64,000 nt of DNA from NCBI GenBank assembly GCA_024637295.1, contig JAGXFL010000004.1:1-64000 (forward strand), in the 5' to 3' direction. The stretch comes from Sulfuricurvum sp. GTDB taxonomy: Bacteria; Campylobacterota; Campylobacteria; Campylobacterales; Sulfurimonadaceae. The position numbers were made by a program, and so were the translations under genes. Shown here in pieces: positions 1 through 64,000 of the stretch (position 1 is its first letter; each line of letters starts with the position of its first letter). The notes below the pieces were generated by a model that was not told where the DNA came from, ran no database searches, and worked only from the letters and a program-made list of their open reading frames with translations.

Positions 1-24
1 AATTTTAGTTACAAGGGAATAGGC

Positions 25-1680
25 ATGGCTTTCGATAACGAAGCATTTGAAGAAGAAAATTTTGCTGAAATGCTGGAGGCATCGTTCAAAGAGCAAGAAT
101 CCACACGCATTACAGAAGGTGAAGTAGTAGAGATCCAAGAGGGTGATAACCGTGCGTTGGTAGGCGTTGGTGAGAAACTTGAGGGTATCCTTTCATTGGA
201 TGAAATTCGTGATGCAGCAGGAAATCTTCTTTTCAACGTTGGCGATAAAATCACCGTAATGGTGATTGGACACTACAATGAGCGTCCGAAGATTTCATAT
301 AAAAAAGTACTTGAGCAAGAGAAAACATTGGCATTTATTAATGCCCACAAAGAAGACTTTGAGTCGGTTGTCATCGAAGCATTGGTTACAAAGAAGAACA
401 AAGGCGGCTATCTTCTTGAAGCGGACGATGTTCATTTCTTCCTTCCTCGCTCACTTGCAGCGTTTAAAGATACGGATCAAGTTGTCGGTAAGACCATCAA
501 AGCACAAGTAGTAAAAGTAGACGCGGCTGAAGCATCTATCGTTGTCTCTCGTCGTAAGCTTTTCAATGATGAGCGTAAGCGTAAAAAAGAGGTGATCGAC
601 GCATTGATGGAAGAGGGTAAAGTTATCCAAGGTACCATCAAGAAGATCACAAGCTACGGTATGTTTGTTGATGCAGGTGGGATTGACGGTTTGGTCCATT
701 ACAATGAGATCAGTTACAAAGGTCCTGTTAACCCTTCTAAACTCTACAAAGAAGGTGATATCGTTAACGTCAAAGCAATCGCGTATGATAAAGAAAAACG
801 TCACCTTTCACTCTCCATCAAAGCGGTTCAATCCGATCCATGGAAAGAAGTAGAAGAAGCACTGGACGAGGGCGATACTATTACCGTAACGGTTAGCAAC
901 ATCGAGCCATACGGTGTGTTTGTTGACTTGGGTAATGATATTGAAGGCTTTTTGCACATCTCTGAAATTACATGGGATAAAAACATCAAGCATCCAAAAG
1001 ATTATCTCACTATGGGTCAAGAAATTGACGTTGAGGTTATTGAGATCAATTCGAATACCCATAAATTGCGTGTATCCTACAAGCGTCTTCAGCCAAAACC
1101 TTTTGAAGAGTTTATGAAAAAAACCCATGAAGGTGATGTCCTTACGGGAACAATCACTTCATTGACTGATTTTGGTGCATTTATCAAAATCAATGGTGTT
1201 GAAGGACTGTTGCACAATCAAGACCTTTCATGGGATAAGAATGCAAAATGTAAAGAGACCCTAAAAGTCGGTGATGAAATCGAAGTCAAAGTTGCGAAAA
1301 TCAATGTTGACGATGAGAAGATCTCATTGAACCGCAAGTCATTGGAAGAGAGCCCAATTGACAAATTTGCTCTGAATCACAAGATGAACGAAGTGGTCAG
1401 CGCGACTGTTCGTGATATCAAAGATTTCGGTGTTTTTGTTTCATTAGAGGGCGGTGTTGATGCATTGATCCGTAATGAAGATCTCGCTCCTATGGAACCG
1501 GAAGAACTTCAAATCGGTCAAGTTATTGATGCTGTGATTATGGTTATTGATCCTAAGCGTGATCGTATCCGTCTTTCGGTACGTAAGTTAGAGCGTATCA
1601 AAGATCAAGAGATGCTAAACGAAATCAATGATAACGATGCACACAGTCTTGGTGATTTGATTAAAGATAAATTTAAATAA
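25..1680 (+). CDS. rpsA: 30S ribosomal protein S1
   Basis: Binds mRNA on the small ribosomal subunit and helps load it for translation. The 551-residue product is about the usual length for a six-repeat S1. S1 (OB-fold) repeats can be read at roughly residues 30-100, 115-180, 199-267, 284-354, 371-440 and 457-530; the later ones carry the typical YGVFVDLG, FGAFIKING and FGVFVSLEGG strands. An AAGGGA Shine-Dalgarno lies 7 nt before the ATG. Only 24 nt of upstream sequence are in the window, so its promoter and upstream partner cannot be seen. It is followed after a few bases by a small membrane-protein gene and then serA, probably one operon. Identity is near certain. Confidence 0.97.
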   Translation: MAFDNEAFEEENFAEMLEASFKEQESTRITEGEVVEIQEGDNRALVGVGEKLEGILSLDEIRDAAGNLLFNVGDKITVMVIGHYNERPKISYKKVLEQEKTLAFINAHKEDFESVVIEALVTKKNKGGYLLEADDVHFFLPRSLAAFKDTDQVVGKTIKAQVVKVDAAEASIVVSRRKLFNDERKRKKEVIDALMEEGKVIQGTIKKITSYGMFVDAGGIDGLVHYNEISYKGPVNPSKLYKEGDIVNVKAIAYDKEKRHLSLSIKAVQSDPWKEVEEALDEGDTITVTVSNIEPYGVFVDLGNDIEGFLHISEITWDKNIKHPKDYLTMGQEIDVEVIEINSNTHKLRVSYKRLQPKPFEEFMKKTHEGDVLTGTITSLTDFGAFIKINGVEGLLHNQDLSWDKNAKCKETLKVGDEIEVKVAKINVDDEKISLNRKSLEESPIDKFALNHKMNEVVSATVRDIKDFGVFVSLEGGVDALIRNEDLAPMEPEELQIGQVIDAVIMVIDPKRDRIRLSVRKLERIKDQEMLNEINDNDAHSLGDLIKDKFK

Positions 1681-1686
1681 TTTGTG

Positions 1687-2169
1687 ATGCGACGATACGC
1701 TTATTGGCTTTTCCCGATCATAGCTATTGGGGTAGCTGTTTTTATCGTCGTATTTATGGTTGAAATCAATCCTGTCGCACCTACCATTGGGCAGGATGTT
1801 GCATTGGATGAAACTGCAAAACCGATTGCTTCGGAAGAGAGTTCACCTGGGTGGATTAACCATTTTAACATCAGCAACGAACAAGAGTATTTCTACCCTG
1901 TCAATGAAGTACGCATTGAGCTAGATGACAATGAGACTCACAGTAAAGCTCAACAATATCATCTAGTCGTTCCTTTGAATAATTCTTATGAGTTCTTTTG
2001 TCTAAAACAGGAACTTAAAAACAGTAATCTTTCTTATCTTTTGAATCAGGATAGAGGAACCATGACGGTGTTGATTGACTCAACCGATCAGACAAAGCTT
2101 ACAACCCTTGTAGCGAAACTAAAAACGTATCAAATTTCGGCGACTTTATCGTCGTTAAAAGAGGATTAA
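1687..2169 (+). CDS. small single-pass membrane protein, unknown function
   Basis: A 160-residue protein that I do not recognise. One hydrophobic helix at about residues 4-25 follows two arginines (inside-positive), so the rest should be periplasmic. The soluble part (about 40-160) is mixed alpha/beta with no cysteine pair or catalytic signature. A GTG lies directly upstream at 1684; I prefer the ATG at 1687, but neither has a clear Shine-Dalgarno. It begins a few bases after the rpsA stop and ends 4 bases before serA, so it is probably read by ribosomes leaving rpsA. Confidence 0.75.
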   Translation: MRRYAYWLFPIIAIGVAVFIVVFMVEINPVAPTIGQDVALDETAKPIASEESSPGWINHFNISNEQEYFYPVNEVRIELDDNETHSKAQQYHLVVPLNNSYEFFCLKQELKNSNLSYLLNQDRGTMTVLIDSTDQTKLTTLVAKLKTYQISATLSSLKED

Positions 2170-2173
2170 ACCT

Positions 2174-3763
2174 ATGGAAAAATTTAAAATCGTAGTTTGT
2201 GATCATATACATGAAGAGGGTCTTAATCTCTTGCGTGGCGATGATCAAATTGAGATGATTTTTGCGGCAGATATGGATAAAACCGCTTTATTAGATGTTG
2301 TTGCAACGGCTGATGTTGCTATTACGCGAAGTTCAACGGATGTCGATGAGAAGTTTATTCAAGCGGCACGCGGTAAGCTCAAAGCGGTTGTACGTGCCGG
2401 TGTCGGTGTTGACAATGTGGATATTCCTGGATGTTCAAAAGAAGGGATTATCGTTATGAATGTCCCTACGGCCAATACGATTGCTGCGGTTGAATTGACG
2501 ATGACGCATATGCTTTCTTGTATGCGTATGTTTCCGTACTCTCATGATCACTTGAAAAATCAGCGTATCTGGAAGCGTGAAAAATGGTATGGATATGAGC
2601 TTAAGGGGAAAAAACTGGGTGTCATCGGTTTTGGGAATATCGGTAGTCGTGTAGGTATCCGTTCCAAAGCGTTTGAGATGGAGGTCATCGCGTATGATCC
2701 GTATATCCATCCATCAAAAGCAACAGATCTGGGTGCTAAATACACCAACAATTTTCAGGATATTTTAGATTGTGATATTATCACTATCCATACTCCTAAA
2801 AACAAAGAGACTATTGGGATGATCGGTGCAGATGAGATCGCTAAGATGAAAGACGGTGTTGTCCTCATTAACTGTGCTCGTGGCGGATTGTACGATGAAG
2901 AGGCTCTTTACGAAGGACTCAAATCACGTAAAATCCGTTTTGCGGGTATTGATGTATTTAACAAAGAACCTGCGACCGATCATAAACTGCTTGATTTGGA
3001 TAATATCTGTGTTTCACCCCATTTAGGTGCGAATACATTTGAGTCTCAGTTAAATATTGCTTTGGAAGCGGCACAGCAGGCAATAGAAGCAGCCAAAGGG
3101 ATCGCGTATCCTCATGCATTGAATCTTCCAATTGACGAGACAAAGATCCCTTCTTTTGTGAAACCATTTTTAGAGATGAGTCAAAAAATCGGATTTTTAG
3201 CGTCTCAGATGAACAAGGCACCGATTATCTCGATCAAAATAAGCGGTCGTGGTGATATTGCTGAATATGTTAACTCTCTTGCTACGTTTGTAACGGTAGG
3301 CGCATTGGCAGAAATTTCTGGCGAAACGATCAATTATGTGAACGCTGACTTTGTGGCAGCTGAACGTGGTATTAAGATCGAGACGGAAGAACTTCCGGGT
3401 AGTCCTGTCTATAAAAACCTAGTTACGGTTCGATTGACGACAGACAAAGACGTGATCGAGATCAGCGCTACGATGTTTAATGATGATGTTCAACGTATTG
3501 TCGACATTAATGGATTTGGCGTTGATGTTGAGCCAAAAGGGAATATGATCCTTTTCAAAAATACGGATGTCCCTGGTGTCATTGGTCATGTTGGTACTAC
3601 CTTGGCGGCACACGCGGTCAATATTGCAGATTTCCGTCTAGGTCGTAATAAAAGTGGTCAAGCATTGGCTGTCATTATTGTTGATTCTGCTGTCAGTGAG
3701 AAAACACTCAAAGAACTCTCTTCTTTGGAAGCATGCATCAGCGTCTCATACGCACGACTTTAA
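2174..3763 (+). CDS. serA: D-3-phosphoglycerate dehydrogenase
   Basis: Oxidises 3-phosphoglycerate to 3-phosphohydroxypyruvate with NAD, the first step of serine synthesis. The 529-residue length fits the long form: substrate and NAD domains (1-310), intervening domain (about 315-450) and C-terminal ACT domain (about 455-529). Visible motifs are the dinucleotide fold GVIGFGNIGSRVG, the catalytic-arginine segment NCARGGLYDEEAL and the histidine in SPHLGANTFES. The ACT domain suggests feedback control by serine, as in the family. A strong hairpin with a pyrimidine-rich tail lies 8 nt after the stop and probably ends the rpsA-serA transcript. Confidence 0.96.
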   Translation: MEKFKIVVCDHIHEEGLNLLRGDDQIEMIFAADMDKTALLDVVATADVAITRSSTDVDEKFIQAARGKLKAVVRAGVGVDNVDIPGCSKEGIIVMNVPTANTIAAVELTMTHMLSCMRMFPYSHDHLKNQRIWKREKWYGYELKGKKLGVIGFGNIGSRVGIRSKAFEMEVIAYDPYIHPSKATDLGAKYTNNFQDILDCDIITIHTPKNKETIGMIGADEIAKMKDGVVLINCARGGLYDEEALYEGLKSRKIRFAGIDVFNKEPATDHKLLDLDNICVSPHLGANTFESQLNIALEAAQQAIEAAKGIAYPHALNLPIDETKIPSFVKPFLEMSQKIGFLASQMNKAPIISIKISGRGDIAEYVNSLATFVTVGALAEISGETINYVNADFVAAERGIKIETEELPGSPVYKNLVTVRLTTDKDVIEISATMFNDDVQRIVDINGFGVDVEPKGNMILFKNTDVPGVIGHVGTTLAAHAVNIADFRLGRNKSGQALAVIIVDSAVSEKTLKELSSLEACISVSYARL

Positions 3764-3770
3764 TATCTTA

Positions 3771-3790
3771 CTTGCCTTTTTGAAGGCAGG
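3771..3790 (+). terminator. intrinsic terminator after serA
   Basis: CTTGCCTT and AAGGCAGG form an 8-bp stem (one G-T pair) around a TTTG loop, followed by the T/C-rich run TTCTTCTCTTTC. It lies 8 nt after the serA stop. Confidence 0.7.
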
Positions 3791-3905
3791 TTCTTCTCTT
3801 TCTGCACCAAGTTTTCCCCATATATGGATTTTATACTCCCCCTTTTTGTCTTATTTTTATACTAATTTAGTCATTTTTTCTTTTTAATCAGCTTAGAACA
3901 TAAGA

Positions 3906-3911
3906 TATAAT
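3906..3911 (+). promoter_or_regulatory. -10 box of the cetB/cetA-like operon
   Basis: A perfect TATAAT preceded by a T-rich stretch (3840-3890), the usual form of a housekeeping promoter in Campylobacterota. Transcription would start near 3918. That is after the upstream ATG at 3914, so translation must begin at the ATG at 3935, which has AGAAGGAG just before it. Confidence 0.65.
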
Positions 3912-3934
3912 ACATGAGTATAGAAGGAGAAGTG

Positions 3935-4423
3935 ATGGCTGGAAATGAGTTGACGTTTAGTGATAATGAATTTATTGTTTCAAAAACAGATTTGCAAGGG
4001 CGCATAATTTATGGGAATGACCTTTTTATAAAAATTTCAGGATATACAGAAGAAGAACTTCTGGATAGACCGCATAAAATTTTACGGCATCCTGATATGC
4101 CTGCTCTTATTTTTACATTATTATGGGAAAGAATTCGAAAAGGTGAGGAAATTTTCGCGTATGTCAAGAACAAGACAAAGCAGGGAGACTTTTATTGGGT
4201 TTTTGCCCATGTCACAGCCTCTTTAGATAATAGCGGACAAATTATTGGTTTCCATTCAGTACGACGACATCCGACAAATGAGGCACTGTCAGTGATCAAA
4301 CCTCTCTATGCAGATTTATTACGCGCTGAAAAATCAGGAGGCGTTGATGCCTCTCGTGCACATCTGCAATCTATCTTAAATCAAAAAGGGGTCGGTTATG
4401 ACGAGTTTATCCTCTCTCTCTAG
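3935..4423 (+). CDS. cetB: PAS-domain energy-taxis sensor (CetB-like)
   Basis: A 162-residue cytoplasmic protein made almost wholly of one PAS domain (about 10-120). The pattern [16 protein letters not shown], then RHPDMP, then [11 protein letters not shown] is typical of the Aer/CetB family, which binds FAD and senses redox state. There is no membrane segment or output domain. It overlaps the next gene, a chemoreceptor with a membrane anchor but no periplasmic sensor, by 26 nt. This is the split architecture of the Campylobacter CetB (sensor)/CetA (receptor) pair. Start chosen from AGAAGGAG and the promoter position; an ATG at 3914 is in frame but lies upstream of the likely transcript start. 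FAD binding is inferred from the family. Confidence 0.72.
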
Positions 4424-5846
4424 AGTTCAGTACGCCAATCTTATTTCTCTTGGGATTTTCACACTTGCCCTGATTGTTGAATTTGCAATTGATGGGTTTA
4501 GCTGGGTTCGAATGTTTAATATAGCCAATTTTGCATTGGCGTGGTTTATGTATATTAACCTTAGAGAAGCAAAGCAAACGATTCGCAGTGTCGCCTCTAT
4601 CATCGACGGAGCTAAACATGGAAATATGGAGGGGAGAATTACCAATATAAAAGACCATGGTGAGCTCAAAGATCTTGCATGGAACATTAATAATCTCCTC
4701 GATCAGCTCGAAGTTTTTATTCGGGAGATCAATGCCAGTATCGATCATGCCAGTAAAAATAAATTTTATCGACACATGATTCCTAAGGGATTAGCAGGGG
4801 CATTTAATTACAATACAATTCTAATCAACAAAGCCATTCATGCGATGGAAGAGAGCCATGAACACATTCAACGTGTTGCTATTAACTCAACGCTAGGAGA
4901 AATTGGGCGGGGTGTTTCAGGAGGTCTTGAAGTTATTCAAAATGATCTTGAACAAAACATTAAAAATCTTGATGAAATTGTGGGCGTGAGTAAGATCACG
5001 GCAGATAATTCCAGTCGCACTGTTGCTGATATTGAAGTCATTATCACCAAACTTTCTTCACTCACTGAACTCGTTGGAATTTCTAATGATGCGATTAATG
5101 CCCTTAACAATAAAACAAATGAAATCAATTCAGTGCTTGATCTGATCAAGGACATTGCGGATCAAACCAATCTACTGGCTCTCAATGCTGCTATCGAAGC
5201 GGCACGAGCGGGTGAGCATGGACGAGGATTTGCGGTGGTTGCGGATGAAGTACGTAAATTGGCGGAGCGAACTCAAAAAGCGACAGGGGAGATAGGAATA
5301 GCTATACAGACGCTTCAGCAAGATGCATCGGATATTCAAAATAATTCAGATGAGATGAGCATCATTGCCAATGAATCCAGCAATACTATTGAAACGTTTC
5401 GAGATACACTCCATGCGTTCAATCGTGATGCGCTTTTAACCGCACATGAAGCAGACTTGATCCAAAAAACAACTTTTGTCACTTTGGCAAAAATCGACCA
5501 TGTTGTCTTTAAATCCAATATCTTCAGCGCAATCTTCCAAGGTCATACCAGAGAGACTTTCACGGATCATCATAACTGTCGTTTAGGTAAATGGTATGAG
5601 ACCGGAAAAGGAAAAGAGATGTTTTCACATCTTCCAAGTTTCAAAACTCTGGAAAAACCGCATGAGCTTGTTCACTCCAAGGCACATGATAACCTTGTAT
5701 TTATAGAAGGGGGTGATAAAGTTATTGCTAATAAAGAGGCTATTATTCAGAATTTTGAAGATATGGAAAAAGCCAGCGATGAACTTTTGGTCATCATAGA
5801 TAGATTGCTTGCCGAATCAGCTGCCGAAAATCACTCAAAAGGGTGA
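4398..5846 (+). CDS. cetA: methyl-accepting chemotaxis receptor with CZB domain (CetA-like)
   Basis: A 482-residue chemoreceptor. Two closely spaced hydrophobic helices (about 13-50) form a hairpin anchor with no periplasmic sensor. A HAMP-like linker follows (about 55-115), then the coiled-coil signalling domain with the conserved tip [20 protein letters not shown] (about 253-272), which contacts CheA/CheW. The C-terminus (about 370-465) carries a CZB zinc-binding domain, recognisable by [15 protein letters not shown] and later conserved histidines ([11 protein letters not shown]). AAGGGG precedes the ATG, which lies inside cetB, so the two are translationally coupled. Input presumably comes from the PAS partner. 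The CZB module suggests a second, zinc- or oxidant-linked input as known for other CZB receptors. Confidence 0.8.
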
Positions 5847-5860
5847 TTGATCGCTCATTC

Positions 5861-5877
5861 TTTATACTTTCTTTATA
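5861..5877 (+). promoter_or_regulatory. KdpE-box-like direct repeat upstream of kup
   Basis: Two perfect TTTATA hexamers separated by five bases (TTTATA-CTTTC-TTTATA), inside an exact 11-bp tandem repeat at 5858-5879. From memory, the E. coli KdpE site at kdpFABC is TTTATA-N5-TTTACA just upstream of -35. With the start site predicted near 5932, this repeat spans about -71 to -55, a comparable position. kdpE itself lies two genes downstream. KdpE binding is inferred, not shown. Confidence 0.6.
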
Positions 5878-5919
5878 CTTTTTGCCAATATCCTGAGATT
5901 TCACTGATACTAAATCATT

Positions 5920-5925
5920 TATAAT
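5920..5925 (+). promoter_or_regulatory. -10 box of kup
   Basis: Perfect TATAAT with no recognisable -35 at 17-18 nt upstream, as expected for an activator-dependent promoter. Start site predicted near 5932, about 27 nt before the kup ATG. AAAGGGA serves as ribosome-binding site. Confidence 0.6.
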
Positions 5926-5958
5926 GTACATCTACAAATCCTAGTTTAAAGGGACGTT

Positions 5959-7779
5959 ATGACGTTAAAAGAACGTATTAAAAGTGAGATGATGGTCATA
6001 AAATCACTGGGTGTGGTGTATGGGGATATTGGAACCAGTCCGATTTATACCTTTGCCGTTATTTTGTTGTTGGTACAACCGACAACCGAGACAATCTTTC
6101 AAATTTTATCGATGGTGTTTTGGACGATGTTTATGTTGGTCACCATCCAATACGCGTGGTTGGCAACGAGCCTTTCCAAGCGAGGTGAGGGGGGGACAGT
6201 CGTGTTAGTACAGCTGTTACTGCCGTATCTCAAAGGGGCTAAAATTACCGCATTAGTTGGGGTATTAGGTTTTATCGGGATATCGCTGATGATCGGGGAT
6301 GGGGTCATTACTCCTGCCATCAGTATTTTGAGTTCAGTTGAGGGGATTGCGTTGATCCCAGGCTATGAAAATACGCCAAAGCTGATTTTACTTGTCATCG
6401 CAGCTGGAATTGCGTTTGCCCTCTTTGCCGTCCAGAAAAAAGGGGTCGAAAAAGTAGCCAGTGCGTTTGGCCCGATTATGGTCGTATGGTTTTTTGCCCT
6501 TGCATTGGGAGGCGGTTACTATCTCCTCCAATCGCCAGAAGTGTTAAAGGCTATCTCGCCACTCTATGCGCTTGAATTTATCATCCAACACCCTTATATC
6601 GCTTTTGTTGTATTAGCTGATGTATTGCTTTGTGCAACGGGGGGTGAGGCATTATACGCCGATATGGGGCATTTGGGACGTCTTCCGATACTTAAAGGGT
6701 GGTTGTTCGCTTCAGTTGCATTACTCATTTCTTATTACGGTCAAGGGGCTTTTTTGCTCTCCCATCCAGAAGCGGCGAAAAGTCCATTTTTTGAGCTTTA
6801 TCACACTCTCGTTCCTGACTTGTATGTTCCGATGTTATTGTTGACCGTCCTTGCAACGATTATTGCTTCTCAAGCGATGATCAGCGGGATTTTTTCGGTT
6901 CTCTATCAGGCGATGACGACTCGTATTTTTCCGCACTTCAATGTGAACTATACCTCTAACGAACTGCGCAGTCAAATCTATGTTGGTTCTATCAACTGGT
7001 TTTTGTTCATTTGTGTCGTCGCAATGCTCTTTATCTTTGGAGAATCGGGAAAATTGGCAGCGGCGTATGGTCTTTCAGTTGCTGGGGCGATGAGCATCAC
7101 GGGCGTACTCATGAGTATGATTTTTATGTATAAACGTCAATATCTAAAAATGGGTATTTCCATCATTGCTGGATTGACCAGTTTGGTGTTTTTCATCTCA
7201 TGTTGGCTCAAAATTCCGCATGGCGGCTATTGGTCACTCATTATTGCATCGGTTCCTCTTTTTATCGTGATTCTTTATACGCAAGGGCAAAAACGGCTCT
7301 ATGCTTCATTTGTACCGATTGACAAAGAGCTCTTTTTAGCGGAATACCTCAAACGCTATGCGCAAGGGTTCTATGTAGAGGGGACGGCACTTTTCTTTGC
7401 CCGTAATGCCGATGCGATTCCTGCGTATATCTCTAAAACGATGTTTCAAAATGGGATCATGTACGAGCGCAATATCATCGTGACCATTCACCCTTCGTAT
7501 GAACCTCATGGGATTACCAGTGAACTCTCCCCAATAGGAGAAGGGCTTGATCTGCTTAGTATCAAACCGGGATATATGGAGACACTGAATGTCGAAGCGA
7601 TCTTACGTGAACGAAATATTGATGAACGTACGATCTTTTACGGAGATGAAGAGATCGTATCGGAGAGTTTTATATGGAAGATCTTTGCCTTTATAAAAGA
7701 TGTATCTCCTAATTTTGTCAGCTTCTATCATTTTCCGCATGAGAAACTGATCGGGGTTGCACGTCGGGCAGAGATTTAA
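5959..7779 (+). CDS. kup: Kup-type potassium uptake permease
   Basis: Imports K+ with protons across the inner membrane. The 606-residue length is typical of the KUP/HAK family. The N-terminal signature GVVYGDIGTSPIYTF (about 18-32) and the conserved segment GDGVITPAISILSSVEG are present, followed by about twelve hydrophobic segments up to about 440 and a soluble C-terminal domain (about 450-606). AAAGGGA precedes the ATG. kdpD follows after 6 nt and then kdpE, so the transporter is linked to the two-component system that normally controls KdpFABC; no kdpFABC gene is in the window. A KdpE-like repeat precedes its promoter. Confidence 0.95.
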   Translation: MTLKERIKSEMMVIKSLGVVYGDIGTSPIYTFAVILLLVQPTTETIFQILSMVFWTMFMLVTIQYAWLATSLSKRGEGGTVVLVQLLLPYLKGAKITALVGVLGFIGISLMIGDGVITPAISILSSVEGIALIPGYENTPKLILLVIAAGIAFALFAVQKKGVEKVASAFGPIMVVWFFALALGGGYYLLQSPEVLKAISPLYALEFIIQHPYIAFVVLADVLLCATGGEALYADMGHLGRLPILKGWLFASVALLISYYGQGAFLLSHPEAAKSPFFELYHTLVPDLYVPMLLLTVLATIIASQAMISGIFSVLYQAMTTRIFPHFNVNYTSNELRSQIYVGSINWFLFICVVAMLFIFGESGKLAAAYGLSVAGAMSITGVLMSMIFMYKRQYLKMGISIIAGLTSLVFFISCWLKIPHGGYWSLIIASVPLFIVILYTQGQKRLYASFVPIDKELFLAEYLKRYAQGFYVEGTALFFARNADAIPAYISKTMFQNGIMYERNIIVTIHPSYEPHGITSELSPIGEGLDLLSIKPGYMETLNVEAILRERNIDERTIFYGDEEIVSESFIWKIFAFIKDVSPNFVSFYHFPHEKLIGVARRAEI

Positions 7780-7785
7780 CGATGG

Positions 7786-8790
7786 ATGGTTTATAATTTA
7801 GTTATGTACCCGATTATCCCACCCTTTTTACTTTTGATCACTCTTGCGCTGATTTCCAAACTCTTTAGTGAGGAGCTTCAACTGGTCAATATTGGGATGA
7901 TTCATCTTATCCCTATCCTCTATGCGGCAATGCGGCTGGGGCGTAGAGATACATTGATCGTCTCGGTAGCTTCTGTCCTTTCATTTAATTTCTTTTTTAT
8001 CCCCCCAATGTTTACTTTTACTGTGCATGATGTTCGTTATGTTTTCAGCTTTGCCATTATGATCGCTGTCGGGCAGATTGTTGCATGGTTGAGCGAACGG
8101 GCGGCGATTGCTAAAGAGCTAGAGACATCCGAGAAGCTCCAAGAGACTCTCTTGGGATCACTCTCTCATGAACTGCGTACACCCCTTGCAGCGATCATGG
8201 GGGCATCATCGGGACTGCTCACTGAAGAACTTAATCTAAACAGTGAACAAAAAAAAGAGCTTTATGATACGATAGATCACGGTGCCCATCGTATGCAGCG
8301 ACTGATCGACAATCTCCTCGATACCGCTCGTCTGCAAAGCGGTATGTTAAAACTTAAAATCCAAGAGTGTGATATACGCGAACTTTTGGGAAGTGCGTTA
8401 TCAAAAACAGAGCATACTTTTCCCGCAACGTTAACGCTTAAAGAAGGTATTAGTCCGGTTCAAGGGGATGCCGTTTTGATTGAACAGGCACTGTTTAATC
8501 TACTTGAAAATGCCTTTAAATACGGTGATGCAGTCAATGTAACAGTAGAAAGTGATCTTATCGGGATTAAAATTCGTATCTGTAATACAGGTTCCATCCC
8601 ATCTGAGAATGAAGCCTCGATGGCATGGAAGCCGTTTTCGAGATTGAGCAATGTTCGAGGACAAGAGGGGATCGGATTGGGGTTATATGTGGCGTATCGA
8701 ATCGCCAAAATGCATGGGGGGAGTGTAGAGACGATGAGCGATGGCGTACAGTTTTGCGCAATACTGCGACTATTACATAGGGGTGAGTAA
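7786..8790 (+). CDS. kdpD: truncated KdpD-type sensor histidine kinase
   Basis: A 334-residue kinase corresponding to the C-terminal half of KdpD. It has the DUF4118 membrane block (hydrophobic helices at about 7-25, 42-75 and 85-105, with the KdpD-like stretch NFFFIPPMFTFTV), then the H-box SLSHELRTPLAA (phosphorylated His near 128), an N-box (LLENAFKYG) and a G-box (GIGLGLYVAYRIAKMHGG). It lacks the long N-terminal KdpD domain and the USP domain, which in E. coli KdpD read cellular signals; full-length KdpD is about 890 residues. The stop overlaps the kdpE start (TAATG). An alternative start is the ATG at 7804. Confidence 0.85.
   Translation: MVYNLVMYPIIPPFLLLITLALISKLFSEELQLVNIGMIHLIPILYAAMRLGRRDTLIVSVASVLSFNFFFIPPMFTFTVHDVRYVFSFAIMIAVGQIVAWLSERAAIAKELETSEKLQETLLGSLSHELRTPLAAIMGASSGLLTEELNLNSEQKKELYDTIDHGAHRMQRLIDNLLDTARLQSGMLKLKIQECDIRELLGSALSKTEHTFPATLTLKEGISPVQGDAVLIEQALFNLLENAFKYGDAVNVTVESDLIGIKIRICNTGSIPSENEASMAWKPFSRLSNVRGQEGIGLGLYVAYRIAKMHGGSVETMSDGVQFCAILRLLHRGE
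7792..7797 (+). promoter_or_regulatory. -10-like box at the start of kdpD
   Basis: TATAATTTAG (7792-7801) lies just inside the annotated kdpD start. The same ten bases form the promoters at 9503 and 33108. A transcript from here would begin near 7804, exactly at an in-frame ATG, giving a leaderless kdpDE mRNA in addition to read-through from kup. Confidence 0.4.
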
Positions 8791-9473
8791 TGAAAGAGAC
8801 GATATTAATCATCGATGATGACAGTGCGATTCGAAAACTGCTCGAAGTAGCATTAGGCGCGGCGGGGTATCATGTCTTAACCATAGCTACTGGAAAAGAG
8901 GGATTAAACCGTGCTGCAATCGAAGCTCCCGCATTGGTACTGTTAGATTTAGGATTGCCAGACATGGACGGCAAAGAGTTTCTTAGTCGTTTTCGCCAAT
9001 GGAGCCAATCCCCCGTCATCGTCCTCTCTGCCCGCTCCCATGAGAGTGAAAAAATAGCGGCGTTGGAAGGAGGATGTGATGATTATCTCACCAAACCCTT
9101 CGGTACAGGAGAGCTTCTAGCTCGGATCAAAGCGGCACTTCGCAGGCGTGGCATTGGTATGGGTGATTCAACTTCAGGTTTAATAAGCGGCAATCTCTCT
9201 TTGGACATAGCATCGCATACGGTGATGTTGGATAATGAAGAGTTGAAACTGACACCCAAAGAGTTTGAACTTCTCAAGATATTGATGCAAAACAGTGGAA
9301 AAGTCCTCACACACGCATGGCTGCTCAAAGAGATATGGGGTATCGGATATCAAAATGAGACCCACTATTTAAGGGTTTTTATCAATCAACTGCGTCAAAA
9401 AATCGAAACCGATTCTGCCCGTCCCAAGCGTATCATTACAGAAACAGGTATCGGGTATCGGTTTGTTGAATAA
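8790..9473 (+). CDS. kdpE: KdpE-type response regulator
   Basis: A 227-residue OmpR/PhoB-class regulator. The receiver domain (1-120) has the acidic pair in IIDDD, the phosphorylated aspartate in LLDLGLPDMDG (near residue 52) and the lysine in DDYLTKPFG. The winged-helix DNA-binding domain (about 130-225) has the typical LTPKEFELLKIL and TGIGYRF ends. It shares one base with the kdpD stop, so kinase and regulator are made together. The obvious target is the kup promoter, which carries a repeat resembling the E. coli KdpE site. Confidence 0.9.
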   Translation: MKETILIIDDDSAIRKLLEVALGAAGYHVLTIATGKEGLNRAAIEAPALVLLDLGLPDMDGKEFLSRFRQWSQSPVIVLSARSHESEKIAALEGGCDDYLTKPFGTGELLARIKAALRRRGIGMGDSTSGLISGNLSLDIASHTVMLDNEELKLTPKEFELLKILMQNSGKVLTHAWLLKEIWGIGYQNETHYLRVFINQLRQKIETDSARPKRIITETGIGYRFVE

Positions 9474-9502
9474 GAGAAATCCTTCTTTTAGCCCCTCTTC
9501 GT

Positions 9503-9508
9503 TATAAT
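9503..9508 (+). promoter_or_regulatory. -10 box of mutS7
   Basis: TATAAT within TATAATTTAG, 28 nt before the mutS ATG; GGAG at 9528-9531 is the ribosome-binding site. Confidence 0.6.
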
Positions 9509-9536
9509 TTAGTACTTTTTATACAGTGGAGTTGGA

Positions 9537-12464
9537 ATGAACATCGAAGAGATCGGGGCGTTGTTACAAAACAAAAACAAGCTCCTCTCCGAAACTTATT
9601 TTGAACTCCAAGCCGCCTGTGAAGCCAAATACGGTCCCGATACTCTCGTCATTATCGAGATCGGTTCGTTTTTCGAGGTGTATGAGGTCAATAATGCTGA
9701 CCTCAAGATCGGAAAAGCGAAGGAAGTCGCGGAGTTTTTGAACATTCAGCTCACCCGTAAAAACAAAACGATTCTTGAAAACTCTGTCCAAAATCCTCTA
9801 TTAGCCGGGGTTCCTACCGTCTCCATCGAACGTTATCTCAGCCGTTTGGTACAATCCAAAAAATACACCATTGTTCTCGTACGCCAGCAGGGAGAGCCTC
9901 CTCATGTCAAACGCTATATTTCCAATATTATCTCTCCGGGTACCAATTTTGATTATATTGCTGAAGTGAGTGAAAACTACATTGCGTCACTTTTGATCGA
10001 TCAAAACAACGGTGTCTATTCGGTTGGGTATGCTGCTATTGATGTGGGTACAGGGAAAACGCTTATCAATGAGATTCACGGTACACGTGATGATAAAACG
10101 TATGCCCTCGATGAGATCTTTACCCTTTTGCAAAGCTATCAGACCTCTGAAGTGGTAGTGACCTTTTGTGACAGTGAAATCGACGTCGAGGAAGTCAACC
10201 GTTATTTGGAACTCAAAAGCCATCATCGCAGTAATCGCAATGAGAAGAGACTTCGTGTGGACTATCAAAATGAGTTGTTTGAACGTATCTACCAGATACG
10301 CTCACTCCTTAGCCCCATCGAGTATCTGGACTTGGAGCGTTATGCGTATGCTTCGGAGTCATTGGCACTGCTGATACATACCATCATCGATCATGATGCT
10401 GCGATCATTGAAAAGATGAATAGGCCAACATTCTTGGGGACCAACCGTTATATGTATCTGGGGAACAATGCGGCGGAACAGTTGGGAATCATCTCCAGAG
10501 ATCACGATGAGATGACGTTGCTGAAGCTGATCGATAAAACCTCCACAGCGATGGGAAAACGCTTGATGCGTGAACGGTTACTTAACCCTATTTGCGATTC
10601 TAAATTACTCAATGAGCGGTATGATCTCATCGAGAAGATGCAAGAGCATATTGCCCCCTTGGAGACAAAGCTCAAAGAGGTCTATGATCTGGAACGGATT
10701 TTACGCCGACTGAAACTTGGTAAGTTGCACCCCTTTGAACTCGCTTATTTTCATGCTTCATTGAGTGCAGCTGAGAGTCTATTTGTGGATGCTAAGCGTT
10801 TAGGTATCGAGTACGATAGCAGCAGTGCCATAGAAGCTGGGTTATGTGCCAGTGAGTTGAAACGTATTTTTGATATCGATGCGTGTGCTAAATACCGCCG
10901 TGATCAGGTGAATGAAAACTTATTTAACGAGGGGATAGATCCCACGATTGATGCGTTAGAACGGTTACAAGAGAGCAATGAAGCGAAGTTACAGCTGATT
11001 ATCGATCATATCGATACGTATTTTGAAGGGGGAAGCAGTCCGTATGCCTCTATCGGGTGGCTGGAGAGCGAAGGATATCACCTGCTTATGACCCGTAATC
11101 GTTATGTGAATGTTGAGGAAGTGCTTCATAACAGCTTTTTCACCATTGAGGGGACTCACTATTTTTTCCGTGATTTTCAGATACGAAAACTCAAAACAGC
11201 TGTTAAACTCACGTCGCCATTACTGGATGAGCTTTCCATCGAAAACGCAGGGGCAAAATCGCGTATGTTGGCAATGGTCAAAGAACAGTATCGCCAGAAC
11301 ATGGAAGTCATCGAAAAACGATTTTCCCATGCGATTGAACACTTGATCTCTTTTTTAGCCGTTGTTGATGTGAGTTTAAGTGCGGCGAAGGTGGCGAAGC
11401 AATACCGCTATGTCCGTCCTATGCTCGTTGCCAATGAGTCCAAAACGTTTATCGAAGCGGTAGGATTGCGTCATCCGTTGATCGAATCGCGCGAAGAAAA
11501 CGGTATTTTTATCCCCAATGATCTGTTTTTAGGGGATGGGGAGTATCACACGTATGCAGAACATGCTACGCTTGAAGATGCCAAAGAGGTCAACGGCGTA
11601 TTGCTGTACGGGATCAACTCCAGTGGGAAGTCCTCCCTGATGAAAAGTATCGGGATCGCTGTCGTGATGGCGCAGGCGGGATTTTTTGTTCCGTGTGTAC
11701 AACTGAGGTTCTCCCCTGTAGACAAACTACTTACCCGTATCGTCTCCAAAGACAACCTTTACAAAGGGCTTTCGACGTTTGCGGTAGAGATGTTGGAGTT
11801 ACGCAATATTTTTAACCGTGCTACCCCTAACAGTTTGATTTTGGGAGATGAGATCAGTCATGGTACGGAGACCGAATCGGCATTGGCGATTGTGGCGAGT
11901 GCGATTTTAAAATTGCGAGAGATCGGGAGTTTGTTTATCTTCGCCACACACTTGCATCAGCTTTCAAGTCTAAGTGAAATTCAAAAAGCCAAAAACATCG
12001 TATTGCTGCATTTGGGTGTTTACTACGATGAAGCTACGGACAAGCTCGTCTATGACCGCAAACTCAAAAATGGGAGCGGTAGTACGCTGTACGGATTGGA
12101 GTTTGCCAAATCGTTGCATATGGATGAGACTTTTATTCAAAAAGCGTATGAGATACGAGGACGTATCGGGGATATGAAAGGTGAAGTCACTCAACTCAAA
12201 CGGGAGAAAAAAAGCCGCTATAACAGCAAGCTGTATCTGACAAAATGCGCGTTATGTGATGAAGCGGTGGATGAGGTACATCACATCATCCCCCAAGCCA
12301 ATGCCGATGAGGGGGGATCGATCGGTCATTTTGGTATGAACCATCGTTACAATTTAATTCCATTGTGTTCAAAGCACCACAGGCTCGTGCATGAGGGCAA
12401 AATCGCTGTTCATGGGTTTGTGATGAGTGAGGATGGATTGCGCCTTAGTTATTCAGAAGCCTAA
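9537..12464 (+). CDS. mutS7: MutS7-type mismatch-repair ATPase fused to HNH nuclease
   Basis: A 975-residue MutS homologue. The N-terminal mismatch-recognition domain keeps the F-x-E motif (GSFFEVYE, F45 and E47), which stacks on and contacts mispaired bases in MutS. Connector, lever and clamp domains follow. The ATPase has Walker [10 protein letters not shown] (about 691-699) and Walker [13 protein letters not shown] (about 765-776), then the FATHLHQL switch. The C-terminus from about 899 is an HNH nuclease: C904/C907 and C944/H947 as a zinc site, with H916, N939 and H948 in catalytic positions ([17 protein letters not shown]). This domain order defines MutS7, known from Campylobacterota, giant viruses and octocoral mitochondria. 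Recognition plus cutting in one chain may make MutL/MutH unnecessary; that is a family hypothesis. No mutL is in the window. Confidence 0.9.
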
Positions 12465-12484
12465 ATGAAACGGAACGAACAATC

Positions 12485-14515
12485 ATGAAAATTTTAATTG
12501 TTGATGACAGTTTGACCGTTCGCAAGATTGTTATCCGTTATTTATTGAAACATGGTTATGATCAAATCGACGAAGCAGTTAATGGTGAAGAAGCGATTGC
12601 ATTGCTGACACAGTATGAATATGGGTGTATTTTTTTAGATATCAATATGCCGGTAATGGACGGTTTTGCAGTCTTAAAATGGCTGAATGCTGTGTCGTGG
12701 CGTAATGATATTCATGTTGTTGTGATGTCTACGGAAGTGGCGTTGTACTCCCCTGAAAAAATACGTGATATGGGGATTAATACGGCTATTGCAAAGCCAT
12801 TTACGGGAAATGAATTTGAAAAAATTGCCGTTTCCTTATTGAATGTGATTGCTTCCAAAGAAGACTCGATAACATTGGTCTATGACGGTCCGATATTGAT
12901 CATTGACGACAGTATGGCCATGCGTAATATCATCCGAAAGCAGCTTTCAAACCTGAATTGCTTGAATGTCACTGAAGCGGTTGATGGAAAAGATGGATTA
13001 GAAAAAATCAGTGAATGGGCTATGCTGTATGAGGAAGAGGAGAAAATGGGAATTGTTTTCCTTGATCTTATTATGCCTAATATGGATGGGCTTGAACTGA
13101 TCGAAGTATTAGAAGAAAAAGGTCTTCTCTCAAAGTTGCAGATTGTATTGCTTTCGGGAAATATTGAGATGGCGTTGGATATGCTCGATGGGATCTCTAT
13201 TAAAGCTGCATTGCCAAAACCTTTTGAACATACCGCATTCGTGAATGCTTTACGACCGTTGATCGAAGATACAAAAGAGATATTAACTCATACCAGTATT
13301 CCTGATATCCAGCTTTTTTTTGATACAGAGCAACCAAAAGCAATGGTGTTTTCATTGATGTCGATTCGTCCTGAAAATATTGATGAACTGGATGACTATC
13401 TTTTCTCACAATTTGAATCGATTGCATTGGAAACATCCTTTCCTAAAGAACGGTTTCGGGAAATCAATGGAGAAAAGTTTGGATCATGGATATCTTCGGT
13501 ATATCGTCCAGTGCTTTTGATAGACCCTAAAATCAGCACCTATTCAGAGTTGGAATTTCTATATGGTCGCATTGAAGAATCTACTCAACATGAAACGGCT
13601 CTCGGTAGCATTGGGAATGAAGAGATTGAAGAGTATTGTAAAACAGTGCTTATTCCAAGGCATAAAGATTATATCGGTTTAACAACAGAAATCGGTCGTT
13701 ATAAATTGGCAGTAAAGACACGTATCGAAGGGAAAAACAAATTACTACAGCAGTATAAAAGTGCACCCTCTAGTGAAATCAAAGAAGCCTATGAAAAACA
13801 AGGACATGATCTTCTAAATTACCGAAAAGCGTTGGAAAACCATGAAAAACTCCGTGAGGAATTGGTCGATTCTCTTGAAATCGAGTATAAAGGCAAGGTA
13901 GATACGATACTGAAGCTTCAGTGCAATCGTATGGCTTTGCTCTCAAATCAGATGCGAGCTGCTTTTGATCGTGCATTATGGCGCGGAATGTCTAGTTCGA
14001 TTCGCTTTCGAGCGTATTGTAACACTCATAGCAGACACGTAGCCTTATCGACACAAAGCTGGCTTGAAAATGAGGCTAATAAAAATTTTACCGATGAAAG
14101 AGCATATTTTGAAAATAATTTTTGCACTTCCATTTTGATTGTTGGCTTTAAAGATAGTGAGAGTGGTCGGCTTCGAGAAGAGTTAAAGAAACTATTCCCT
14201 GTTTACAATGTGCAAGCTTTTTCTACATGGACGATTAAAAATTATTCACTTCCGTATGAACCGAGTCTTTTGATTTTCAACCGTGAATCCAAAGAGCTAA
14301 ATATCGAAAACTATGTGAAAGAGATTGCAGACTATTATGAGACTGTACCCAGTGCACTAAATACCCTTATTATTTATGAGGGCTCTATCAAAAGTGAAGA
14401 ACTTTTGGGTGATAACAGTTTGTATAATCTCAAACTTAAAAACTATATGAAAATTCCAAAAAATAGCAATGAGTTTGCCTTGATGGAGATAAAAATAAAA
14501 TCACTTATTTTTTAG
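12485..14515 (+). CDS. multi-receiver response regulator with unknown C-terminal region
   Basis: A 676-residue protein with two complete CheY-like receivers: residues 1-120 (VDDS, CIFLDINMPVMDG, lysine in AIAKPF) and about 133-265 (IDDS, IVFLDLIMPNMDG, LPKPF). A helical, charged region follows (about 290-530, probably coiled coil). The last about 130 residues (from TSILIVGFKDS) look like a third receiver that has lost its phosphorylation residues. There is no DNA-binding, GGDEF, EAL or kinase domain, so output is probably by protein contact. It starts 20 nt after mutS7 and may share its transcript. Confidence 0.8.
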   Translation: MKILIVDDSLTVRKIVIRYLLKHGYDQIDEAVNGEEAIALLTQYEYGCIFLDINMPVMDGFAVLKWLNAVSWRNDIHVVVMSTEVALYSPEKIRDMGINTAIAKPFTGNEFEKIAVSLLNVIASKEDSITLVYDGPILIIDDSMAMRNIIRKQLSNLNCLNVTEAVDGKDGLEKISEWAMLYEEEEKMGIVFLDLIMPNMDGLELIEVLEEKGLLSKLQIVLLSGNIEMALDMLDGISIKAALPKPFEHTAFVNALRPLIEDTKEILTHTSIPDIQLFFDTEQPKAMVFSLMSIRPENIDELDDYLFSQFESIALETSFPKERFREINGEKFGSWISSVYRPVLLIDPKISTYSELEFLYGRIEESTQHETALGSIGNEEIEEYCKTVLIPRHKDYIGLTTEIGRYKLAVKTRIEGKNKLLQQYKSAPSSEIKEAYEKQGHDLLNYRKALENHEKLREELVDSLEIEYKGKVDTILKLQCNRMALLSNQMRAAFDRALWRGMSSSIRFRAYCNTHSRHVALSTQSWLENEANKNFTDERAYFENNFCTSILIVGFKDSESGRLREELKKLFPVYNVQAFSTWTIKNYSLPYEPSLLIFNRESKELNIENYVKEIADYYETVPSALNTLIIYEGSIKSEELLGDNSLYNLKLKNYMKIPKNSNEFALMEIKIKSLIF

Positions 14516-14556
14516 CTAAGATAATTGAGTTGAACCGAAACCTAAAGGAAGCGACA

Positions 14557-16491
14557 ATGAGAGAATCACACATTTATGATCTACTTGGAAGCTATAATCT
14601 TAAGATAACTCCCTATATCTCTTTTGCAATCGACGAAACACCGCACATTGATTTTTTCCCTGTCGTGCTTAAACTAGAGTCTCCAAAAGTCGTCCATAAG
14701 AGTGATTTTGGCGCGGTGCAACTTAATATCAATTCATACGATGAGCTCAAAAATGCCAAGGAAACCATCATAACCAATGTGTCTGCAAAAGGGATACTCT
14801 TAGACTCTGATGATCGCTTTTTAGCAGCCCAAATGCTTAGTGGCATTGAACTGTATGCGGGATTGGTGGATGATCCTATCTTTGGTAAGACGATACTCTT
14901 TGGCAAGGGCGGTATCGAGCTGGAGCTTTATAAAGATGTCTGTTACATCGATATCTATGCCGATGAGGAAGAGATCAAACGGGCGATTAACTTAACGACT
15001 ATCTCAAAAATATTTCACGGGTTTAGAGGATTTGAGTATGACATAGAGATGGCAGTAGAATTGATTCACTGCGTTCAAAAGCTATCACGTGATAACCCTG
15101 AGATAGTTGAGCTTGATTTTAATCCTGTAATTTTGACCAATGAGGGTCTTAAAATTGTTGATGCCCGGATAAAAAAGGGTGAAGTAGTTGTTGAAAATTT
15201 GGGAAGTTTGCGAAAAAACAGACCCCATTTTTTTACCAATGAACGTGTGGCTTTGATCGGGGTATCCTCAGACCCTACTAAAGTCGGCTATGCCATTGCG
15301 CACAATGCATTAGATTTTACCGGGGAACTCTTTTTGGTAAATGCAAAAGGGGGAGAACTTTTCGGTCATACCTTGTATAAAAACATTACGGAAATAGTGG
15401 GTGATATCGATACCGCTGTCATTATGATTCCGTCATGTTTTGTTGTAGATACGATTAAGGCGTTAATTGCGAAGAATATTAAGAATGTGATCATTATCTC
15501 GGCCGGTTTTAAAGAATCAGGCGATTTTGAGAGTGAAAATATCATTGCTAATTTGAGTCAACACTACAATTTCAATGTCATAGGCCCCAATTGTCTGGGA
15601 TATTTGGAGAGTTCCAAAAAACTCAATGCGACTTTCGGAATAGGGGGGTTGCAAGGTGGAGAATTAGCGTTGCTCTCACAATCTGGCGCGGTCCTCTCAG
15701 CACTGATGGACAAAGCGTACGATGCGGGGATCGGTTTTTCGCATCTTGTCTCATGCGGAAACATGGTCGATTTGGATTTTGCCCAGATGATAGAGATGCT
15801 CAATCGTGAGGAGTCGTGCAAATACATCTCTATTTATGTCGAGGGGATACATCAGGGCAAAGAGTTTTTACGAGCCATACGAGAGAGTCACAAAAAGATC
15901 TATATTTTTAAAACCGGAAAATCAGCACAAAGTCAAAAAGCCGCTTTTTCCCACACGGGAAATTTGAGTGGCAACTATAGGATGTTCAAGGGACTGATGG
16001 AGTCAGTGGGAGCTAAGATGGAAGATAACATCGAAGCGTTGTTATTTAATCCGTTTAACGAAATCAAAAATATTTGTGTGGTGACCAATGCAGGTGGACC
16101 TGCTACGATATTGACCGATTATATTGTCGATCAGGGGGGGACACTGTATACGCTAAGTGATGAGGAACGTGAGAATCTCAATAGCATACTTCCCTCTAAT
16201 TGGTCGAAAAACAATCCGATTGATATTATCGGAGATGCTATGGCAGATCGCTATGAGATGGCATTGGAAATAGTGAGTACGTTTAAAGAAGTCGATTTAG
16301 TTTATGTGATTATTACCCCTCAATGTATGACCGATACACTCAATATCGTCAAGCTCTGTGAAAGAGAGGGAGCACAAAAGATCTATCCGATCCTCTTGGG
16401 CGGGCATGAGATGGAAGAGGCGCAGCGTTATCTTAGAAGTAAAAAAATACCTTTTTTCAAAACACTGCAATCCGCCACATCGTTTTTATAG
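14557..16491 (+). CDS. NDP-forming acyl-CoA synthetase family protein
   Basis: A 644-residue member of the ADP-forming acetyl/acyl-CoA synthetase family, which interconverts acyl-CoA + ADP + Pi with acid + CoA + ATP. The ATP-grasp (beta-subunit-like) domain comes first, about 1-220, with the characteristic HKSDFGAV. A Rossmann CoA-binding domain follows (about 225-350, ALIGVSSDPTKVGYAI), then the ligase domain (about 360-640) with LLSQSGAVLSALMD and FSHTGNLSG. In many homologues the CoA-binding part is N-terminal, so this is a permuted arrangement. The ATG at 14557 has AAAGGAAG upstream and is preferred to a TTG at 14530. Substrate unknown; a protein acetyltransferase role seems unlikely because no GNAT domain is present. 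Confidence 0.8.
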   Translation: MRESHIYDLLGSYNLKITPYISFAIDETPHIDFFPVVLKLESPKVVHKSDFGAVQLNINSYDELKNAKETIITNVSAKGILLDSDDRFLAAQMLSGIELYAGLVDDPIFGKTILFGKGGIELELYKDVCYIDIYADEEEIKRAINLTTISKIFHGFRGFEYDIEMAVELIHCVQKLSRDNPEIVELDFNPVILTNEGLKIVDARIKKGEVVVENLGSLRKNRPHFFTNERVALIGVSSDPTKVGYAIAHNALDFTGELFLVNAKGGELFGHTLYKNITEIVGDIDTAVIMIPSCFVVDTIKALIAKNIKNVIIISAGFKESGDFESENIIANLSQHYNFNVIGPNCLGYLESSKKLNATFGIGGLQGGELALLSQSGAVLSALMDKAYDAGIGFSHLVSCGNMVDLDFAQMIEMLNREESCKYISIYVEGIHQGKEFLRAIRESHKKIYIFKTGKSAQSQKAAFSHTGNLSGNYRMFKGLMESVGAKMEDNIEALLFNPFNEIKNICVVTNAGGPATILTDYIVDQGGTLYTLSDEERENLNSILPSNWSKNNPIDIIGDAMADRYEMALEIVSTFKEVDLVYVIITPQCMTDTLNIVKLCEREGAQKIYPILLGGHEMEEAQRYLRSKKIPFFKTLQSATSFL

Positions 16492-16496
16492 TTGGG

Positions 16497-19076
16497 TTAA
16501 GCCATTACCCGGCTTAATGGACGTGCATAGGGTTGGATCAGCTGGGCATATATTTTCGGGATGTCGAGAATAGAGATCATCTCATTTCCGAAATCTTCGG
16601 CACGGTCGGGAATAATAACCGCTTTGGTCAATGAGTTTTCATTCTTTAGTACATTGCTGTAGTGGCTGATTGAGCGCAGTGGAATCTCAGGGCTACTGTA
16701 GATCGCATCGACAGCGAGACCCAGATAGACTACTTGTTTTTCGATGACTGCTTTGACGATAATGATCGTATCGTTTTCTTTGTTGTATTGTTTGTCGATT
16801 CCTAAAAGTTTGGCGAGTGATATGACACTGATCATCCGTTTTTCATAACTGATTACCCCTAAATTGTATTCACTGGCATGGAGTATGGAGGTCAGTTCTT
16901 GATGTACTAATGAACAGACAACATTTTTTGATTCGACGGCAAACAGAGATTTATGAATAAAGAAAGTCGATATCTCACATGTCTCTTCCGTACCTGTTGC
17001 CTTTGGATAGACGTAGGTTCGTTTTGATGGTGCTTCATTGACCAATGCACTGCACATACCGATAGGGCGATAGAGTACGCAGATGATGTCATTGCTGTAT
17101 CCATCACTGTGTTTGTATTCACGATAACCGCTGGAGCATGTTGCTCCAACCGTGTAGTAGGCCCCGTTATATTCGATCATCTGAGCGTCGCTTTGCCCGT
17201 TTGAAAGCTGCAAGATAGATTGGGGAAGGGTAATCGTTGAACCGATGGCAATGGCTTCGCTTGTTGACGAAATAACCTGCCCGTAGCGATCGATGAAGAG
17301 GGCAAACATCCCGTCTTTTATCTCGTGATCTTCATTTTTAGGAAGGACATCATGAAGCATTGCTTCAAATTGAGGTTGCGAATCAAAGACAATGGCTATA
17401 CCTCCGATAGGGGCACCTTCAAAATCTTGGATACAAGCATTGTAAATGTAGGTTGAGCGATTGTCGTAGAACATGCTTGGTTCAAACGGTGAGACAATGT
17501 ACTCTTGAGTCGATTCCAGTCTTAGCGTCTCAGTTGCCCAGCTGTAACCGACTCGTTTACCGATGTAATGACTTTCGCTTGGATTGGATACGGCTACTAT
17601 GAATCCGTCACGGTCATACACAAACATAGAGGAATAGACGGTATAGAGATCGTTTATGGTACGCAATATCGCATTCATCTTTTCGCGATCACTTTCGCTT
17701 ATTTGACTTTGTGAAAGTGTTTGACGGAAGGTAGTCGTCAATGCCCACCATCGCGAATCGTTCGCCCGTTCAAACAGGTTCCTATCCATAATGTCGATTG
17801 CCAGAGAGGATTGAAACTTTTGATCTTCCAAGTATCGTGTGAGCATGGCAGTGTTGAGTTGCGCTACGGTATCGTCAAAAACGAGTTTGGTCTCTTCTCC
17901 TGTTTTTGAGATCTCATTGAGCAATGCTTTAGTAAACGGATTTTCATTGTTGGAAGCATTCGCGATCTGGACATTTCCATTCCATACGGTTATATCCAGT
18001 TCTGTTTGTATTTTTTTAGCTTTATCCAAAATATCGGTGAGCTCTTTTGGAAAAAAGACCGTTGCGTTGGCTACGGTATCAAAAAGATCATTTTTAGAAA
18101 ATGAAGGGAGGGCAGAAGAGCGAAAAGCAAGATGCAGTGGCACCATCGCATGGCCGATCCATCCCGGTCCAAAGTACCCTTGATATCCGGTGGTCTTAAC
18201 GGCTTTGTAAAGATATTCAAACCCTGCATAATAGGTTTGGTGCGTTTCACACTCACGTGTTTGTAGATACGCACCTACAGGGACATGATGAGAGGAAGAA
18301 GAGGCGATTACCTGCTCCTTTGGGCTGAGCAGTTCCAAGGCTATGTAGGGGTTTTCGCGGGTTAGTTTATGAAAAATACTTTTCAGCTCATCTTCAAATT
18401 TAAACATCAGACATAACACCCCTAAAGGTTCTTCTGTTTCGGGGTGATCAACACGATAGGAATAGATAAGTGCAGGTTTGTTGTGAGTGAGATCACTGGT
18501 TCGAAAGGTCTCGACATATCCTTGATGGGTTCTTAACGATTCTTGGATAAGAGGGTCTTTGGAGATACTCACTGGATTTGCTTCATCGAGCTGTACGAGT
18601 ACTTTGCCCTTGGTATCGAGTAAGATGATGTTCTCATAGACACTGTATTTGGCTACATACTCTTGGAAGTGTCTTGAGAGTGCCTCTTTTTTTTCGATCT
18701 TGAGATGACGCATCTCATCCGAGCTGGACATATCGGTAGTGTTTAAAAAAATCAGATAATTGCGTATGTCATCATCGGTTGCCAAAAAACCGATATCAGC
18801 AGTGCGTTCGAAGAGATTACGGATCAATATATCGATTGCTGATTGGGCTTTTGATTCCAGTTCATCGATACTTTTGTGGAATGTCTCTTGTGTCAAACGC
18901 ATAAGGGGTTCATCGAGGAGATCTTCAAATGCTTTTCTGGTCTCACTGGTATCCATCCCGATATTGGACATGGAACCAAGCAGTGTTAGAAGTTTCCATT
19001 TATCGGAGAGTGAACTCATGTTTTTTTCAAAGTTTTGGACATCGGACATATAGCCGATCAGGTGCTCATAATGCAT
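16497..19076 (-). CDS. soluble double-Cache sensor fused to a CheW domain
   Basis: An 859-residue protein with no signal peptide or membrane helix. Two ligand-sensor modules of the Cache type can be seen, each opening with a helix carrying NLFER followed by aspartate (near residues 85 and 405) and continuing with the Cache beta-sheet (IILLDTKGKVLVQLD; SSMFVYDRDGFIVAVS). The last about 165 residues are CheW-like (LGVISYEKRMISVISLAKLLG, VYLGLAVDAIYSSPEIP), the fold that docks to CheA and receptors. There is no MCP signalling coil or kinase. It may be a cytosolic sensor that couples directly to chemotaxis arrays. AAGGAG precedes the ATG. Transcribed alone from a TATAAT on the minus strand. Confidence 0.8.
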   Translation of the reverse strand: MHYEHLIGYMSDVQNFEKNMSSLSDKWKLLTLLGSMSNIGMDTSETRKAFEDLLDEPLMRLTQETFHKSIDELESKAQSAIDILIRNLFERTADIGFLATDDDIRNYLIFLNTTDMSSSDEMRHLKIEKKEALSRHFQEYVAKYSVYENIILLDTKGKVLVQLDEANPVSISKDPLIQESLRTHQGYVETFRTSDLTHNKPALIYSYRVDHPETEEPLGVLCLMFKFEDELKSIFHKLTRENPYIALELLSPKEQVIASSSSHHVPVGAYLQTRECETHQTYYAGFEYLYKAVKTTGYQGYFGPGWIGHAMVPLHLAFRSSALPSFSKNDLFDTVANATVFFPKELTDILDKAKKIQTELDITVWNGNVQIANASNNENPFTKALLNEISKTGEETKLVFDDTVAQLNTAMLTRYLEDQKFQSSLAIDIMDRNLFERANDSRWWALTTTFRQTLSQSQISESDREKMNAILRTINDLYTVYSSMFVYDRDGFIVAVSNPSESHYIGKRVGYSWATETLRLESTQEYIVSPFEPSMFYDNRSTYIYNACIQDFEGAPIGGIAIVFDSQPQFEAMLHDVLPKNEDHEIKDGMFALFIDRYGQVISSTSEAIAIGSTITLPQSILQLSNGQSDAQMIEYNGAYYTVGATCSSGYREYKHSDGYSNDIICVLYRPIGMCSALVNEAPSKRTYVYPKATGTEETCEISTFFIHKSLFAVESKNVVCSLVHQELTSILHASEYNLGVISYEKRMISVISLAKLLGIDKQYNKENDTIIIVKAVIEKQVVYLGLAVDAIYSSPEIPLRSISHYSNVLKNENSLTKAVIIPDRAEDFGNEMISILDIPKIYAQLIQPYARPLSRVMA

Positions 19077-19093
19077 AAATACTCCTTATAGGT

Positions 19094-19099
19094 ATTATA
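19094..19099 (-). promoter_or_regulatory. -10 box of the Cache-CheW gene
   Basis: TATAAT on the minus strand, 17 nt before the ATG, predicting a very short leader that still contains the AAGGAG ribosome-binding site. Confidence 0.55.
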
Positions 19100-19183
19100 G
19101 GTAAAAGGCTTGATTAAATAATGACGATAGTATAGAGGATACTTTAGTATGAAATATGCATTTAATGATTAATATTTAAGCAA

Positions 19184-19209
19184 ATAATAAGAGTTTTTAC
19201 TCTTATTAT
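19184..19209 (-). terminator. hairpin at the end of selO
   Basis: A perfect 11-bp inverted repeat (ATAATAAGAGT / ACTCTTATTAT) with a 4-base loop, overlapping the selO stop codon. The tract after it on the minus strand is AT-rich but not a pure T run, so termination strength is uncertain. The rest of the 19077-19205 gap holds only the promoter of the Cache-CheW gene. Confidence 0.55.
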
Positions 19210-20642
19210 GATGAGCAACTGAGCTTTAAATTGGTGTGGTGCGTAGGTGTGGTCAGTGCATAGCGTTCAAACTCAGGATGTTCGTCATACGGATTTTGGG
19301 CGAGATTTAAGAGGTTGTTAACGAGGGTGAAATCGTCTTTTTGCGCCAGATCAATGGCTTCTTGCAAAATGTAGTTTTTGAGAACGTATTTTGGATTGCA
19401 GTTGACCATTTTTGCGTGGCGTTCTTGCGTAGATGAGATATTGTTTTGCAAACACGCATCGTAAACATCCAGCCATTCGTTGAGCCCATTTGGAGCTAGG
19501 GTCAAAGCCAATAAAGCACTTCGATCGCCGCTGTAATGACTAAGGGTACGAAAGAACGGTGTCATATCGACGCGTCCGTTTTCCATGGTGGTAAAGAGGG
19601 AGCGAAAGAGGGTACTGTCATCATCGGGCAGGGCATCCAGCCCCAGTTTATCTTTGAGTAATTCGAGCAATTTTGCGGTGAAATAGTCTCCGTATTTTTC
19701 CAATTCATGGGCGGTTTTTTCGGGTGAGACCAGCGGTGAGAGGGCGCGCCCCAACTGGGCAAGGTTCCAATGACCGATACGGGGCTGATTGTCAAAACTG
19801 TAGCGTCCCTCATGATCGGTATGGTTACAGATATAGCCTGCCTCAAAAGTATCCAAAAACGCGTAGGGGCCATAATCGATAGTGATACCAATGGCGGACA
19901 TGTTATCGGTGTTCATAACGCCGTGATTGAATCCTACACTTTGCCAATGGGCGATCATGTGGGCCGTACGTTTGACGATCTCACCGTACATTTTGGCATA
20001 CGCATCCTCAACCCCTGCAAGATGGGGGAACGATTCTGTGATTAAAAAATCGGCAAGTGATTCAAGCTGGGCGTGTTTATTAGAATGAAAAAAATACTCA
20101 AAACTTCCAAAGCGTATCCATGAGGGGGAGAGACGTAGAACAATTGCCCCTTGTTCCCAAGATTCGCGTGCTACTTTCTCATCTGAGCCAATAAGAGCTA
20201 AAGCTCGTGATGTAGGGATACCCAAAGCGTGCATCGCTTCACTCATGAGATATTCGCGTATGCTAGAGCGTAATACGGCACGGCCATCGCCTTGGCGTGA
20301 ATACAGCGTTTGGCCTGAACCTTTGAGCTGTAGATTCCAGCCGTTTAACAAGCCCAGATTGATAGCACGCCCATCACCCAGTCGGGGAACGTAATACCCA
20401 AACTGATGTCCTGCATAGCACATGGCATAGGGGCGTGAACCATTAAGTAGATGCGTACCGTTGAGTATGTTGGTCACAATATCGGGAGAAATTTTATCGG
20501 GGTCCAATCCTAGTAATCTGGCCGCTTGGGGATTAAAGCTGACAAGTCTTGGATTTGTAAGGGGGGTTGGATGAACCTCATGGTAGAAGATCGGGTCAAG
20601 ATCAAGATACGGAGTCGTAAGGGATAGTGTTTCTATTTTCAT
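19206..20642 (-). CDS. selO: SelO/YdiU family protein adenylyltransferase
   Basis: A pseudokinase-fold enzyme that transfers AMP from ATP onto proteins, linked to oxidative stress in the family. The 478-residue length is normal for bacterial SelO. Recognisable are YAGHQFGYYVPRLGDGRAI, NLQLKGSGQTLYSRQGDGRAVLRSS, FNHGVMNTDNMSAIGITIDYGP (active-site Asp/Asn) and a C-terminal SCSS. The cysteine occupies the place of selenocysteine in vertebrate SELENOO. It stands 72 nt downstream of the second DUF342 gene and may be transcribed with it. Confidence 0.94.
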   Translation of the reverse strand: MKIETLSLTTPYLDLDPIFYHEVHPTPLTNPRLVSFNPQAARLLGLDPDKISPDIVTNILNGTHLLNGSRPYAMCYAGHQFGYYVPRLGDGRAINLGLLNGWNLQLKGSGQTLYSRQGDGRAVLRSSIREYLMSEAMHALGIPTSRALALIGSDEKVARESWEQGAIVLRLSPSWIRFGSFEYFFHSNKHAQLESLADFLITESFPHLAGVEDAYAKMYGEIVKRTAHMIAHWQSVGFNHGVMNTDNMSAIGITIDYGPYAFLDTFEAGYICNHTDHEGRYSFDNQPRIGHWNLAQLGRALSPLVSPEKTAHELEKYGDYFTAKLLELLKDKLGLDALPDDDSTLFRSLFTTMENGRVDMTPFFRTLSHYSGDRSALLALTLAPNGLNEWLDVYDACLQNNISSTQERHAKMVNCNPKYVLKNYILQEAIDLAQKDDFTLVNNLLNLAQNPYDEHPEFERYALTTPTHHTNLKLSCSS

Positions 20643-20714
20643 AAGAGAGTTTTACTCCAAAAAACTGAAATGTTCATGGCATAGAAAGATCAGCTCTCTT
20701 TTTTAAACTTTACT

Positions 20715-22517
20715 CTAGGATTCAAAAAGGAATTTTTTCTCATCCCCTTCTTGTTGCAGTCGGATATGTGTAATACGCCCATTCGGGGTAATAGAATGGA
20801 CTTTATGCGTTTTTGGATCGATAAATCGGATGCGGGTATGTCCGTCATAGGGCTGATGGTGAGTTATGACTGCTTGTAAATCAGCTTTATAAAGGTTGTC
20901 AAATTTACGTTCAAACGCATGTATCGCATCTTCATGCGCCTTGATCATGACCTCTTCACTCTTGAGTGACGCAATGGCACTTTTATACTGAGCTAGACGT
21001 ATTTGATCCGCTTTCATAGGCTCTTTATTTTTTCGAATAGCGTTATTGATATTTTCTAGGGTTTGTTTAATATGATTTTGCTGATCTTTTAGAATAATCT
21101 CTTTTTGGAGATATTCTTTCCCTTTTCGCTGCAGGTCAAGCTTTTTTTTAGCCAATTCACTCTCAAGAGTCGTGATTTGATCTAAATAGCTTTGGACCGC
21201 CCTCGGATTGATGATGAGTTCATTCCCATTACCTACGATCTTTTTGATCTCTATCGATTCCAGTGCCGTAATCTTGGCATTGGAATGGAGCACATCGATG
21301 ACAACACGTTGGGCAATGATCTCTCCTCCTGACATGTTTTTGACGTAAACACTTTGCGCTTCTATGGTGCCTGCTTCGAGTATATCAACGGTAGCATGTT
21401 TGGCTTTTAGACTTCCGCGATGCAGATGAATGGTAGCATTACCCTCTACTTCGATCAAAGACTTTTTATGCGTTTGTGCCCCGATGGTCAATTCAGAGGC
21501 TTGGATTTTGGTGTTGCTGCCAACGGTCCCTTTGACATCCAGTGTTTGGACGTCGATATTGACACCGGACCCTACCGCATCATCACCATCTTGACCTGCT
21601 CCTATCTTGATGTTGATCTCTTTTTCTTGACCCGCTTCGAGTGATCCGGTCCCTTTGTAGCTGGCACTTTTTAGATGCAGATCCTGACTGACAGTGAAAA
21701 CACCATTTTTTCGTTCGACAAATCCGGATCGGATTGCGTAAAACCGTATAGAGAGATGATCTGTCTGGGCTCTGATACTTTCAGAATCGGTTTTTATAGC
21801 GTTGGCGTATCGAATCAGCGGACTGCCTACATGGATATGCTCTCCCGCACAGTTTCGCCCGTCAACTCCCTCTTTTGCAAATATATATTCGATGATAAGG
21901 TCATCTGTTTCAACGCCGTGTAGTATATTATTGGAACGCTGTATCTTTTTATAATGCAGTAGGATATTATCATTGGTCGGGGCGGAAGGGGGATAAAAAT
22001 GGGCGATGGGCAATCGGTAGGGTTCTATAAGGGGGCCTTCTTTTTGGATCTTGAGAAGCATCGCATTGATCTCTTGTTCTAAGTTCCCGTCGGTTATCCC
22101 AATCATAAAACCGCTGCGCAATTTTTTACGGTAGATAGTCTCTTTTATATACTCTTGCAACCCCTTTTTGAGCGGAAGTTTGGAAGAGGGGTCAATAACG
22201 GCTACGATCTTGGATTTGTACTTATCCGAGGCCATAGTGAATTTAAGATCAAAATAGGGATTAAGTATGTGAGGATGGACTAAGAGTTGATATTCCTGTT
22301 TGATCATTAATAGCGGTGAGCGTATTTCCACTTCAGTGGTGATCTCATCGAGATTGTTACCATCAAATGTACGCCAATCTTCATCAATGGCTCCCTGATA
22401 CAGTGTCTCATACGAAAGCAAGTCAAAATCAATAGCATCGAGAGGAAGATTCCACTGCTGTGCAATTCTTTTAAGTTCATTGACAATGGTAAAAGTTTTT
22501 ATTTTAATTGCGTGCAA
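20715..22517 (-). CDS. DUF342/FapA family protein, copy B
   Basis: A 600-residue protein of the DUF342 (FapA, flagellar assembly protein A) family. After an N-terminal domain (about 1-250), a repetitive region (about 270-430) rich in GSGVNIDV, KGTVGSNTKIQ and VEGNATIHLHRG type turns indicates a parallel beta-helix as in bactofilin-like folds. A charged coiled coil (about 440-550) and a short beta end follow. It has no signal peptide and is probably cytoplasmic. The only start that matches its paralogue is a TTG. It shares most of its length, start context and C-terminal FLFES with the gene just upstream. Function unknown; the family has been linked to polar flagellar placement and regulators. 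Confidence 0.82.
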   Translation of the reverse strand: MHAIKIKTFTIVNELKRIAQQWNLPLDAIDFDLLSYETLYQGAIDEDWRTFDGNNLDEITTEVEIRSPLLMIKQEYQLLVHPHILNPYFDLKFTMASDKYKSKIVAVIDPSSKLPLKKGLQEYIKETIYRKKLRSGFMIGITDGNLEQEINAMLLKIQKEGPLIEPYRLPIAHFYPPSAPTNDNILLHYKKIQRSNNILHGVETDDLIIEYIFAKEGVDGRNCAGEHIHVGSPLIRYANAIKTDSESIRAQTDHLSIRFYAIRSGFVERKNGVFTVSQDLHLKSASYKGTGSLEAGQEKEINIKIGAGQDGDDAVGSGVNIDVQTLDVKGTVGSNTKIQASELTIGAQTHKKSLIEVEGNATIHLHRGSLKAKHATVDILEAGTIEAQSVYVKNMSGGEIIAQRVVIDVLHSNAKITALESIEIKKIVGNGNELIINPRAVQSYLDQITTLESELAKKKLDLQRKGKEYLQKEIILKDQQNHIKQTLENINNAIRKNKEPMKADQIRLAQYKSAIASLKSEEVMIKAHEDAIHAFERKFDNLYKADLQAVITHHQPYDGHTRIRFIDPKTHKVHSITPNGRITHIRLQQEGDEKKFLFES

Positions 22518-22554
22518 AGTGTCTCATTGTGTTATAAAATATAATTCTTGCTCA

Positions 22555-24357
22555 TTAGGACTCAAAAAAGAATTTTTTCTCATCCCCTTCTTTGTGTAGC
22601 TTAACATTCGTTACACGTCCATTAGGGGAAATGGCATGGACTTTGTGCGTTTTTGGATCGATAAATTGGATACGGGTATGACCGTCATACTCTTTATGAT
22701 GAGTAACGACTGCATGTAAATCAGCATCATAGAGTTGCTCGAGTTTACGCTCAACCGCATGAATAGCTTCTTCGTGTGCTTTGATCATTATCTCTTCATT
22801 TTTTAGGGTTTCTACGGCATTTTTATACTGCATCACTCGTACATTATCGGCTTTGAGCGGTTCACGGTTTTCTCTTTTTGCGGCAGCGATATTGTCAATG
22901 GTGCGTTGTATGCGGGTATGATGTTCTTTGAGTGCGATCTCTTTGTCCAGATATTCTTTCCCTTTTTGTTTCAATTCGAATTGTTTGCGTGCTAATTCAC
23001 CCTCTAAAGCAGTGATCTGATCATAATAACTGGGAATTGCTCTAGGGTCAATGATGAGTTCATTACCATTGCCTTCAATGCTTTTGATCTCAATGGACTC
23101 CAGGGCTGTGATCTTGGCATTGGAATAGAGGACATCGATGATGACCCGTTCGGCAATGATCTCTCCACCGGACATGTTTTTGACATAGACCGATTTGGCT
23201 TCTACGGTCCCGGCCTCAAGAATCTGGATAGAGGCATTTTTGGCTTTTAGATTTCCACGATGGAGGTGGACAGTGGCATTCTCTTCAACTTCAATTAATG
23301 ATTTTTTATGCGTTTGCGCCCCGATGGTCACTTCACACGCTTGTATTTTAGTATTGCTGCCAACCGTCCCTTTGACATTCAAGCTTTGAACATCGATGTT
23401 GACTCCTGAGCCTATAGCGTCATCACCCTCTTCGCCGGCGCCTATATTAATATTGATCTCTTTTTCGCTACCCGCTTCGAGTGAGCCGGTAGCTTTGAAA
23501 CTGGCACTTTTTAAGTGAAGATCTTGACTGACGGTGAATAGACCGCCTTTACGCGCAACGTATCCTGATTTAGTCGCAAAAAAACGGATTGATTGATGAT
23601 CTTCTTCGGCTCGCATGGTTTGAGGATCGATACCTATGGCACTCTTATAGCGTACAAGCGGTTCAGCGATTTGAATGTGCTCACCCGTACAGCTGCGCCC
23701 ATCCATACCTTCAACGGCAAATGTGTATTCAAAGATAAGATCATCTATATTGACACCGTCAACCAAATTGTTTTCACGCTGTATTTTTTTATAGTGCAAA
23801 ATCAAGTTGTCATCAATGGGAAGAACAGGGGAATAAAACGTTGCAATCGGTAATCGGTAGGGCTCTTTTAGTGGACCCTCTTTTTGGATTTTAAGAAGGA
23901 GTGCATTGATCTCTTGGCTAAGTGTTTTATCGGTAATCCCGACCATATAGCCGTTGCGCAGTTTTTTATTGTAGATAGTCTCTTTAATATACTCTTGTAT
24001 CCCTTTTTTGAGGGGAAGCTTGGAAGAGGGATCGATAACGGCTACGATCTTGGTTCGATACTTATTAAAAGCCATACTAAAGCGAAGATCAAAATGGGGG
24101 TGCTGTACAGCAGGTCGGATCTCTATTTGGTACTCTTGTCGAAGGAGAAAGATCTTTGATCGGATCTCTACTTCAGTCGTAACATCTTCGAGGTTGTCGC
24201 CATCGATCGCTTGCCACTCTTCATCAACGACTCCCTTGTATTGAGTCTGATAGGAGAGTAGGTCAAAATCAATCGCTTCCAGCGGGAGATGCTCTTGCTG
24301 TGCGATGTTCTTGAGCTCATTTAAAACATTGAAAGTGGATATTCTAATGGATTGCAA
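22555..24357 (-). CDS. DUF342/FapA family protein, copy A
   Basis: Same length (600 residues) and architecture as the next gene downstream: N-terminal domain, beta-helix (about 270-430, GSGVNIDVQSLNVKG), coiled coil (about 440-550) and a C-terminal FFFES. The two proteins look over half identical by eye, highest in the beta-helix, so this is a tandem duplication. Start is a TTG in the context ATGAGAGACAATTG, nearly repeated in copy B (ATGAGACACTTTG); no in-frame ATG lies nearby. A minus-strand TATAAT sits 46 nt upstream. The 37-nt gap between the copies implies one transcript. Confidence 0.82.
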   Translation of the reverse strand: MQSIRISTFNVLNELKNIAQQEHLPLEAIDFDLLSYQTQYKGVVDEEWQAIDGDNLEDVTTEVEIRSKIFLLRQEYQIEIRPAVQHPHFDLRFSMAFNKYRTKIVAVIDPSSKLPLKKGIQEYIKETIYNKKLRNGYMVGITDKTLSQEINALLLKIQKEGPLKEPYRLPIATFYSPVLPIDDNLILHYKKIQRENNLVDGVNIDDLIFEYTFAVEGMDGRSCTGEHIQIAEPLVRYKSAIGIDPQTMRAEEDHQSIRFFATKSGYVARKGGLFTVSQDLHLKSASFKATGSLEAGSEKEININIGAGEEGDDAIGSGVNIDVQSLNVKGTVGSNTKIQACEVTIGAQTHKKSLIEVEENATVHLHRGNLKAKNASIQILEAGTVEAKSVYVKNMSGGEIIAERVIIDVLYSNAKITALESIEIKSIEGNGNELIIDPRAIPSYYDQITALEGELARKQFELKQKGKEYLDKEIALKEHHTRIQRTIDNIAAAKRENREPLKADNVRVMQYKNAVETLKNEEIMIKAHEEAIHAVERKLEQLYDADLHAVVTHHKEYDGHTRIQFIDPKTHKVHAISPNGRVTNVKLHKEGDEKKFFFES

Positions 24358-24402
24358 TTGTCTCTCATTTTGTTACAAAAATACTACTTTATGATGGACA
24401 CC

Positions 24403-24408
24403 ATTATA
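24403..24408 (-). promoter_or_regulatory. -10 box of the DUF342 pair
   Basis: TATAAT on the minus strand, 46 nt before the TTG start of copy A, in the short gap after the RND operon. Confidence 0.5.
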
Positions 24409-24416
24409 GTACAAAA

Positions 24417-26132
24417 TTATAAATAATGTTTGTTCATATCCATTTTTTGGATTAATTTAGTATTGAAATGATGTTCCAAATCCGAACTATCGATCAGAAT
24501 CGGGACTACGATCAATGAGGCGATTACTGCGGCGATCGTACCAAAGATCAGTGATACCCCTAATCCTCCAAAAACCGCATCGCTAGCCAGCAAGGTAGAA
24601 GCGAGGATAATCGCTGCAGCGGTCAAAAAGATCGGTTTAGCTCGGGTTGCGGCAGCATAAGCGATCGCCTCTTTTTTGGGCATCCCTTTTTGAACCATGA
24701 GTGTTTTGGTAAAATCAATAAGCAGCAGGGAATTACGTGAACTGATACCAATGAGGGCGATAAAACCGATGAGTGAGGTTGCGGTGAGAAAAAAGGTATC
24801 GGCGGTAAAAAGGTTCATGATGAAATGACCCACGATAACACCGATAATGGAGAGAAAACTCCCCAATAGGACAATCCCTGAGAGGGCAAAACTTTTGTAA
24901 TAGACGACCATAAGTAAGAAGATGAGTATCAGCGCCGCGATAAATGCACCACCCAAGTCGACAAAGGTATCCAGCGTCACCTTCATCTCTCCATCCCATT
25001 TCAGCTCGTAATGCTGATGGCTCTTTTTATCGACCAACTCCAGATCGAACAATCCGGTTTTATGGATCGTGTACTCGTCGTCAAGTTCTTCTAAGATTTT
25101 TGTACGTGCTTCCATCAGGGGGTAGACTTGGGAAACCATATCGGTTTGGGCTACGACATTGCTCATCTCTCGCAAATCTTTGTGCATGATGCGGGGATTG
25201 GATTTTACGGGGACGATATCGATTACTTCCGTGATAGGGACCATCATCCCCATAGTGTTCATCAAGTTGAGGCTGGAGAGTTTCATGATGATTGCTTCTT
25301 GCAACCGAGAGTCAAATTTTTTATTTTGAGGACTCAATGTCAGGAAGATAGGGATCTGCTCGCTGGCATTTTGACTGTTTTTGACTGCAATGTTCATCCC
25401 CTCAAACGCCATATACAAGATGTCGTTCACCTGCTGTATGGTCAGACCGGATTGGGTGATCTTGGCACTGTTGACATGCACTTCAAACTTATCAATGATT
25501 TCGTCTTGCATGATGTCTACATCAACGAGCCCTTTGGTCTTTCCAAAGACCTCTTTGATCTGTTGGCTTAGGTGACGGATCTCATTGGTCTCTTCACCGT
25601 AAATTTCTGCAACAACCGCGGCCATTGTCGGAGGCCCTGCAGGAGGTTCTGTGAATTTGATGCTGGTTTTGGCAATTTGCGTTTCACAGTTTTGGAGGAT
25701 TTGGGGACGAAGACGTTGGACCATACTGTAGGAAGGTTCATCGCGATGATGTTTTTTGGTCAAGTTGACAACGATCTCGGCAACATTTTCAGAGTTTTTA
25801 AAATGAGACCCTTTGATGAGTCCCGCAAAGTCCAAGGGAGCACCACTGCCCAAGAAGACTTCGGTATCGATGACCTGTGTCTCTTTTTGCAGTATTGCAC
25901 TGACACATTCACTCACACGGGAAGTTTGTTCTATGGAACTTCCTACGGGAAGATCGATATAAACGGTGTAGGTATCGTTGTTTTTTTCCGGAAGCATCTT
26001 GGCCAACACGATTTTAGAAGGGATGAGAGCAACAGCAATCATGAATGCGGCTAATGTTCCCCAGAGAATCTGTTTTTTCTTTTTGGGTGTTTCGAGAACA
26101 TTGTGTAAATACTTTTCAAATTTGTGATACAT
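24417..26132 (-). CDS. RND efflux permease, C-terminal half (split gene)
   Basis: A 571-residue protein equal to the second repeat of an RND pump: one hydrophobic helix (about 24-44, TM7 of a normal pump), the large periplasmic porter/docking part (about 50-370), then five helices (about 385-560) with the TM10 region SSRNSLLLIDF and a final TM12. It begins exactly where the upstream gene ends. The stop and start share one base (TGATG), and a GAGG Shine-Dalgarno stands 7 nt before the ATG. Together the two chains give one complete 12-helix pump of about 1,100 residues, so this is a two-polypeptide transporter rather than a relic. Substrate unknown. Confidence 0.85.
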   Translation of the reverse strand: MYHKFEKYLHNVLETPKKKKQILWGTLAAFMIAVALIPSKIVLAKMLPEKNNDTYTVYIDLPVGSSIEQTSRVSECVSAILQKETQVIDTEVFLGSGAPLDFAGLIKGSHFKNSENVAEIVVNLTKKHHRDEPSYSMVQRLRPQILQNCETQIAKTSIKFTEPPAGPPTMAAVVAEIYGEETNEIRHLSQQIKEVFGKTKGLVDVDIMQDEIIDKFEVHVNSAKITQSGLTIQQVNDILYMAFEGMNIAVKNSQNASEQIPIFLTLSPQNKKFDSRLQEAIIMKLSSLNLMNTMGMMVPITEVIDIVPVKSNPRIMHKDLREMSNVVAQTDMVSQVYPLMEARTKILEELDDEYTIHKTGLFDLELVDKKSHQHYELKWDGEMKVTLDTFVDLGGAFIAALILIFLLMVVYYKSFALSGIVLLGSFLSIIGVIVGHFIMNLFTADTFFLTATSLIGFIALIGISSRNSLLLIDFTKTLMVQKGMPKKEAIAYAAATRAKPIFLTAAAIILASTLLASDAVFGGLGVSLIFGTIAAVIASLIVVPILIDSSDLEHHFNTKLIQKMDMNKHYL

Positions 26133-27721
26133 CAGTGAACCTCACAGTTATGATCGGGTTTTTTCAAAAGGCGCACTGCCAAATAAGGGGTGAAAATATA
26201 CGCTACAAACAGCGATGCAATAAGGGCTACAGGGACATTGGCAGGGATGGGGGTCATAAACTGTCCCATCATCTGTCCGACAAAAGCCATAGGCACCATC
26301 GTGAGGATGATCGCCAACGTCGCGATATTCGTCGGTGCACCTATTTCGTCAGTGGCTTGCGTCATAAGCTCATCAATATCCTCATCAGCGGCACCGGGAG
26401 CATGAAAATGGCGATGGATGTTTTCAATAACGATGATCGCGGCATCCACAAGCAGCCCCAGACTGAGTAAAAAGGCGAAGAGGGTGATACGGTTGATCGT
26501 TTGTCCTGTGAGATACGCCACAAACAATGTGATCGCCAAGATAGCGGGAACGGTAAACGTCACGATGAGAGACTCTCTCCATCCTAGTACCAGTGTCAAC
26601 AAGATGGCGATGATGACAATCGAAAGCAGCAGATGAAAGACGAGTTCATTGACGGCTTCATCGGCTCTTTCACCGTCATTGCGAGTGATGACGTAATTGA
26701 TCCCCTCGTTTTTGAGGGTCTCTTTGTATTTTGATAACTCTTTTTTGACTTCGTCGGCGATAATGACCGAATTGGCCCCTTGGAGTTTGGATACCGTCAG
26801 GGTGACTTGATGCATAAGAGGTGAAAAATTGCCATCGGGTTTTTTGACGCTAATGAGTGCGGATTTGAAGTTTTGGATATCTTCCCCTTGGCTGATCGTT
26901 GCTACATCGCGCAAATAGACAGGGGCCCCCATAGTTTGAGAGATGATGATATTACCGACATCTTCGGCACTTTCAATCGCATTTTTAACACCGATCATGA
27001 CGATCTCATTGGAAATCGTTTTCCCTTTGATCTCGGGGACATTGTAGGAGAGTGATTGGACACCTTGTACGATTTGTCCCAGTGAGAGGTTGTAGCCGCT
27101 TAAGCGTTCCATATCAACGGTCACATTGTATTGGTGCTTTTTACCCCCCTTGATATTGGTTACGGCAACGTCATTTAAAGCATTGATACGGTGCTGAATG
27201 TTTTTGACACGATCATATAAAGTAGTCGGGTCCATAGACGGATCATTGGCATAAAAAGCAACCGATACGATGGGGATGTCAATATCGATATCCAGCGGCT
27301 TGATGATGGGTTGCATGGCGCCTTTTGGCAATATGTCCATATTTTGCATGATTTTGTCATAGATTTTTAGATTGGAATCTGCTTTTGACTGTCCGATGTA
27401 AAAGGCCGCATTGAGTACTGCCACATTGTCCATGGAAACGGAGTAAACATGCTCAACACCTTTGATCTCTTTGAGTTTTTGTTCCAAAGGCTTGGAGATG
27501 ACCGTTTCTATTTCTCGCGCGGTTGCTCCGGGCAGGGCGATGATGACGGTTGACCCACTGACGACCATCTGAGGATTCTCTTCACGCGGCATCATCTCTA
27601 GTGCTAGATATCCGATGATAAGCAAAAAAAGTCCTAAAATAGGGGTGAGTGGATTGCGGATAAAGGTCTTGGCCAGTTTGCCCGCGATGTCTTTGGGCTC
27701 TATATTGTGAGAAACAGACAT
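26132..27721 (-). CDS. RND efflux permease, N-terminal half (split gene)
   Basis: A 529-residue protein equal to the first repeat of an RND pump: TM1 (about 26-44), periplasmic porter region (about 45-355), then helices TM2-TM6 (about 360-520). The TM4 proton-relay segment reads LLVDAAIIVIENIHRH, with the single Asp-Ala-Ala pattern of heavy-metal-type pumps rather than the Asp-Asp of AcrB. It stops in the cytoplasmic loop before TM7 and the next gene continues from there. It follows the adaptor gene after 9 nt. The pump exchanges protons for substrate across the inner membrane; whether the substrate is a metal or organic compound cannot be told. Confidence 0.85.
   Translation of the reverse strand: MSVSHNIEPKDIAGKLAKTFIRNPLTPILGLFLLIIGYLALEMMPREENPQMVVSGSTVIIALPGATAREIETVISKPLEQKLKEIKGVEHVYSVSMDNVAVLNAAFYIGQSKADSNLKIYDKIMQNMDILPKGAMQPIIKPLDIDIDIPIVSVAFYANDPSMDPTTLYDRVKNIQHRINALNDVAVTNIKGGKKHQYNVTVDMERLSGYNLSLGQIVQGVQSLSYNVPEIKGKTISNEIVMIGVKNAIESAEDVGNIIISQTMGAPVYLRDVATISQGEDIQNFKSALISVKKPDGNFSPLMHQVTLTVSKLQGANSVIIADEVKKELSKYKETLKNEGINYVITRNDGERADEAVNELVFHLLLSIVIIAILLTLVLGWRESLIVTFTVPAILAITLFVAYLTGQTINRITLFAFLLSLGLLVDAAIIVIENIHRHFHAPGAADEDIDELMTQATDEIGAPTNIATLAIILTMVPMAFVGQMMGQFMTPIPANVPVALIASLFVAYIFTPYLAVRLLKKPDHNCEVH
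26140..26143 (-). promoter_or_regulatory. Shine-Dalgarno for the second RND half
   Basis: GAGG seven bases before the ATG of the C-terminal half, inside the last codons of the N-terminal half. In the downstream frame a TGA lies at 26142-26144, so a -1 slip at the A6 run upstream (near 26160) cannot create a fused pump. Re-initiation at the TGATG is the only visible route. Confidence 0.65.
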
Positions 27722-27730
27722 GGTACTCTC

Positions 27731-28516
27731 CTACTGGATTTCGACGAGTGCGTACATGCCGGGATAGACAGCCTGTTTTGCTTTGAATGAAATTTTGACT
27801 TTGAATGTATGGGTCATAGGGTTGGAACTAGGGATCACAGAACTGATCGTTCCAATCCCGATATAGCCAACAGATGGGATAGAGACTTTTACTCTTTTAC
27901 CGATTGGGGTCAATTTGAGATTACTTTCAGCAACGTCGATGTTTATCTTTAGATCACTCATGTCTGCTAAGACCATAGTAGGCATCCCAGGCATCGCCAT
28001 CTCACCCACTTTGATACTTTTAGAGATAATCACACCGTTATTAGGGGCAACGATACGCAAATAGCGGTATTGGTTATTGACCTCTTTGAGACGTGCTCTT
28101 GCTTGTTCCACTTGATGTTGAGCAATACTGATGGAGTTTAGGAGGTTTTTACGTGCAAGCTCTAGATTCTCAACTTCGTAGCGAGAGACCATGTCTTGTG
28201 CTAAAAGGCGTTTGTTTCTCTCTAGATTGATGTCGACATTTTGATATTGGTTCTTATACATCTGAAGCGAAAGTTCTGCTTGTCCAATCGCGGATTCGAC
28301 CTGAGCTTTAGACGAATCGATCTCTTGAGAATCGATGGTGTAGAGCAAATCTCCCGTTCGTACACGTGAACCTTCTGAAACATTGACTTGTGTCACAAAC
28401 CCCATGTTACGGCTGGTGATCATTTTTTGGTTGTCGCTAAAAACACTTCCGGAGAGGCTCAGTCCTGCTGCACTTACAGCAGCGCTTAGGGTATAAAATA
28501 AGATCCATGATTTCAT
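27731..28516 (-). CDS. RND periplasmic adaptor (membrane-fusion protein)
   Basis: Bridges the inner-membrane pump to the outer-membrane channel. The 261-residue product is short for the family. It has an N-terminal export signal (about 1-18), a first lipoyl half (GFVTQVNVSEGSRVRTGDLLYTID), a long helical hairpin (about 70-150), the second lipoyl half (LRIVAPNNGVIISKSIKVGEM) and a beta-barrel domain ending with YPGMYALVEIQ. It lacks the C-terminal membrane-proximal domain of longer adaptors. It overlaps the TolC-like gene by 4 nt (ATGA). Confidence 0.88.
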   Translation of the reverse strand: MKSWILFYTLSAAVSAAGLSLSGSVFSDNQKMITSRNMGFVTQVNVSEGSRVRTGDLLYTIDSQEIDSSKAQVESAIGQAELSLQMYKNQYQNVDINLERNKRLLAQDMVSRYEVENLELARKNLLNSISIAQHQVEQARARLKEVNNQYRYLRIVAPNNGVIISKSIKVGEMAMPGMPTMVLADMSDLKINIDVAESNLKLTPIGKRVKVSIPSVGYIGIGTISSVIPSSNPMTHTFKVKISFKAKQAVYPGMYALVEIQ

Positions 28517-29832
28517 TGTTTAGCTCCGGAAATAAGTTTTTCGAGGGCGAAAAGACGCTCGTTTCGTTGGTTTTTGATGGTTTGAAGGGCTACTATTTTT
28601 TCGATTTGCCCAGAGTGCTTGATGAGAACATCGTTCATCGATACAAGATTTTCGCGGTAGCGTCCCTCATAGTTACGATAGATCTCTTTTGAGAGTTCAA
28701 GCTCTTGGCTTAGACTTTGGATCTGTGCATCATCATTTTGTATTTGGGTGTGTATCTGATCGTATTGCAGTACAACCCCTTTTTGGGCGAGCTGAGTTTG
28801 CGTTTTGCTTTTGAGATGTTCCAAACGTGCTTTTTCTATTGCTTGATGGTCGATGCCGCCGTTGAAAATATTCCAACTCAGACGTGCTCCGATGGTGTAA
28901 GCTTTGTGATCACTTAGATTAGTCATAAACGTATTGTCCGCAGTAGCGGCTTCACCAAAGACACCGATCTGAGGCAGATAAGAGGCATTGGCAACATCGA
29001 TCATATGTTCTCGTATCTCGACCCCTTTGGATGCTTTTTGTAAATCCAGATTGGAAGCGATCACATCAGCTTGGGTGATATTGGTCTGAAGCTCTTGAAT
29101 ATTTGGGAGGGTAATTTCGGTCACATCTTGATTAAGCAAAAAACTCAAAAAATGGTAGATGAGCTGTTGATTGTTTTTCATCTCTTGGATCATGCGTGTG
29201 ACGTTTGCTTTTTTTGCTTGGACTTCAAGTAAATCCACTTTTTTAGCATATCCTTCATGAACCATAGCGGTTACGGTTTTTTCCAATGTCGTGATATTGT
29301 TCAAAATAAGATTCATTTGTGTCATAGAATCTTCGATCAATGCCATATCGTAATAGCTTTTACGGGTTTGGTATATTTTCTCTGCCGTTACACTTTGGGT
29401 ATCAAGCTGTTTTATGGTTTCCATCTCATGGGCAATTTTTTCATAGCCGCTTAGCTTGCCGCCCGTGTAGAGGGGAAGTGTATAGGTGAGTTTGGATTGG
29501 TAGTAGTTTTGATACGCCGGGTAGTTGAGATATTGTATTCCAAAATCAGCAGCCTCTACTTCTCTCGATGTGAGTTTAGATCCAAATACAGTCAATGCAT
29601 CGTTGGAACGACTCGCGGTTTGGGTGAAATCCAGTGATCCGTAGGAGTATCCTTGGGCTACTTTGCGATCACGCTGGGCACTTTGTGCGTCCAGTGATGC
29701 TGTTTTGATCTCTAGGTTTTGTATTTTGAGCAGTTCGATGGCGTTATCGAGGCTGAGCGGTGCAGCGTGTAACTCAAGAGATGCAAAGAGTAAAGAACAC
29801 GATAGCAGTGAGCGAAGGATGATGGGTGACAT
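28513..29832 (-). CDS. TolC-family outer-membrane efflux channel
   Basis: A 439-residue outer-membrane factor, first gene of the efflux operon. A signal peptide (about 1-23, ending LHAAP) is followed by two repeats of long helices and short beta strands, as in TolC: PLSLDNAIELLKIQNLEIKTA opens the first repeat and residues about 220-290 the second; GARLSWNIFNGG is a typical strand/turn. Trimer formation in the outer membrane is inferred from the family. The promoter ahead of it lies inside a palindrome, suggesting repression by a dimeric regulator that is not encoded nearby. Confidence 0.9.
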   Translation of the reverse strand: MSPIILRSLLSCSLLFASLELHAAPLSLDNAIELLKIQNLEIKTASLDAQSAQRDRKVAQGYSYGSLDFTQTASRSNDALTVFGSKLTSREVEAADFGIQYLNYPAYQNYYQSKLTYTLPLYTGGKLSGYEKIAHEMETIKQLDTQSVTAEKIYQTRKSYYDMALIEDSMTQMNLILNNITTLEKTVTAMVHEGYAKKVDLLEVQAKKANVTRMIQEMKNNQQLIYHFLSFLLNQDVTEITLPNIQELQTNITQADVIASNLDLQKASKGVEIREHMIDVANASYLPQIGVFGEAATADNTFMTNLSDHKAYTIGARLSWNIFNGGIDHQAIEKARLEHLKSKTQTQLAQKGVVLQYDQIHTQIQNDDAQIQSLSQELELSKEIYRNYEGRYRENLVSMNDVLIKHSGQIEKIVALQTIKNQRNERLFALEKLISGAKQ

Positions 29833-29859
29833 GTCGACAAGATCCTTTTTTATTTTTTA

Positions 29860-29880
29860 TACTTATTGTTATTATAAGTA
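29860..29880. promoter_or_regulatory. palindromic operator over the efflux-operon promoter
   Basis: TACTTAT-N7-ATAAGTA, a perfect 7-bp inverted repeat, 28-48 nt before the TolC-like start. A third half-site ATAAGTA lies at 29889-29895. The minus-strand -10 box TATAAT (29876-29871) lies within the palindrome, so a bound dimer would block RNA polymerase. The spacing suits a TetR- or MarR-type repressor; none is encoded next to it. Confidence 0.5.
29871..29876 (-). promoter_or_regulatory. -10 box of the efflux operon
   Basis: TATAAT on the minus strand, 38 nt before the ATG of the TolC-like gene, with AAGGA as a moderately spaced ribosome-binding site. Confidence 0.55.
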
Positions 29881-29984
29881 AATTGATAATAAGTATTTTA
29901 CCTAAATTTATCTATTTTTTACAATTGTTTACGGTTAGATGATAGCACAACTACATTATGTTTGGAATTCAAAGCGGTTTGCGG

Positions 29985-29990
29985 TAAAAT
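29985..29990 (+). promoter_or_regulatory. possible -10 box of efp
   Basis: TAAAAT 34 nt before the efp ATG; a second candidate, TATAGT, is at 30000-30005. Which is used cannot be told. Confidence 0.35.
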
Positions 29991-30024
29991 TCGATTAAAT
30001 ATAGTATTCACGAAGGAATAAAGC

Positions 30025-30591
30025 ATGGCAACAATCGGCATGGGCGACATCAAAAAAGGGGTACGTCTCGAAATCACGGGCGTTCCTTACCGCGTAGTAG
30101 AATTTCAACACGTTAAACCGGGTAAAGGGGCGGCATTTGTCCGTTGTAAAGTAAAAAGTTTTATGAACGGTAAAGTTGTTGAAAAAACGATTCACGCCGG
30201 AGATAAGTTTGAAGTACCAAATATGGCACACAAAACGATGCAGTTCTTGTATGACGATGGCGAAATGCTTCAGTTTATGGACAATGAGTCGTATGAGCAA
30301 TTGGGTCTTACGTACGAGCAGTGTGAAGATGCGATGAAATGGATCAAAGACGGTACCAATGTCGAGATGATCTTCCACAACAACAAAGCGATCAGCGTTG
30401 ACGCTCCTGAGATCATGGAACTTAAAATCGTTGATACCCCACCAAACTTCAAGGGCGACACGTCAAGCAGCTCTAAAAAACCGGCAACATTGGAAACAGG
30501 TGCTGTTGTGCAAGTTCCTTATCACGTTTTAGAGGGTGATGTCATCCGTGTCAACACCGTTGAGGGTGAATACATGGAAAAAGTGAAGTAA
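30025..30591 (+). CDS. efp: elongation factor P
   Basis: Relieves ribosome stalling at proline runs. The 188-residue product has the normal three beta-barrel domains: KOW-like N-terminus (1-65), central OB (about 66-128) and C-terminal OB (about 130-188) with the family end signature [18 protein letters not shown]. The lysine at the tip of domain I is present in [10 protein letters not shown], the position that EpmA beta-lysylates in other bacteria; the modifying enzymes are not in this window. AAGGA precedes the ATG. It is divergent from the efflux operon. Confidence 0.97.
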
Positions 30592-30607
30592 TTCACGCTC
30601 CTTTCCT

Positions 30608-30669
30608 CCGTTCGCCCTGAACTCAAGGAAACATCGCTTCACGAGCGGTACCCTTGTTTTGTCGAAGGG
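30608..30669. repeat. REP-like palindromic element, interrupted
   Basis: CCGTTCGCCCTGA (30608-30620) and TTGTCGAAGGG (30659-30669) are the two halves of a short palindromic element that I recall as dispersed in many bacterial genomes. Here about 38 bases separate them, and TACCCTT/AAGGGTA (30649-30655/30665-30671) forms a local hairpin. Copy number elsewhere in this genome is unknown. Confidence 0.4.
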
Positions 30670-30682
30670 TAACCTCTCCCTC

Positions 30683-30704
30683 ATTCCGTGCTTCGACACG
30701 GAAT
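30683..30704 (+). terminator. hairpin after efp, probable terminator
   Basis: ATTCCGTG-CTTCGA-CACGGAAT is a perfect 8-bp stem with a 6-base loop, followed by the pyrimidine-rich CTATCTCTATTTTCTTTC. It lies about 90 nt after the efp stop and may also be part of the repeat region. Confidence 0.5.
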
Positions 30705-30760
30705 CTATCTCTATTTTCTTTCAAAATATCATTTTCTCTCACACTTTTTCATAATTTTTG

Positions 30761-30766
30761 TATAAT
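30761..30766 (+). promoter_or_regulatory. -10 box of the small ORF and nuclease-like gene
   Basis: TATAAT preceded by a T-rich stretch. Start predicted near 30773, 24 nt before the small ORF and about 117 nt before the large gene. Confidence 0.55.
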
Positions 30767-30796
30767 AGTCGATAACAAATACTATAAAGAAGCCCA

Positions 30797-30886
30797 ATGA
30801 TAAGTCTCTCCGAAATCCGAAACTATTCCGTAAAAATAGCTTTAGCAAATATTGTTGATGGAAACAATAGCAAGAATCAAAAATAA
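30797..30886 (+). CDS. 29-residue leader-like small ORF
   Basis: ATG with AAAGAAG four bases upstream, 29 codons, beginning MISLSEIRNYSVKIALANIV and ending in lysine. The stop is followed by a second TAA and then directly by the ATG of the next gene (TAA TAA ATG). The downstream ATG has no Shine-Dalgarno, so translation of this ORF may deliver ribosomes to it. I do not recognise the peptide. It could also be a truncated remnant or simply chance. Confidence 0.4.
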   Translation: MISLSEIRNYSVKIALANIVDGNNSKNQK

Positions 30887-30889
30887 TAA

Positions 30890-32206
30890 ATGGAAAATTT
30901 TATAATTAATAGTAATTTAACTGAGCCAAATATATTGAAGTATTCTCTACCAGAAGAAACTTTGTCTGGATTGGAAACTTCACATCATTTAAGTGATCTT
31001 ATTCAATTTGATAAACTTCTTATAGAACGTGGAATATCTACTGAAAATACTAGAATAGAGAGATACATAAAATATCTAAAGTTGCATTTATCAAGAAACT
31101 CTCAAGAGCTATTAGACTATAAAGAAGTATTAAATATTTTTAAAAATTCAAAAGATTCTCCATGTGAAAATTCCTTATCTATTCATTTATATATCATGCG
31201 AGAAGTACATGAATTAATGTGGATATACAAAGGTCTGATTTTTCATATTCCAAAAGGAGTAGATGAAAAGTTAGAAAAAATAGTCTGTGGTAGGGATTTT
31301 GCAGCATTAGATTCAGATACTGAATCTAGAAATACACAGTTTGAACTGAGAATTGCAAGTTATTTCTGTCAAACAGGCTGTGATGTTGATGTTTCTACAG
31401 AAACAGATGTAATTGTTTATACAAAAAAAGAAGCATTTTATATAGAATGCAAAAGAGTAGCAACTATAAATAAGCTTGCTTTGAGAATCAATGAAGCTAA
31501 AAAGCAACTTCAAATGAGAATGCCAAAAAAAAGTAATTCCAGAACAATATTTGGCTGTATTGCAATAGATGTTACGAAAGTTGCTTTTAATCACAATGGT
31601 TTAACATGGGCGATGACCCCTGATCATTCAAGAGATATGATTAGAGAGAAGCTAATAGAGATTGCTGGTGATCCAGCTATGAAAAATTTATTTGATATAA
31701 AAAAAGATAAAAATATATGCAATTGTTGGTTTCAAATTCATATTCCTGCATTGATACGTTATCCATATACGATTTCCACAAGATTTTCATCATTTCACAT
31801 TGATAATGGAGCGCTAACTCGAAAGCAGAATAGAGCATATACGGCATTTAAGGAGATTTTTGAGACTGCATCATATGGACATGATGCCAGATTGGAAAAA
31901 CCAAAGCAGTTAAAAATTAGAAATAGAATAGAACTTCCCGCTGGAACTACCTATATGATCGATGATGATTTAGTACAAGCATTTTATAATAGTGATGAAC
32001 TAGTAGTAATGGATCAATTTAAAATTATTGGTTCATTAACTGTTGATGGAATTATGCATGAATTTTGCTATGAAGACTTTGTGTATGTATTTCACAATAT
32101 GGATGACACTACAAGAGAATACTTTAGAAAAGATATAGATAAAGCACGCTTAGGACTTCTACTTTTAATATATCAATGGAGATTTCCTTATGAGGATACA
32201 GAATAA
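30890..32206 (+). CDS. AT-rich hypothetical protein with PD-(D/E)XK nuclease-like core
   Basis: A 438-residue protein that I do not recognise as a named family. Around residues 145-190 it has the layout of a restriction-endonuclease fold: a helix with FELRIASYF, a strand with ETDVIVY (Asp), then FYIECKRV (Glu-x-Lys), i.e. D-(x)n-ExK. The flanking regions are helical and lack a methyltransferase, helicase or specificity domain. Base use is visibly more AT-rich than its neighbours, suggesting horizontal gain. It follows a 29-codon ORF and precedes a Bro-N gene. A defence or DNA-processing role is possible but unproven. Confidence 0.6.
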   Translation: MENFIINSNLTEPNILKYSLPEETLSGLETSHHLSDLIQFDKLLIERGISTENTRIERYIKYLKLHLSRNSQELLDYKEVLNIFKNSKDSPCENSLSIHLYIMREVHELMWIYKGLIFHIPKGVDEKLEKIVCGRDFAALDSDTESRNTQFELRIASYFCQTGCDVDVSTETDVIVYTKKEAFYIECKRVATINKLALRINEAKKQLQMRMPKKSNSRTIFGCIAIDVTKVAFNHNGLTWAMTPDHSRDMIREKLIEIAGDPAMKNLFDIKKDKNICNCWFQIHIPALIRYPYTISTRFSSFHIDNGALTRKQNRAYTAFKEIFETASYGHDARLEKPKQLKIRNRIELPAGTTYMIDDDLVQAFYNSDELVVMDQFKIIGSLTVDGIMHEFCYEDFVYVFHNMDDTTREYFRKDIDKARLGLLLLIYQWRFPYEDTE

Positions 32207-32249
32207 TTTTTCACCCTGCCATATTTTTTCTCATTTTTGAGCGACGGGA

Positions 32250-32255
32250 TACAAT
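32250..32255 (+). promoter_or_regulatory. -10-like box of the Bro-N gene
   Basis: TACAAT 30 nt before the ATG, with GAGGAG as a strong ribosome-binding site. Confidence 0.45.
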
Positions 32256-32284
32256 GAAGGCAAATAATTTGAGGAGTAATCTCA

Positions 32285-33100
32285 ATGGATGAAACATCAT
32301 TAGCAGTATTCGAGAGTAAGCAGATACGGCGAAGCTACGATGAGAATACCGAAATATGGTATTTTTCTATTATTGATGTAGTAGCAATTTTAAGTGAGAG
32401 TATTGATCCTCAATCGTATTGGCGTAAACTCAAAGAGCGTCTAAAAAAAGAGGGAAATGAAACCGTGACAAATTGTCACGGTTTGAAAATGAAAGCAAGT
32501 GACGGCAAAATGCGGCTCACCGACGTGGCAACAGTCGAACAGCTTTTACGCCTGATACAATCTATCCCATCCCCGAAAGCAGAGCCTTTTAAAATGTGGC
32601 TTGCTAAAGTAGGACATGAACGGCTCCAAGAGATGTCCGATCCTGCCCAAAGTGTAGACCGCGCCCGCGAATACTGGCAACAACAGGGACGAAGCGAGAA
32701 GTGGATACAACAGCGGATGATGGGGCAGGAGACTCGAAATAAGCTTACTGATTATTGGAGCGAGAACGGTGTAGCCAAAGGGGATGAATTTGCGATGCTC
32801 ACCAACATCATCCACCAAGAGTGGAGTGGGCTGAGTGTAAAAGAACACAAAGAGACCAAAGGGCTGAAATCTCAAAATCTCAGAGATCATATGAACGAAG
32901 CGGAGCTTATTTTTACTGCATTAGCCGAACTCTCGACACGACAAATCGCTGAATCAGATGAAGCTAAAGGGGTCGTTGAAAATGCCAAAGCGAGTAAAAA
33001 AGGTGGAAATATCGCTAAAAAGGCCCGTCTCGAACTCGAAGATAAGACGGGTAAAAGCGTCGTAACAGGTGAGAACTTTTTACCACCGAAAAAACAGTGA
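32285..33100 (+). CDS. Bro-N domain protein (prophage antirepressor/DinD-like)
   Basis: A 271-residue protein. The N-terminal part (about 1-115) is a Bro-N domain, seen in phage antirepressors and damage-inducible DinD-type proteins: IWYFSIIDVVAILSES, SYWRKLKERLKKEG and TVEQLLRLIQSIPSPKAEPF are typical. The C-terminal part (about 120-271) has QETRNKLTDYWSENG and a lysine-rich end. GAGGAG precedes the ATG. Its DNA contains a perfect 25-bp palindrome over the VTNCHG codons. With the AT-rich nuclease-like gene it forms a small accessory patch; no integrase or att site was seen. Confidence 0.8.
   Translation: MDETSLAVFESKQIRRSYDENTEIWYFSIIDVVAILSESIDPQSYWRKLKERLKKEGNETVTNCHGLKMKASDGKMRLTDVATVEQLLRLIQSIPSPKAEPFKMWLAKVGHERLQEMSDPAQSVDRAREYWQQQGRSEKWIQQRMMGQETRNKLTDYWSENGVAKGDEFAMLTNIIHQEWSGLSVKEHKETKGLKSQNLRDHMNEAELIFTALAELSTRQIAESDEAKGVVENAKASKKGGNIAKKARLELEDKTGKSVVTGENFLPPKKQ
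32460..32484. repeat. perfect 25-bp palindrome inside the Bro-N gene
   Basis: AAACCGTGACAA and TTGTCACGGTTT are 12-bp inverted arms around one A. It lies within codons for ETVTNCHGL, a segment that I recall as conserved in homologues. Confidence 0.8.
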
Positions 33101-33107
33101 GTTGAGC

Positions 33108-33113
33108 TATAAT
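33108..33113 (+). promoter_or_regulatory. -10 box of the DJ-1 gene
   Basis: TATAAT within TATAATTTAG, 34 nt before the ATG; TAGGAG at 33137-33142 is the ribosome-binding site. Confidence 0.6.
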
Positions 33114-33147
33114 TTAGAAATCGAGTAAATAATATCTAGGAGTCTTT

Positions 33148-33714
33148 ATGCCACGAGTTTTAGTCCCAATAGCAACAGGTTTTGAAGAGATCGAAGCGGT
33201 GAACATCATCGATGTACTGCGTCGAGCGGGTATCGAGGTCATCATGGGTTCATTGGATGAGAATCTTTTGATCAAAGGTGCTCATGGAATGATGATACAA
33301 GCGGATCGTTCTATCAACGGGATCACAGCGGATGATCTGGATATGATCGTTTTACCCGGAGGCTGGGGCGGTACAAAAGCTTTGGCACAAGACTTAACGG
33401 TTCAATCACTACTACAAGAGATGGATGCGAAGGGGAAAAACATCGGTGCAATCTGTGCCGCTCCGTTTGCTCTTGATGCTGCGGGTGTTCTTAAAGTAGG
33501 GTACACATGTTATCCAGGTATCGAGGAACAGATCAAGGTCGATGGTTATCAAGGGGACAAAGCAGCGGTAGTGCAAACTGACAATGTTATGACGTCACGC
33601 GGTCCTGCAACTGCAATCTGTTTTGCTCTAGCTATCGTCAAAAAGCTTGTCGGTGATGAAGCGTATGAAAGAGTTAGTAGTGGATTATTAGCTGGATATT
33701 GTAAAGAACTTTAG
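33148..33714 (+). CDS. DJ-1/PfpI family protein
   Basis: A 188-residue single-domain protein of the DJ-1/YajL clade, proposed in the family to act as chaperone, glyoxalase or deglycase. The fold starts RVLVPIATGFEEIEAV, with the conserved acidic residue (E near 15) that pairs with the reactive cysteine in IGAICAAPFALDAAG (near 106). YPGIEEQI and VMTSRGPATAICFALAIV complete the signature. Transcribed from its own promoter. The precise activity cannot be read from sequence. Confidence 0.92.
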   Translation: MPRVLVPIATGFEEIEAVNIIDVLRRAGIEVIMGSLDENLLIKGAHGMMIQADRSINGITADDLDMIVLPGGWGGTKALAQDLTVQSLLQEMDAKGKNIGAICAAPFALDAAGVLKVGYTCYPGIEEQIKVDGYQGDKAAVVQTDNVMTSRGPATAICFALAIVKKLVGDEAYERVSSGLLAGYCKEL

Positions 33715-33802
33715 ATGCTTTTTTACAAAATATTGTATACAAGGTTCTTTTAGGTCAACTAGGAATATTATAAACTAAGAACTCTAGTATTTGGATGTTT
33801 TG

Positions 33803-35005
33803 ATGTTTTCAAAAATTAAACAAAGTAAAAAAGAGATTTGGATCGTTTTTTTTGCGTTTTTTATACTGATTGTCTTTTCGATAGGCTCACGCCTTTATGC
33901 ACTTAATCAGATCAAATATATCAATAATATTACCACCGTTATTACACAACATCCTCTTCAAGTTTCCAATGCCGCGTTGAATCTTCAAATCCAAATCTAT
34001 CAATTCAGAGAAGATATTATGCAGATTGTCTTTTTCCCGGATAAAAGAGAATTGGCTCGGCATTTAGATAATATTCATTTACATGAGGAAGAAGCAAAAA
34101 AGAATTTAGAACTGATCAAACATCAGATATTGGGAGATCAAGGTAAAGCACTCGTATATGAAACGGAAATATTATTTAATGAGAGAAAAGTGGTACGCGA
34201 GCAAGTAATACAGTATGTTCTAAATGATGATATGCATGAAGCGCAAAAACTGTTTAAATTTAATGAGTCATCCTATAAAGAATTGAATGATATAACTACA
34301 AAACTTTATCAATATTCACGAAATAAAGCAACTTATTTTCAAAAACAAGCTGATGATCTATATGCGAATTTTGAACAAAAGAATCAGGTTATATTGATCG
34401 GTCTTGTAACTGTTTTTGTACTACTCATGTATTACGTTATACATCGTATCTCTAAATATATTTATGCCAATGAAGAGCTGACTGAAAGTCTTAAAGAAAA
34501 ATCAGATGAGCTGGAGCGTATTGCCACAATCGATAAACTCACGGGTGTCTATAATCGTCACAAGTTTGAAGATATATTGATACTAGAGATGGAACGATCA
34601 CGACGATTTTCACAACCGCTATCGTTGATTTTGATCGATATTGATCATTTTAAAATCGTTAATGACACATATGGGCATGATGTAGGGGATGAGGTGCTTA
34701 AATATTTGGTCAAGATTGTTCAAGATACTATTCGACAAATCGATGTTTTTGCACGCTGGGGTGGAGAAGAATTTCTTATTTTAAGTCCGAGTACCGATTT
34801 GGAAAATGTCCAACTCTTGGCAGAAAAATTACGTTTTTCAGTTGAGCATGCTGATTTTCCAAAAGTCTCCCATGTTACGATCAGTCAAGGTGTCGCAATG
34901 TTTGAGGAAAAGGATACTTTTAACGATGTTTTCAAGCGTGTGGACAAAGGTCTTTATTGGGCAAAAAAACATGGACGTAATCAAGTAGGTGTTATAACAA
35001 GCTAA
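33803..35005 (+). CDS. membrane-bound diguanylate cyclase
   Basis: A 400-residue GGDEF protein making cyclic di-GMP from two GTP. TM1 (about 9-32) and TM2 (about 195-215) flank a helical periplasmic domain resembling a four-helix-bundle sensor. The GGDEF domain (about 235-400) keeps the substrate-binding LTGVYNRHKFE, metal-binding DIDHFKIVNDTYGHDVGD and active-site RWGGEEF. An inhibitory I-site RxxD (RQID) lies five residues before GGEEF, so product feedback is expected. Start taken as the ATG at 33803; a TTG four codons upstream is also open and neither has a strong Shine-Dalgarno. It follows DJ-1 after an 88-nt gap without a clear terminator. Confidence 0.88.
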   Translation: MFSKIKQSKKEIWIVFFAFFILIVFSIGSRLYALNQIKYINNITTVITQHPLQVSNAALNLQIQIYQFREDIMQIVFFPDKRELARHLDNIHLHEEEAKKNLELIKHQILGDQGKALVYETEILFNERKVVREQVIQYVLNDDMHEAQKLFKFNESSYKELNDITTKLYQYSRNKATYFQKQADDLYANFEQKNQVILIGLVTVFVLLMYYVIHRISKYIYANEELTESLKEKSDELERIATIDKLTGVYNRHKFEDILILEMERSRRFSQPLSLILIDIDHFKIVNDTYGHDVGDEVLKYLVKIVQDTIRQIDVFARWGGEEFLILSPSTDLENVQLLAEKLRFSVEHADFPKVSHVTISQGVAMFEEKDTFNDVFKRVDKGLYWAKKHGRNQVGVITS

Positions 35006-35051
35006 AGGATTCTTGGAGTAAGATAGATCAATTTATTTTGGGAGTATACCT

Positions 35052-36326
35052 GTGACGAACGATAATGCAATCAATGAAGAAGCCCTCAACTATCATGAGT
35101 TCCCACAACCGGGAAAAATAGCAACCCAAATCACCAAATCTTTTTCATCCCAACACGATTTGAGCATGGCCTACACTCCGGGTGTCGCAGCTCCGTGTCT
35201 AGCAATCCAATCCAATCCTCTCGATGCTTACCGTTATACGTCCAAAGGCAATTTGGTGGCGGTTATCTCTAATGGAACCGCTGTTTTAGGTCTGGGAAAT
35301 TTGGGTGCATTGGCATCTAAGCCTGTTATGGAAGGCAAAGCAATCCTCTTTAAAAAATTCAGCGGTTTGGACTCATACGATATCGAGGTGGATGCGACGG
35401 ATATTGATCTTTTTTGCGATACGGTTGCCGCGATTGCACCGACCTTTGGGGGAATTAATCTCGAAGACATCAAAGCGCCTGAGTGTTTTGAGATTGAACG
35501 CAGACTCATCGAGAGATTGGATATCCCCGTGATGCACGACGATCAGCACGGTACGGCTGTGATCTCATCGGCTGCTATTATGAACGGCTGTCAAATCACT
35601 GGCAGATCGTTGGAGAATATTAAAATTGTGATTGTCGGAGCGGGAGCTGCGGCGATTAGCTGTGGACGAATTTATCGATTTATGGGAGCGCGTGAGATTT
35701 ATATGTGCGACTCAAAAGGGCTGATTCATGCAGGGCGCAATGATATTAATGCTCAGAAGCAAGAGTTTGCGGCACGTGAGGGGATGACGATGGAGATGGC
35801 ATTTGAAAATGCAGATGTCGTAGTAGGGCTTTCAAAGCCGGGGAGTTTTACCATTGAGCATATTATGCGTATGGCTTCTAATCCCATCATTTTTACCCTC
35901 GCCAATCCGACTCCCGAACTTTTTCCCCAAGATGTTAAAGAGGCTCGTCCTGATGCTATCATTGCGACAGGGCGCAGTGATTTTCCTAATCAAGTGAACA
36001 ATGTGTTGGGCTTTCCGTTTATTTTTCGCGGAGCGATGGACGTGCGTGCCAAAACGATCAACATGGAGATGAAAGTAGCCGCCTCTATGGCATTGGCCGC
36101 ATTGGCACGTGCCGAAGTCCCTGAATATCTCAATGAGCTATACGGTACAAAGCTGGTATTTGGAAAAGAGTACATTATCCCTAAACCTTTTGATAAGCGT
36201 TTGATTGTCGAAGTTTCCAGCAGTGTGGCCCAAGCGGCGGTCAAAAGCGGCGTAGCACGTATTGAGTCATTTGACTTGGAAAATTACAAGGGTGAATTAG
36301 CACAGCGATTAAATAATGACGAATAA
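35052..36326 (+). CDS. maeB: malic enzyme (NAD(P)-dependent)
   Basis: Oxidative decarboxylation of malate to pyruvate, linking the TCA cycle to gluconeogenesis. The 424-residue form lacks the C-terminal phosphotransacetylase-like domain of long MaeB proteins. The catalytic domain contains the tyrosine motif [12 protein letters not shown] and the lysine-containing [20 protein letters not shown], the metal-site [25 protein letters not shown], and a Rossmann [16 protein letters not shown] start with GGGAG eight bases upstream. Confidence 0.92.
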
Positions 36327-36335
36327 ATAAGTTTT

Positions 36336-36341
36336 TATAAT
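36336..36341 (+). promoter_or_regulatory. -10 box of the YeeE-type gene
   Basis: TATAAT 48 nt before the ATG; AGAGGA is the ribosome-binding site. Confidence 0.45.
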
Positions 36342-36389
36342 ATTTTTACACTTCTCCTCTATACTTGCAAAAAAAGAGGATGGTAGACA

Positions 36390-37454
36390 ATGTCTTACTT
36401 AGAATCATTAGAAGCTTATGAAGTTGTCAATATTTTTGCTTTTATGATAGGGCTAACGTATGGAATCGTAGCTCAAAAGACACAATTTTGTTTTAGCGGT
36501 TCTATCAAAGATTTTGTACTGACGAAGTCTACACGCAGAAGTGCTTCAGTTATCATGGCCATGATAACAGCCATCGTCTCCTCTCAATTTTTAGCACATC
36601 AGTATGGGGTAGATTTGGCTAAAAGTGTTTATCTGCAAACAGATCTCAATTATTTTTCGATTCTCTTGGGCGGGGGATTGTTTGGTATAGGGATGATGTT
36701 GGCTGATGGATGCAGTAGTCGACATTTGGTGAAATTTTCACAAGGTGATCTGTACTCGTTGGTAACCATTATTTTTATTGCCGTATTTGGATATATTACC
36801 GCAAAAGGGATATTGACAATCGGTCTTGAGCCGATTGTCAAAAACGAATGGTTACTGCGTGTATCGGGATGGATTCCTAATCAACCAGTACCACTTTATG
36901 TTGTAATTGCTCTGCTTTTGGTGGCATTGTGGAAAGTGGTTCCGAGTTTCAAAAACTTGCTAAGCTGTATGGATGGAGTGATCGTCGGATTGCTGATCGC
37001 AGGTGCATGGTATGTGACGGGAGTGTTGGGATTTGATGATTTTGAACCGCTTCCTCTTGAGGCATTGAGTTTTGTCTTTCCATCGGGTAAGACATTAGAG
37101 TATTTGATGTTTTTTAGCGGCAGTACCCTTTCCTTTAGTGTCAGTGTTATTTTTGGTATGGTAATAGGGGCCTTTGTGATGTCTTTTTTCAATAAAAAAT
37201 ACCGTTTTGGATGTGTTATATCGCAAAAAAGCAATAAATTAAAAAACGGTATTATCGGCGGTATGTTGATGGGTATTGGTGGAATACTGGCAATGGGATG
37301 TACTGTAGGGCAAGGACTTAGCGGAATTTCAACATTAGCGTTTGGTTCTTTATTGGCAATCACATCTATAATGGTCTCAGCGTATTTTACGGCTAAGTTT
37401 ATGGATAAGAGGGATGCTTTGCCTAACTGTTTTAATTTTGATTGGAGGATATAA
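36390..37454 (+). CDS. YeeE/YedE-type sulfur-compound transporter
   Basis: A 354-residue inner-membrane protein with about nine to ten hydrophobic helices. Each half carries a conserved cysteine motif: QFCFSGSIKD near residue 34, MLADGCSSRH near 108, FGCVIS near 274 and AMGCTVGQG near 303. In the characterised relative TsuA (YeeE), such cysteines pass thiosulfate through the membrane. No TusA-like partner gene lies beside it. Uptake of thiosulfate or a related sulfur anion is likely and suits a sulfur-oxidising lineage, but the substrate is inferred. Confidence 0.82.
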   Translation: MSYLESLEAYEVVNIFAFMIGLTYGIVAQKTQFCFSGSIKDFVLTKSTRRSASVIMAMITAIVSSQFLAHQYGVDLAKSVYLQTDLNYFSILLGGGLFGIGMMLADGCSSRHLVKFSQGDLYSLVTIIFIAVFGYITAKGILTIGLEPIVKNEWLLRVSGWIPNQPVPLYVVIALLLVALWKVVPSFKNLLSCMDGVIVGLLIAGAWYVTGVLGFDDFEPLPLEALSFVFPSGKTLEYLMFFSGSTLSFSVSVIFGMVIGAFVMSFFNKKYRFGCVISQKSNKLKNGIIGGMLMGIGGILAMGCTVGQGLSGISTLAFGSLLAITSIMVSAYFTAKFMDKRDALPNCFNFDWRI

Positions 37455-37507
37455 CGTCTTTATGCGCTTAAGAATATTTGCTTATAAAGTACTAGGTTAA
37501 ATTTCGC

Positions 37508-37513
37508 TATAAT
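37508..37513 (+). promoter_or_regulatory. -10 box of the rhlE-type helicase gene
   Basis: TATAAT 107 nt before the ATG, predicting a leader of about 100 nt containing a small hairpin (ACGGA/TCCGT). Long leaders are common on cold-regulated helicase genes; regulation here is not shown. Confidence 0.5.
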
Positions 37514-37620
37514 ACGGCTATCAAAACGGAAAAATCCGTAAGCCGCTCAATATCTGCACATTTGGTTTTCACTTCCTCTGCATTGTTTGTCTGCTTGAAC
37601 CATCCAAAGGAATATTACTA

Positions 37621-38949
37621 ATGTTATTTACAGATCTAAAACTTTCAGAGCCGATTTTAAAAGCGATCACGGATCAAGGCTATACTACTCCATCACCCGT
37701 CCAGGCGCAAGCTATTCCATTTATTCTAGAGGGTCGCGACATGCTCGCAGGCGCTCAAACGGGTACGGGAAAAACCGCAGGGTTTACGTTGCCGATGTTG
37801 GAGATACTAACACGTACCAAAAACGTCAAAGGTCCTCGCAATATCCGCGTTCTTATTTTGACACCGACACGGGAGCTTGCGGCGCAAGTGGGTGAGAGTG
37901 TTAAAACCTATGGTAAATATTTACCGTATAAAAGTGCGGTTGTCTTTGGAGGGGTTGGAATACAGCCTCAAATTACTACTTTACGTAACGGTGTTGATAT
38001 CTTGATCGCCACTCCGGGAAGATTACTCGACCATATGTCACAGGGGACAGTGGATTTACGCCATGTAGAGATGTTGATTCTCGATGAAGCGGATCGTATG
38101 CTGGACATGGGTTTTATCAAAGACATTCGCCGTGTTATCTCAATCTTGCCTCAAAAACGACAAAATCTTCTTTTCTCAGCGACCTATTCGGATGAGATCA
38201 AGACGTTGTGTGAGTCAATTTTACGCAATCCTGCGATTGTCGAAGTAGCACGTCGTAATACCTCCAGCGAGCTTGTGACACAAAAGGTCATCTTGGTGGA
38301 CTGTGCCAAGAAAAGTGCCCTTTTCGGTCATTTGGTCAAAGAGAACAAATGGGAGCAAGTGTTGGTCTTCACTCGCACAAAGCACCAAGCCAACAAGCTC
38401 TCCGATTATCTTCAAAAAATCGGGGTCAGTGCTGCAGCGATCCATGGTAACAAAAGCCAAGCGGCACGTACCAAAGCGCTTGCTGATTTCAAAAATGGTT
38501 CGGTAAAGATTCTCGTGGCTACCGATATCGCAGCGCGTGGTTTGGATATCGATCAGCTTCCGCATGTTGTCAATCTAGAATTGCCAAACATCGCAGAAGA
38601 CTATGTTCACCGTATCGGGCGTACTGGACGTGCAGGTAATGAGGGTGAAGCGATTTCTCTCGTGTGTGTCGATGAGTATGATTACCTCAAAGGGATTGAA
38701 CGTCTGATCAATCGTAAGCTCGATCGTGAGGTTATTCCTGAATTTGAACCTGATCCATCCATCATGGCAATGCCGATTATGCAAGGACGTGGCGGCGGAG
38801 GCGGACGCGGAAATGGCGGTGGCGGTCAGTCACCAAGCGGTAAGCCACAAGGGCAAAAGCGCGACAGTTCAAGCCGCAGATCTGAAGGCAACCGTAGCGA
38901 AGGGCGTAGTAACAGCCAACGTCGCGAAGGCAGTGGTAGAGGCAGATAA
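37621..38949 (+). CDS. rhlE: DEAD-box RNA helicase (RhlE-like)
   Basis: Unwinds RNA in ribosome assembly or mRNA decay. The 442-residue product has the Q motif ([13 protein letters not shown]), Walker [21 protein letters not shown] ([14 protein letters not shown]), SAT and the C-terminal [10 protein letters not shown]. The tail from about 385 is rich in glycine, arginine and serine ([17 protein letters not shown]), an RNA-binding extension typical of RhlE-type proteins. AAAGGAA precedes the ATG. A DUF188 gene follows after 6 nt, suggesting co-transcription. Confidence 0.9.
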
Positions 38950-38955
38950 AGGGCA

Positions 38956-39405
38956 ATGAAAATTCTCGTCGATGCGGATGCGTTTCCCAACGCACTCAAA
39001 GAGATTCTAATGCGCGCGGTTCTCAAGCGCAAAATCACCACCATCTTCGTCGCCAATAAAAATATTTCCATTCCAAATGTCCCTTTTGTCTCTATGCAAG
39101 TCGTTGAACAAGGTCCTGATGTGGCCGATGATCGTATTACCGAACTTTGTGAACCGCAAGATCTGGTAATCACTGCCGATATCCCGCTTGCGGATCGTAT
39201 CGTCACAATCGGTGCTATTGGGCTAGACCCACGAGGGACGATCTATGATGAGAACAACATCAAGCATCTCCTTGCTATGCGCAACTTGATGGAAGAGTTA
39301 CGCAACTCGGGAGAAATCACGGGAGGACCTGCTGCCATTGGAGCCAAAACCGTTCGAGAATTTGCGGACGGGCTTAATAAAATATTATCGAAATGTAAAC
39401 TTTAA
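38956..39405 (+). CDS. YaiI/YqxD family DUF188 protein
   Basis: A 149-residue protein of the widely conserved YaiI/YqxD family with a PIN-like fold. The N-terminal ILVDADAFPN and the acidic DVADDRITELCEPQDLVITADIPLADR match the family; GGPAAIGAKTVREFADGLN is the usual C-terminal signature. The clustered aspartates suggest metal binding and possibly nuclease activity, but none is established to my knowledge. It lies 6 nt after the helicase gene. Confidence 0.88.
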   Translation: MKILVDADAFPNALKEILMRAVLKRKITTIFVANKNISIPNVPFVSMQVVEQGPDVADDRITELCEPQDLVITADIPLADRIVTIGAIGLDPRGTIYDENNIKHLLAMRNLMEELRNSGEITGGPAAIGAKTVREFADGLNKILSKCKL

Positions 39406-39430
39406 AAGCTCCCCTTTACCCTCTAAACAC

Positions 39431-39436
39431 TATAAT
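39431..39436 (+). promoter_or_regulatory. -10 box of dnaE
   Basis: TATAAT 27 nt before the dnaE ATG; CCAAGG serves as ribosome-binding site. Confidence 0.55.
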
Positions 39437-39463
39437 CTTTTCATATTTTTCCAAGGTTTTTGA

Positions 39464-42400
39464 ATGAGCATCCCTCCGTTTACCCATCTGCATCTGCATA
39501 CCGAATACTCCCTCCTTGACGGTGCCAATAAAATCTCGGCATTGGCGGCGCGGGTCAAAGAGTTGGGTATGACGTCGGTAGCGATGAGCGATCACGGGAA
39601 CATGTTCGGAGCGATCGATTTTTATCATCAGATGCGCGATGCGGGAATCAAACCCATCATCGGGATGGAAGCGTACATCCACAACGGTGAGGAACTAGGA
39701 GATAAAAGTATCAAACAGCGTTTTCACGTTTGTTTGTTTGCCAAAAACGAAGTCGGGTATAAAAACCTGATGTATCTCTCTTCGCAAGCCTACATCAACG
39801 GCTTTTATTACTTCCCCCGTATCAATAAACAGCTTCTTCGTGAGAACAGCGAGGGGATTATCTGCACCTCGGCATGTTTACAGGGTGAAGTGAACTGGCA
39901 TCTCAATCTCAACAGTGAGCGTAATGTCAAAAACGGGGCTTTAGGGTACGATGAAGCTAAACGTATCGCATTGGAGTATAAAGATATCTTTGGGGATGAT
40001 TTTTACCTCGAGATTATGCGTCACGGGATTGCCGATCAACTTTTCATCGATGAGCAGGTGATTCGTATCTCCCAAGAGGCAGGGATAAAACTTGTCGCTA
40101 CTAATGATACCCACTATACATTCCCAGGTGATGCACAATATCACGAAGCGTTTATGTGTATCGGGATGAATAAACTCTATGACGATCCCAAACGGATGCG
40201 TCACTCGGTTCATGAATTTTACGTTAAATCGCCTGAGCAGATGGCGCTATTGTTTGCCGATATCCCCGAAGCACTCTACCATACGCAGGAGATCGTCGAT
40301 AAGTGCCAGCTGGAACTCAATCTGGGCAATCCTACCCCTCCCAATTTTAAATTTACGACCGAATATGCCCTCGAAGAGGGACTGGTTATCGAAGAAGACT
40401 CTGAGTATTTTATCCACCGTTGCCGCGTAGGTTTGGAAGAGCGTCTAAAACACGTTCCAAAAGAGCGTTATCAAGAGTACCGTGATCGCCTCGAATTCGA
40501 AATAGGGGTTATCAATCAGATGAAGTTCCCGGGCTACATGCTCATCGTTTGGGATTTCGTTCGTGAAGCCAAACGTATGGGGATCGCTGTAGGTCCTGGT
40601 CGTGGTTCGGCGGCGGGAAGTCTGGTCGCGTACAGTTTGGAAATCACCGACATCGATCCGATGAAATACGATTTGCTCTTTGAGCGTTTTCTCAATCCTG
40701 AGCGTGTGTCAATGCCCGATATCGATATGGACTTCATGCAAGCACGCCGTGGTGAAATCATCGACTATGTGGTACGCAAATACGGACGTGAACAAGTAGC
40801 GCAGATCATCACCTTTGGTTCGCTGTTGGCCAAAGGGGTTATTCGTGACGTCGCGCGTGTTCTCGATATGCCGCTCTCCCAAGCGGACATCATGGCAAAA
40901 CTCATCCCTGACGAATTGGGCATTACCCTCAACGGTAAAACCAAAGGGGGAAAAACCGAAGATGGTGCTTACCAAAAAGAACCGAAGATTCGAGAGCTCA
41001 TCGAGGGTGATGCGTCTGCGATGCGCGTTTGGGAATTTGCCAAAAAACTTGAGGGTCTAAAGCGTAATGCGGGGATGCACGCGGCGGGGGTTGTTATCTC
41101 CAATGAGCCGTTATGGAAGAAGACACCGATCTATAAGCCCTCAGGTGAGGAGACGTTTGTCACCCAGTATTCTCTGAACTATCTTGAAGATGTCGATTTG
41201 ATCAAATTCGACTTCTTAGGACTCAAAACTCTCGACGTCATCGACAGCGCCATCAAGCTGATCAAAAACCGATACGAAAAAGAGGTCGATTGGCACACCA
41301 TCGATGAAAACGATCCCGAAGTGTACAAGGTGATCCAAAGCGGTGATACGATCGGTATGTTCCAGATCGAGAGTTCGGGTATGCAAGACCTCAATAAACG
41401 GCTTAAACCCAGTTCCTTTGAGGACTTGATCGCGGTCTTGGCACTGTATCGTCCGGGACCGATGGAATCCGGGATGCTGGATGATTTTATCGAGCGTAAA
41501 CACGGACGTCAGGCGATCACCTATACGTTCCCTGCGATGGAAGCGATTCTCAAACCCACCTACGGTGTCATCGTCTATCAAGAGCAAGTCATGCAGATCG
41601 TTCAGACTATCGGTGGATTCAGTCTGGGGTACTCGGACATTATTCGTCGTGCAATGGGTAAGAAAAAAGACCTCTCGGCCTACAACGATGAGTTCAGCCA
41701 AGGGGCAGCAAAACAAAGCTTGGATTACAAAAAAGCCTCCGAACTCTTTGACCTGATTGAGAAATTTGCGGGATACGGGTTTAACAAATCCCATTCCGCA
41801 GCCTACGCGATGATCACGTTTCAGACGGCATGGCTCAAAACGTATTATCCGCAAGAGTTTATGGCGGCATTGCTAACGAGTGAAAAAGACAATACCGACA
41901 AAGTGGTCAAATACATCGATGAAGCCAAACGGATGAAAATCTTTTTGGGAGCGCCCGACATCAACCACTCACAGCTCGAATTCTCAGCCATCAACAAAGA
42001 TGGTCAAGATCAGATTCTTTTTGGTCTAGGGGCGATCAAGGGTGTTGGCGAAGCGGCAGTCGAATCAATTCTCGAAGCCAGAGTTGAGGGTGAATTCAAA
42101 GACATACAAGATTTCATCAACCGCATTGAGCCACAAAAAGTAAACAAGCGGGTGATCGAGTGCATCATCAAAGCAGGGGGCTTGGACAGTTTCGGTTATT
42201 CACGCCGTGCGCTCTTGGAGCAAGTAGAGATGATGGTGGAGACCGCTAAAAAAAGTTCCACTCTGCAAAAAGATGCGCAATTCAGCCTCTTTGGGGATGA
42301 TGATGAGGTCATGACGGTTGAGCTAACCCTCAAAAACTATGAGGAATACGATCTCAAAGCGCTTTTGGAATTTGAAAAAGAGACCTTGGGCTTTTACGTC

Positions 42401-42988
42401 TCAGGTCACCCCCTCGATAACTTCCGAGAAGCCATTGACAGTATCAACTACACCCTCTCATCTGAATTGGAAAACATCGCGGATGGTTCGAGTGCGATTT
42501 TCATCGGTAAAGTCGAAGAGATCAAAGTCAAGATGTCGAAAAAAGGGTCACAGTTTGGCCTCGTGAGTCTCATGGACTTTCACGGCAATATCGAGATGAT
42601 GCTCTTTACGGATAAACTCGAACAGCTCGAAAAAATGGATCAGGACGAACCCATCGCGTTCAAGGTAAAAGTGACCCACACTGAGATGTTCACCCGTATC
42701 AGTGTGACGAAGATCATGACTCTCTCTGAAGCCAAAAAAGAGGCGAAAAAGGTCGAAACGAAGATCGTCGAAGCACCGCAAGAGCCCTTGGTGCTACGTA
42801 TTCGCCTCAGCGATAACCTTGAACCGTTAGAAAAACTTTATACACTGATTCGCCGTAATCCTGGACGTCGCGCGATCAAACTCATCATCGTATCAAAACT
42901 CGCTGATGTTGTTATCGATTCAGCGATACGGGTCGATAACAAGGTACTTGAAGAGTTAAGTGCTTTAGAAGATGTTGATGTACTCTAG
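39464..42988 (+). CDS. dnaE: DNA polymerase III alpha subunit
   Basis: The replicative polymerase subunit. The 1,174-residue length and domain order are normal: N-terminal PHP domain (HLHLHTEYSLLDGANKI, SDHGNMFG; about 1-280), palm with the catalytic aspartates in MPDIDMDFMQ (about 415-425), preceded by GPGRGSAAGSLVAYSL, then fingers (MGKKKDLSAYNDEF), a helix-hairpin-helix region (about 845-890), an OB fold (about 1000-1080) and a tau-binding tail. Several metal-binding residues of the PHP domain are kept, so it may be active, but proofreading normally comes from DnaQ. It is followed after 8 nt by an aminopeptidase gene. Confidence 0.97.
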   Translation: MSIPPFTHLHLHTEYSLLDGANKISALAARVKELGMTSVAMSDHGNMFGAIDFYHQMRDAGIKPIIGMEAYIHNGEELGDKSIKQRFHVCLFAKNEVGYKNLMYLSSQAYINGFYYFPRINKQLLRENSEGIICTSACLQGEVNWHLNLNSERNVKNGALGYDEAKRIALEYKDIFGDDFYLEIMRHGIADQLFIDEQVIRISQEAGIKLVATNDTHYTFPGDAQYHEAFMCIGMNKLYDDPKRMRHSVHEFYVKSPEQMALLFADIPEALYHTQEIVDKCQLELNLGNPTPPNFKFTTEYALEEGLVIEEDSEYFIHRCRVGLEERLKHVPKERYQEYRDRLEFEIGVINQMKFPGYMLIVWDFVREAKRMGIAVGPGRGSAAGSLVAYSLEITDIDPMKYDLLFERFLNPERVSMPDIDMDFMQARRGEIIDYVVRKYGREQVAQIITFGSLLAKGVIRDVARVLDMPLSQADIMAKLIPDELGITLNGKTKGGKTEDGAYQKEPKIRELIEGDASAMRVWEFAKKLEGLKRNAGMHAAGVVISNEPLWKKTPIYKPSGEETFVTQYSLNYLEDVDLIKFDFLGLKTLDVIDSAIKLIKNRYEKEVDWHTIDENDPEVYKVIQSGDTIGMFQIESSGMQDLNKRLKPSSFEDLIAVLALYRPGPMESGMLDDFIERKHGRQAITYTFPAMEAILKPTYGVIVYQEQVMQIVQTIGGFSLGYSDIIRRAMGKKKDLSAYNDEFSQGAAKQSLDYKKASELFDLIEKFAGYGFNKSHSAAYAMITFQTAWLKTYYPQEFMAALLTSEKDNTDKVVKYIDEAKRMKIFLGAPDINHSQLEFSAINKDGQDQILFGLGAIKGVGEAAVESILEARVEGEFKDIQDFINRIEPQKVNKRVIECIIKAGGLDSFGYSRRALLEQVEMMVETAKKSSTLQKDAQFSLFGDDDEVMTVELTLKNYEEYDLKALLEFEKETLGFYVSGHPLDNFREAIDSINYTLSSELENIADGSSAIFIGKVEEIKVKMSKKGSQFGLVSLMDFHGNIEMMLFTDKLEQLEKMDQDEPIAFKVKVTHTEMFTRISVTKIMTLSEAKKEAKKVETKIVEAPQEPLVLRIRLSDNLEPLEKLYTLIRRNPGRRAIKLIIVSKLADVVIDSAIRVDNKVLEELSALEDVDVL

Positions 42989-42996
42989 GAGAAATA

Positions 42997-44235
42997 ATGC
43001 GTGAATTTAACGAAAAACTAATCCAATTTATTGATGCTTCCCCGACACCGTTTCATGCCGTGGCACAAATGGCAAGTGAACTTGAAGCCGCAGGGTATGT
43101 CAAGCTCGATGAGTGTATGAAATGGTCATTGCAAGAGGGGTTATCGTACTACGTTACGCGTAATGACTCTTCTATCGTGGCATTTACCTATCCACCATCG
43201 TTGGACAGAGGGTACACGATAGTTGGGGCGCATACCGATTCTCCTCATCTGCGTCTAAAGCCCAATCCGGTGACCAAGAGTGCCGGAGTGATCCGTTTTG
43301 GTGTAGAACCGTACGGTGGGGTATTACTCAATTCATGGTTTGACCGTGATTTGAGTTTAGCGGGACGGATTGTCTATTTGGATGCAGTGGGTGAGCGCCG
43401 TGAGAAGCTCGTGGATATCAAACGCCCAATAGGGATTGTCTCCTCTTTGGCAATACATCTTGATCGTGAGGCAAATACGAACCGTTCCATCAATGCCCAA
43501 ACCGATATTGTCCCGATGATGGCGTGCGGTGAAGAGTTTGATTTCGAGTCGTGGATATTGGAAGAAGTGGGAGAGAGCAGCGGAAAACTGCTGGCGCATG
43601 AACTCAGTTTTTATGATGTACAGAAAGGGTCATTTTTGGGGATACATAACGAGTTCATCACCTCTGCACGTTTGGATAATCTATTGAGCTGTTATGTAGG
43701 ACTTCAAGCGCTGATGGATACCAAAGATCCGATGATGCTTGCGTGCATGGATCACGAAGAGGTGGGAAGTGATTCGCATGTAGGGGCAGGGGGAACATTT
43801 GTCGAAGACGTACTGCGCCGTATTGCAGGTGATGATTTCTCTACTCTTATGCGTCGTTCACTCATGGTATCGTGTGACAATGCCCACGCACAGCATCCTA
43901 ATTTTCCCTCAAAACACGAGAGTGAGCATGCTCCGTTGTTAAACAAAGGAGTTGCAATCAAGATCAACTCCAATCAGCGTTATGCGACTAGCTCACGGAC
44001 GATGGGACGGTTTGTTCAATGCGCTCAAAAAATTGGGGTTGCAACACAAACCTTTGTCACCCGCAGCGATATGGGTTGCGGATCGACCATCGGCCCCATC
44101 ACTGCAACGCGACTGGGTGTGGAAACAATCGATGTTGGTGTCCCGACATTGGCAATGCACTCGATTCGGGAGTTGGCAGGGACAGAAGATGCGTACGGTC
44201 TTTATCAAATTCTTCTCCATATCGGGGAAGTGTAA
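42997..44235 (+). CDS. apeB: M18 family aminopeptidase
   Basis: A 412-residue cytosolic zinc peptidase that removes N-terminal acidic or neutral residues. Metal ligands can be seen in VGAHTDSPHLRLKPNP (His/Asp), the Asp in TSARLDNLLS, DHEEVGSDSHVGAGG (Glu pair) and the final AMHSIRELAGTEDAY. Length and motif order match M18 (apeB type). AGGAG precedes the ATG. The stop overlaps the start of the histidine-kinase gene (TAATG). Confidence 0.9.
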   Translation: MREFNEKLIQFIDASPTPFHAVAQMASELEAAGYVKLDECMKWSLQEGLSYYVTRNDSSIVAFTYPPSLDRGYTIVGAHTDSPHLRLKPNPVTKSAGVIRFGVEPYGGVLLNSWFDRDLSLAGRIVYLDAVGERREKLVDIKRPIGIVSSLAIHLDREANTNRSINAQTDIVPMMACGEEFDFESWILEEVGESSGKLLAHELSFYDVQKGSFLGIHNEFITSARLDNLLSCYVGLQALMDTKDPMMLACMDHEEVGSDSHVGAGGTFVEDVLRRIAGDDFSTLMRRSLMVSCDNAHAQHPNFPSKHESEHAPLLNKGVAIKINSNQRYATSSRTMGRFVQCAQKIGVATQTFVTRSDMGCGSTIGPITATRLGVETIDVGVPTLAMHSIRELAGTEDAYGLYQILLHIGEV

Positions 44236-45221
44236 TGTCTGAAACAATCTCTCCAGAAGAGCTCAAAGCCCTTATCGATCAAACCTACAAGGTCGAAGAG
44301 GAATATGTAGCACTTCGTCAATCTTATGACCATTTGCAATCAACGATCGAACAGGTCATCGAATTTCTACCCAATGCGATATGGATTGTTGAGAATGACG
44401 GTTCGATTTTTTTGCAAAATTCCCAAGCCAAAGCCTTAGGAAACTTGTTTGAAACATTGCGCTGGGATGAGCAGGATTATGAAGTGACTTTTACAGAGCG
44501 CTCGTATTTGATCAAATCGGCACTGCATAATGAAAAACAGCTTTTTAGTGCAACCGATATCACCGAGCAAAAGCGCAAAGAAAACCTTGCCACCATGGGA
44601 CAAATGGCGGCACATTTGAGTCATGAAATCCGTAATCCGATCGGTTCGATTGCTTTGTTAGCGTCAACGCTCATGAAGCGGGTCAAAGAGGAGAACAAAC
44701 CCATCGTTAGCGAGATCCAAAAATCGCTTTATCGTATCGAGCGTATTATCAAAGCGACGTTGATGTTTTCCAAAGGGATCAGTACCCAAAAAGCTCCTTT
44801 GCAATGGAGCGTGATTCGCAACGAGCTGGAAAATGCTATCGGTTATTACAGCTATGCCAAAGAGATCCAATTTGTCTTTCCTGAAGAGGATTTTGAGTTG
44901 CAAGGGGATTTGGATCTGTTGGGGATGCTTTTTTCCAATTTTATTTTCAATGCGATCGATGCGATCGAGCTGGATGATGAGCATGAAGAGGGAAGTGTAG
45001 AGATCGTGTATTCTCATATAGAGGGTTTACACCGTTTTGCCATCTACGACAGTGGTATTGCAATCGTCAATGAGAAAATGCTGTTTGAAGCGTTTAAAAG
45101 TACCAAAGAAAAAGGAAATGGACTGGGGTTGGTTCTGGCCAAAAACATTGCGAGCGCTCACGGTGGAAATGTGGAGCTTTGCACTAGTGGACGCAAAGGG
45201 TTTATTATCACCCTTAGCTAG
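44235..45221 (+). CDS. flgS: cytoplasmic NtrB/FlgS-like sensor histidine kinase
   Basis: A 328-residue soluble kinase. A coiled N-terminus and PAS-like domain (about 10-115, IEFLPNAIWIVENDGSIF) precede the H-box HLSHEIRNPIGSIALLAS (phosphorylated His near 131) and a degenerate but recognisable ATPase domain (NFIFNAIDAIELD; GNGLGLVLAKNIASAHGG). No membrane segment. The MGQMAAHLSHEIRNPIGSI context resembles FlgS, the kinase that activates FlgR and sigma-54 flagellar genes in Campylobacter and Helicobacter. No FlgR-type regulator is adjacent, so the assignment is tentative. Its ATG overlaps the aminopeptidase stop. Its 3' end overlaps the convergent ppsA gene by 8 nt. Confidence 0.65.
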   Translation: MSETISPEELKALIDQTYKVEEEYVALRQSYDHLQSTIEQVIEFLPNAIWIVENDGSIFLQNSQAKALGNLFETLRWDEQDYEVTFTERSYLIKSALHNEKQLFSATDITEQKRKENLATMGQMAAHLSHEIRNPIGSIALLASTLMKRVKEENKPIVSEIQKSLYRIERIIKATLMFSKGISTQKAPLQWSVIRNELENAIGYYSYAKEIQFVFPEEDFELQGDLDLLGMLFSNFIFNAIDAIELDDEHEEGSVEIVYSHIEGLHRFAIYDSGIAIVNEKMLFEAFKSTKEKGNGLGLVLAKNIASAHGGNVELCTSGRKGFIITLS

Positions 45222-47616
45222 GAGTGTTTTCCAATTCTACAACGAGTTTCCATGTCTTGACGATAGAGTCTGGATTCAAAGAGATAGACTCTATTCCCTC
45301 ATTTACCAAAAATTGGGTGATTTCGGGATAGTCCGAGGGTGCCTGTCCACATATACCGATGTATTTTCCCTCTTTTTTACAGGCGTCTATCGCCATTTTT
45401 AGCATTCGTTTAACCGCTTCATTACGTTCATCAAAGATAGACGAAACCAGAGTGCTATCACGATCTACTCCAAGGGTGAGTTGTGTCAGATCATTGGAGC
45501 CGATGCTGTAGCCGTCAAAAATTTTCAAAAACTCATCGGCGAGAATGACGTTGCTGGGAATTTCACACATGGCGTAGATTTTCAAACCGTTTACCCCTTG
45601 TACCAGCCCTTGTGTGTTCATAATCGCAATGGCATTTTTACCTTCTTGCGGTGTACGGACAAAGGGTAGCATTAACTGCATGTTGCTAAGCCCCATCTCA
45701 TCACGTACTTTTTGAAGTGCTTCACATTCCCATTCAAATGCTTTTCGGTACACTTGAGAGTTATAGCGCGAAGCCCCTCGGAAGCCTATCATCGGGTTTT
45801 CTTCGTTTTTTTCATACGCTTCACCGCCTATCATATGGCGGTATTCATTGCTTTTAAAGTCACTGGTGCGGACAATGACCGGTTTGGGATAAAATGCGGC
45901 ACAAATAGTTCCGATTCCCTCCATGATTTTTTCTTGAAAAAAGTGTTTTGCATCTTGATAACCTCGCATCAGGATACGAATATCATCTTCATTAGGGGGT
46001 GTCTTCCCTTCCATCATATCGATTAGTGCAAGCGGATGGGCTTTGATGGTGTTGTTGATGACAAATTCCATACGTGCAAGTCCCACACCATGATTGGGTA
46101 ATTGTGCGTAATGAAATGCGCTTTGAGGATCACCTATATTGAGATATAAATGGGTACGCGGTTCCCCACAATCACTTAGATCAAGGGAATTTACATGAAA
46201 AGGGAGTATCCCCTCATAAACGTATCCTACCTCACCTTCTGCACAGCTAATGGTTACTTCTTGACCGTCAACCAATTGCGTCGTAGCATCCGTTGTGCCT
46301 ACTATGGCACTTACACCGATCTCGCGTGCAATGATGGCCGCATGACAAGTTCTGCCTCCTCTGTTGGTGATAAGGGCAGATGCTTTTTTCATGACCGGCT
46401 CCCAATCAGGATCGGTATTATCGGTTACGAGCACTTCGCCCTCTTGAAATAAATGAAATTCACTGCTGTCATGGATGACTCGTACACGTCCGTTGGCAAT
46501 CTTTTCCCCTACGGCAGTACCCGTGAGAAGTTTGTTTTTGATGGGCTCACCGTCGAATTGATAGGTTAGAAGTGAAAAATTTTTTCTCTTCAGGCTTTGC
46601 ACTGTTTCAGGACGCGCTTGAACGATATAGAGCTGTCCATCAAGGGCATCTTTTGCCCATTCAATATCCATCGGAGTCTGACATCCTGCAAGAGTGGAGT
46701 AGTGTTGTTCAATGCTTAGGGCATTTTGTGCGAGGGAGATGATCTCTTCATCATTCAAACTAAATTGATACTGCAATGGTAAGGGAGTATCAATATTCAG
46801 TGTACGGGTGAGGTTATTGGGATCATAGATCATCTGCAACCGTTTACTTCCCAATGTACGTTTTAGAATAGTCTTATAGGAGTTCAATGTCGGTTTAAAG
46901 ACTGTAAACTCATCCGGATTGATCTTACCGCCGACGATGTTTTCTCCCAATCCCCAGGTTGAGTTAATGATGATGAGAGTGTTCGATCCGGAATCAGGAT
47001 CGATGGTAAACATGATGCCGCTGCTGGCTTGATCACTGCGGACCATTTTTTGGACACCCACACATAAGCTGACGTGCATATGGTCAAATCCATTTCGATG
47101 ACGATAGCTGATTGCGCGGTCGGTGAAAAGGGAGGCATAGCAACGCAGTACATGCTCAAGCAGACGATCCTCACCCGAGATATTTAAAAAACTCTCTTGT
47201 TGCCCTGCAAAACTGGCGTTAGGAAGGTCTTCAGCCGTTGCAGAAGAACGAACAGCAACACTTATGTCTTGGAGGTTGTAGTGGGTACTTAATGTCCGAT
47301 AAGCGCTTATAATAGCTTCTGTTAAGGATTTTGGTAACGGTGCATCGAGAATAAGGGCACGGATCTTGGCAGCAACCTGAGAGAGGGAATCCATATCATC
47401 AGGGTTTAGCGTCGATAGCAAGTGCGTTAGCGGCTCTATTAACCCACTTTCGGTTAAAAAAGTACGATATGCTTGTGCGGTGGTGGCAAAACCAAAAGGG
47501 ACACGTATCCCTTTTGATGAGAGATTACAGTACATCTCACCTAAACTGGCATTTTTACCACCAACGATACTCACATCTTTATTGGATATTTCATCAAAAA
47601 ATCGGATAAATGGCAT
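45214..47616 (-). CDS. ppsA: phosphoenolpyruvate synthase
   Basis: Makes PEP, AMP and phosphate from pyruvate and ATP, needed for sugar synthesis in autotrophic or organic-acid growth. The 800-residue length is normal. The N-terminal ATP-grasp domain (VGGKNASLGEMY, SVAVRSSATAEDLPNASFAGQQES), the swivelling domain with the phosphorylated histidine in NRGGRTCHAAIIAREIGV (about 415-435) and the C-terminal PEP-binding barrel with MLPFVRTPQEG and the cysteine in GICGQAPSDYPE are all present. AAAGGA precedes the ATG. It lies 10 nt after the porin gene in the same operon. Confidence 0.95.
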   Translation of the reverse strand: MPFIRFFDEISNKDVSIVGGKNASLGEMYCNLSSKGIRVPFGFATTAQAYRTFLTESGLIEPLTHLLSTLNPDDMDSLSQVAAKIRALILDAPLPKSLTEAIISAYRTLSTHYNLQDISVAVRSSATAEDLPNASFAGQQESFLNISGEDRLLEHVLRCYASLFTDRAISYRHRNGFDHMHVSLCVGVQKMVRSDQASSGIMFTIDPDSGSNTLIIINSTWGLGENIVGGKINPDEFTVFKPTLNSYKTILKRTLGSKRLQMIYDPNNLTRTLNIDTPLPLQYQFSLNDEEIISLAQNALSIEQHYSTLAGCQTPMDIEWAKDALDGQLYIVQARPETVQSLKRKNFSLLTYQFDGEPIKNKLLTGTAVGEKIANGRVRVIHDSSEFHLFQEGEVLVTDNTDPDWEPVMKKASALITNRGGRTCHAAIIAREIGVSAIVGTTDATTQLVDGQEVTISCAEGEVGYVYEGILPFHVNSLDLSDCGEPRTHLYLNIGDPQSAFHYAQLPNHGVGLARMEFVINNTIKAHPLALIDMMEGKTPPNEDDIRILMRGYQDAKHFFQEKIMEGIGTICAAFYPKPVIVRTSDFKSNEYRHMIGGEAYEKNEENPMIGFRGASRYNSQVYRKAFEWECEALQKVRDEMGLSNMQLMLPFVRTPQEGKNAIAIMNTQGLVQGVNGLKIYAMCEIPSNVILADEFLKIFDGYSIGSNDLTQLTLGVDRDSTLVSSIFDERNEAVKRMLKMAIDACKKEGKYIGICGQAPSDYPEITQFLVNEGIESISLNPDSIVKTWKLVVELENTPS

Positions 47617-47626
47617 GCTTTTTCCT

Positions 47627-49039
47627 TTAAAAATCGTAATTGAGAATAAAATTTTGCTGTATCAGTCCATTTTTTCGAAAGATATAGTTATATTCGCTTG
47701 TACCTGCAATTTGATAAGTCTCCCCACGGGCAACTTTTCGTACTAACAAATATTCAGCTCGAAGCCCTTTGAGTGGACCGCTAAAGCGATAAAAAATATC
47801 GATGTTCCATTGGGCATAACTTGGTAGTCCATACTTGTTGTAAATCCATTCTTTTGCATCGGTCTTAGTATATTCACCATATCCTGCTGTCATATCTAAA
47901 CCATTGATCCCTTCTTGTGCAAAATCATGTTCGAGTGTCGCCAACCATGCATGGCAGTTTCCGCTTCCATCACTGCGTTCTCGTTTTTGAAACGTATATA
48001 GGGGTTCCTTACCCCACTCTCTTGGGAATAAAAAACGCCCTTCATCACTTGTCTTATTGTAGGCCAAGGTGAATTTTGATTTTTGGTATTTTACAGATGT
48101 TTTAGCACCGTAGGTGTTGCTTCGCTCACCTTCTTGCATGTAAGATTTTGCTTTGAGTGCATCAGAAGGTGCTGCAATGTTATCTTCGCTATTGCCCCCA
48201 TCACCTGCTTGCTTCTGATGAATGTATTGTAAAGCGTAAGAGAGTTCTAGAGATCCTAGTAGATGCGTGTATTGCGCTTCTGCATAAGATAGATTAAAAA
48301 TATTTTGCAAATAATAGTCCCATATATCCAAATGTAATCTCTTATTAGCTTCATAGCGAATATTGGCAATGTACAAACCGTTGGTAGAGGTATTACCATA
48401 GTAGTTCCCTGCTACTGGTGCTCCAGCAATCGCGCTATTCCCCATTTCATAGCCATATCCCAAAGAGTCTTCAACACTTTTCCATTTAGGTGTGTTGCGA
48501 TTCCAAAAGGCATTGATAAAGCCCGTTTGAAGACTCACTGTATCGCTTAATGATGAAGTGGCCCATATACCTTGCACAAAAGTAGGGATCATCCGTCCGT
48601 CTTCGGGATTGACGAAAGGTGTATCGATTTTCATCCGCCCTACGGTAAGGGAATTTTGATCCAAACGGTATCGAAGATACGCTTCCCCGATATTTGTGAT
48701 ATCCGATCTGTCATAGTTAGTTGAATCTACCAGTCCGACAACGTAGCGTGAGTTTTTATTGGAAGCAAGCGGTTCCGTATTTTGAGTGAAAATATTGTCG
48801 GTGATGAAATGGGTGGTATAGGCACCTATGGTTGCTTGCCAATGATTCCATAGAGGCGTAGTATAGAGAAGCTTTCCTCCAACTGCAGTGCCTTCATAGT
48901 CATGTAAAGGTTCTTGATACTCTTCGGTCATCGTAAAAGCGCGAACTTGTCCTTGTATTTTTCCAAATGTACTCTCATAACAGTGTGCTTGAATCGGAAG
49001 TAGCAGTAAAAAATTACACAGTATGGATAATGTTTTCAT
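47627..49039 (-). CDS. OprD-like outer-membrane porin
   Basis: A 470-residue beta-barrel porin. The signal peptide MKTLSILCNFLLLLPIQAHC is followed by alternating amphipathic strands (GKIQGQVRAFTM, AVGGKLLYTT) and ends with NFILNYDF, a typical C-terminal aromatic residue for barrel insertion. The layout fits OprD-type porins common in Campylobacterota. I use the ATG at 49039 (AGGA nine bases upstream), since it opens the signal peptide; the frame stays open 24 codons further. Substrate unknown; co-transcription with ppsA may point to a small organic acid. Confidence 0.82.
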   Translation of the reverse strand: MKTLSILCNFLLLLPIQAHCYESTFGKIQGQVRAFTMTEEYQEPLHDYEGTAVGGKLLYTTPLWNHWQATIGAYTTHFITDNIFTQNTEPLASNKNSRYVVGLVDSTNYDRSDITNIGEAYLRYRLDQNSLTVGRMKIDTPFVNPEDGRMIPTFVQGIWATSSLSDTVSLQTGFINAFWNRNTPKWKSVEDSLGYGYEMGNSAIAGAPVAGNYYGNTSTNGLYIANIRYEANKRLHLDIWDYYLQNIFNLSYAEAQYTHLLGSLELSYALQYIHQKQAGDGGNSEDNIAAPSDALKAKSYMQEGERSNTYGAKTSVKYQKSKFTLAYNKTSDEGRFLFPREWGKEPLYTFQKRERSDGSGNCHAWLATLEHDFAQEGINGLDMTAGYGEYTKTDAKEWIYNKYGLPSYAQWNIDIFYRFSGPLKGLRAEYLLVRKVARGETYQIAGTSEYNYIFRKNGLIQQNFILNYDF

Positions 49040-49056
49040 GCTATTTATCCTAAGAA

Positions 49057-51285
49057 TTAAATATTCAGTAAATGCATAGGCTTTGGTTCGCTGAGATAGT
49101 AGCCTTGGCAATAATCGACATCAAGTTCAAGACATTTTTGATACACCGATTCGGTGTGAACAAATTCAGCAACTGTTTTAAGACCAAGCTGTTTCGAAAA
49201 ATGGACAATAGCTTTGACAATGGTTTGTGCATTGACATCGGTATCGAGGTTTTTGATCAGCGAAGCGTCAATTTTGAGTAGATCAACATTGAGGCGCAGA
49301 ATATGGGCAAAATTGGAATAACCAGTTCCAAAATCATCAATAGCAATACGAACGCCATACTCTTTTACCTGCTTGATAAATGAAATGACTTCTGTATAGT
49401 TATCAATTCCTTCACTTTCCAAGAGTTCAATTATGATTTGATCTGAATGTAATGTATTACGAAGTTTATAGAATAAAAACTCTCTTGTAGGGGTATCTAA
49501 GATGTCATCAACTGAGAAATTAATGGAGACACTGGCTTGTGTTGCTTCGATAAATGAAAATGCGGTGCTGATGACAAACTTAGTGAGGTTTGCATAAAGA
49601 TTTGAGCGTTTTGCAGCCTGTAGGAAATAATAGGGACTTATTACGGAGTTATCCAGTTCGATCATTCGAAGTAGGGCTTCGTACTCTACAATTTTTCCAT
49701 TGGAATTGTAAATAGGCTGATAATAGAGAACAAAACGGTCTTCATTAAGAGCATCATTGACCTTTTTACTCCATAAAATATTGTCATGATACTCTTGTTT
49801 TATGTGCATATTTTCATTATAAATGAGATAGTTTTTATGCCGTTTTTTCGCTTCTTTGAGTGCCATATCGGCATTGATCAACATGGTTGACAGATCATCG
49901 GAATTGTAAGGATGAACAAGCATATTGATCCCCATGGTGAGAGTCATGTGTATATGGATACCTGCAAAAATAAAATCGGTTGTTTGAATATCATTGAGAA
50001 TTGACTGACTGACACTCTCACATTCATGGCCTGACATTGGTTTTAATACAGCGATTGCATATTCATCAGAGGGCATTTTATACAGACGCATCGGATATTT
50101 TTGGATCTCATTTTGAATAGTATTGGTGATAGATATGAGAACTTGATCTCCGATCTCATGGCCGTAAAAGTCGTTGATCTCCTTGAAATTATTAATATTA
50201 AGGAGAATGATTGCATAAAATGATTCTTGATTAAGGTCTCTTAGAAGTGCATGACGGTTTATATATCCTGTCAGATGGTCTATGTACAATTGGTGGGATA
50301 ACTGTTGGTTAAGTTCTTCTTTGATTTGTATGTCTTTATTGATTCTTTGAAGTAGGTGGGAAAAGCCGGTATATAAAATCAAAGCACCAACAGCGATGAG
50401 TACGATCGTGATAACACTTAGGTGAAAAATATCAGTTTGATAGGTCTGCTCATTTTTTGTAATGTCAAAAGAACAGAGTATTTTGGCAATGGGTTCGTTT
50501 GCATAGGTAGTGAGTTCTTTAGCAACAATGATAAAACTCTCACTTCCTAGATTATGGCGTAATGATTCTTGAAACGTATAGTTGGATGGCAGATTTTCAA
50601 AAAGAGTGTCATTTGATGAGATGATGGCATATGAAGCGTATTCTTTTAAAGAGGTGTTGGGTAAAAGGGCATGGATCTTTTTGGCATCAAAAGCCAGGGC
50701 ACTTTTGATCCCTGAATGGAGGTTTAAGCGTTCTTGGAAGCGTTTAATAGTGGAAGAAACCTGCAATATCCCCAAAAATTTCCCCCCATGAAAAATCGGG
50801 ACAATACTGACAAATGAAATATTGTAAAGAGTGACATCCATCGAGGTCATGGGCTTTTGTTCTGCCAATGCACGTGCAATCATCGGACGTTTTTTGGCGA
50901 TATCATCCCCAAATTTTTGAGGATCCGTGAGGCGTAAAAAATGATGGCCGTCACTTTGGATAAATCCGGCTAGATCAACATCTCCATGTTCATGTGCTTC
51001 GTTAAAGTAAGGAATGGCTAGATTATACAAAGCATTTCGATCATGCGCTTCGAATGTTTCTGCTATAGCATGATCGGACATGAGTTTATAGGCAAATTGG
51101 TTGAGTGTTTTTTCAGTATCCAACATGGCAATTCTATAGGAGTTGTCAATGAGTTGACGATGTGCAGCAATTTTTTCGTCCAAAACGTGTTGCTTGTCTT
51201 GTACGATGGACATGAAGAAGAAGGCGACTAGGAATAAAACTAGCGCAAGTGTTAGCAATAACGCTCTATTGCGTACTTTTTCCAT
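49057..51285 (-). CDS. Cache-GGDEF-EAL protein, probable c-di-GMP phosphodiesterase (copy 2)
   Basis: A 742-residue membrane protein. TM1 (about 8-27) and TM2 (about 290-312) flank a double-Cache-like periplasmic sensor (VDLAGFIQSDGHHFLRL). The GGDEF domain (about 340-490) is degenerate: the signature reads MPSDEYAIAV instead of GGDEF, so no synthesis is expected. The EAL domain (about 510-735) keeps YEALLR, the Asn/Asp segment FSVDDIL, ELLESEG, AIDDFGTGYSNF, LLKID, TVAEFV and QGYYLSEP, consistent with hydrolysis of cyclic di-GMP. It is a tandem paralogue of the next gene upstream and is followed after 17 nt by the porin gene. Confidence 0.85.
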   Translation of the reverse strand: MEKVRNRALLLTLALVLFLVAFFFMSIVQDKQHVLDEKIAAHRQLIDNSYRIAMLDTEKTLNQFAYKLMSDHAIAETFEAHDRNALYNLAIPYFNEAHEHGDVDLAGFIQSDGHHFLRLTDPQKFGDDIAKKRPMIARALAEQKPMTSMDVTLYNISFVSIVPIFHGGKFLGILQVSSTIKRFQERLNLHSGIKSALAFDAKKIHALLPNTSLKEYASYAIISSNDTLFENLPSNYTFQESLRHNLGSESFIIVAKELTTYANEPIAKILCSFDITKNEQTYQTDIFHLSVITIVLIAVGALILYTGFSHLLQRINKDIQIKEELNQQLSHQLYIDHLTGYINRHALLRDLNQESFYAIILLNINNFKEINDFYGHEIGDQVLISITNTIQNEIQKYPMRLYKMPSDEYAIAVLKPMSGHECESVSQSILNDIQTTDFIFAGIHIHMTLTMGINMLVHPYNSDDLSTMLINADMALKEAKKRHKNYLIYNENMHIKQEYHDNILWSKKVNDALNEDRFVLYYQPIYNSNGKIVEYEALLRMIELDNSVISPYYFLQAAKRSNLYANLTKFVISTAFSFIEATQASVSINFSVDDILDTPTREFLFYKLRNTLHSDQIIIELLESEGIDNYTEVISFIKQVKEYGVRIAIDDFGTGYSNFAHILRLNVDLLKIDASLIKNLDTDVNAQTIVKAIVHFSKQLGLKTVAEFVHTESVYQKCLELDVDYCQGYYLSEPKPMHLLNI

Positions 51286-51316
51286 CTAGCAAATCCTTGT
51301 GAAGAGACTTCTGTAA

Positions 51317-51322
51317 ATTATA
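51317..51322 (-). promoter_or_regulatory. -10 box of phosphodiesterase copy 2
   Basis: TATAAT followed by TTA on the minus strand, 32 nt before the ATG; AAGGA is the ribosome-binding site. It suggests that this gene, the porin and ppsA form a transcript separate from copy 1. Confidence 0.5.
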
Positions 51323-51362
51323 GCCTAAATATTGTGCAAAAAATAAAATATCAAGGATTAAT

Positions 51363-53558
51363 TTAATTAAGCGGCTTTGGTTCGCTTAGATAGTAGCCTT
51401 GTACATAGTCGATACCCAGTTCAAGACATTCGTCGTAGATGTCTTTCGTCGAAACAAACTCGGCAATAGTCTTAATATTTAAACGGTGGGCGAATTCAAC
51501 AATAGTGCGAACGATATCTTGAGCGCTGAGATCAAGATCGAGACGTTTGATGAGGGAGCCGTCGATTTTAATGTAATCAACATTGAGTTTCATAATATGG
51601 GCAAAATTGGAATAACCCGTTCCGAAATCATCGATGGCAACTTGGCATCCGTATTCTTTTACATGGTTAATAAATGCAGATACTTCTTGATAGTTCTCTA
51701 TCCCTTCACCTTCCAAAAGCTCAAAAATAAGTCGGTTTTCCACCGGGTGTTCAGCAAGAAGTTCATAAAGAATGGTTTGCATTTTTGGATCAAGAATATC
51801 ATCGATTGAGAGGTTGATCGAATAGCGGTGAGATGTCGTCGCCAACTGTTTAAAAATATTGCGTATCACAAACTCTGTGATATGGGAGTAAAGGCGTGAT
51901 TTTTTGGCAATATCCAAAAACATCCCGGGAGCTACAACGGTACCGTCTTCCTCGATAATACGTATCAGAGCTTCATACTCGAAGATATTTTGGGTACGTG
52001 ACTCATGAATCCCTTGGTAGTAGAGAGCAAAACGGTTGTGGTTAATGGCCTCTTTGAGTTTTTTGCTCCACTCAATATTTTTATGATACTCTTCTTTAAT
52101 ATGAAGAGAATCGTGATATTTAACAAATGTAAACCCTTTTTTCTTGGCAGTTTTTAGTGCCATATCTGCACGTCCGAGTAAATCACAACCCTCATCGAAG
52201 CATATATCAGCCCCCATACTAAAGGTAATAAAAATGGTAATGTCATCGATCTCACAATTGACGGCATGAAGACGATCAAGAATCGTCTGGCACATAGCTT
52301 CGAATTTTTCAACATTGATATAGTCACTAAGTGCCAATGCATACTCATCTGAGTGCATTTTATATAGTTTTAGAGAGTACTCTTCGATGATGGTTTGGAT
52401 TGATTTTGCCATCTCTTGCAATATTTGATCACCGATCTCATGGCCATACAAGTCGTTGATCTCTTTAAAATTATCAATATTGAGAAGTAAAATAGCGATA
52501 TGATTTTTTTGCTGAATATTTTCAAGCAATGATTTTCGGTTTGGCAAGCCTGTAAGAGTGTCGGTATGCAGTTGGCTATCTAATTGCAGTGAGAGCTTGG
52601 CCGAGAGCTTATGAACTCGATTTATGAGTGCTTTAAAACCGATTTGTAAAATAATACCCAGAAGCAAGAGCAGCAGTATACTGATAAATAGAATATTAGT
52701 AATCTCTTTTTCGTATGCAAGCTCATCATCGGTGATATCCAATGCGCATATCATTCGTGCCAGCGGTTGGTGTGCGTAAGTCGTTAATTCTCGAGAAGCA
52801 ACGATATACGTCGTATTCATATAGGTATGGCGTATGGAATCCATAAAGGCATAATTTTGAGGTAACTGCTCAAACAACCGATTATTGGAAGAGATCAGAG
52901 AGTAGGGACCGTATTGTTTTGAACGATCATTGGGCAATACTTTATGCAAAGCGACGGTGTCAAAAGCAAGGGCGCTTTTGATCGCAGAGTGGGCATTGAG
53001 ACGCTCTTGTATTCGTTTAATATCGGCAGATACCTGCACGACGCCTAAAAATTTATGATCCTTGAAAATCGGGATAATGCTGACAAGAGATATATTGTAT
53101 TTGGTAACATCCAAAGAGGTAAGAGGCTTTTGCGTTTTTATGGCAAGGGCTAGCATAGGACGCTGCTTGGTAATGTTGTCCCCAAATTTTTCCGGTTCTT
53201 GAATACGGAGGAAATGGTATCCGTCACTTTGGATAAAGCCCGTTAAATCAACATCGCCGCGAAGGTGTGCATCGTTAAAATAGGGGAGGGTTAATGCATA
53301 AAGAGCATCGCGGTCGCGTGCTTCAAAGGCATCCACAATATGATGATCCGACATCATCTTACACGCAAAATGATTGAGCCCTTTTTCAGTGTCTAATACC
53401 GAAATCTCATAGGCATTTTTGAGTAAGATTCGGTGTGCATAGGTTTTTTCATCCAGCACCCGTTTTTTATCTTGGAGAATTGAGTAAACAAAATAGCCAA
53501 CAAGGATGAGGACAACTCCCATCGCAAATAATGTCGCCCTAATCCGTATTTTGTCCAC
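51363..53558 (-). CDS. Cache-GGDEF-EAL protein, probable c-di-GMP phosphodiesterase (copy 1)
   Basis: A 731-residue paralogue of the preceding protein with the same order: TM1 (about 8-26), double-Cache-like sensor (VDLTGFIQSDGYHFLRIQ), TM2 (about 288-308), a degenerate GGDEF domain (LYKMHSDEYALAL at the active site) and an EAL domain with YEALIR, INLSIDDILD, ELLEGEG, AIDDFGTGYSNF, YIKID, AEFV and QGYYLSEPKPL. Catalytic residues for phosphodiesterase activity appear complete. Start is GTG with AGGGA upstream; the nearby ATG is out of frame. The sensors of both copies share many residues, so they may read related ligands. Confidence 0.85.
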   Translation of the reverse strand: MDKIRIRATLFAMGVVLILVGYFVYSILQDKKRVLDEKTYAHRILLKNAYEISVLDTEKGLNHFACKMMSDHHIVDAFEARDRDALYALTLPYFNDAHLRGDVDLTGFIQSDGYHFLRIQEPEKFGDNITKQRPMLALAIKTQKPLTSLDVTKYNISLVSIIPIFKDHKFLGVVQVSADIKRIQERLNAHSAIKSALAFDTVALHKVLPNDRSKQYGPYSLISSNNRLFEQLPQNYAFMDSIRHTYMNTTYIVASRELTTYAHQPLARMICALDITDDELAYEKEITNILFISILLLLLLGIILQIGFKALINRVHKLSAKLSLQLDSQLHTDTLTGLPNRKSLLENIQQKNHIAILLLNIDNFKEINDLYGHEIGDQILQEMAKSIQTIIEEYSLKLYKMHSDEYALALSDYINVEKFEAMCQTILDRLHAVNCEIDDITIFITFSMGADICFDEGCDLLGRADMALKTAKKKGFTFVKYHDSLHIKEEYHKNIEWSKKLKEAINHNRFALYYQGIHESRTQNIFEYEALIRIIEEDGTVVAPGMFLDIAKKSRLYSHITEFVIRNIFKQLATTSHRYSINLSIDDILDPKMQTILYELLAEHPVENRLIFELLEGEGIENYQEVSAFINHVKEYGCQVAIDDFGTGYSNFAHIMKLNVDYIKIDGSLIKRLDLDLSAQDIVRTIVEFAHRLNIKTIAEFVSTKDIYDECLELGIDYVQGYYLSEPKPLN

Positions 53559-53629
53559 ATTTATCCCTATTAAAATATTACATATATGTTACCATAAAAA
53601 GTAAGATTTCTTATACAAATCTTAAATAA

Positions 53630-54307
53630 CTATTTTTGTTTAAAAAGGATTGATCCTAGCCGTACGAGGTTTGAGCCGCATTTGACAGCGAGTTCAAAAT
53701 CACTGCTCATCCCCATGGAACATGTTGTGGCATTGGGGAGTTTTTCAAACAATGATCGGGTCGTTTCGAAGCTTTTTTGAACAATAGCGTGATTATCAGA
53801 ATGTGCACCGATGCTCATGATTCCCTGAAGCTGGAGGTTGGGACACTCATGTACGATCTGTGCGTATCGTTCGAGGAACTCTTCGGGCATAAAACCTGAT
53901 TTTGTCTCTTCGTATGCTGAGTTGACTTGAACCAGTGCGCGCAGGGTCTGACCCTCTCTGGATAAGCGTTCTTGGAGAGCCAGCGCAAGTTCGAGAGTGT
54001 CAATAGAGTGGATCATATGCGGACGAATACTTAGGAGCTGATTGATCTTATTTTTTTGTAAAGTCCCTATGAAATGCCATTCTAATGGCAATTCTTCGAG
54101 CAGATCTGATTTTGTTTTGAGGTCTTGTACTTTGTTTTCACCAAAAGCACGCTGCCCGATGGAATACAAATCACGTATGGCATCTGCATCCACGTATTTG
54201 CTTGCCGCTACGATTTTGACAATGTGGTGTTCACTGACACGGATACGGGCTCGCTCGATGCGTTCGATAATGGCATCAAAATGACGTTTTTGTTCTAAGG
54301 TATTCAT
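53630..54307 (-). CDS. YggS-family PLP-binding protein
   Basis: A 225-residue pyridoxal-phosphate homeostasis protein (PLPBP/YggS) with no known catalytic reaction; it buffers PLP and influences amino-acid balance. The fold-type III barrel shows the PLP lysine in IVAASKYVDADAI (near residue 37), the conserved FGENKVQDLKTK, WHFIGTLQKNKI and the phosphate-binding CSMGMSSDFELAVKCGSNLVRLGS. The ATG overlaps the rseP stop by 4 nt (ATGA), so this start is preferred to an upstream in-frame one inside rseP. Last gene of the long minus-strand operon. Confidence 0.93.
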   Translation of the reverse strand: MNTLEQKRHFDAIIERIERARIRVSEHHIVKIVAASKYVDADAIRDLYSIGQRAFGENKVQDLKTKSDLLEELPLEWHFIGTLQKNKINQLLSIRPHMIHSIDTLELALALQERLSREGQTLRALVQVNSAYEETKSGFMPEEFLERYAQIVHECPNLQLQGIMSIGAHSDNHAIVQKSFETTRSLFEKLPNATTCSMGMSSDFELAVKCGSNLVRLGSILFKQK

Positions 54308-55356
54308 TGCATTAATCTCGTTATATCGTTGTACAGTCCCAATGTCATAAGTCCCAGCAAGATGACCCATCCTCCGATGGTAAGTTGGGTGATAATTGCT
54401 TCACTTGGGGCTTTTCGACGGATCATCTCGTAGAGATTGAAGACGATATGCCCTCCATCAAGCGCGGGGATTGGGAGAAGGTTAAGGACTCCGAGATTGA
54501 CAGAGATGAGTGCCGCAAAGAAGAAAAGACTCATCCACCCATACTGAGACGCATCTGCTGTAAGTTGAACGATGCTCACCACTCCTCCAAGCTCTTTGGT
54601 AGGCACTACTCCTGTGATCAGTTTTTGGACACTTTGAAAAATCATCAACGAGGCATCAACGGTCTGCTTTGTAGCATATCCAATTCCTTGGATAAAACTA
54701 AGATGCAATGTGTGCATTTCACCCGAAGGGGCGATACCTACCATCCGTTTATAGATCTTTTCTTTGAATATATTGGTGCTTTCACTGACATGAGGAGAAA
54801 GGGTTGTGAACACAAGTGCATTTTCACGCTGGATTTGCAGTGTTAAAGTCCCTTTTGATGAGACGATAAAATCGGATAGTTCATCCCACTGGGTAATACT
54901 TTCGCCGTTGATGGAGAGAATCCTATCATCTTTTTGAAGACCTGCGAGTTGCGCCGGTGAATTTGGTGAAACTGCACCGATTACCGGAGAGAGTGCTTTT
55001 GGTCCACCAAGGGCAATAGCGTACAACAATAACCACGCGAGTAAAAAGTTGGCAAAAGGGCCTGCTAAGAGGATGATAATACGTTGCCATGGTTTTTTGG
55101 AATTGTAACTGTCGGTATCATTACTGATTGCACTTGGGTCAAGATCGTCCTGCCCTTTCATTTTGACATAACCGCCCAGAGGAATAGCGGAAATTTGCCA
55201 TTGTGTGTCAAGCCACTTGAATGCAAAAAGTTTTTTACCAAATCCAATACTGAAGACTTCTACATAGACACCGAAAAAACGGGCGGCGGTGTAGTGACCC
55301 AGTTCATGGAAAAAAATAAGGGCAGATAAAATAAGAAGAGCGATCATCCAACTCAT
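54304..55356 (-). CDS. rseP: RseP-type site-2 metalloprotease
   Basis: An intramembrane zinc protease that cuts membrane-bound substrates such as anti-sigma factors or signal-peptide remnants. The 350-residue form has the zinc motif FFHELGHYTAARFFG in the first helix (His near 18 and 22), one PDZ domain (about 115-185, AGLQKDDRILSINGE) and the second active-site segment PIPALDGGHIVF (about 290-300). E. coli RseP has two PDZ domains; a single one is common in this phylum. Overlaps pgsA and yggS by 4 nt each. Confidence 0.93.
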   Translation of the reverse strand: MSWMIALLILSALIFFHELGHYTAARFFGVYVEVFSIGFGKKLFAFKWLDTQWQISAIPLGGYVKMKGQDDLDPSAISNDTDSYNSKKPWQRIIILLAGPFANFLLAWLLLYAIALGGPKALSPVIGAVSPNSPAQLAGLQKDDRILSINGESITQWDELSDFIVSSKGTLTLQIQRENALVFTTLSPHVSESTNIFKEKIYKRMVGIAPSGEMHTLHLSFIQGIGYATKQTVDASLMIFQSVQKLITGVVPTKELGGVVSIVQLTADASQYGWMSLFFFAALISVNLGVLNLLPIPALDGGHIVFNLYEMIRRKAPSEAIITQLTIGGWVILLGLMTLGLYNDITRLMQ

Positions 55357-55907
55357 ACGGTTTCCTTGGTACGATATGCTTTCGCAAACCCTACGACATA
55401 TTCAACACCTGAATAGATTGTAAGTGCAACGGCGATCCATAGTAGTAACTCTCCACCCATCCAGTGCATGAGTAAAAAACCGATGGCGATCATCTGTGCG
55501 ACAGTTTTGACTTTTCCTGTCAACGACGCACTGATGTCGATCCCCTCAGACAGTGAGAGGGTACGAAGACCTGTGATAAAGAGCTCACGTCCTATGATGA
55601 GATAGATGGCCCATGCCGAAGCCTCACCGTTCATCATCAGACCTAAAAAGGCGGCCAATGTGAGCATCTTATCCGCAAGTGGGTCAAGTATTTGCCCAAC
55701 GATGGTGATTTGATTCAGTTCACGAGCGATATAGCCGTCAAAAAAATCGGTAACGCTTGCGAGGACAAACAGCAATGCCGCGGTGTAGTAGCTCCAGCTA
55801 ACATGCCAGCCGTTATCGGTAAAGAGTTGCGGAGTGAGAATCACCCAAAACATCACGGGTGCTGCGAGAAGGCGGGAAAGTGCGAGGAGATTGGGAAGAT
55901 TGATCAT
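55353..55907 (-). CDS. pgsA: CDP-diacylglycerol-glycerol-3-phosphate 3-phosphatidyltransferase
   Basis: Makes phosphatidylglycerol phosphate, the entry to phosphatidylglycerol and cardiolipin. The 184-residue membrane protein contains the CDP-alcohol phosphatidyltransferase motif D-x2-DG-x2-AR-x8-G-x3-D-x3-D, read as TDFFDGYIAREL then GQILDPLADK (about 57-84). Four to five hydrophobic helices. Overlaps both neighbours by 4 nt, so it is translationally coupled to fabL and rseP. Confidence 0.95.
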   Translation of the reverse strand: MINLPNLLALSRLLAAPVMFWVILTPQLFTDNGWHVSWSYYTAALLFVLASVTDFFDGYIARELNQITIVGQILDPLADKMLTLAAFLGLMMNGEASAWAIYLIIGRELFITGLRTLSLSEGIDISASLTGKVKTVAQMIAIGFLLMHWMGGELLLWIAVALTIYSGVEYVVGFAKAYRTKETV

Positions 55908-56680
55908 CTAAAAGTTGTTCCACCGTCAACAACGATCGTTTGACCCGTAATCCAGCTTGCCTCTTCGGTACAGAGAAAATAAACGGCACCTGCGATGTCG
56001 TTAGGGCTTCCCATACGGTTCATCGCAGAGCGTCGGATGGTCTCAGCTTTGACCTCTTCGTAGTTGGTAAACGCTTTGAGAGCATCGGTGTCGATCGGAC
56101 CGCCTGAAACGGCATTGACACGGATGTTCATCTCACCCAATTCTACGGCGGCATAACGGCTCATCGCTTCAACCGCAGCTTTGTTGGTTCCGTGACCCGC
56201 ATAGTTTTCGATGTAGATCAGATTTCCCGTACTGGACATGGTCACAACGGCACCACCGCCTACTTTTTCCATCCGTTTTGCCGCTTCTTGGGTTCCCACG
56301 ACAAAGGCATTGACGGTCGCGGTATAGATATTGTTAAGACCACGCGGTTTAAGGCGCATGAACTTACCGTATCCCCCAACGACAGGACGGCCATAGATCA
56401 TCGCATTACTCACAAAAAAGTCAACACGGTCAAAATCGGCATCAATGGATTCAAAAAGAGGTTTAAATTCGTCTGTTTCTAAGATGTTTAGAGGATAAGC
56501 GCGTGCTTTGATGCCATATTTTTCTTCGAGTCCTTGTGCCAATACGGCTGCAGTTTCGGCATTGGAATTGTACGTAAATGCAATATTGACACCGTTTTGA
56601 GCAAATTTTTCAGCGATGGCTTGACCGATCCCTTTTGTGGCTCCGGTAATAACCAGTGTTTTGCCTTTCATATTTGTCAT
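55904..56680 (-). CDS. fabL: enoyl-ACP reductase, FabL-like SDR
   Basis: Reduces trans-2-enoyl-ACP in the last step of each fatty-acid elongation cycle. The 258-residue SDR has an N-terminal TGATKGIGQAIA nucleotide motif like classical SDRs, but its active site is Tyr-x6-Lys (YAGHGTNK, about 161-168), as in FabI/FabL rather than Tyr-x3-Lys. This combination matches FabL, reported in Bacillus and Helicobacter. The end, SWITGQTIVVDGGTT, is usual for the superfamily. Gene order next to dapA and pgsA supports a core role. If FabI is absent elsewhere, it would be the essential reductase. Confidence 0.8.
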   Translation of the reverse strand: MTNMKGKTLVITGATKGIGQAIAEKFAQNGVNIAFTYNSNAETAAVLAQGLEEKYGIKARAYPLNILETDEFKPLFESIDADFDRVDFFVSNAMIYGRPVVGGYGKFMRLKPRGLNNIYTATVNAFVVGTQEAAKRMEKVGGGAVVTMSSTGNLIYIENYAGHGTNKAAVEAMSRYAAVELGEMNIRVNAVSGGPIDTDALKAFTNYEEVKAETIRRSAMNRMGSPNDIAGAVYFLCTEEASWITGQTIVVDGGTTFR

Positions 56681-56683
56681 TAT

Positions 56684-57577
56684 TTATGCTCCTTGAATTG
56701 TATAGTTTTTCATGATCTCTTCGATCGTTTTTAGGTTGGCCGCACTTGGTGCAACAAGAGGAAGGCGATATTCGAGCGTATCAATAAGCCCTGCAATGTA
56801 CATAGCGGCTTTGATCATCACAGGATTGGATTCTAGGAATAGGGCTTTGTTAATAGGGTATAGAATATCATTAATGGCTTTTGAGGCCGTAAAATCACCT
56901 GCTAATGCTTTAGCCACTAAGGTGCTTTTCATATCAGGTAAGAGATTGGACGTCACAGACGTAATACCCGCCCCACCACAAGCGAGAATAGCGTAGTCAA
57001 TCGCATCATCGCCTGAAAAGACTTTGAGTTCAGGTCGTCGTGAAAGCAGCTCGATTGTACGCTCAATACTTCCTGTCGCTTCTTTGATGCCGTAAATATT
57101 TTCCACATCATCAAAAAGGCGGATAACGGTATCGGCACTGATGTCCACAACGGTACGTCCCGGGACATTATAGAGCATGAAAGGAAGATCACCGACCGAT
57201 TGTGCGATGGCTTTGTAGTGCTGATACAGACCCTCTTGAGACGGTTTGTTGTAATAGGGTGCTACAGAAAAAATCGCGTCGACTCCGCATTTTTGAGCTG
57301 TTTGAGCTGCTTTGATCGCTTCAGCGGTTGAATTGCTGCCTGCACCAGCTAGGACTTTGGTATTGGTTCCTTTGCATACTGCTACAGCGATTTCCATACA
57401 AATACGGTCTTCATCATAACTGAGGGTTGCACTCTCACCCGTTGTCCCTACAGGGCAAACGGCATTGATCCCATGATTGATCTGTCTTTGAATGAGTTGT
57501 GCGTATTTTTGCTCATCCAATTTTCCGTTTTTAAAAGGGGTAATCAAAGCAGTTGTAGATCCTGTAACTAGATTCAT
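56684..57577 (-). CDS. dapA: 4-hydroxy-tetrahydrodipicolinate synthase
   Basis: Condenses pyruvate with aspartate semialdehyde, the first dedicated step to lysine and meso-diaminopimelate. The 297-residue barrel shows GTTGESATLSYDE, YYNKPSQEGLYQHYKAIA, the tyrosine in LYNVPGRTVVDI (near 135) and the Schiff-base lysine in IYGIKEATGSIER (near 163). Overlaps the M16 peptidase gene by 4 nt and is followed by fabL after 3 nt. Confidence 0.96.
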   Translation of the reverse strand: MNLVTGSTTALITPFKNGKLDEQKYAQLIQRQINHGINAVCPVGTTGESATLSYDEDRICMEIAVAVCKGTNTKVLAGAGSNSTAEAIKAAQTAQKCGVDAIFSVAPYYNKPSQEGLYQHYKAIAQSVGDLPFMLYNVPGRTVVDISADTVIRLFDDVENIYGIKEATGSIERTIELLSRRPELKVFSGDDAIDYAILACGGAGITSVTSNLLPDMKSTLVAKALAGDFTASKAINDILYPINKALFLESNPVMIKAAMYIAGLIDTLEYRLPLVAPSAANLKTIEEIMKNYTIQGA

Positions 57578-58875
57578 TTTTGACCTTTTCGTAAAATGAG
57601 TGTGGTCGATTTATCCATATCGAAATAGCGTTTAGCGGTTTCTTGTATATCGCTAGGGGTTAGAGCGTTAATAGAAGCTTCATAACGTTCCAATGGAGAG
57701 ATGTCCCCACGTGCAAGGTAGCTTCCGAATAATTCGGCAACCGAGGTCGAACTCTCGAGGGAGTAGATAAAATCAGCACGGGTGCTGATCTTGATCTTGT
57801 CCAATTCTGCTTTTTTGACCGGTTTGGTTTGTATCGCTTTGATCTCTTTGTAAAGCTCTTTCTCGATTGTCTCTGCAGTGACACCTTTGTTGGCGATGGC
57901 TAAAAACAAAAAGACACCCGGATCGATCGTCTCCATATTGTAAGCATGGATTTGGTTAACAAGACGCTTTTCATCAACGAGTTTACGGTACAAACGTGAA
58001 CTTTTGCCCGAGCTTAGCAACTCACTGATAGCGGAAAGTTTTGGTTGGTCAGCATGTTGGAAATTAGGGATAGGAAAAGAGATGGCCAACATCTCCACTT
58101 CACTCTCTTTATTGACAATGACTCGTCGTGCCCCGTCTTGTTCAGGCTCAACGATCTTCATGGTAGGGATATCAACTGTATTTGGGACTGTGTCAAAATA
58201 TTTCTGGGCTTCCTCAAATACCGTTTGAGGTTTGATGTCCCCTGTTACGACGAGAATGGCATTTTTTGGCTGGTAATAGGTCTTATGAAAGTCTTGGATG
58301 TCTTTGAGCGTCCATGTCTGAATGTCGTTCATAAAACCGATCGGAGTCCAGTGATAGGAATGGTAGATATAAGCGCTGTTAAAGAGGCGAAAATAGAGGT
58401 AACCCATCGGATTGTTATCGGTTCTCCATCGGCGCTCTTCTGCCACAACGTTACGCTCTGGTTGGAACTCTTCGTCTTTGAGATTGAGGTTTTGCATCAA
58501 TTCAGAAAAAAGGCTAAGTGATTTACCGAGATTTTCGCTGCTGGATTTGATGTAGTAGTGGGTATGGTCAAAACCTGTGGAAGCATTGTTGAGTCCACCG
58601 ATGCTTTTGACCTCTTCGTCAAACTCACCCGCTTTGAGATTCTTAGTCGATTTGAAGTTCATATGCTCAAGCATATGGGCTATACCGCTTTTACCCATGA
58701 CTTCGTTACGGCTTCCTACTTTATAAAAAATATCGGTTGAGATAACTGATGAGTGGTTATCCATAGGGATAGCAACGACTTGCAATCCATTGGAAAGCGT
58801 TTTGGTTTCGTAATGAGGCAGTGATGAAGCCATTAAAGTTCCTAGCGTAAAAAATAATACCGTGAGCGATTTCAT
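57574..58875 (-). CDS. M16 family zinc metallopeptidase
   Basis: A 433-residue exported or periplasmic peptidase of the insulinase family. An N-terminal signal (about 1-17) precedes the inverted zinc motif HxxEH in IAHMLEHMNFKS (about 65-76) and the downstream glutamate in VVAEERRWRTDNNP. The second half (about 200-433) is the inactive partner domain (YYQPKNAILVVTGD, RLYRKLVDEKRL). A single two-domain unit implies dimer action as in processing peptidases. Substrate unknown. Its ATG overlaps the pyrD stop (TAATG). Confidence 0.9.
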   Translation of the reverse strand: MKSLTVLFFTLGTLMASSLPHYETKTLSNGLQVVAIPMDNHSSVISTDIFYKVGSRNEVMGKSGIAHMLEHMNFKSTKNLKAGEFDEEVKSIGGLNNASTGFDHTHYYIKSSSENLGKSLSLFSELMQNLNLKDEEFQPERNVVAEERRWRTDNNPMGYLYFRLFNSAYIYHSYHWTPIGFMNDIQTWTLKDIQDFHKTYYQPKNAILVVTGDIKPQTVFEEAQKYFDTVPNTVDIPTMKIVEPEQDGARRVIVNKESEVEMLAISFPIPNFQHADQPKLSAISELLSSGKSSRLYRKLVDEKRLVNQIHAYNMETIDPGVFLFLAIANKGVTAETIEKELYKEIKAIQTKPVKKAELDKIKISTRADFIYSLESSTSVAELFGSYLARGDISPLERYEASINALTPSDIQETAKRYFDMDKSTTLILRKGQK

Positions 58876-59930
58876 TAGCGATCGGCGCCGATGGCCTGGG
58901 TAATAGAACTGTAACCATCTTGAGCGAGCAGATCAATAAGACCGCTGTTGATCTCTTCGACCATCTCAGGCCCTTTAAAAATAAGAGAGCTGTAAAGTTG
59001 AACCAATGATGCCCCGGCACGAATACGGCGATAGGCTTCTTCAGGAGTCGAAATACCGCCTACGCTTATGAGGGTTGTCTTTCCGAACAACTCACGTGCA
59101 ATGGCATCAAAGATGTAAAAACTGCGCTCACGCAATACTTCTCCACTGATGCCACCAATGTCTTCGGGATCGGTAAGAAGCGAATAGTCAACAGTGGTAT
59201 TAGTAGCGATGATACCGTCCGCTCCGCTGTTCACAGCATGGACACACAGTGCTACCGCTTGGTCTTCAGACATGTCCGGAGCAATCTTGAGGAGGATCGG
59301 TTTGGATGTGAGTGTTTTGGCGGTTTGAAAAAGCTGGGCAATAAACTCTTCATTCTGCAGATCACGCAATCCGGGAGTATTGGGTGACGAGATATTGATG
59401 ACCATGTAATCGGCATACGGATGGAGTGCTTTGATCAGTGTCGTGTAGTCTTTGAGTGCATTTTCTTCGGACGTGAGCTTGTTCTTTCCAATATTGACAC
59501 CAATTGGGCTGCTGAAAGGGTAAATGTTTTTTAAACGGTGAGAAATGCGAAACAATCCGTCATTATTGAATCCCATCGCATTTTGCAATGATTCTTCCTC
59601 GATATGACGCCATAGACGTGGACGAGGATTGCCTTCTTGAGGTTTTGGGGTAAGGGTACCGATTTCGGTAAATCCAAATCCCATTGCCAAGGTTCCCTCG
59701 ATCATCGTGGCATTTTTGTCAAATCCTGCGGCAAGTCCTACTGGATTGAGAAAGGTGCGCCCAAAGAGTTCTTGGGTCAGTGATGCGTGGGTGACAAAGT
59801 ATTTAGTGATAAAATGGTTTAAAAGAGGTGGACAGAAGCCGGCACCGCGTAACGCAATAGCCCCTAATGTATGTGCATTTTCGGGCTGGAGCTTGAATAA
59901 CCACGGTTTTAATGATTCGTAATCGATCAT
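58875..59930 (-). CDS. pyrD: dihydroorotate dehydrogenase (quinone)
   Basis: Oxidises dihydroorotate to orotate in pyrimidine synthesis, passing electrons to quinone at the inner membrane (class 2). The N-terminal amphipathic segment (about 1-35, SLKPWLFKLQPENAH) is the membrane-binding extension. FMN-site motifs include NPVGLAAGFDKNA, NISSPNTPGL (with the catalytic serine), LLKIAPDMSED, IATNTT and LISVGGIS. I use the ATG at 59930, which has AAGG eight bases upstream and aligns with known starts; five more codons are open upstream. Confidence 0.95.
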   Translation of the reverse strand: MIDYESLKPWLFKLQPENAHTLGAIALRGAGFCPPLLNHFITKYFVTHASLTQELFGRTFLNPVGLAAGFDKNATMIEGTLAMGFGFTEIGTLTPKPQEGNPRPRLWRHIEEESLQNAMGFNNDGLFRISHRLKNIYPFSSPIGVNIGKNKLTSEENALKDYTTLIKALHPYADYMVINISSPNTPGLRDLQNEEFIAQLFQTAKTLTSKPILLKIAPDMSEDQAVALCVHAVNSGADGIIATNTTVDYSLLTDPEDIGGISGEVLRERSFYIFDAIARELFGKTTLISVGGISTPEEAYRRIRAGASLVQLYSSLIFKGPEMVEEINSGLIDLLAQDGYSSITQAIGADR

Positions 59931-59992
59931 AGTAGTTGCCTTCATGGGATAAATTGATGCGATTATACTCTAAAATGGTTTAAGGGTAAAAA

Positions 59993-61699
59993 TTAAACCA
60001 TCTCACCGGCCAAGCGACGGTATGCATCGGAGGTTTCCAAAAGTTCTTGATGAGTTCCGCGTGCGATGATATGACCCGATTCAAAATACAAAATAGTGTC
60101 GGCATGGATAATGGTGCTTAGGCGGTGTGCGATAGTGATGGTTATCTTGTCTTTGGAATACTTGTTTAGAGCGTTTTGAATCCGCTTTTCACTCTCATTG
60201 TCCAATGCGCTGGTCGCTTCATCCAAGATAAGCAGGGAAGCGTGTTTATAGATGGCACGAGCGATCGCAATGCGCTGACGTTGACCACCGGAGAGATTGG
60301 CTCCGAATTCTTGCATCATAGTATGAATACCTTCAGGAAGGCTTGTTGCAAATTCATAGGCATCCGCCATCTTAAGCGCCTCTAGCACCTTTGCTTCATC
60401 AATATCACTTCCGTAGGCAACATTGGCTGCAAGGGTGTCTTGAAAGATATATACCCGTTGAGATACGCTTGCTATTTGATGTCGCAGAGAGTTTTGTGTG
60501 TACTCTTTTATATTTTTATTGTTGATGGTGACTGTACCTTCATCGGCATCGTAAAAGCGTAGTAATAGGTTGACAAGAGAACTCTTTCCACCGCCGCTTT
60601 GTCCGACAAGGGCAATGTTTTGCCCTGAATGGATCGTAAGGTTTAATGCTTCGAGAGCATTTTTTTCTCCAAATTTGAGAGTGACATTTTCAAATGTTAC
60701 ACTGGATATAGCTTCAGATAACTCACTAGCCCCATCGGTGATGGCATTGTTGATATCAAAGATATGAAAGACACGCTCGCTAGCGGCTAAGGCATCTTGG
60801 ATCTTGCCATAGATGGAACTGACACGGCGAAGAGGTTGAAAAATAAGACCTACAGCAGTTAAAAATGCGGTGAATTCACCCACACTCATCTTACCTGCAT
60901 ACACTTCGCGTCCTCCGACATAGATCACCGCTGCTAATCCGATGGCTGCAATGATTTCCATGAGGGGGGAGACGAGTTCATTGGTATAGGTTGATTTCAT
61001 ATTGATGTTAAAAAAGTGTTCATTGTCTTGCTTGAAGCGTGTCAGTTCATACGATTCGGTCGCATTGGCTTTGATGATCTCGCTATTGTTGAAGACCTCT
61101 GTCAATCGTGTCATGACATCGGCATTTTTTTCTTGAGAATGGTGAGAAAGTTTTTTGAGCCGTTTGGTGATAGAGATAAGGGGAACGATAATGACGGGCA
61201 TGACAATAAGAGACCAAAATGCTAAGACGGGATTGAGCCACACTACATAGCCGACCAAAGCAATAACGGTAATGCTCTCACGTATGAGCTCAGGAAGCAT
61301 AGATGAGACAAAATACTGGACACGGGCGAGGTCATTGGTAATGCGTGAGATCAGTTCACCGCTACGGTTGATGTACAAAAAGTGCATGTCCATATGGATG
61401 ATTTTTTCCAGTAAATCTTCCCGTAATCGCGAAATAATATGCAATCCGATGTAATTGGTGTAGACCGATTGGAGATATCTTCCCAGTGATTTGAGTACAT
61501 AGATTCCGATGAGCAGCAACGGAATGAAGATAAGCATTTGAGGGTCTTTTTTGATAAACATGTTGTCCATGATCGGCTGCATAATATGAGCGGTTCCTGC
61601 CGTTGCGGTCACCGTTAACAATATGCCGATGAGAACCATCAAATAATGGAATTTATACCCTTTTATGTACGGCCAGTAGCGTTGATAGATCGCTTTCAA
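59993..61699 (-). CDS. msbA: MsbA-like ABC exporter
   Basis: A 568-residue half-transporter: six hydrophobic helices (about 20-310) fused to an ATPase domain (about 330-565) with Walker A VGQSGGGKSS, Q-loop, signature LSGGQRQRIAIARA and Walker B SLLILDEATSALD. Homodimers of this class flip lipid A-core or other lipids; the position among murJ, pgsA and fatty-acid genes supports a lipid role. Start is a TTG overlapping the cysS stop (TTGA), with GGAG upstream. A multidrug function cannot be excluded from sequence. Confidence 0.85.
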   Translation of the reverse strand: MKAIYQRYWPYIKGYKFHYLMVLIGILLTVTATAGTAHIMQPIMDNMFIKKDPQMLIFIPLLLIGIYVLKSLGRYLQSVYTNYIGLHIISRLREDLLEKIIHMDMHFLYINRSGELISRITNDLARVQYFVSSMLPELIRESITVIALVGYVVWLNPVLAFWSLIVMPVIIVPLISITKRLKKLSHHSQEKNADVMTRLTEVFNNSEIIKANATESYELTRFKQDNEHFFNINMKSTYTNELVSPLMEIIAAIGLAAVIYVGGREVYAGKMSVGEFTAFLTAVGLIFQPLRRVSSIYGKIQDALAASERVFHIFDINNAITDGASELSEAISSVTFENVTLKFGEKNALEALNLTIHSGQNIALVGQSGGGKSSLVNLLLRFYDADEGTVTINNKNIKEYTQNSLRHQIASVSQRVYIFQDTLAANVAYGSDIDEAKVLEALKMADAYEFATSLPEGIHTMMQEFGANLSGGQRQRIAIARAIYKHASLLILDEATSALDNESEKRIQNALNKYSKDKITITIAHRLSTIIHADTILYFESGHIIARGTHQELLETSDAYRRLAGEMV

Positions 61700-63093
61700 T
61701 TACTCATCTCCCAAAACGTACCGTTTGCCGTATCCATAATAGATACATTCATAGCGGTCAACTCATCGCGTATAGCATCGGAAGCGGCAAAGTCCTTGAG
61801 GGCTTTAGCCTCGGATCGTTTAACAATGAGTTCATTGATTTTTGCCTTACTCTCATCATCAAGACCGAATTGAAAATACTCATACGGGTTTTGCCCTCCA
61901 AATCCCAGTACTCTTTCAATCATAAGAAGAGAAGAGAGTAACGTTTGGCGGAAGATTTTGTCTTTGGGATTAGCATCGAGGGCATCATTGGCAGAAGCTA
62001 TGAGCTCATCGATGAGGGCATACGCTTTGGAGACGTTTAAATCATCGTTTAGGACTTCCAGAAGTGCAGTGTTAAACTCGGTAGCAACGGTTTGGGTTGT
62101 AAGTCCAAAAAGTCGTTTTTTAAGACGGTAAAGACGATCCAGCCGTTTTTTAGAAGCGACCAAATCCTCTTCATTGAAGTTGAAATCACCGCGGTAATGG
62201 GTGCTCAGGAGATAAAAGCGAAGCACTTCGCCATTGTATGCTTTGAGGGCATCTTTGAGGAAAAAACTGTTCCCCAGACTTTTGGACATCTTTTCACCAT
62301 CTACATTGATAAAGCCATTGTGTACCCAGTAGCGTGCGAGATTGTGATTGGTAGCACAACGTGTTTGTGCCGCTTCATTTTCATGATGAGGGAACAGCAG
62401 ATCTGCACCGCCGCCATGAATGTCAATTGCAAATTCACACCCCTCAATCGCCAAATACTGCTCAATCATTGCCGAACATTCCAAATGCCAGCCGGGACGT
62501 CCCGGACCAAAAGGGGAATCAAATGAAATGGTGCCGTCATGCACCGCTTTCCAAAGGGCAAAATCAGCCTCGTTTTTTTTCTCACTTACTGCAGTGACCC
62601 GACTAATGTTTTCGGTGCTTTGTCGGTTGGAAAGAGAGAGATAGCTCTTATCGCTTTGAGTATCGAAATAGACATCGCCATTACTGATAACATAAGCGTG
62701 TTTTTTTTCAATGAGATGCTCAATCATGCGTGTCATAGCAGGGATTGATTCGGTGGCTTTTGGCTCTAATGTTGGGGTACGTACTCCTATAGCTTCCATG
62801 TCGAGACGATAATTATTGGTATAGTGTGTAGCAATCTCTTGCACACTTTGTCCTGTCTCAGTTGCTTTTTTGATGATTTTGTCGTCTATGTCGGTGATGT
62901 TGCGTGCAAAAGTCACTTGATAGCCATTGGCTTCCAAAACACGACTTAAGAGATCAAAAGTTAATGCACTTTTAGCGTGTCCCAAGTGGGCATCATCGTA
63001 GACCGTTGGTCCGCAGACGTACAGGGAGACTTTACCCTCGATAAGCGGTTCAAACTTGCATTTGGTTTTTTGTACACTGTCGTATAGGAACAT
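61696..63093 (-). CDS. cysS: cysteinyl-tRNA synthetase
   Basis: Charges tRNA-Cys. The 465-residue class I enzyme has the HIGH-type motif CGPTVYDDAHLGHAK (about 28-42) and the KMSKS loop (GEKMSKSLGN, about 268-277). Zinc ligands are visible as Cys in CGPTVY, Cys in HLECSAM and His/Glu in FPHHENE. The C-terminal anticodon-binding helical domain is complete. It follows murJ after 9 nt and overlaps msbA. Confidence 0.97.
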   Translation of the reverse strand: MFLYDSVQKTKCKFEPLIEGKVSLYVCGPTVYDDAHLGHAKSALTFDLLSRVLEANGYQVTFARNITDIDDKIIKKATETGQSVQEIATHYTNNYRLDMEAIGVRTPTLEPKATESIPAMTRMIEHLIEKKHAYVISNGDVYFDTQSDKSYLSLSNRQSTENISRVTAVSEKKNEADFALWKAVHDGTISFDSPFGPGRPGWHLECSAMIEQYLAIEGCEFAIDIHGGGADLLFPHHENEAAQTRCATNHNLARYWVHNGFINVDGEKMSKSLGNSFFLKDALKAYNGEVLRFYLLSTHYRGDFNFNEEDLVASKKRLDRLYRLKKRLFGLTTQTVATEFNTALLEVLNDDLNVSKAYALIDELIASANDALDANPKDKIFRQTLLSSLLMIERVLGFGGQNPYEYFQFGLDDESKAKINELIVKRSEAKALKDFAASDAIRDELTAMNVSIMDTANGTFWEMSN

Positions 63094-63102
63094 CGTTGCT
63101 CT

Positions 63103-64000
63103 TTATCGTATGAAATTAAGTAAAAAATGGTTTAGAGTGTAAAATAATACTCCAAAAATCCCCACACCGAGGATAAAGTAAAAACTGTATTTGGTTTTGA
63201 GAAGATTTAAAACGATTCCAAATCCTATCTCACGGGCTGTGAGAATGAGTTGTACGACACCTCCAATACTCCCAGCCAACGCCAATCCGGCAGCTCCCAT
63301 AGGTTTCATAAGCAATAATGAAAAGATGAGATTGACAATCAGCGATGCTCCCGCAATTTTGGCAGCTTTCATGTGTTTATGCTGTGCATATAAATAGAGA
63401 GAAAAAAGTTTTGCCAGTCCAAAAGGGACGAGTCCCACCATGTACATCATCAGTACATCAGCGGTGTTGTGGGTATCTTGCATTGTGAAATTCCCTCGCT
63501 CAAACAAAAGCCAGATGATGGGTTCAGCCAGAAGCATCCCCCCTAACACCGATAGCCCTAAAAGGACGCTAAGCAGCCAAAAGGATTTGTGGAGGTTTTT
63601 ATAAGCAAGTGCATGGTTCTCATTATTGATCGCTTTGGCGATTGAAGGAAAAAGCGCAGTGGTGATGGCCAATGCGATAATGGCAAACGGGAGTTGAAAT
63701 ATACGGTTGGCATAAAAAAGATAGGATACCGAACCCGCAGCCAAAAATGAGGCCAGACTGGTATCAATAAAAGAGGCGACTTGTGCGGTAGAATTTCCTA
63801 ATAACGAGGGGAAAAAGAGATTGGCAAATTTTGATTCTTCTTCTTTAACATCTTTGATTTTACGGTATTTCCATCCACCTACGAGAAGCTTTAAAAGTCC
63901 TTTCTCTCGTATGGAATAGATATGAGTAGCAACTTGCAGTACTCCTCCGATGAGAATGGAAAAACTAAGGGCATAAACTATGGTTTTAGGATCACTGTGT
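63103..64000 (-). CDS. murJ: lipid II flippase MurJ (partial, runs off the right edge)
   Basis: C-terminal part of the MVF/MOP-family flippase that turns peptidoglycan precursor lipid II to the periplasm. The frame stays open from the stop at 63103 to the window end (about 299 codons). It contains NSTAQVASFIDTSLASFLAAGSVS, the segment equivalent to TM7-8 of MurJ, then YANRIFQLPFAIIALAITTALFPSIAKA and several more hydrophobic helices up to the C-terminus. The start lies beyond the window, so internal TTG/ATG codons should not be taken as starts. It heads the visible part of the long operon. Confidence 0.92.
   Translation of the reverse strand, partial: HSDPKTIVYALSFSILIGGVLQVATHIYSIREKGLLKLLVGGWKYRKIKDVKEEESKFANLFFPSLLGNSTAQVASFIDTSLASFLAAGSVSYLFYANRIFQLPFAIIALAITTALFPSIAKAINNENHALAYKNLHKSFWLLSVLLGLSVLGGMLLAEPIIWLLFERGNFTMQDTHNTADVLMMYMVGLVPFGLAKLFSLYLYAQHKHMKAAKIAGASLIVNLIFSLLLMKPMGAAGLALAGSIGGVVQLILTAREIGFGIVLNLLKTKYSFYFILGVGIFGVLFYTLNHFLLNFIR

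Follow-up and report, generated by a model that had tools for sequence, protein, structure and literature searches.

Organization of the kup-kdpD-kdpE Locus

The window (the whole 64,000-nucleotide stretch of DNA that was analyzed, from the sulfur-oxidizing bacterium Sulfuricurvum sp.) carries a predicted potassium transporter gene followed directly by the genes for a sensor kinase and a response regulator. Upstream of this operon lies a predicted promoter with two pairs of short direct repeats. The relevant features are as follows.

5858-5879, + strand: exact 11-bp tandem repeat, two copies of TTCTTTATACT, enclosing the distal KdpE-like half-sites S1 and S2
5861-5866, + strand: half-site S1 (TTTATA) of the distal pair, KdpE-like
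5872-5877, + strand: half-site S2 (TTTATA) of the distal pair, KdpE-like
5893-5909, + strand: proximal pair S3 (CTGAGA) and S4 (CTGATA), 11-bp spacing, layout conserved in relatives
5920-5925, + strand: -10 element TATAAT of the predicted kup promoter, conserved columns
5959-7779, + strand: kup, Kup-family K+ transporter of 606 aa (PF02705, E 3e-140; PF22776)
7786-8790, + strand: kdpD, short form of 334 aa (DUF4118 membrane domain, HisKA, HATPase)
8790-9473, + strand: kdpE, OmpR/PhoB-family response regulator (Response_reg, Trans_reg_C)

The order kup, kdpD, kdpE, with a 6-nt gap after kup and a 1-nt overlap between the two regulatory genes, had been proposed from the sequence alone; it holds, and the gene families are backed by Pfam. 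For example, Kup scores 468 bits for PF02705 (K_trans) against a cut-off of 24.8. Its best NCBIfam family is kup at 358 bits, which is below the equivalog cut-off of 540. We infer that this protein transports K+.

The kinase has the DUF4118, HisKA, and HATPase domains, but Pfam finds in it neither the N-terminal PF02702 serine-kinase/sensor domain nor the Usp and GAF domains, and its score is below the NCBIfam equivalog cut-off. The name kdpD given by the sequence-only reading is thus sound as regards the DUF4118 kinase family, but not in the sense of a full-length KdpD, whose N-terminal KdpD/Usp part is absent. The regulator has a receiver domain with the phosphoacceptor aspartate (D52 in Escherichia coli) and an OmpR-type winged helix. 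It scores 251 bits for the NCBIfam KdpE equivalog, whose cut-off is 325, yet this is its best match among all families; the model bears an enterobacterial name (PRK10529) and may be narrowly tuned. Because of the score under the cut-off, we call the regulator KdpE-like.

KdpA is absent from the genome, so the proposed absence of the Kdp pump stands. PF02702 is likewise absent from the whole genome, and the only DUF4118 kinase encoded there is the one in the window. The genome holds no other KdpE-like regulator (the next best is 35% identical) and no antiporter-kinase. A ktrBA pair without kdpDE is located elsewhere, which rules out Kup as the sole K+ importer.

The Distal Repeat Resembles the E. 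coli KdpE Site

The distal pair, TTTATACTTTCTTTATA, reads TTTATA-CTTTC-TTTATA at 5861-5877 on the + strand ahead of kup, and its position within an exact 11-bp tandem repeat is confirmed. The repeat at 5858-5879 is the sole 9-mer tandem with 11-bp spacing in the 64-kb window. Matches to TTTATA-N5-TTTAYA number two in the window, where 0.04 are expected, and a single match arises in the shuffled 112-bp gap with P ~8e-4. The second consensus match (36334-36350) was discounted because it occupies the short space separating two unrelated genes and the promoter model described below gives no hit there. Across the whole genome (2,166,522 bp), exact TTTATA-N5-TTTATA occurs only at 5861-5877, and a search for other TTTATA-N5-TTTA(T/C)A sites found no better box elsewhere. 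A genome-wide scan allowing one mismatch returned fewer matches than the reversed control pattern, and therefore such weak matches carry no meaning.

The distal repeat is found at -98 to -82 relative to the kup ATG and at -71 to -55 relative to the predicted transcription start (~5932, 7 nt after the TATAAT). The position of about -71 to -55 claimed earlier is correct if counted from the transcription start rather than from the ATG. In this respect the kup repeat is a TTTATA-N5-TTTA(T/C)A direct repeat located where a KdpE site would be expected.

In E. coli, the KdpE footprint extends from -72 to -50 and covers half-sites TTTA(T/C)A separated by a 5-bp spacer (PMC3264566), which bears out the comparable placement that the sequence-only reading gave for kdpFABC. 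In MG1655, the corresponding element ahead of kdpF reads tttatactttttttaca. Compared with the footprinted site, TTTATACTTTTTTTACA, the window site shows two differences, one at the last spacer base and one at the T/C position of a half-site; the first half-site and most of the spacer match. Variation between T and C at that position is reported to be tolerated by E. coli KdpE (PMC3264566).

The regulator itself shows corresponding similarities. It is 51% identical to E. coli KdpE, which is also its best relative of solved structure, and it keeps Y191, R193, R200, and T215. Of these residues, R193, R200, and T215 are required in E. coli KdpE (PMC3264566). Position 193 is D in an unrelated OmpR-type regulator that was included in the comparison, and the other best OmpR-family matches of the genome have different recognition helices where checked.

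A Second Pair of Half-Sites Adjoins the -10 Element

The sequence-only reading described one KdpE box of two half-sites. The distal pair is supported, but the control region is not limited to it, because four half-sites are found. S3 (CTGAGA, 5893-5898) begins 21 bp after S2, and S4 (CTGATA, 5904-5909) ends exactly 10 bp before TATAAT, such that the proximal pair reads CTGAGA-N5-CTGATA. Most ktr-linked kdpDE promoters, and likewise most antiporter-kinase promoters, have a single pair with this same geometry. A promoter scan found no TTGACA-like -35 element paired with the TATAAT at 5920-5925, and a poor -35 hexamer is expected of an activator-dependent promoter. A site pair 10 bp before the -10 element with no matching -35 hexamer is a known arrangement among PhoB-activated promoters.

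Conservation of the Promoter Layout Ahead of kup

Homologues of kup are present in 18 of 60 relatives. Sulfuricurvum promoters of kup-short-kdpDE operons, as well as that of G110 (another genus of the same family), share the layout S1-11-S2-21-S3-11-S4 followed by 10 bp and the -10 element, which in the window corresponds to positions 5861, 5872, 5893, 5904, and 5920. Thus, the repeat upstream of kup is strongly conserved, being present in nearly all of the relatives whose kup lies next to a KdpDE-type pair. In G052, from another family, the distal pair is kept and the proximal pair is weaker. Conservation among the close relatives partly reflects shared ancestry.

The four-half-site layout is absent ahead of the four kup genes that have no linked two-component system (L013, L015, L018, and L019). 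Two of these four genes belong to G016 and G033, genomes that additionally carry a boxed kup-kdpDE operon. A rough Fisher-type figure for the association of box and kdpDE at kup is 0.0014, a value that ignores relatedness. The Kdp pump and the kup-short-kdpDE operon are strictly mutually exclusive in the genus sample, in numbers too small to carry weight.

Many of the compared strains are congeneric, and the conserved block might simply be an ordinary promoter, or a product of recent shared ancestry, that no regulator reads. We consider this highly improbable. Column information averages 1.43 bits in the half-sites and 1.49 in the -10 element against 0.81 elsewhere, with some spacer columns near random. 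That is, the spacers between the half-sites and the -10 element have diverged, whereas the half-sites and their spacing have not. Furthermore, the same layout stands ahead of the nonhomologous kdpFABC operon, and its proximal half precedes kdpD-ktr and antiporter-kinase operons.

A promoter model, R1, was trained on the kup promoters of relatives (14 sequences), and the window promoter was excluded from this set. R1 scores the window kup promoter at 58.9 bits (E 1e-15), and the next best site in the genome has an E value of 0.19. When applied to 150 relatives, R1 also matches promoter types outside its training set. These include promoters ahead of antiporter-kinase/KdpE operons (G002, G007, G008, G016, G020, G021, G025, G029, and G061), ahead of ktr-linked kdpDE genes (G001, G026, G131, and G139, several of them weak with E values of 0.01 to 0.1), and ahead of small genes after the pump cluster (G002 and G020). 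A held-out kup-kdpDE operon from another genus (G405) carries the box at 25.4 bits, and R1 has no match at two distant kup-Lcl-kdpDE operons (G451 and G349). A matrix derived from six pump promoters alone proved too narrow to single out the window kup site; its full version misses this site, and a version restricted to the half-sites ranks it third in the window.

KdpE-Type Regulators Are Linked to Several Transporters

Sister strains with the pump (G002, G004, G007, G011, G019, and G020) offer a close comparison. Where the promoter of kdpFABC-kdpDE is readable, TTGATA-N5-TTTATG is followed 21 bp on by TTGAGC-N5-TTGACC, which is the same four half-sites with 11-21-11 spacing seen at the window kup. 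However, the Sulfuricurvum pump operon has a full-length KdpD of 893 aa and the pump as its output, in place of the short KdpD and Kup of the window, and its KdpE shares only ~52% identity with the KdpE linked to kup. In G139, from another family, the pump operon has no such box in the stretch read.

Elsewhere in Campylobacterales, short KdpDE pairs precede KtrB/KtrA, and most carry a sequence resembling YTGAYA-N5-YTGAYA-N10-TATAAT. Scores of at least 16 were obtained for 11 of 14 ktr-linked promoters and for 14 of 1500 random 200-bp fragments drawn from the window. These operons resemble the window operon in having a short DUF4118 kinase and KdpE, a linked K+ transporter, and the proximal pair 10 bp before the -10 element. 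They differ in that the output is KtrBA (TrkH/TrkA), the kinase genes come first, and the distal pair is absent. Their KdpE proteins also form a separate clade whose recognition helix differs from that of the window regulator. The antiporter-kinase/KdpE promoters have the proximal pair alone. More generally, the KdpE tree groups by output, with values of 99/96 for ktr, 100/100 for antiporter-kinase, 83/80 for kup plus antiporter-kinase, and 100/100 for the genus pump.

The length of KdpD follows the output as well. All 8 pump operons read encode a KdpD of 892-897 aa, a long form that has PF02702 and Usp; in each of the 27 pairs linked to kup or ktr, the protein has 329-367 aa. Among the operons read, full-length KdpD with its N-terminal serine-kinase domain occurs only with the pump. 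This N-terminal domain is a serine kinase that acts on KdpB (PMC11018627). Its loss where the pump is not the output would make sense if the kinase has no substrate there.

Since sites for OmpR/PhoB-family regulators in general take the form of 11-bp direct repeats, the repeat might be read by another member of that family, with the linkage to kdpDE being incidental. The genome G003 could be such a case. A good box, at 49.6 bits, is retained there, yet kup, a DUF4118 kinase, and a KdpE-like regulator are all missing from this genome. The box lies downstream of serA, where kup is located in other strains, and now precedes the gene for an HD-domain response regulator. It has the look of a remnant left behind when an operon was deleted, but it could be a pointer to another regulator. 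We regard another reader of the repeat as distinctly unlikely, given that operons of four kinds with a KdpDE-type pair have the box and kup genes without such pairs lack it, that it shares its first half-site and spacer with the E. coli KdpE site, and that KdpE-type recognition residues are present only in these regulators.

The layouts shared by pump, Kup, KtrBA, and antiporter-kinase operons imply that KdpE-type regulators drive interchangeable transporters. We favor, as a reasonably probable generalization, the view that the KdpE switch of Campylobacterales is a plug-in module. Its output would be swapped among the Kdp pump, Kup, KtrBA, and a CPA2 antiporter-histidine kinase fusion under one promoter grammar, consisting of a pair 10 bp before the -10 element and, optionally, another pair 32 bp upstream of it. 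The N-terminal serine-kinase domain would be kept only with the pump, its known substrate.

A Proposed Autoregulated Potassium-Uptake Operon

In the textbook view, KdpDE switches the Kdp pump, and most descriptions of Kup present it as a constitutive, low-affinity transporter. The proposal that KdpDE instead controls Kup in place of the pump appears largely supported by the comparisons above. When K+ is limiting, or under a related stress, KdpD, the short sensor kinase, would phosphorylate KdpE, and KdpE~P dimers would bind the two tandem 11-bp direct-repeat sites upstream of kup. The distal pair is of the same type and position as the E. coli KdpE activating site, and the proximal pair stops 10 bp short of the -10 element, where PhoB-class activators recruit RNA polymerase. 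Binding would then switch on kup-kdpD-kdpE. We assign a probability of about 0.82 to this reading, an autoregulated K+-uptake operon in which KdpE~P binds both predicted site pairs. Direct binding and activation by KdpE at the kup promoter in response to a K+ signal are deduced from homology and promoter architecture. If KdpE~P switches on this operon in a genome that has no pump, then Kup would be the dedicated output of the KdpDE pair.

The signal for the short KdpD is probably K+ limitation, by homology. In other species, c-di-AMP, UspC, and PtsN (the last in Sinorhizobium fredii) act through domains that the window KdpD does not have (PMC9239096, PMC11018627). Since the N-terminal and GAF sensing parts are missing, one might instead suppose that KdpE binds but represses or merely tunes kup, and that the true stimulus is salt, pH, or envelope stress. 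Our literature search found no study of sensing by short-form KdpD, and related KdpE pairs in the genus are linked to antiporter-kinase control. Nevertheless, we judge repression or tuning by another stimulus to be unlikely. The proximal pair, in the absence of a -35 hexamer, has the geometry of a PhoB-class activator site, and the distal site lies where KdpE activates in E. coli.

Relative to the E. coli KdpDE-kdpFABC system, the window operon has a KdpE-type regulator, a distal site that is almost the same and equally far from the start, and kdpDE genes in or beside the controlled operon. It differs in that the output is Kup rather than a P-type pump with kdpDE directly after kup, in the loss of the N-terminal serine kinase, Usp, and GAF from KdpD, and in the extra site pair adjoining the -10 element. 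In Geobacter sulfurreducens, kup is also adjacent to kdp genes (downstream of kdpABCDE), but it is suggested to be under an osmosensitive riboswitch (PMC2700814), not a KdpE site as in the window.

Among open-licence papers, our literature search found no report of KdpE control of kup and none of a four-half-site promoter layout in Campylobacterota. The one direct test of KdpE at kup that it did find is from S. fredii, where gel shifts showed binding of KdpE to kdpFABC and none to kup (PMC9239096).

If the proposed circuit is correct, then a KdpE site and its genes have moved to Kup in a natural lineage, which would mean that the sensor can be separated from the pump. The operon would also be a clean setting in which to study the signals perceived by a KdpD lacking its N-terminal half. 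It could likewise help explain why this half, which in E. coli is a serine kinase for KdpB, disappeared wherever the output is not the pump.

Antiporter-kinase fusions and potassium gene clusters

A 687-aa protein that joins a CPA2-type Na+/H+ (or K+/H+) exchanger to HisKA and HATPase domains is encoded in 11 of the 64 relatives, where a KdpE paralogue follows it. This fusion may combine a transporter and its own sensor in one polypeptide. The antiporter-kinase promoter carries a KdpE-like box 10 bp upstream of the -10 element.

Exchanger-kinase fusion genes in loci of relatives
L186:3093-5153, (-)
L222:3834-5897, (-)
L223:3028-5091, (+)
L221:1846-3909, (-)

In the sister strain G007, a single cluster (L122:5960-19501) unites kdpFABC-kdpDE and the antiporter-kinase with two copies of kup, between which an Lcl_C-domain protein is encoded, and with the gene for a 141-aa membrane protein that matches no Pfam family. 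This cluster is a K+ transport island. In several strains, as well as in G451 and G349, the gene for a 139-aa Lcl_C-domain protein lies between kup and kdpD; this protein is possibly a periplasmic partner of the KdpD sensor.

Genes for the 139-aa Lcl_C-domain protein
L131:5812-6231
L188:4791-5210

Surroundings of the kup-kdpDE operon

Directly 3′ of kdpE in the window lies a gene (9537-12464, (+)) for a MutS-family protein with MutS domains I, III, and V and a C-terminal HNH endonuclease domain. It resembles the MutS7 type, which is reported from epsilonproteobacteria and octocoral mitochondria.

The genome of relative G003 has neither kup nor KdpDE, although a well-preserved kup-type promoter box (L220:3632-3699, (-)) is located downstream of serA. 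The product of the gene behind it is a response regulator that carries an HD domain (NosR-family c-di-GMP phosphodiesterase). The box may be a promoter relic or may have been captured by another gene.

Upstream neighbors were compared between L186 and L189 versus L221, L223, and L226. The same ORFs (168-170 aa and ~396 aa) are followed by either kup-kdpDE or the antiporter-kinase operon, depending on the strain, which suggests that K+ modules have been exchanged at one chromosomal site.
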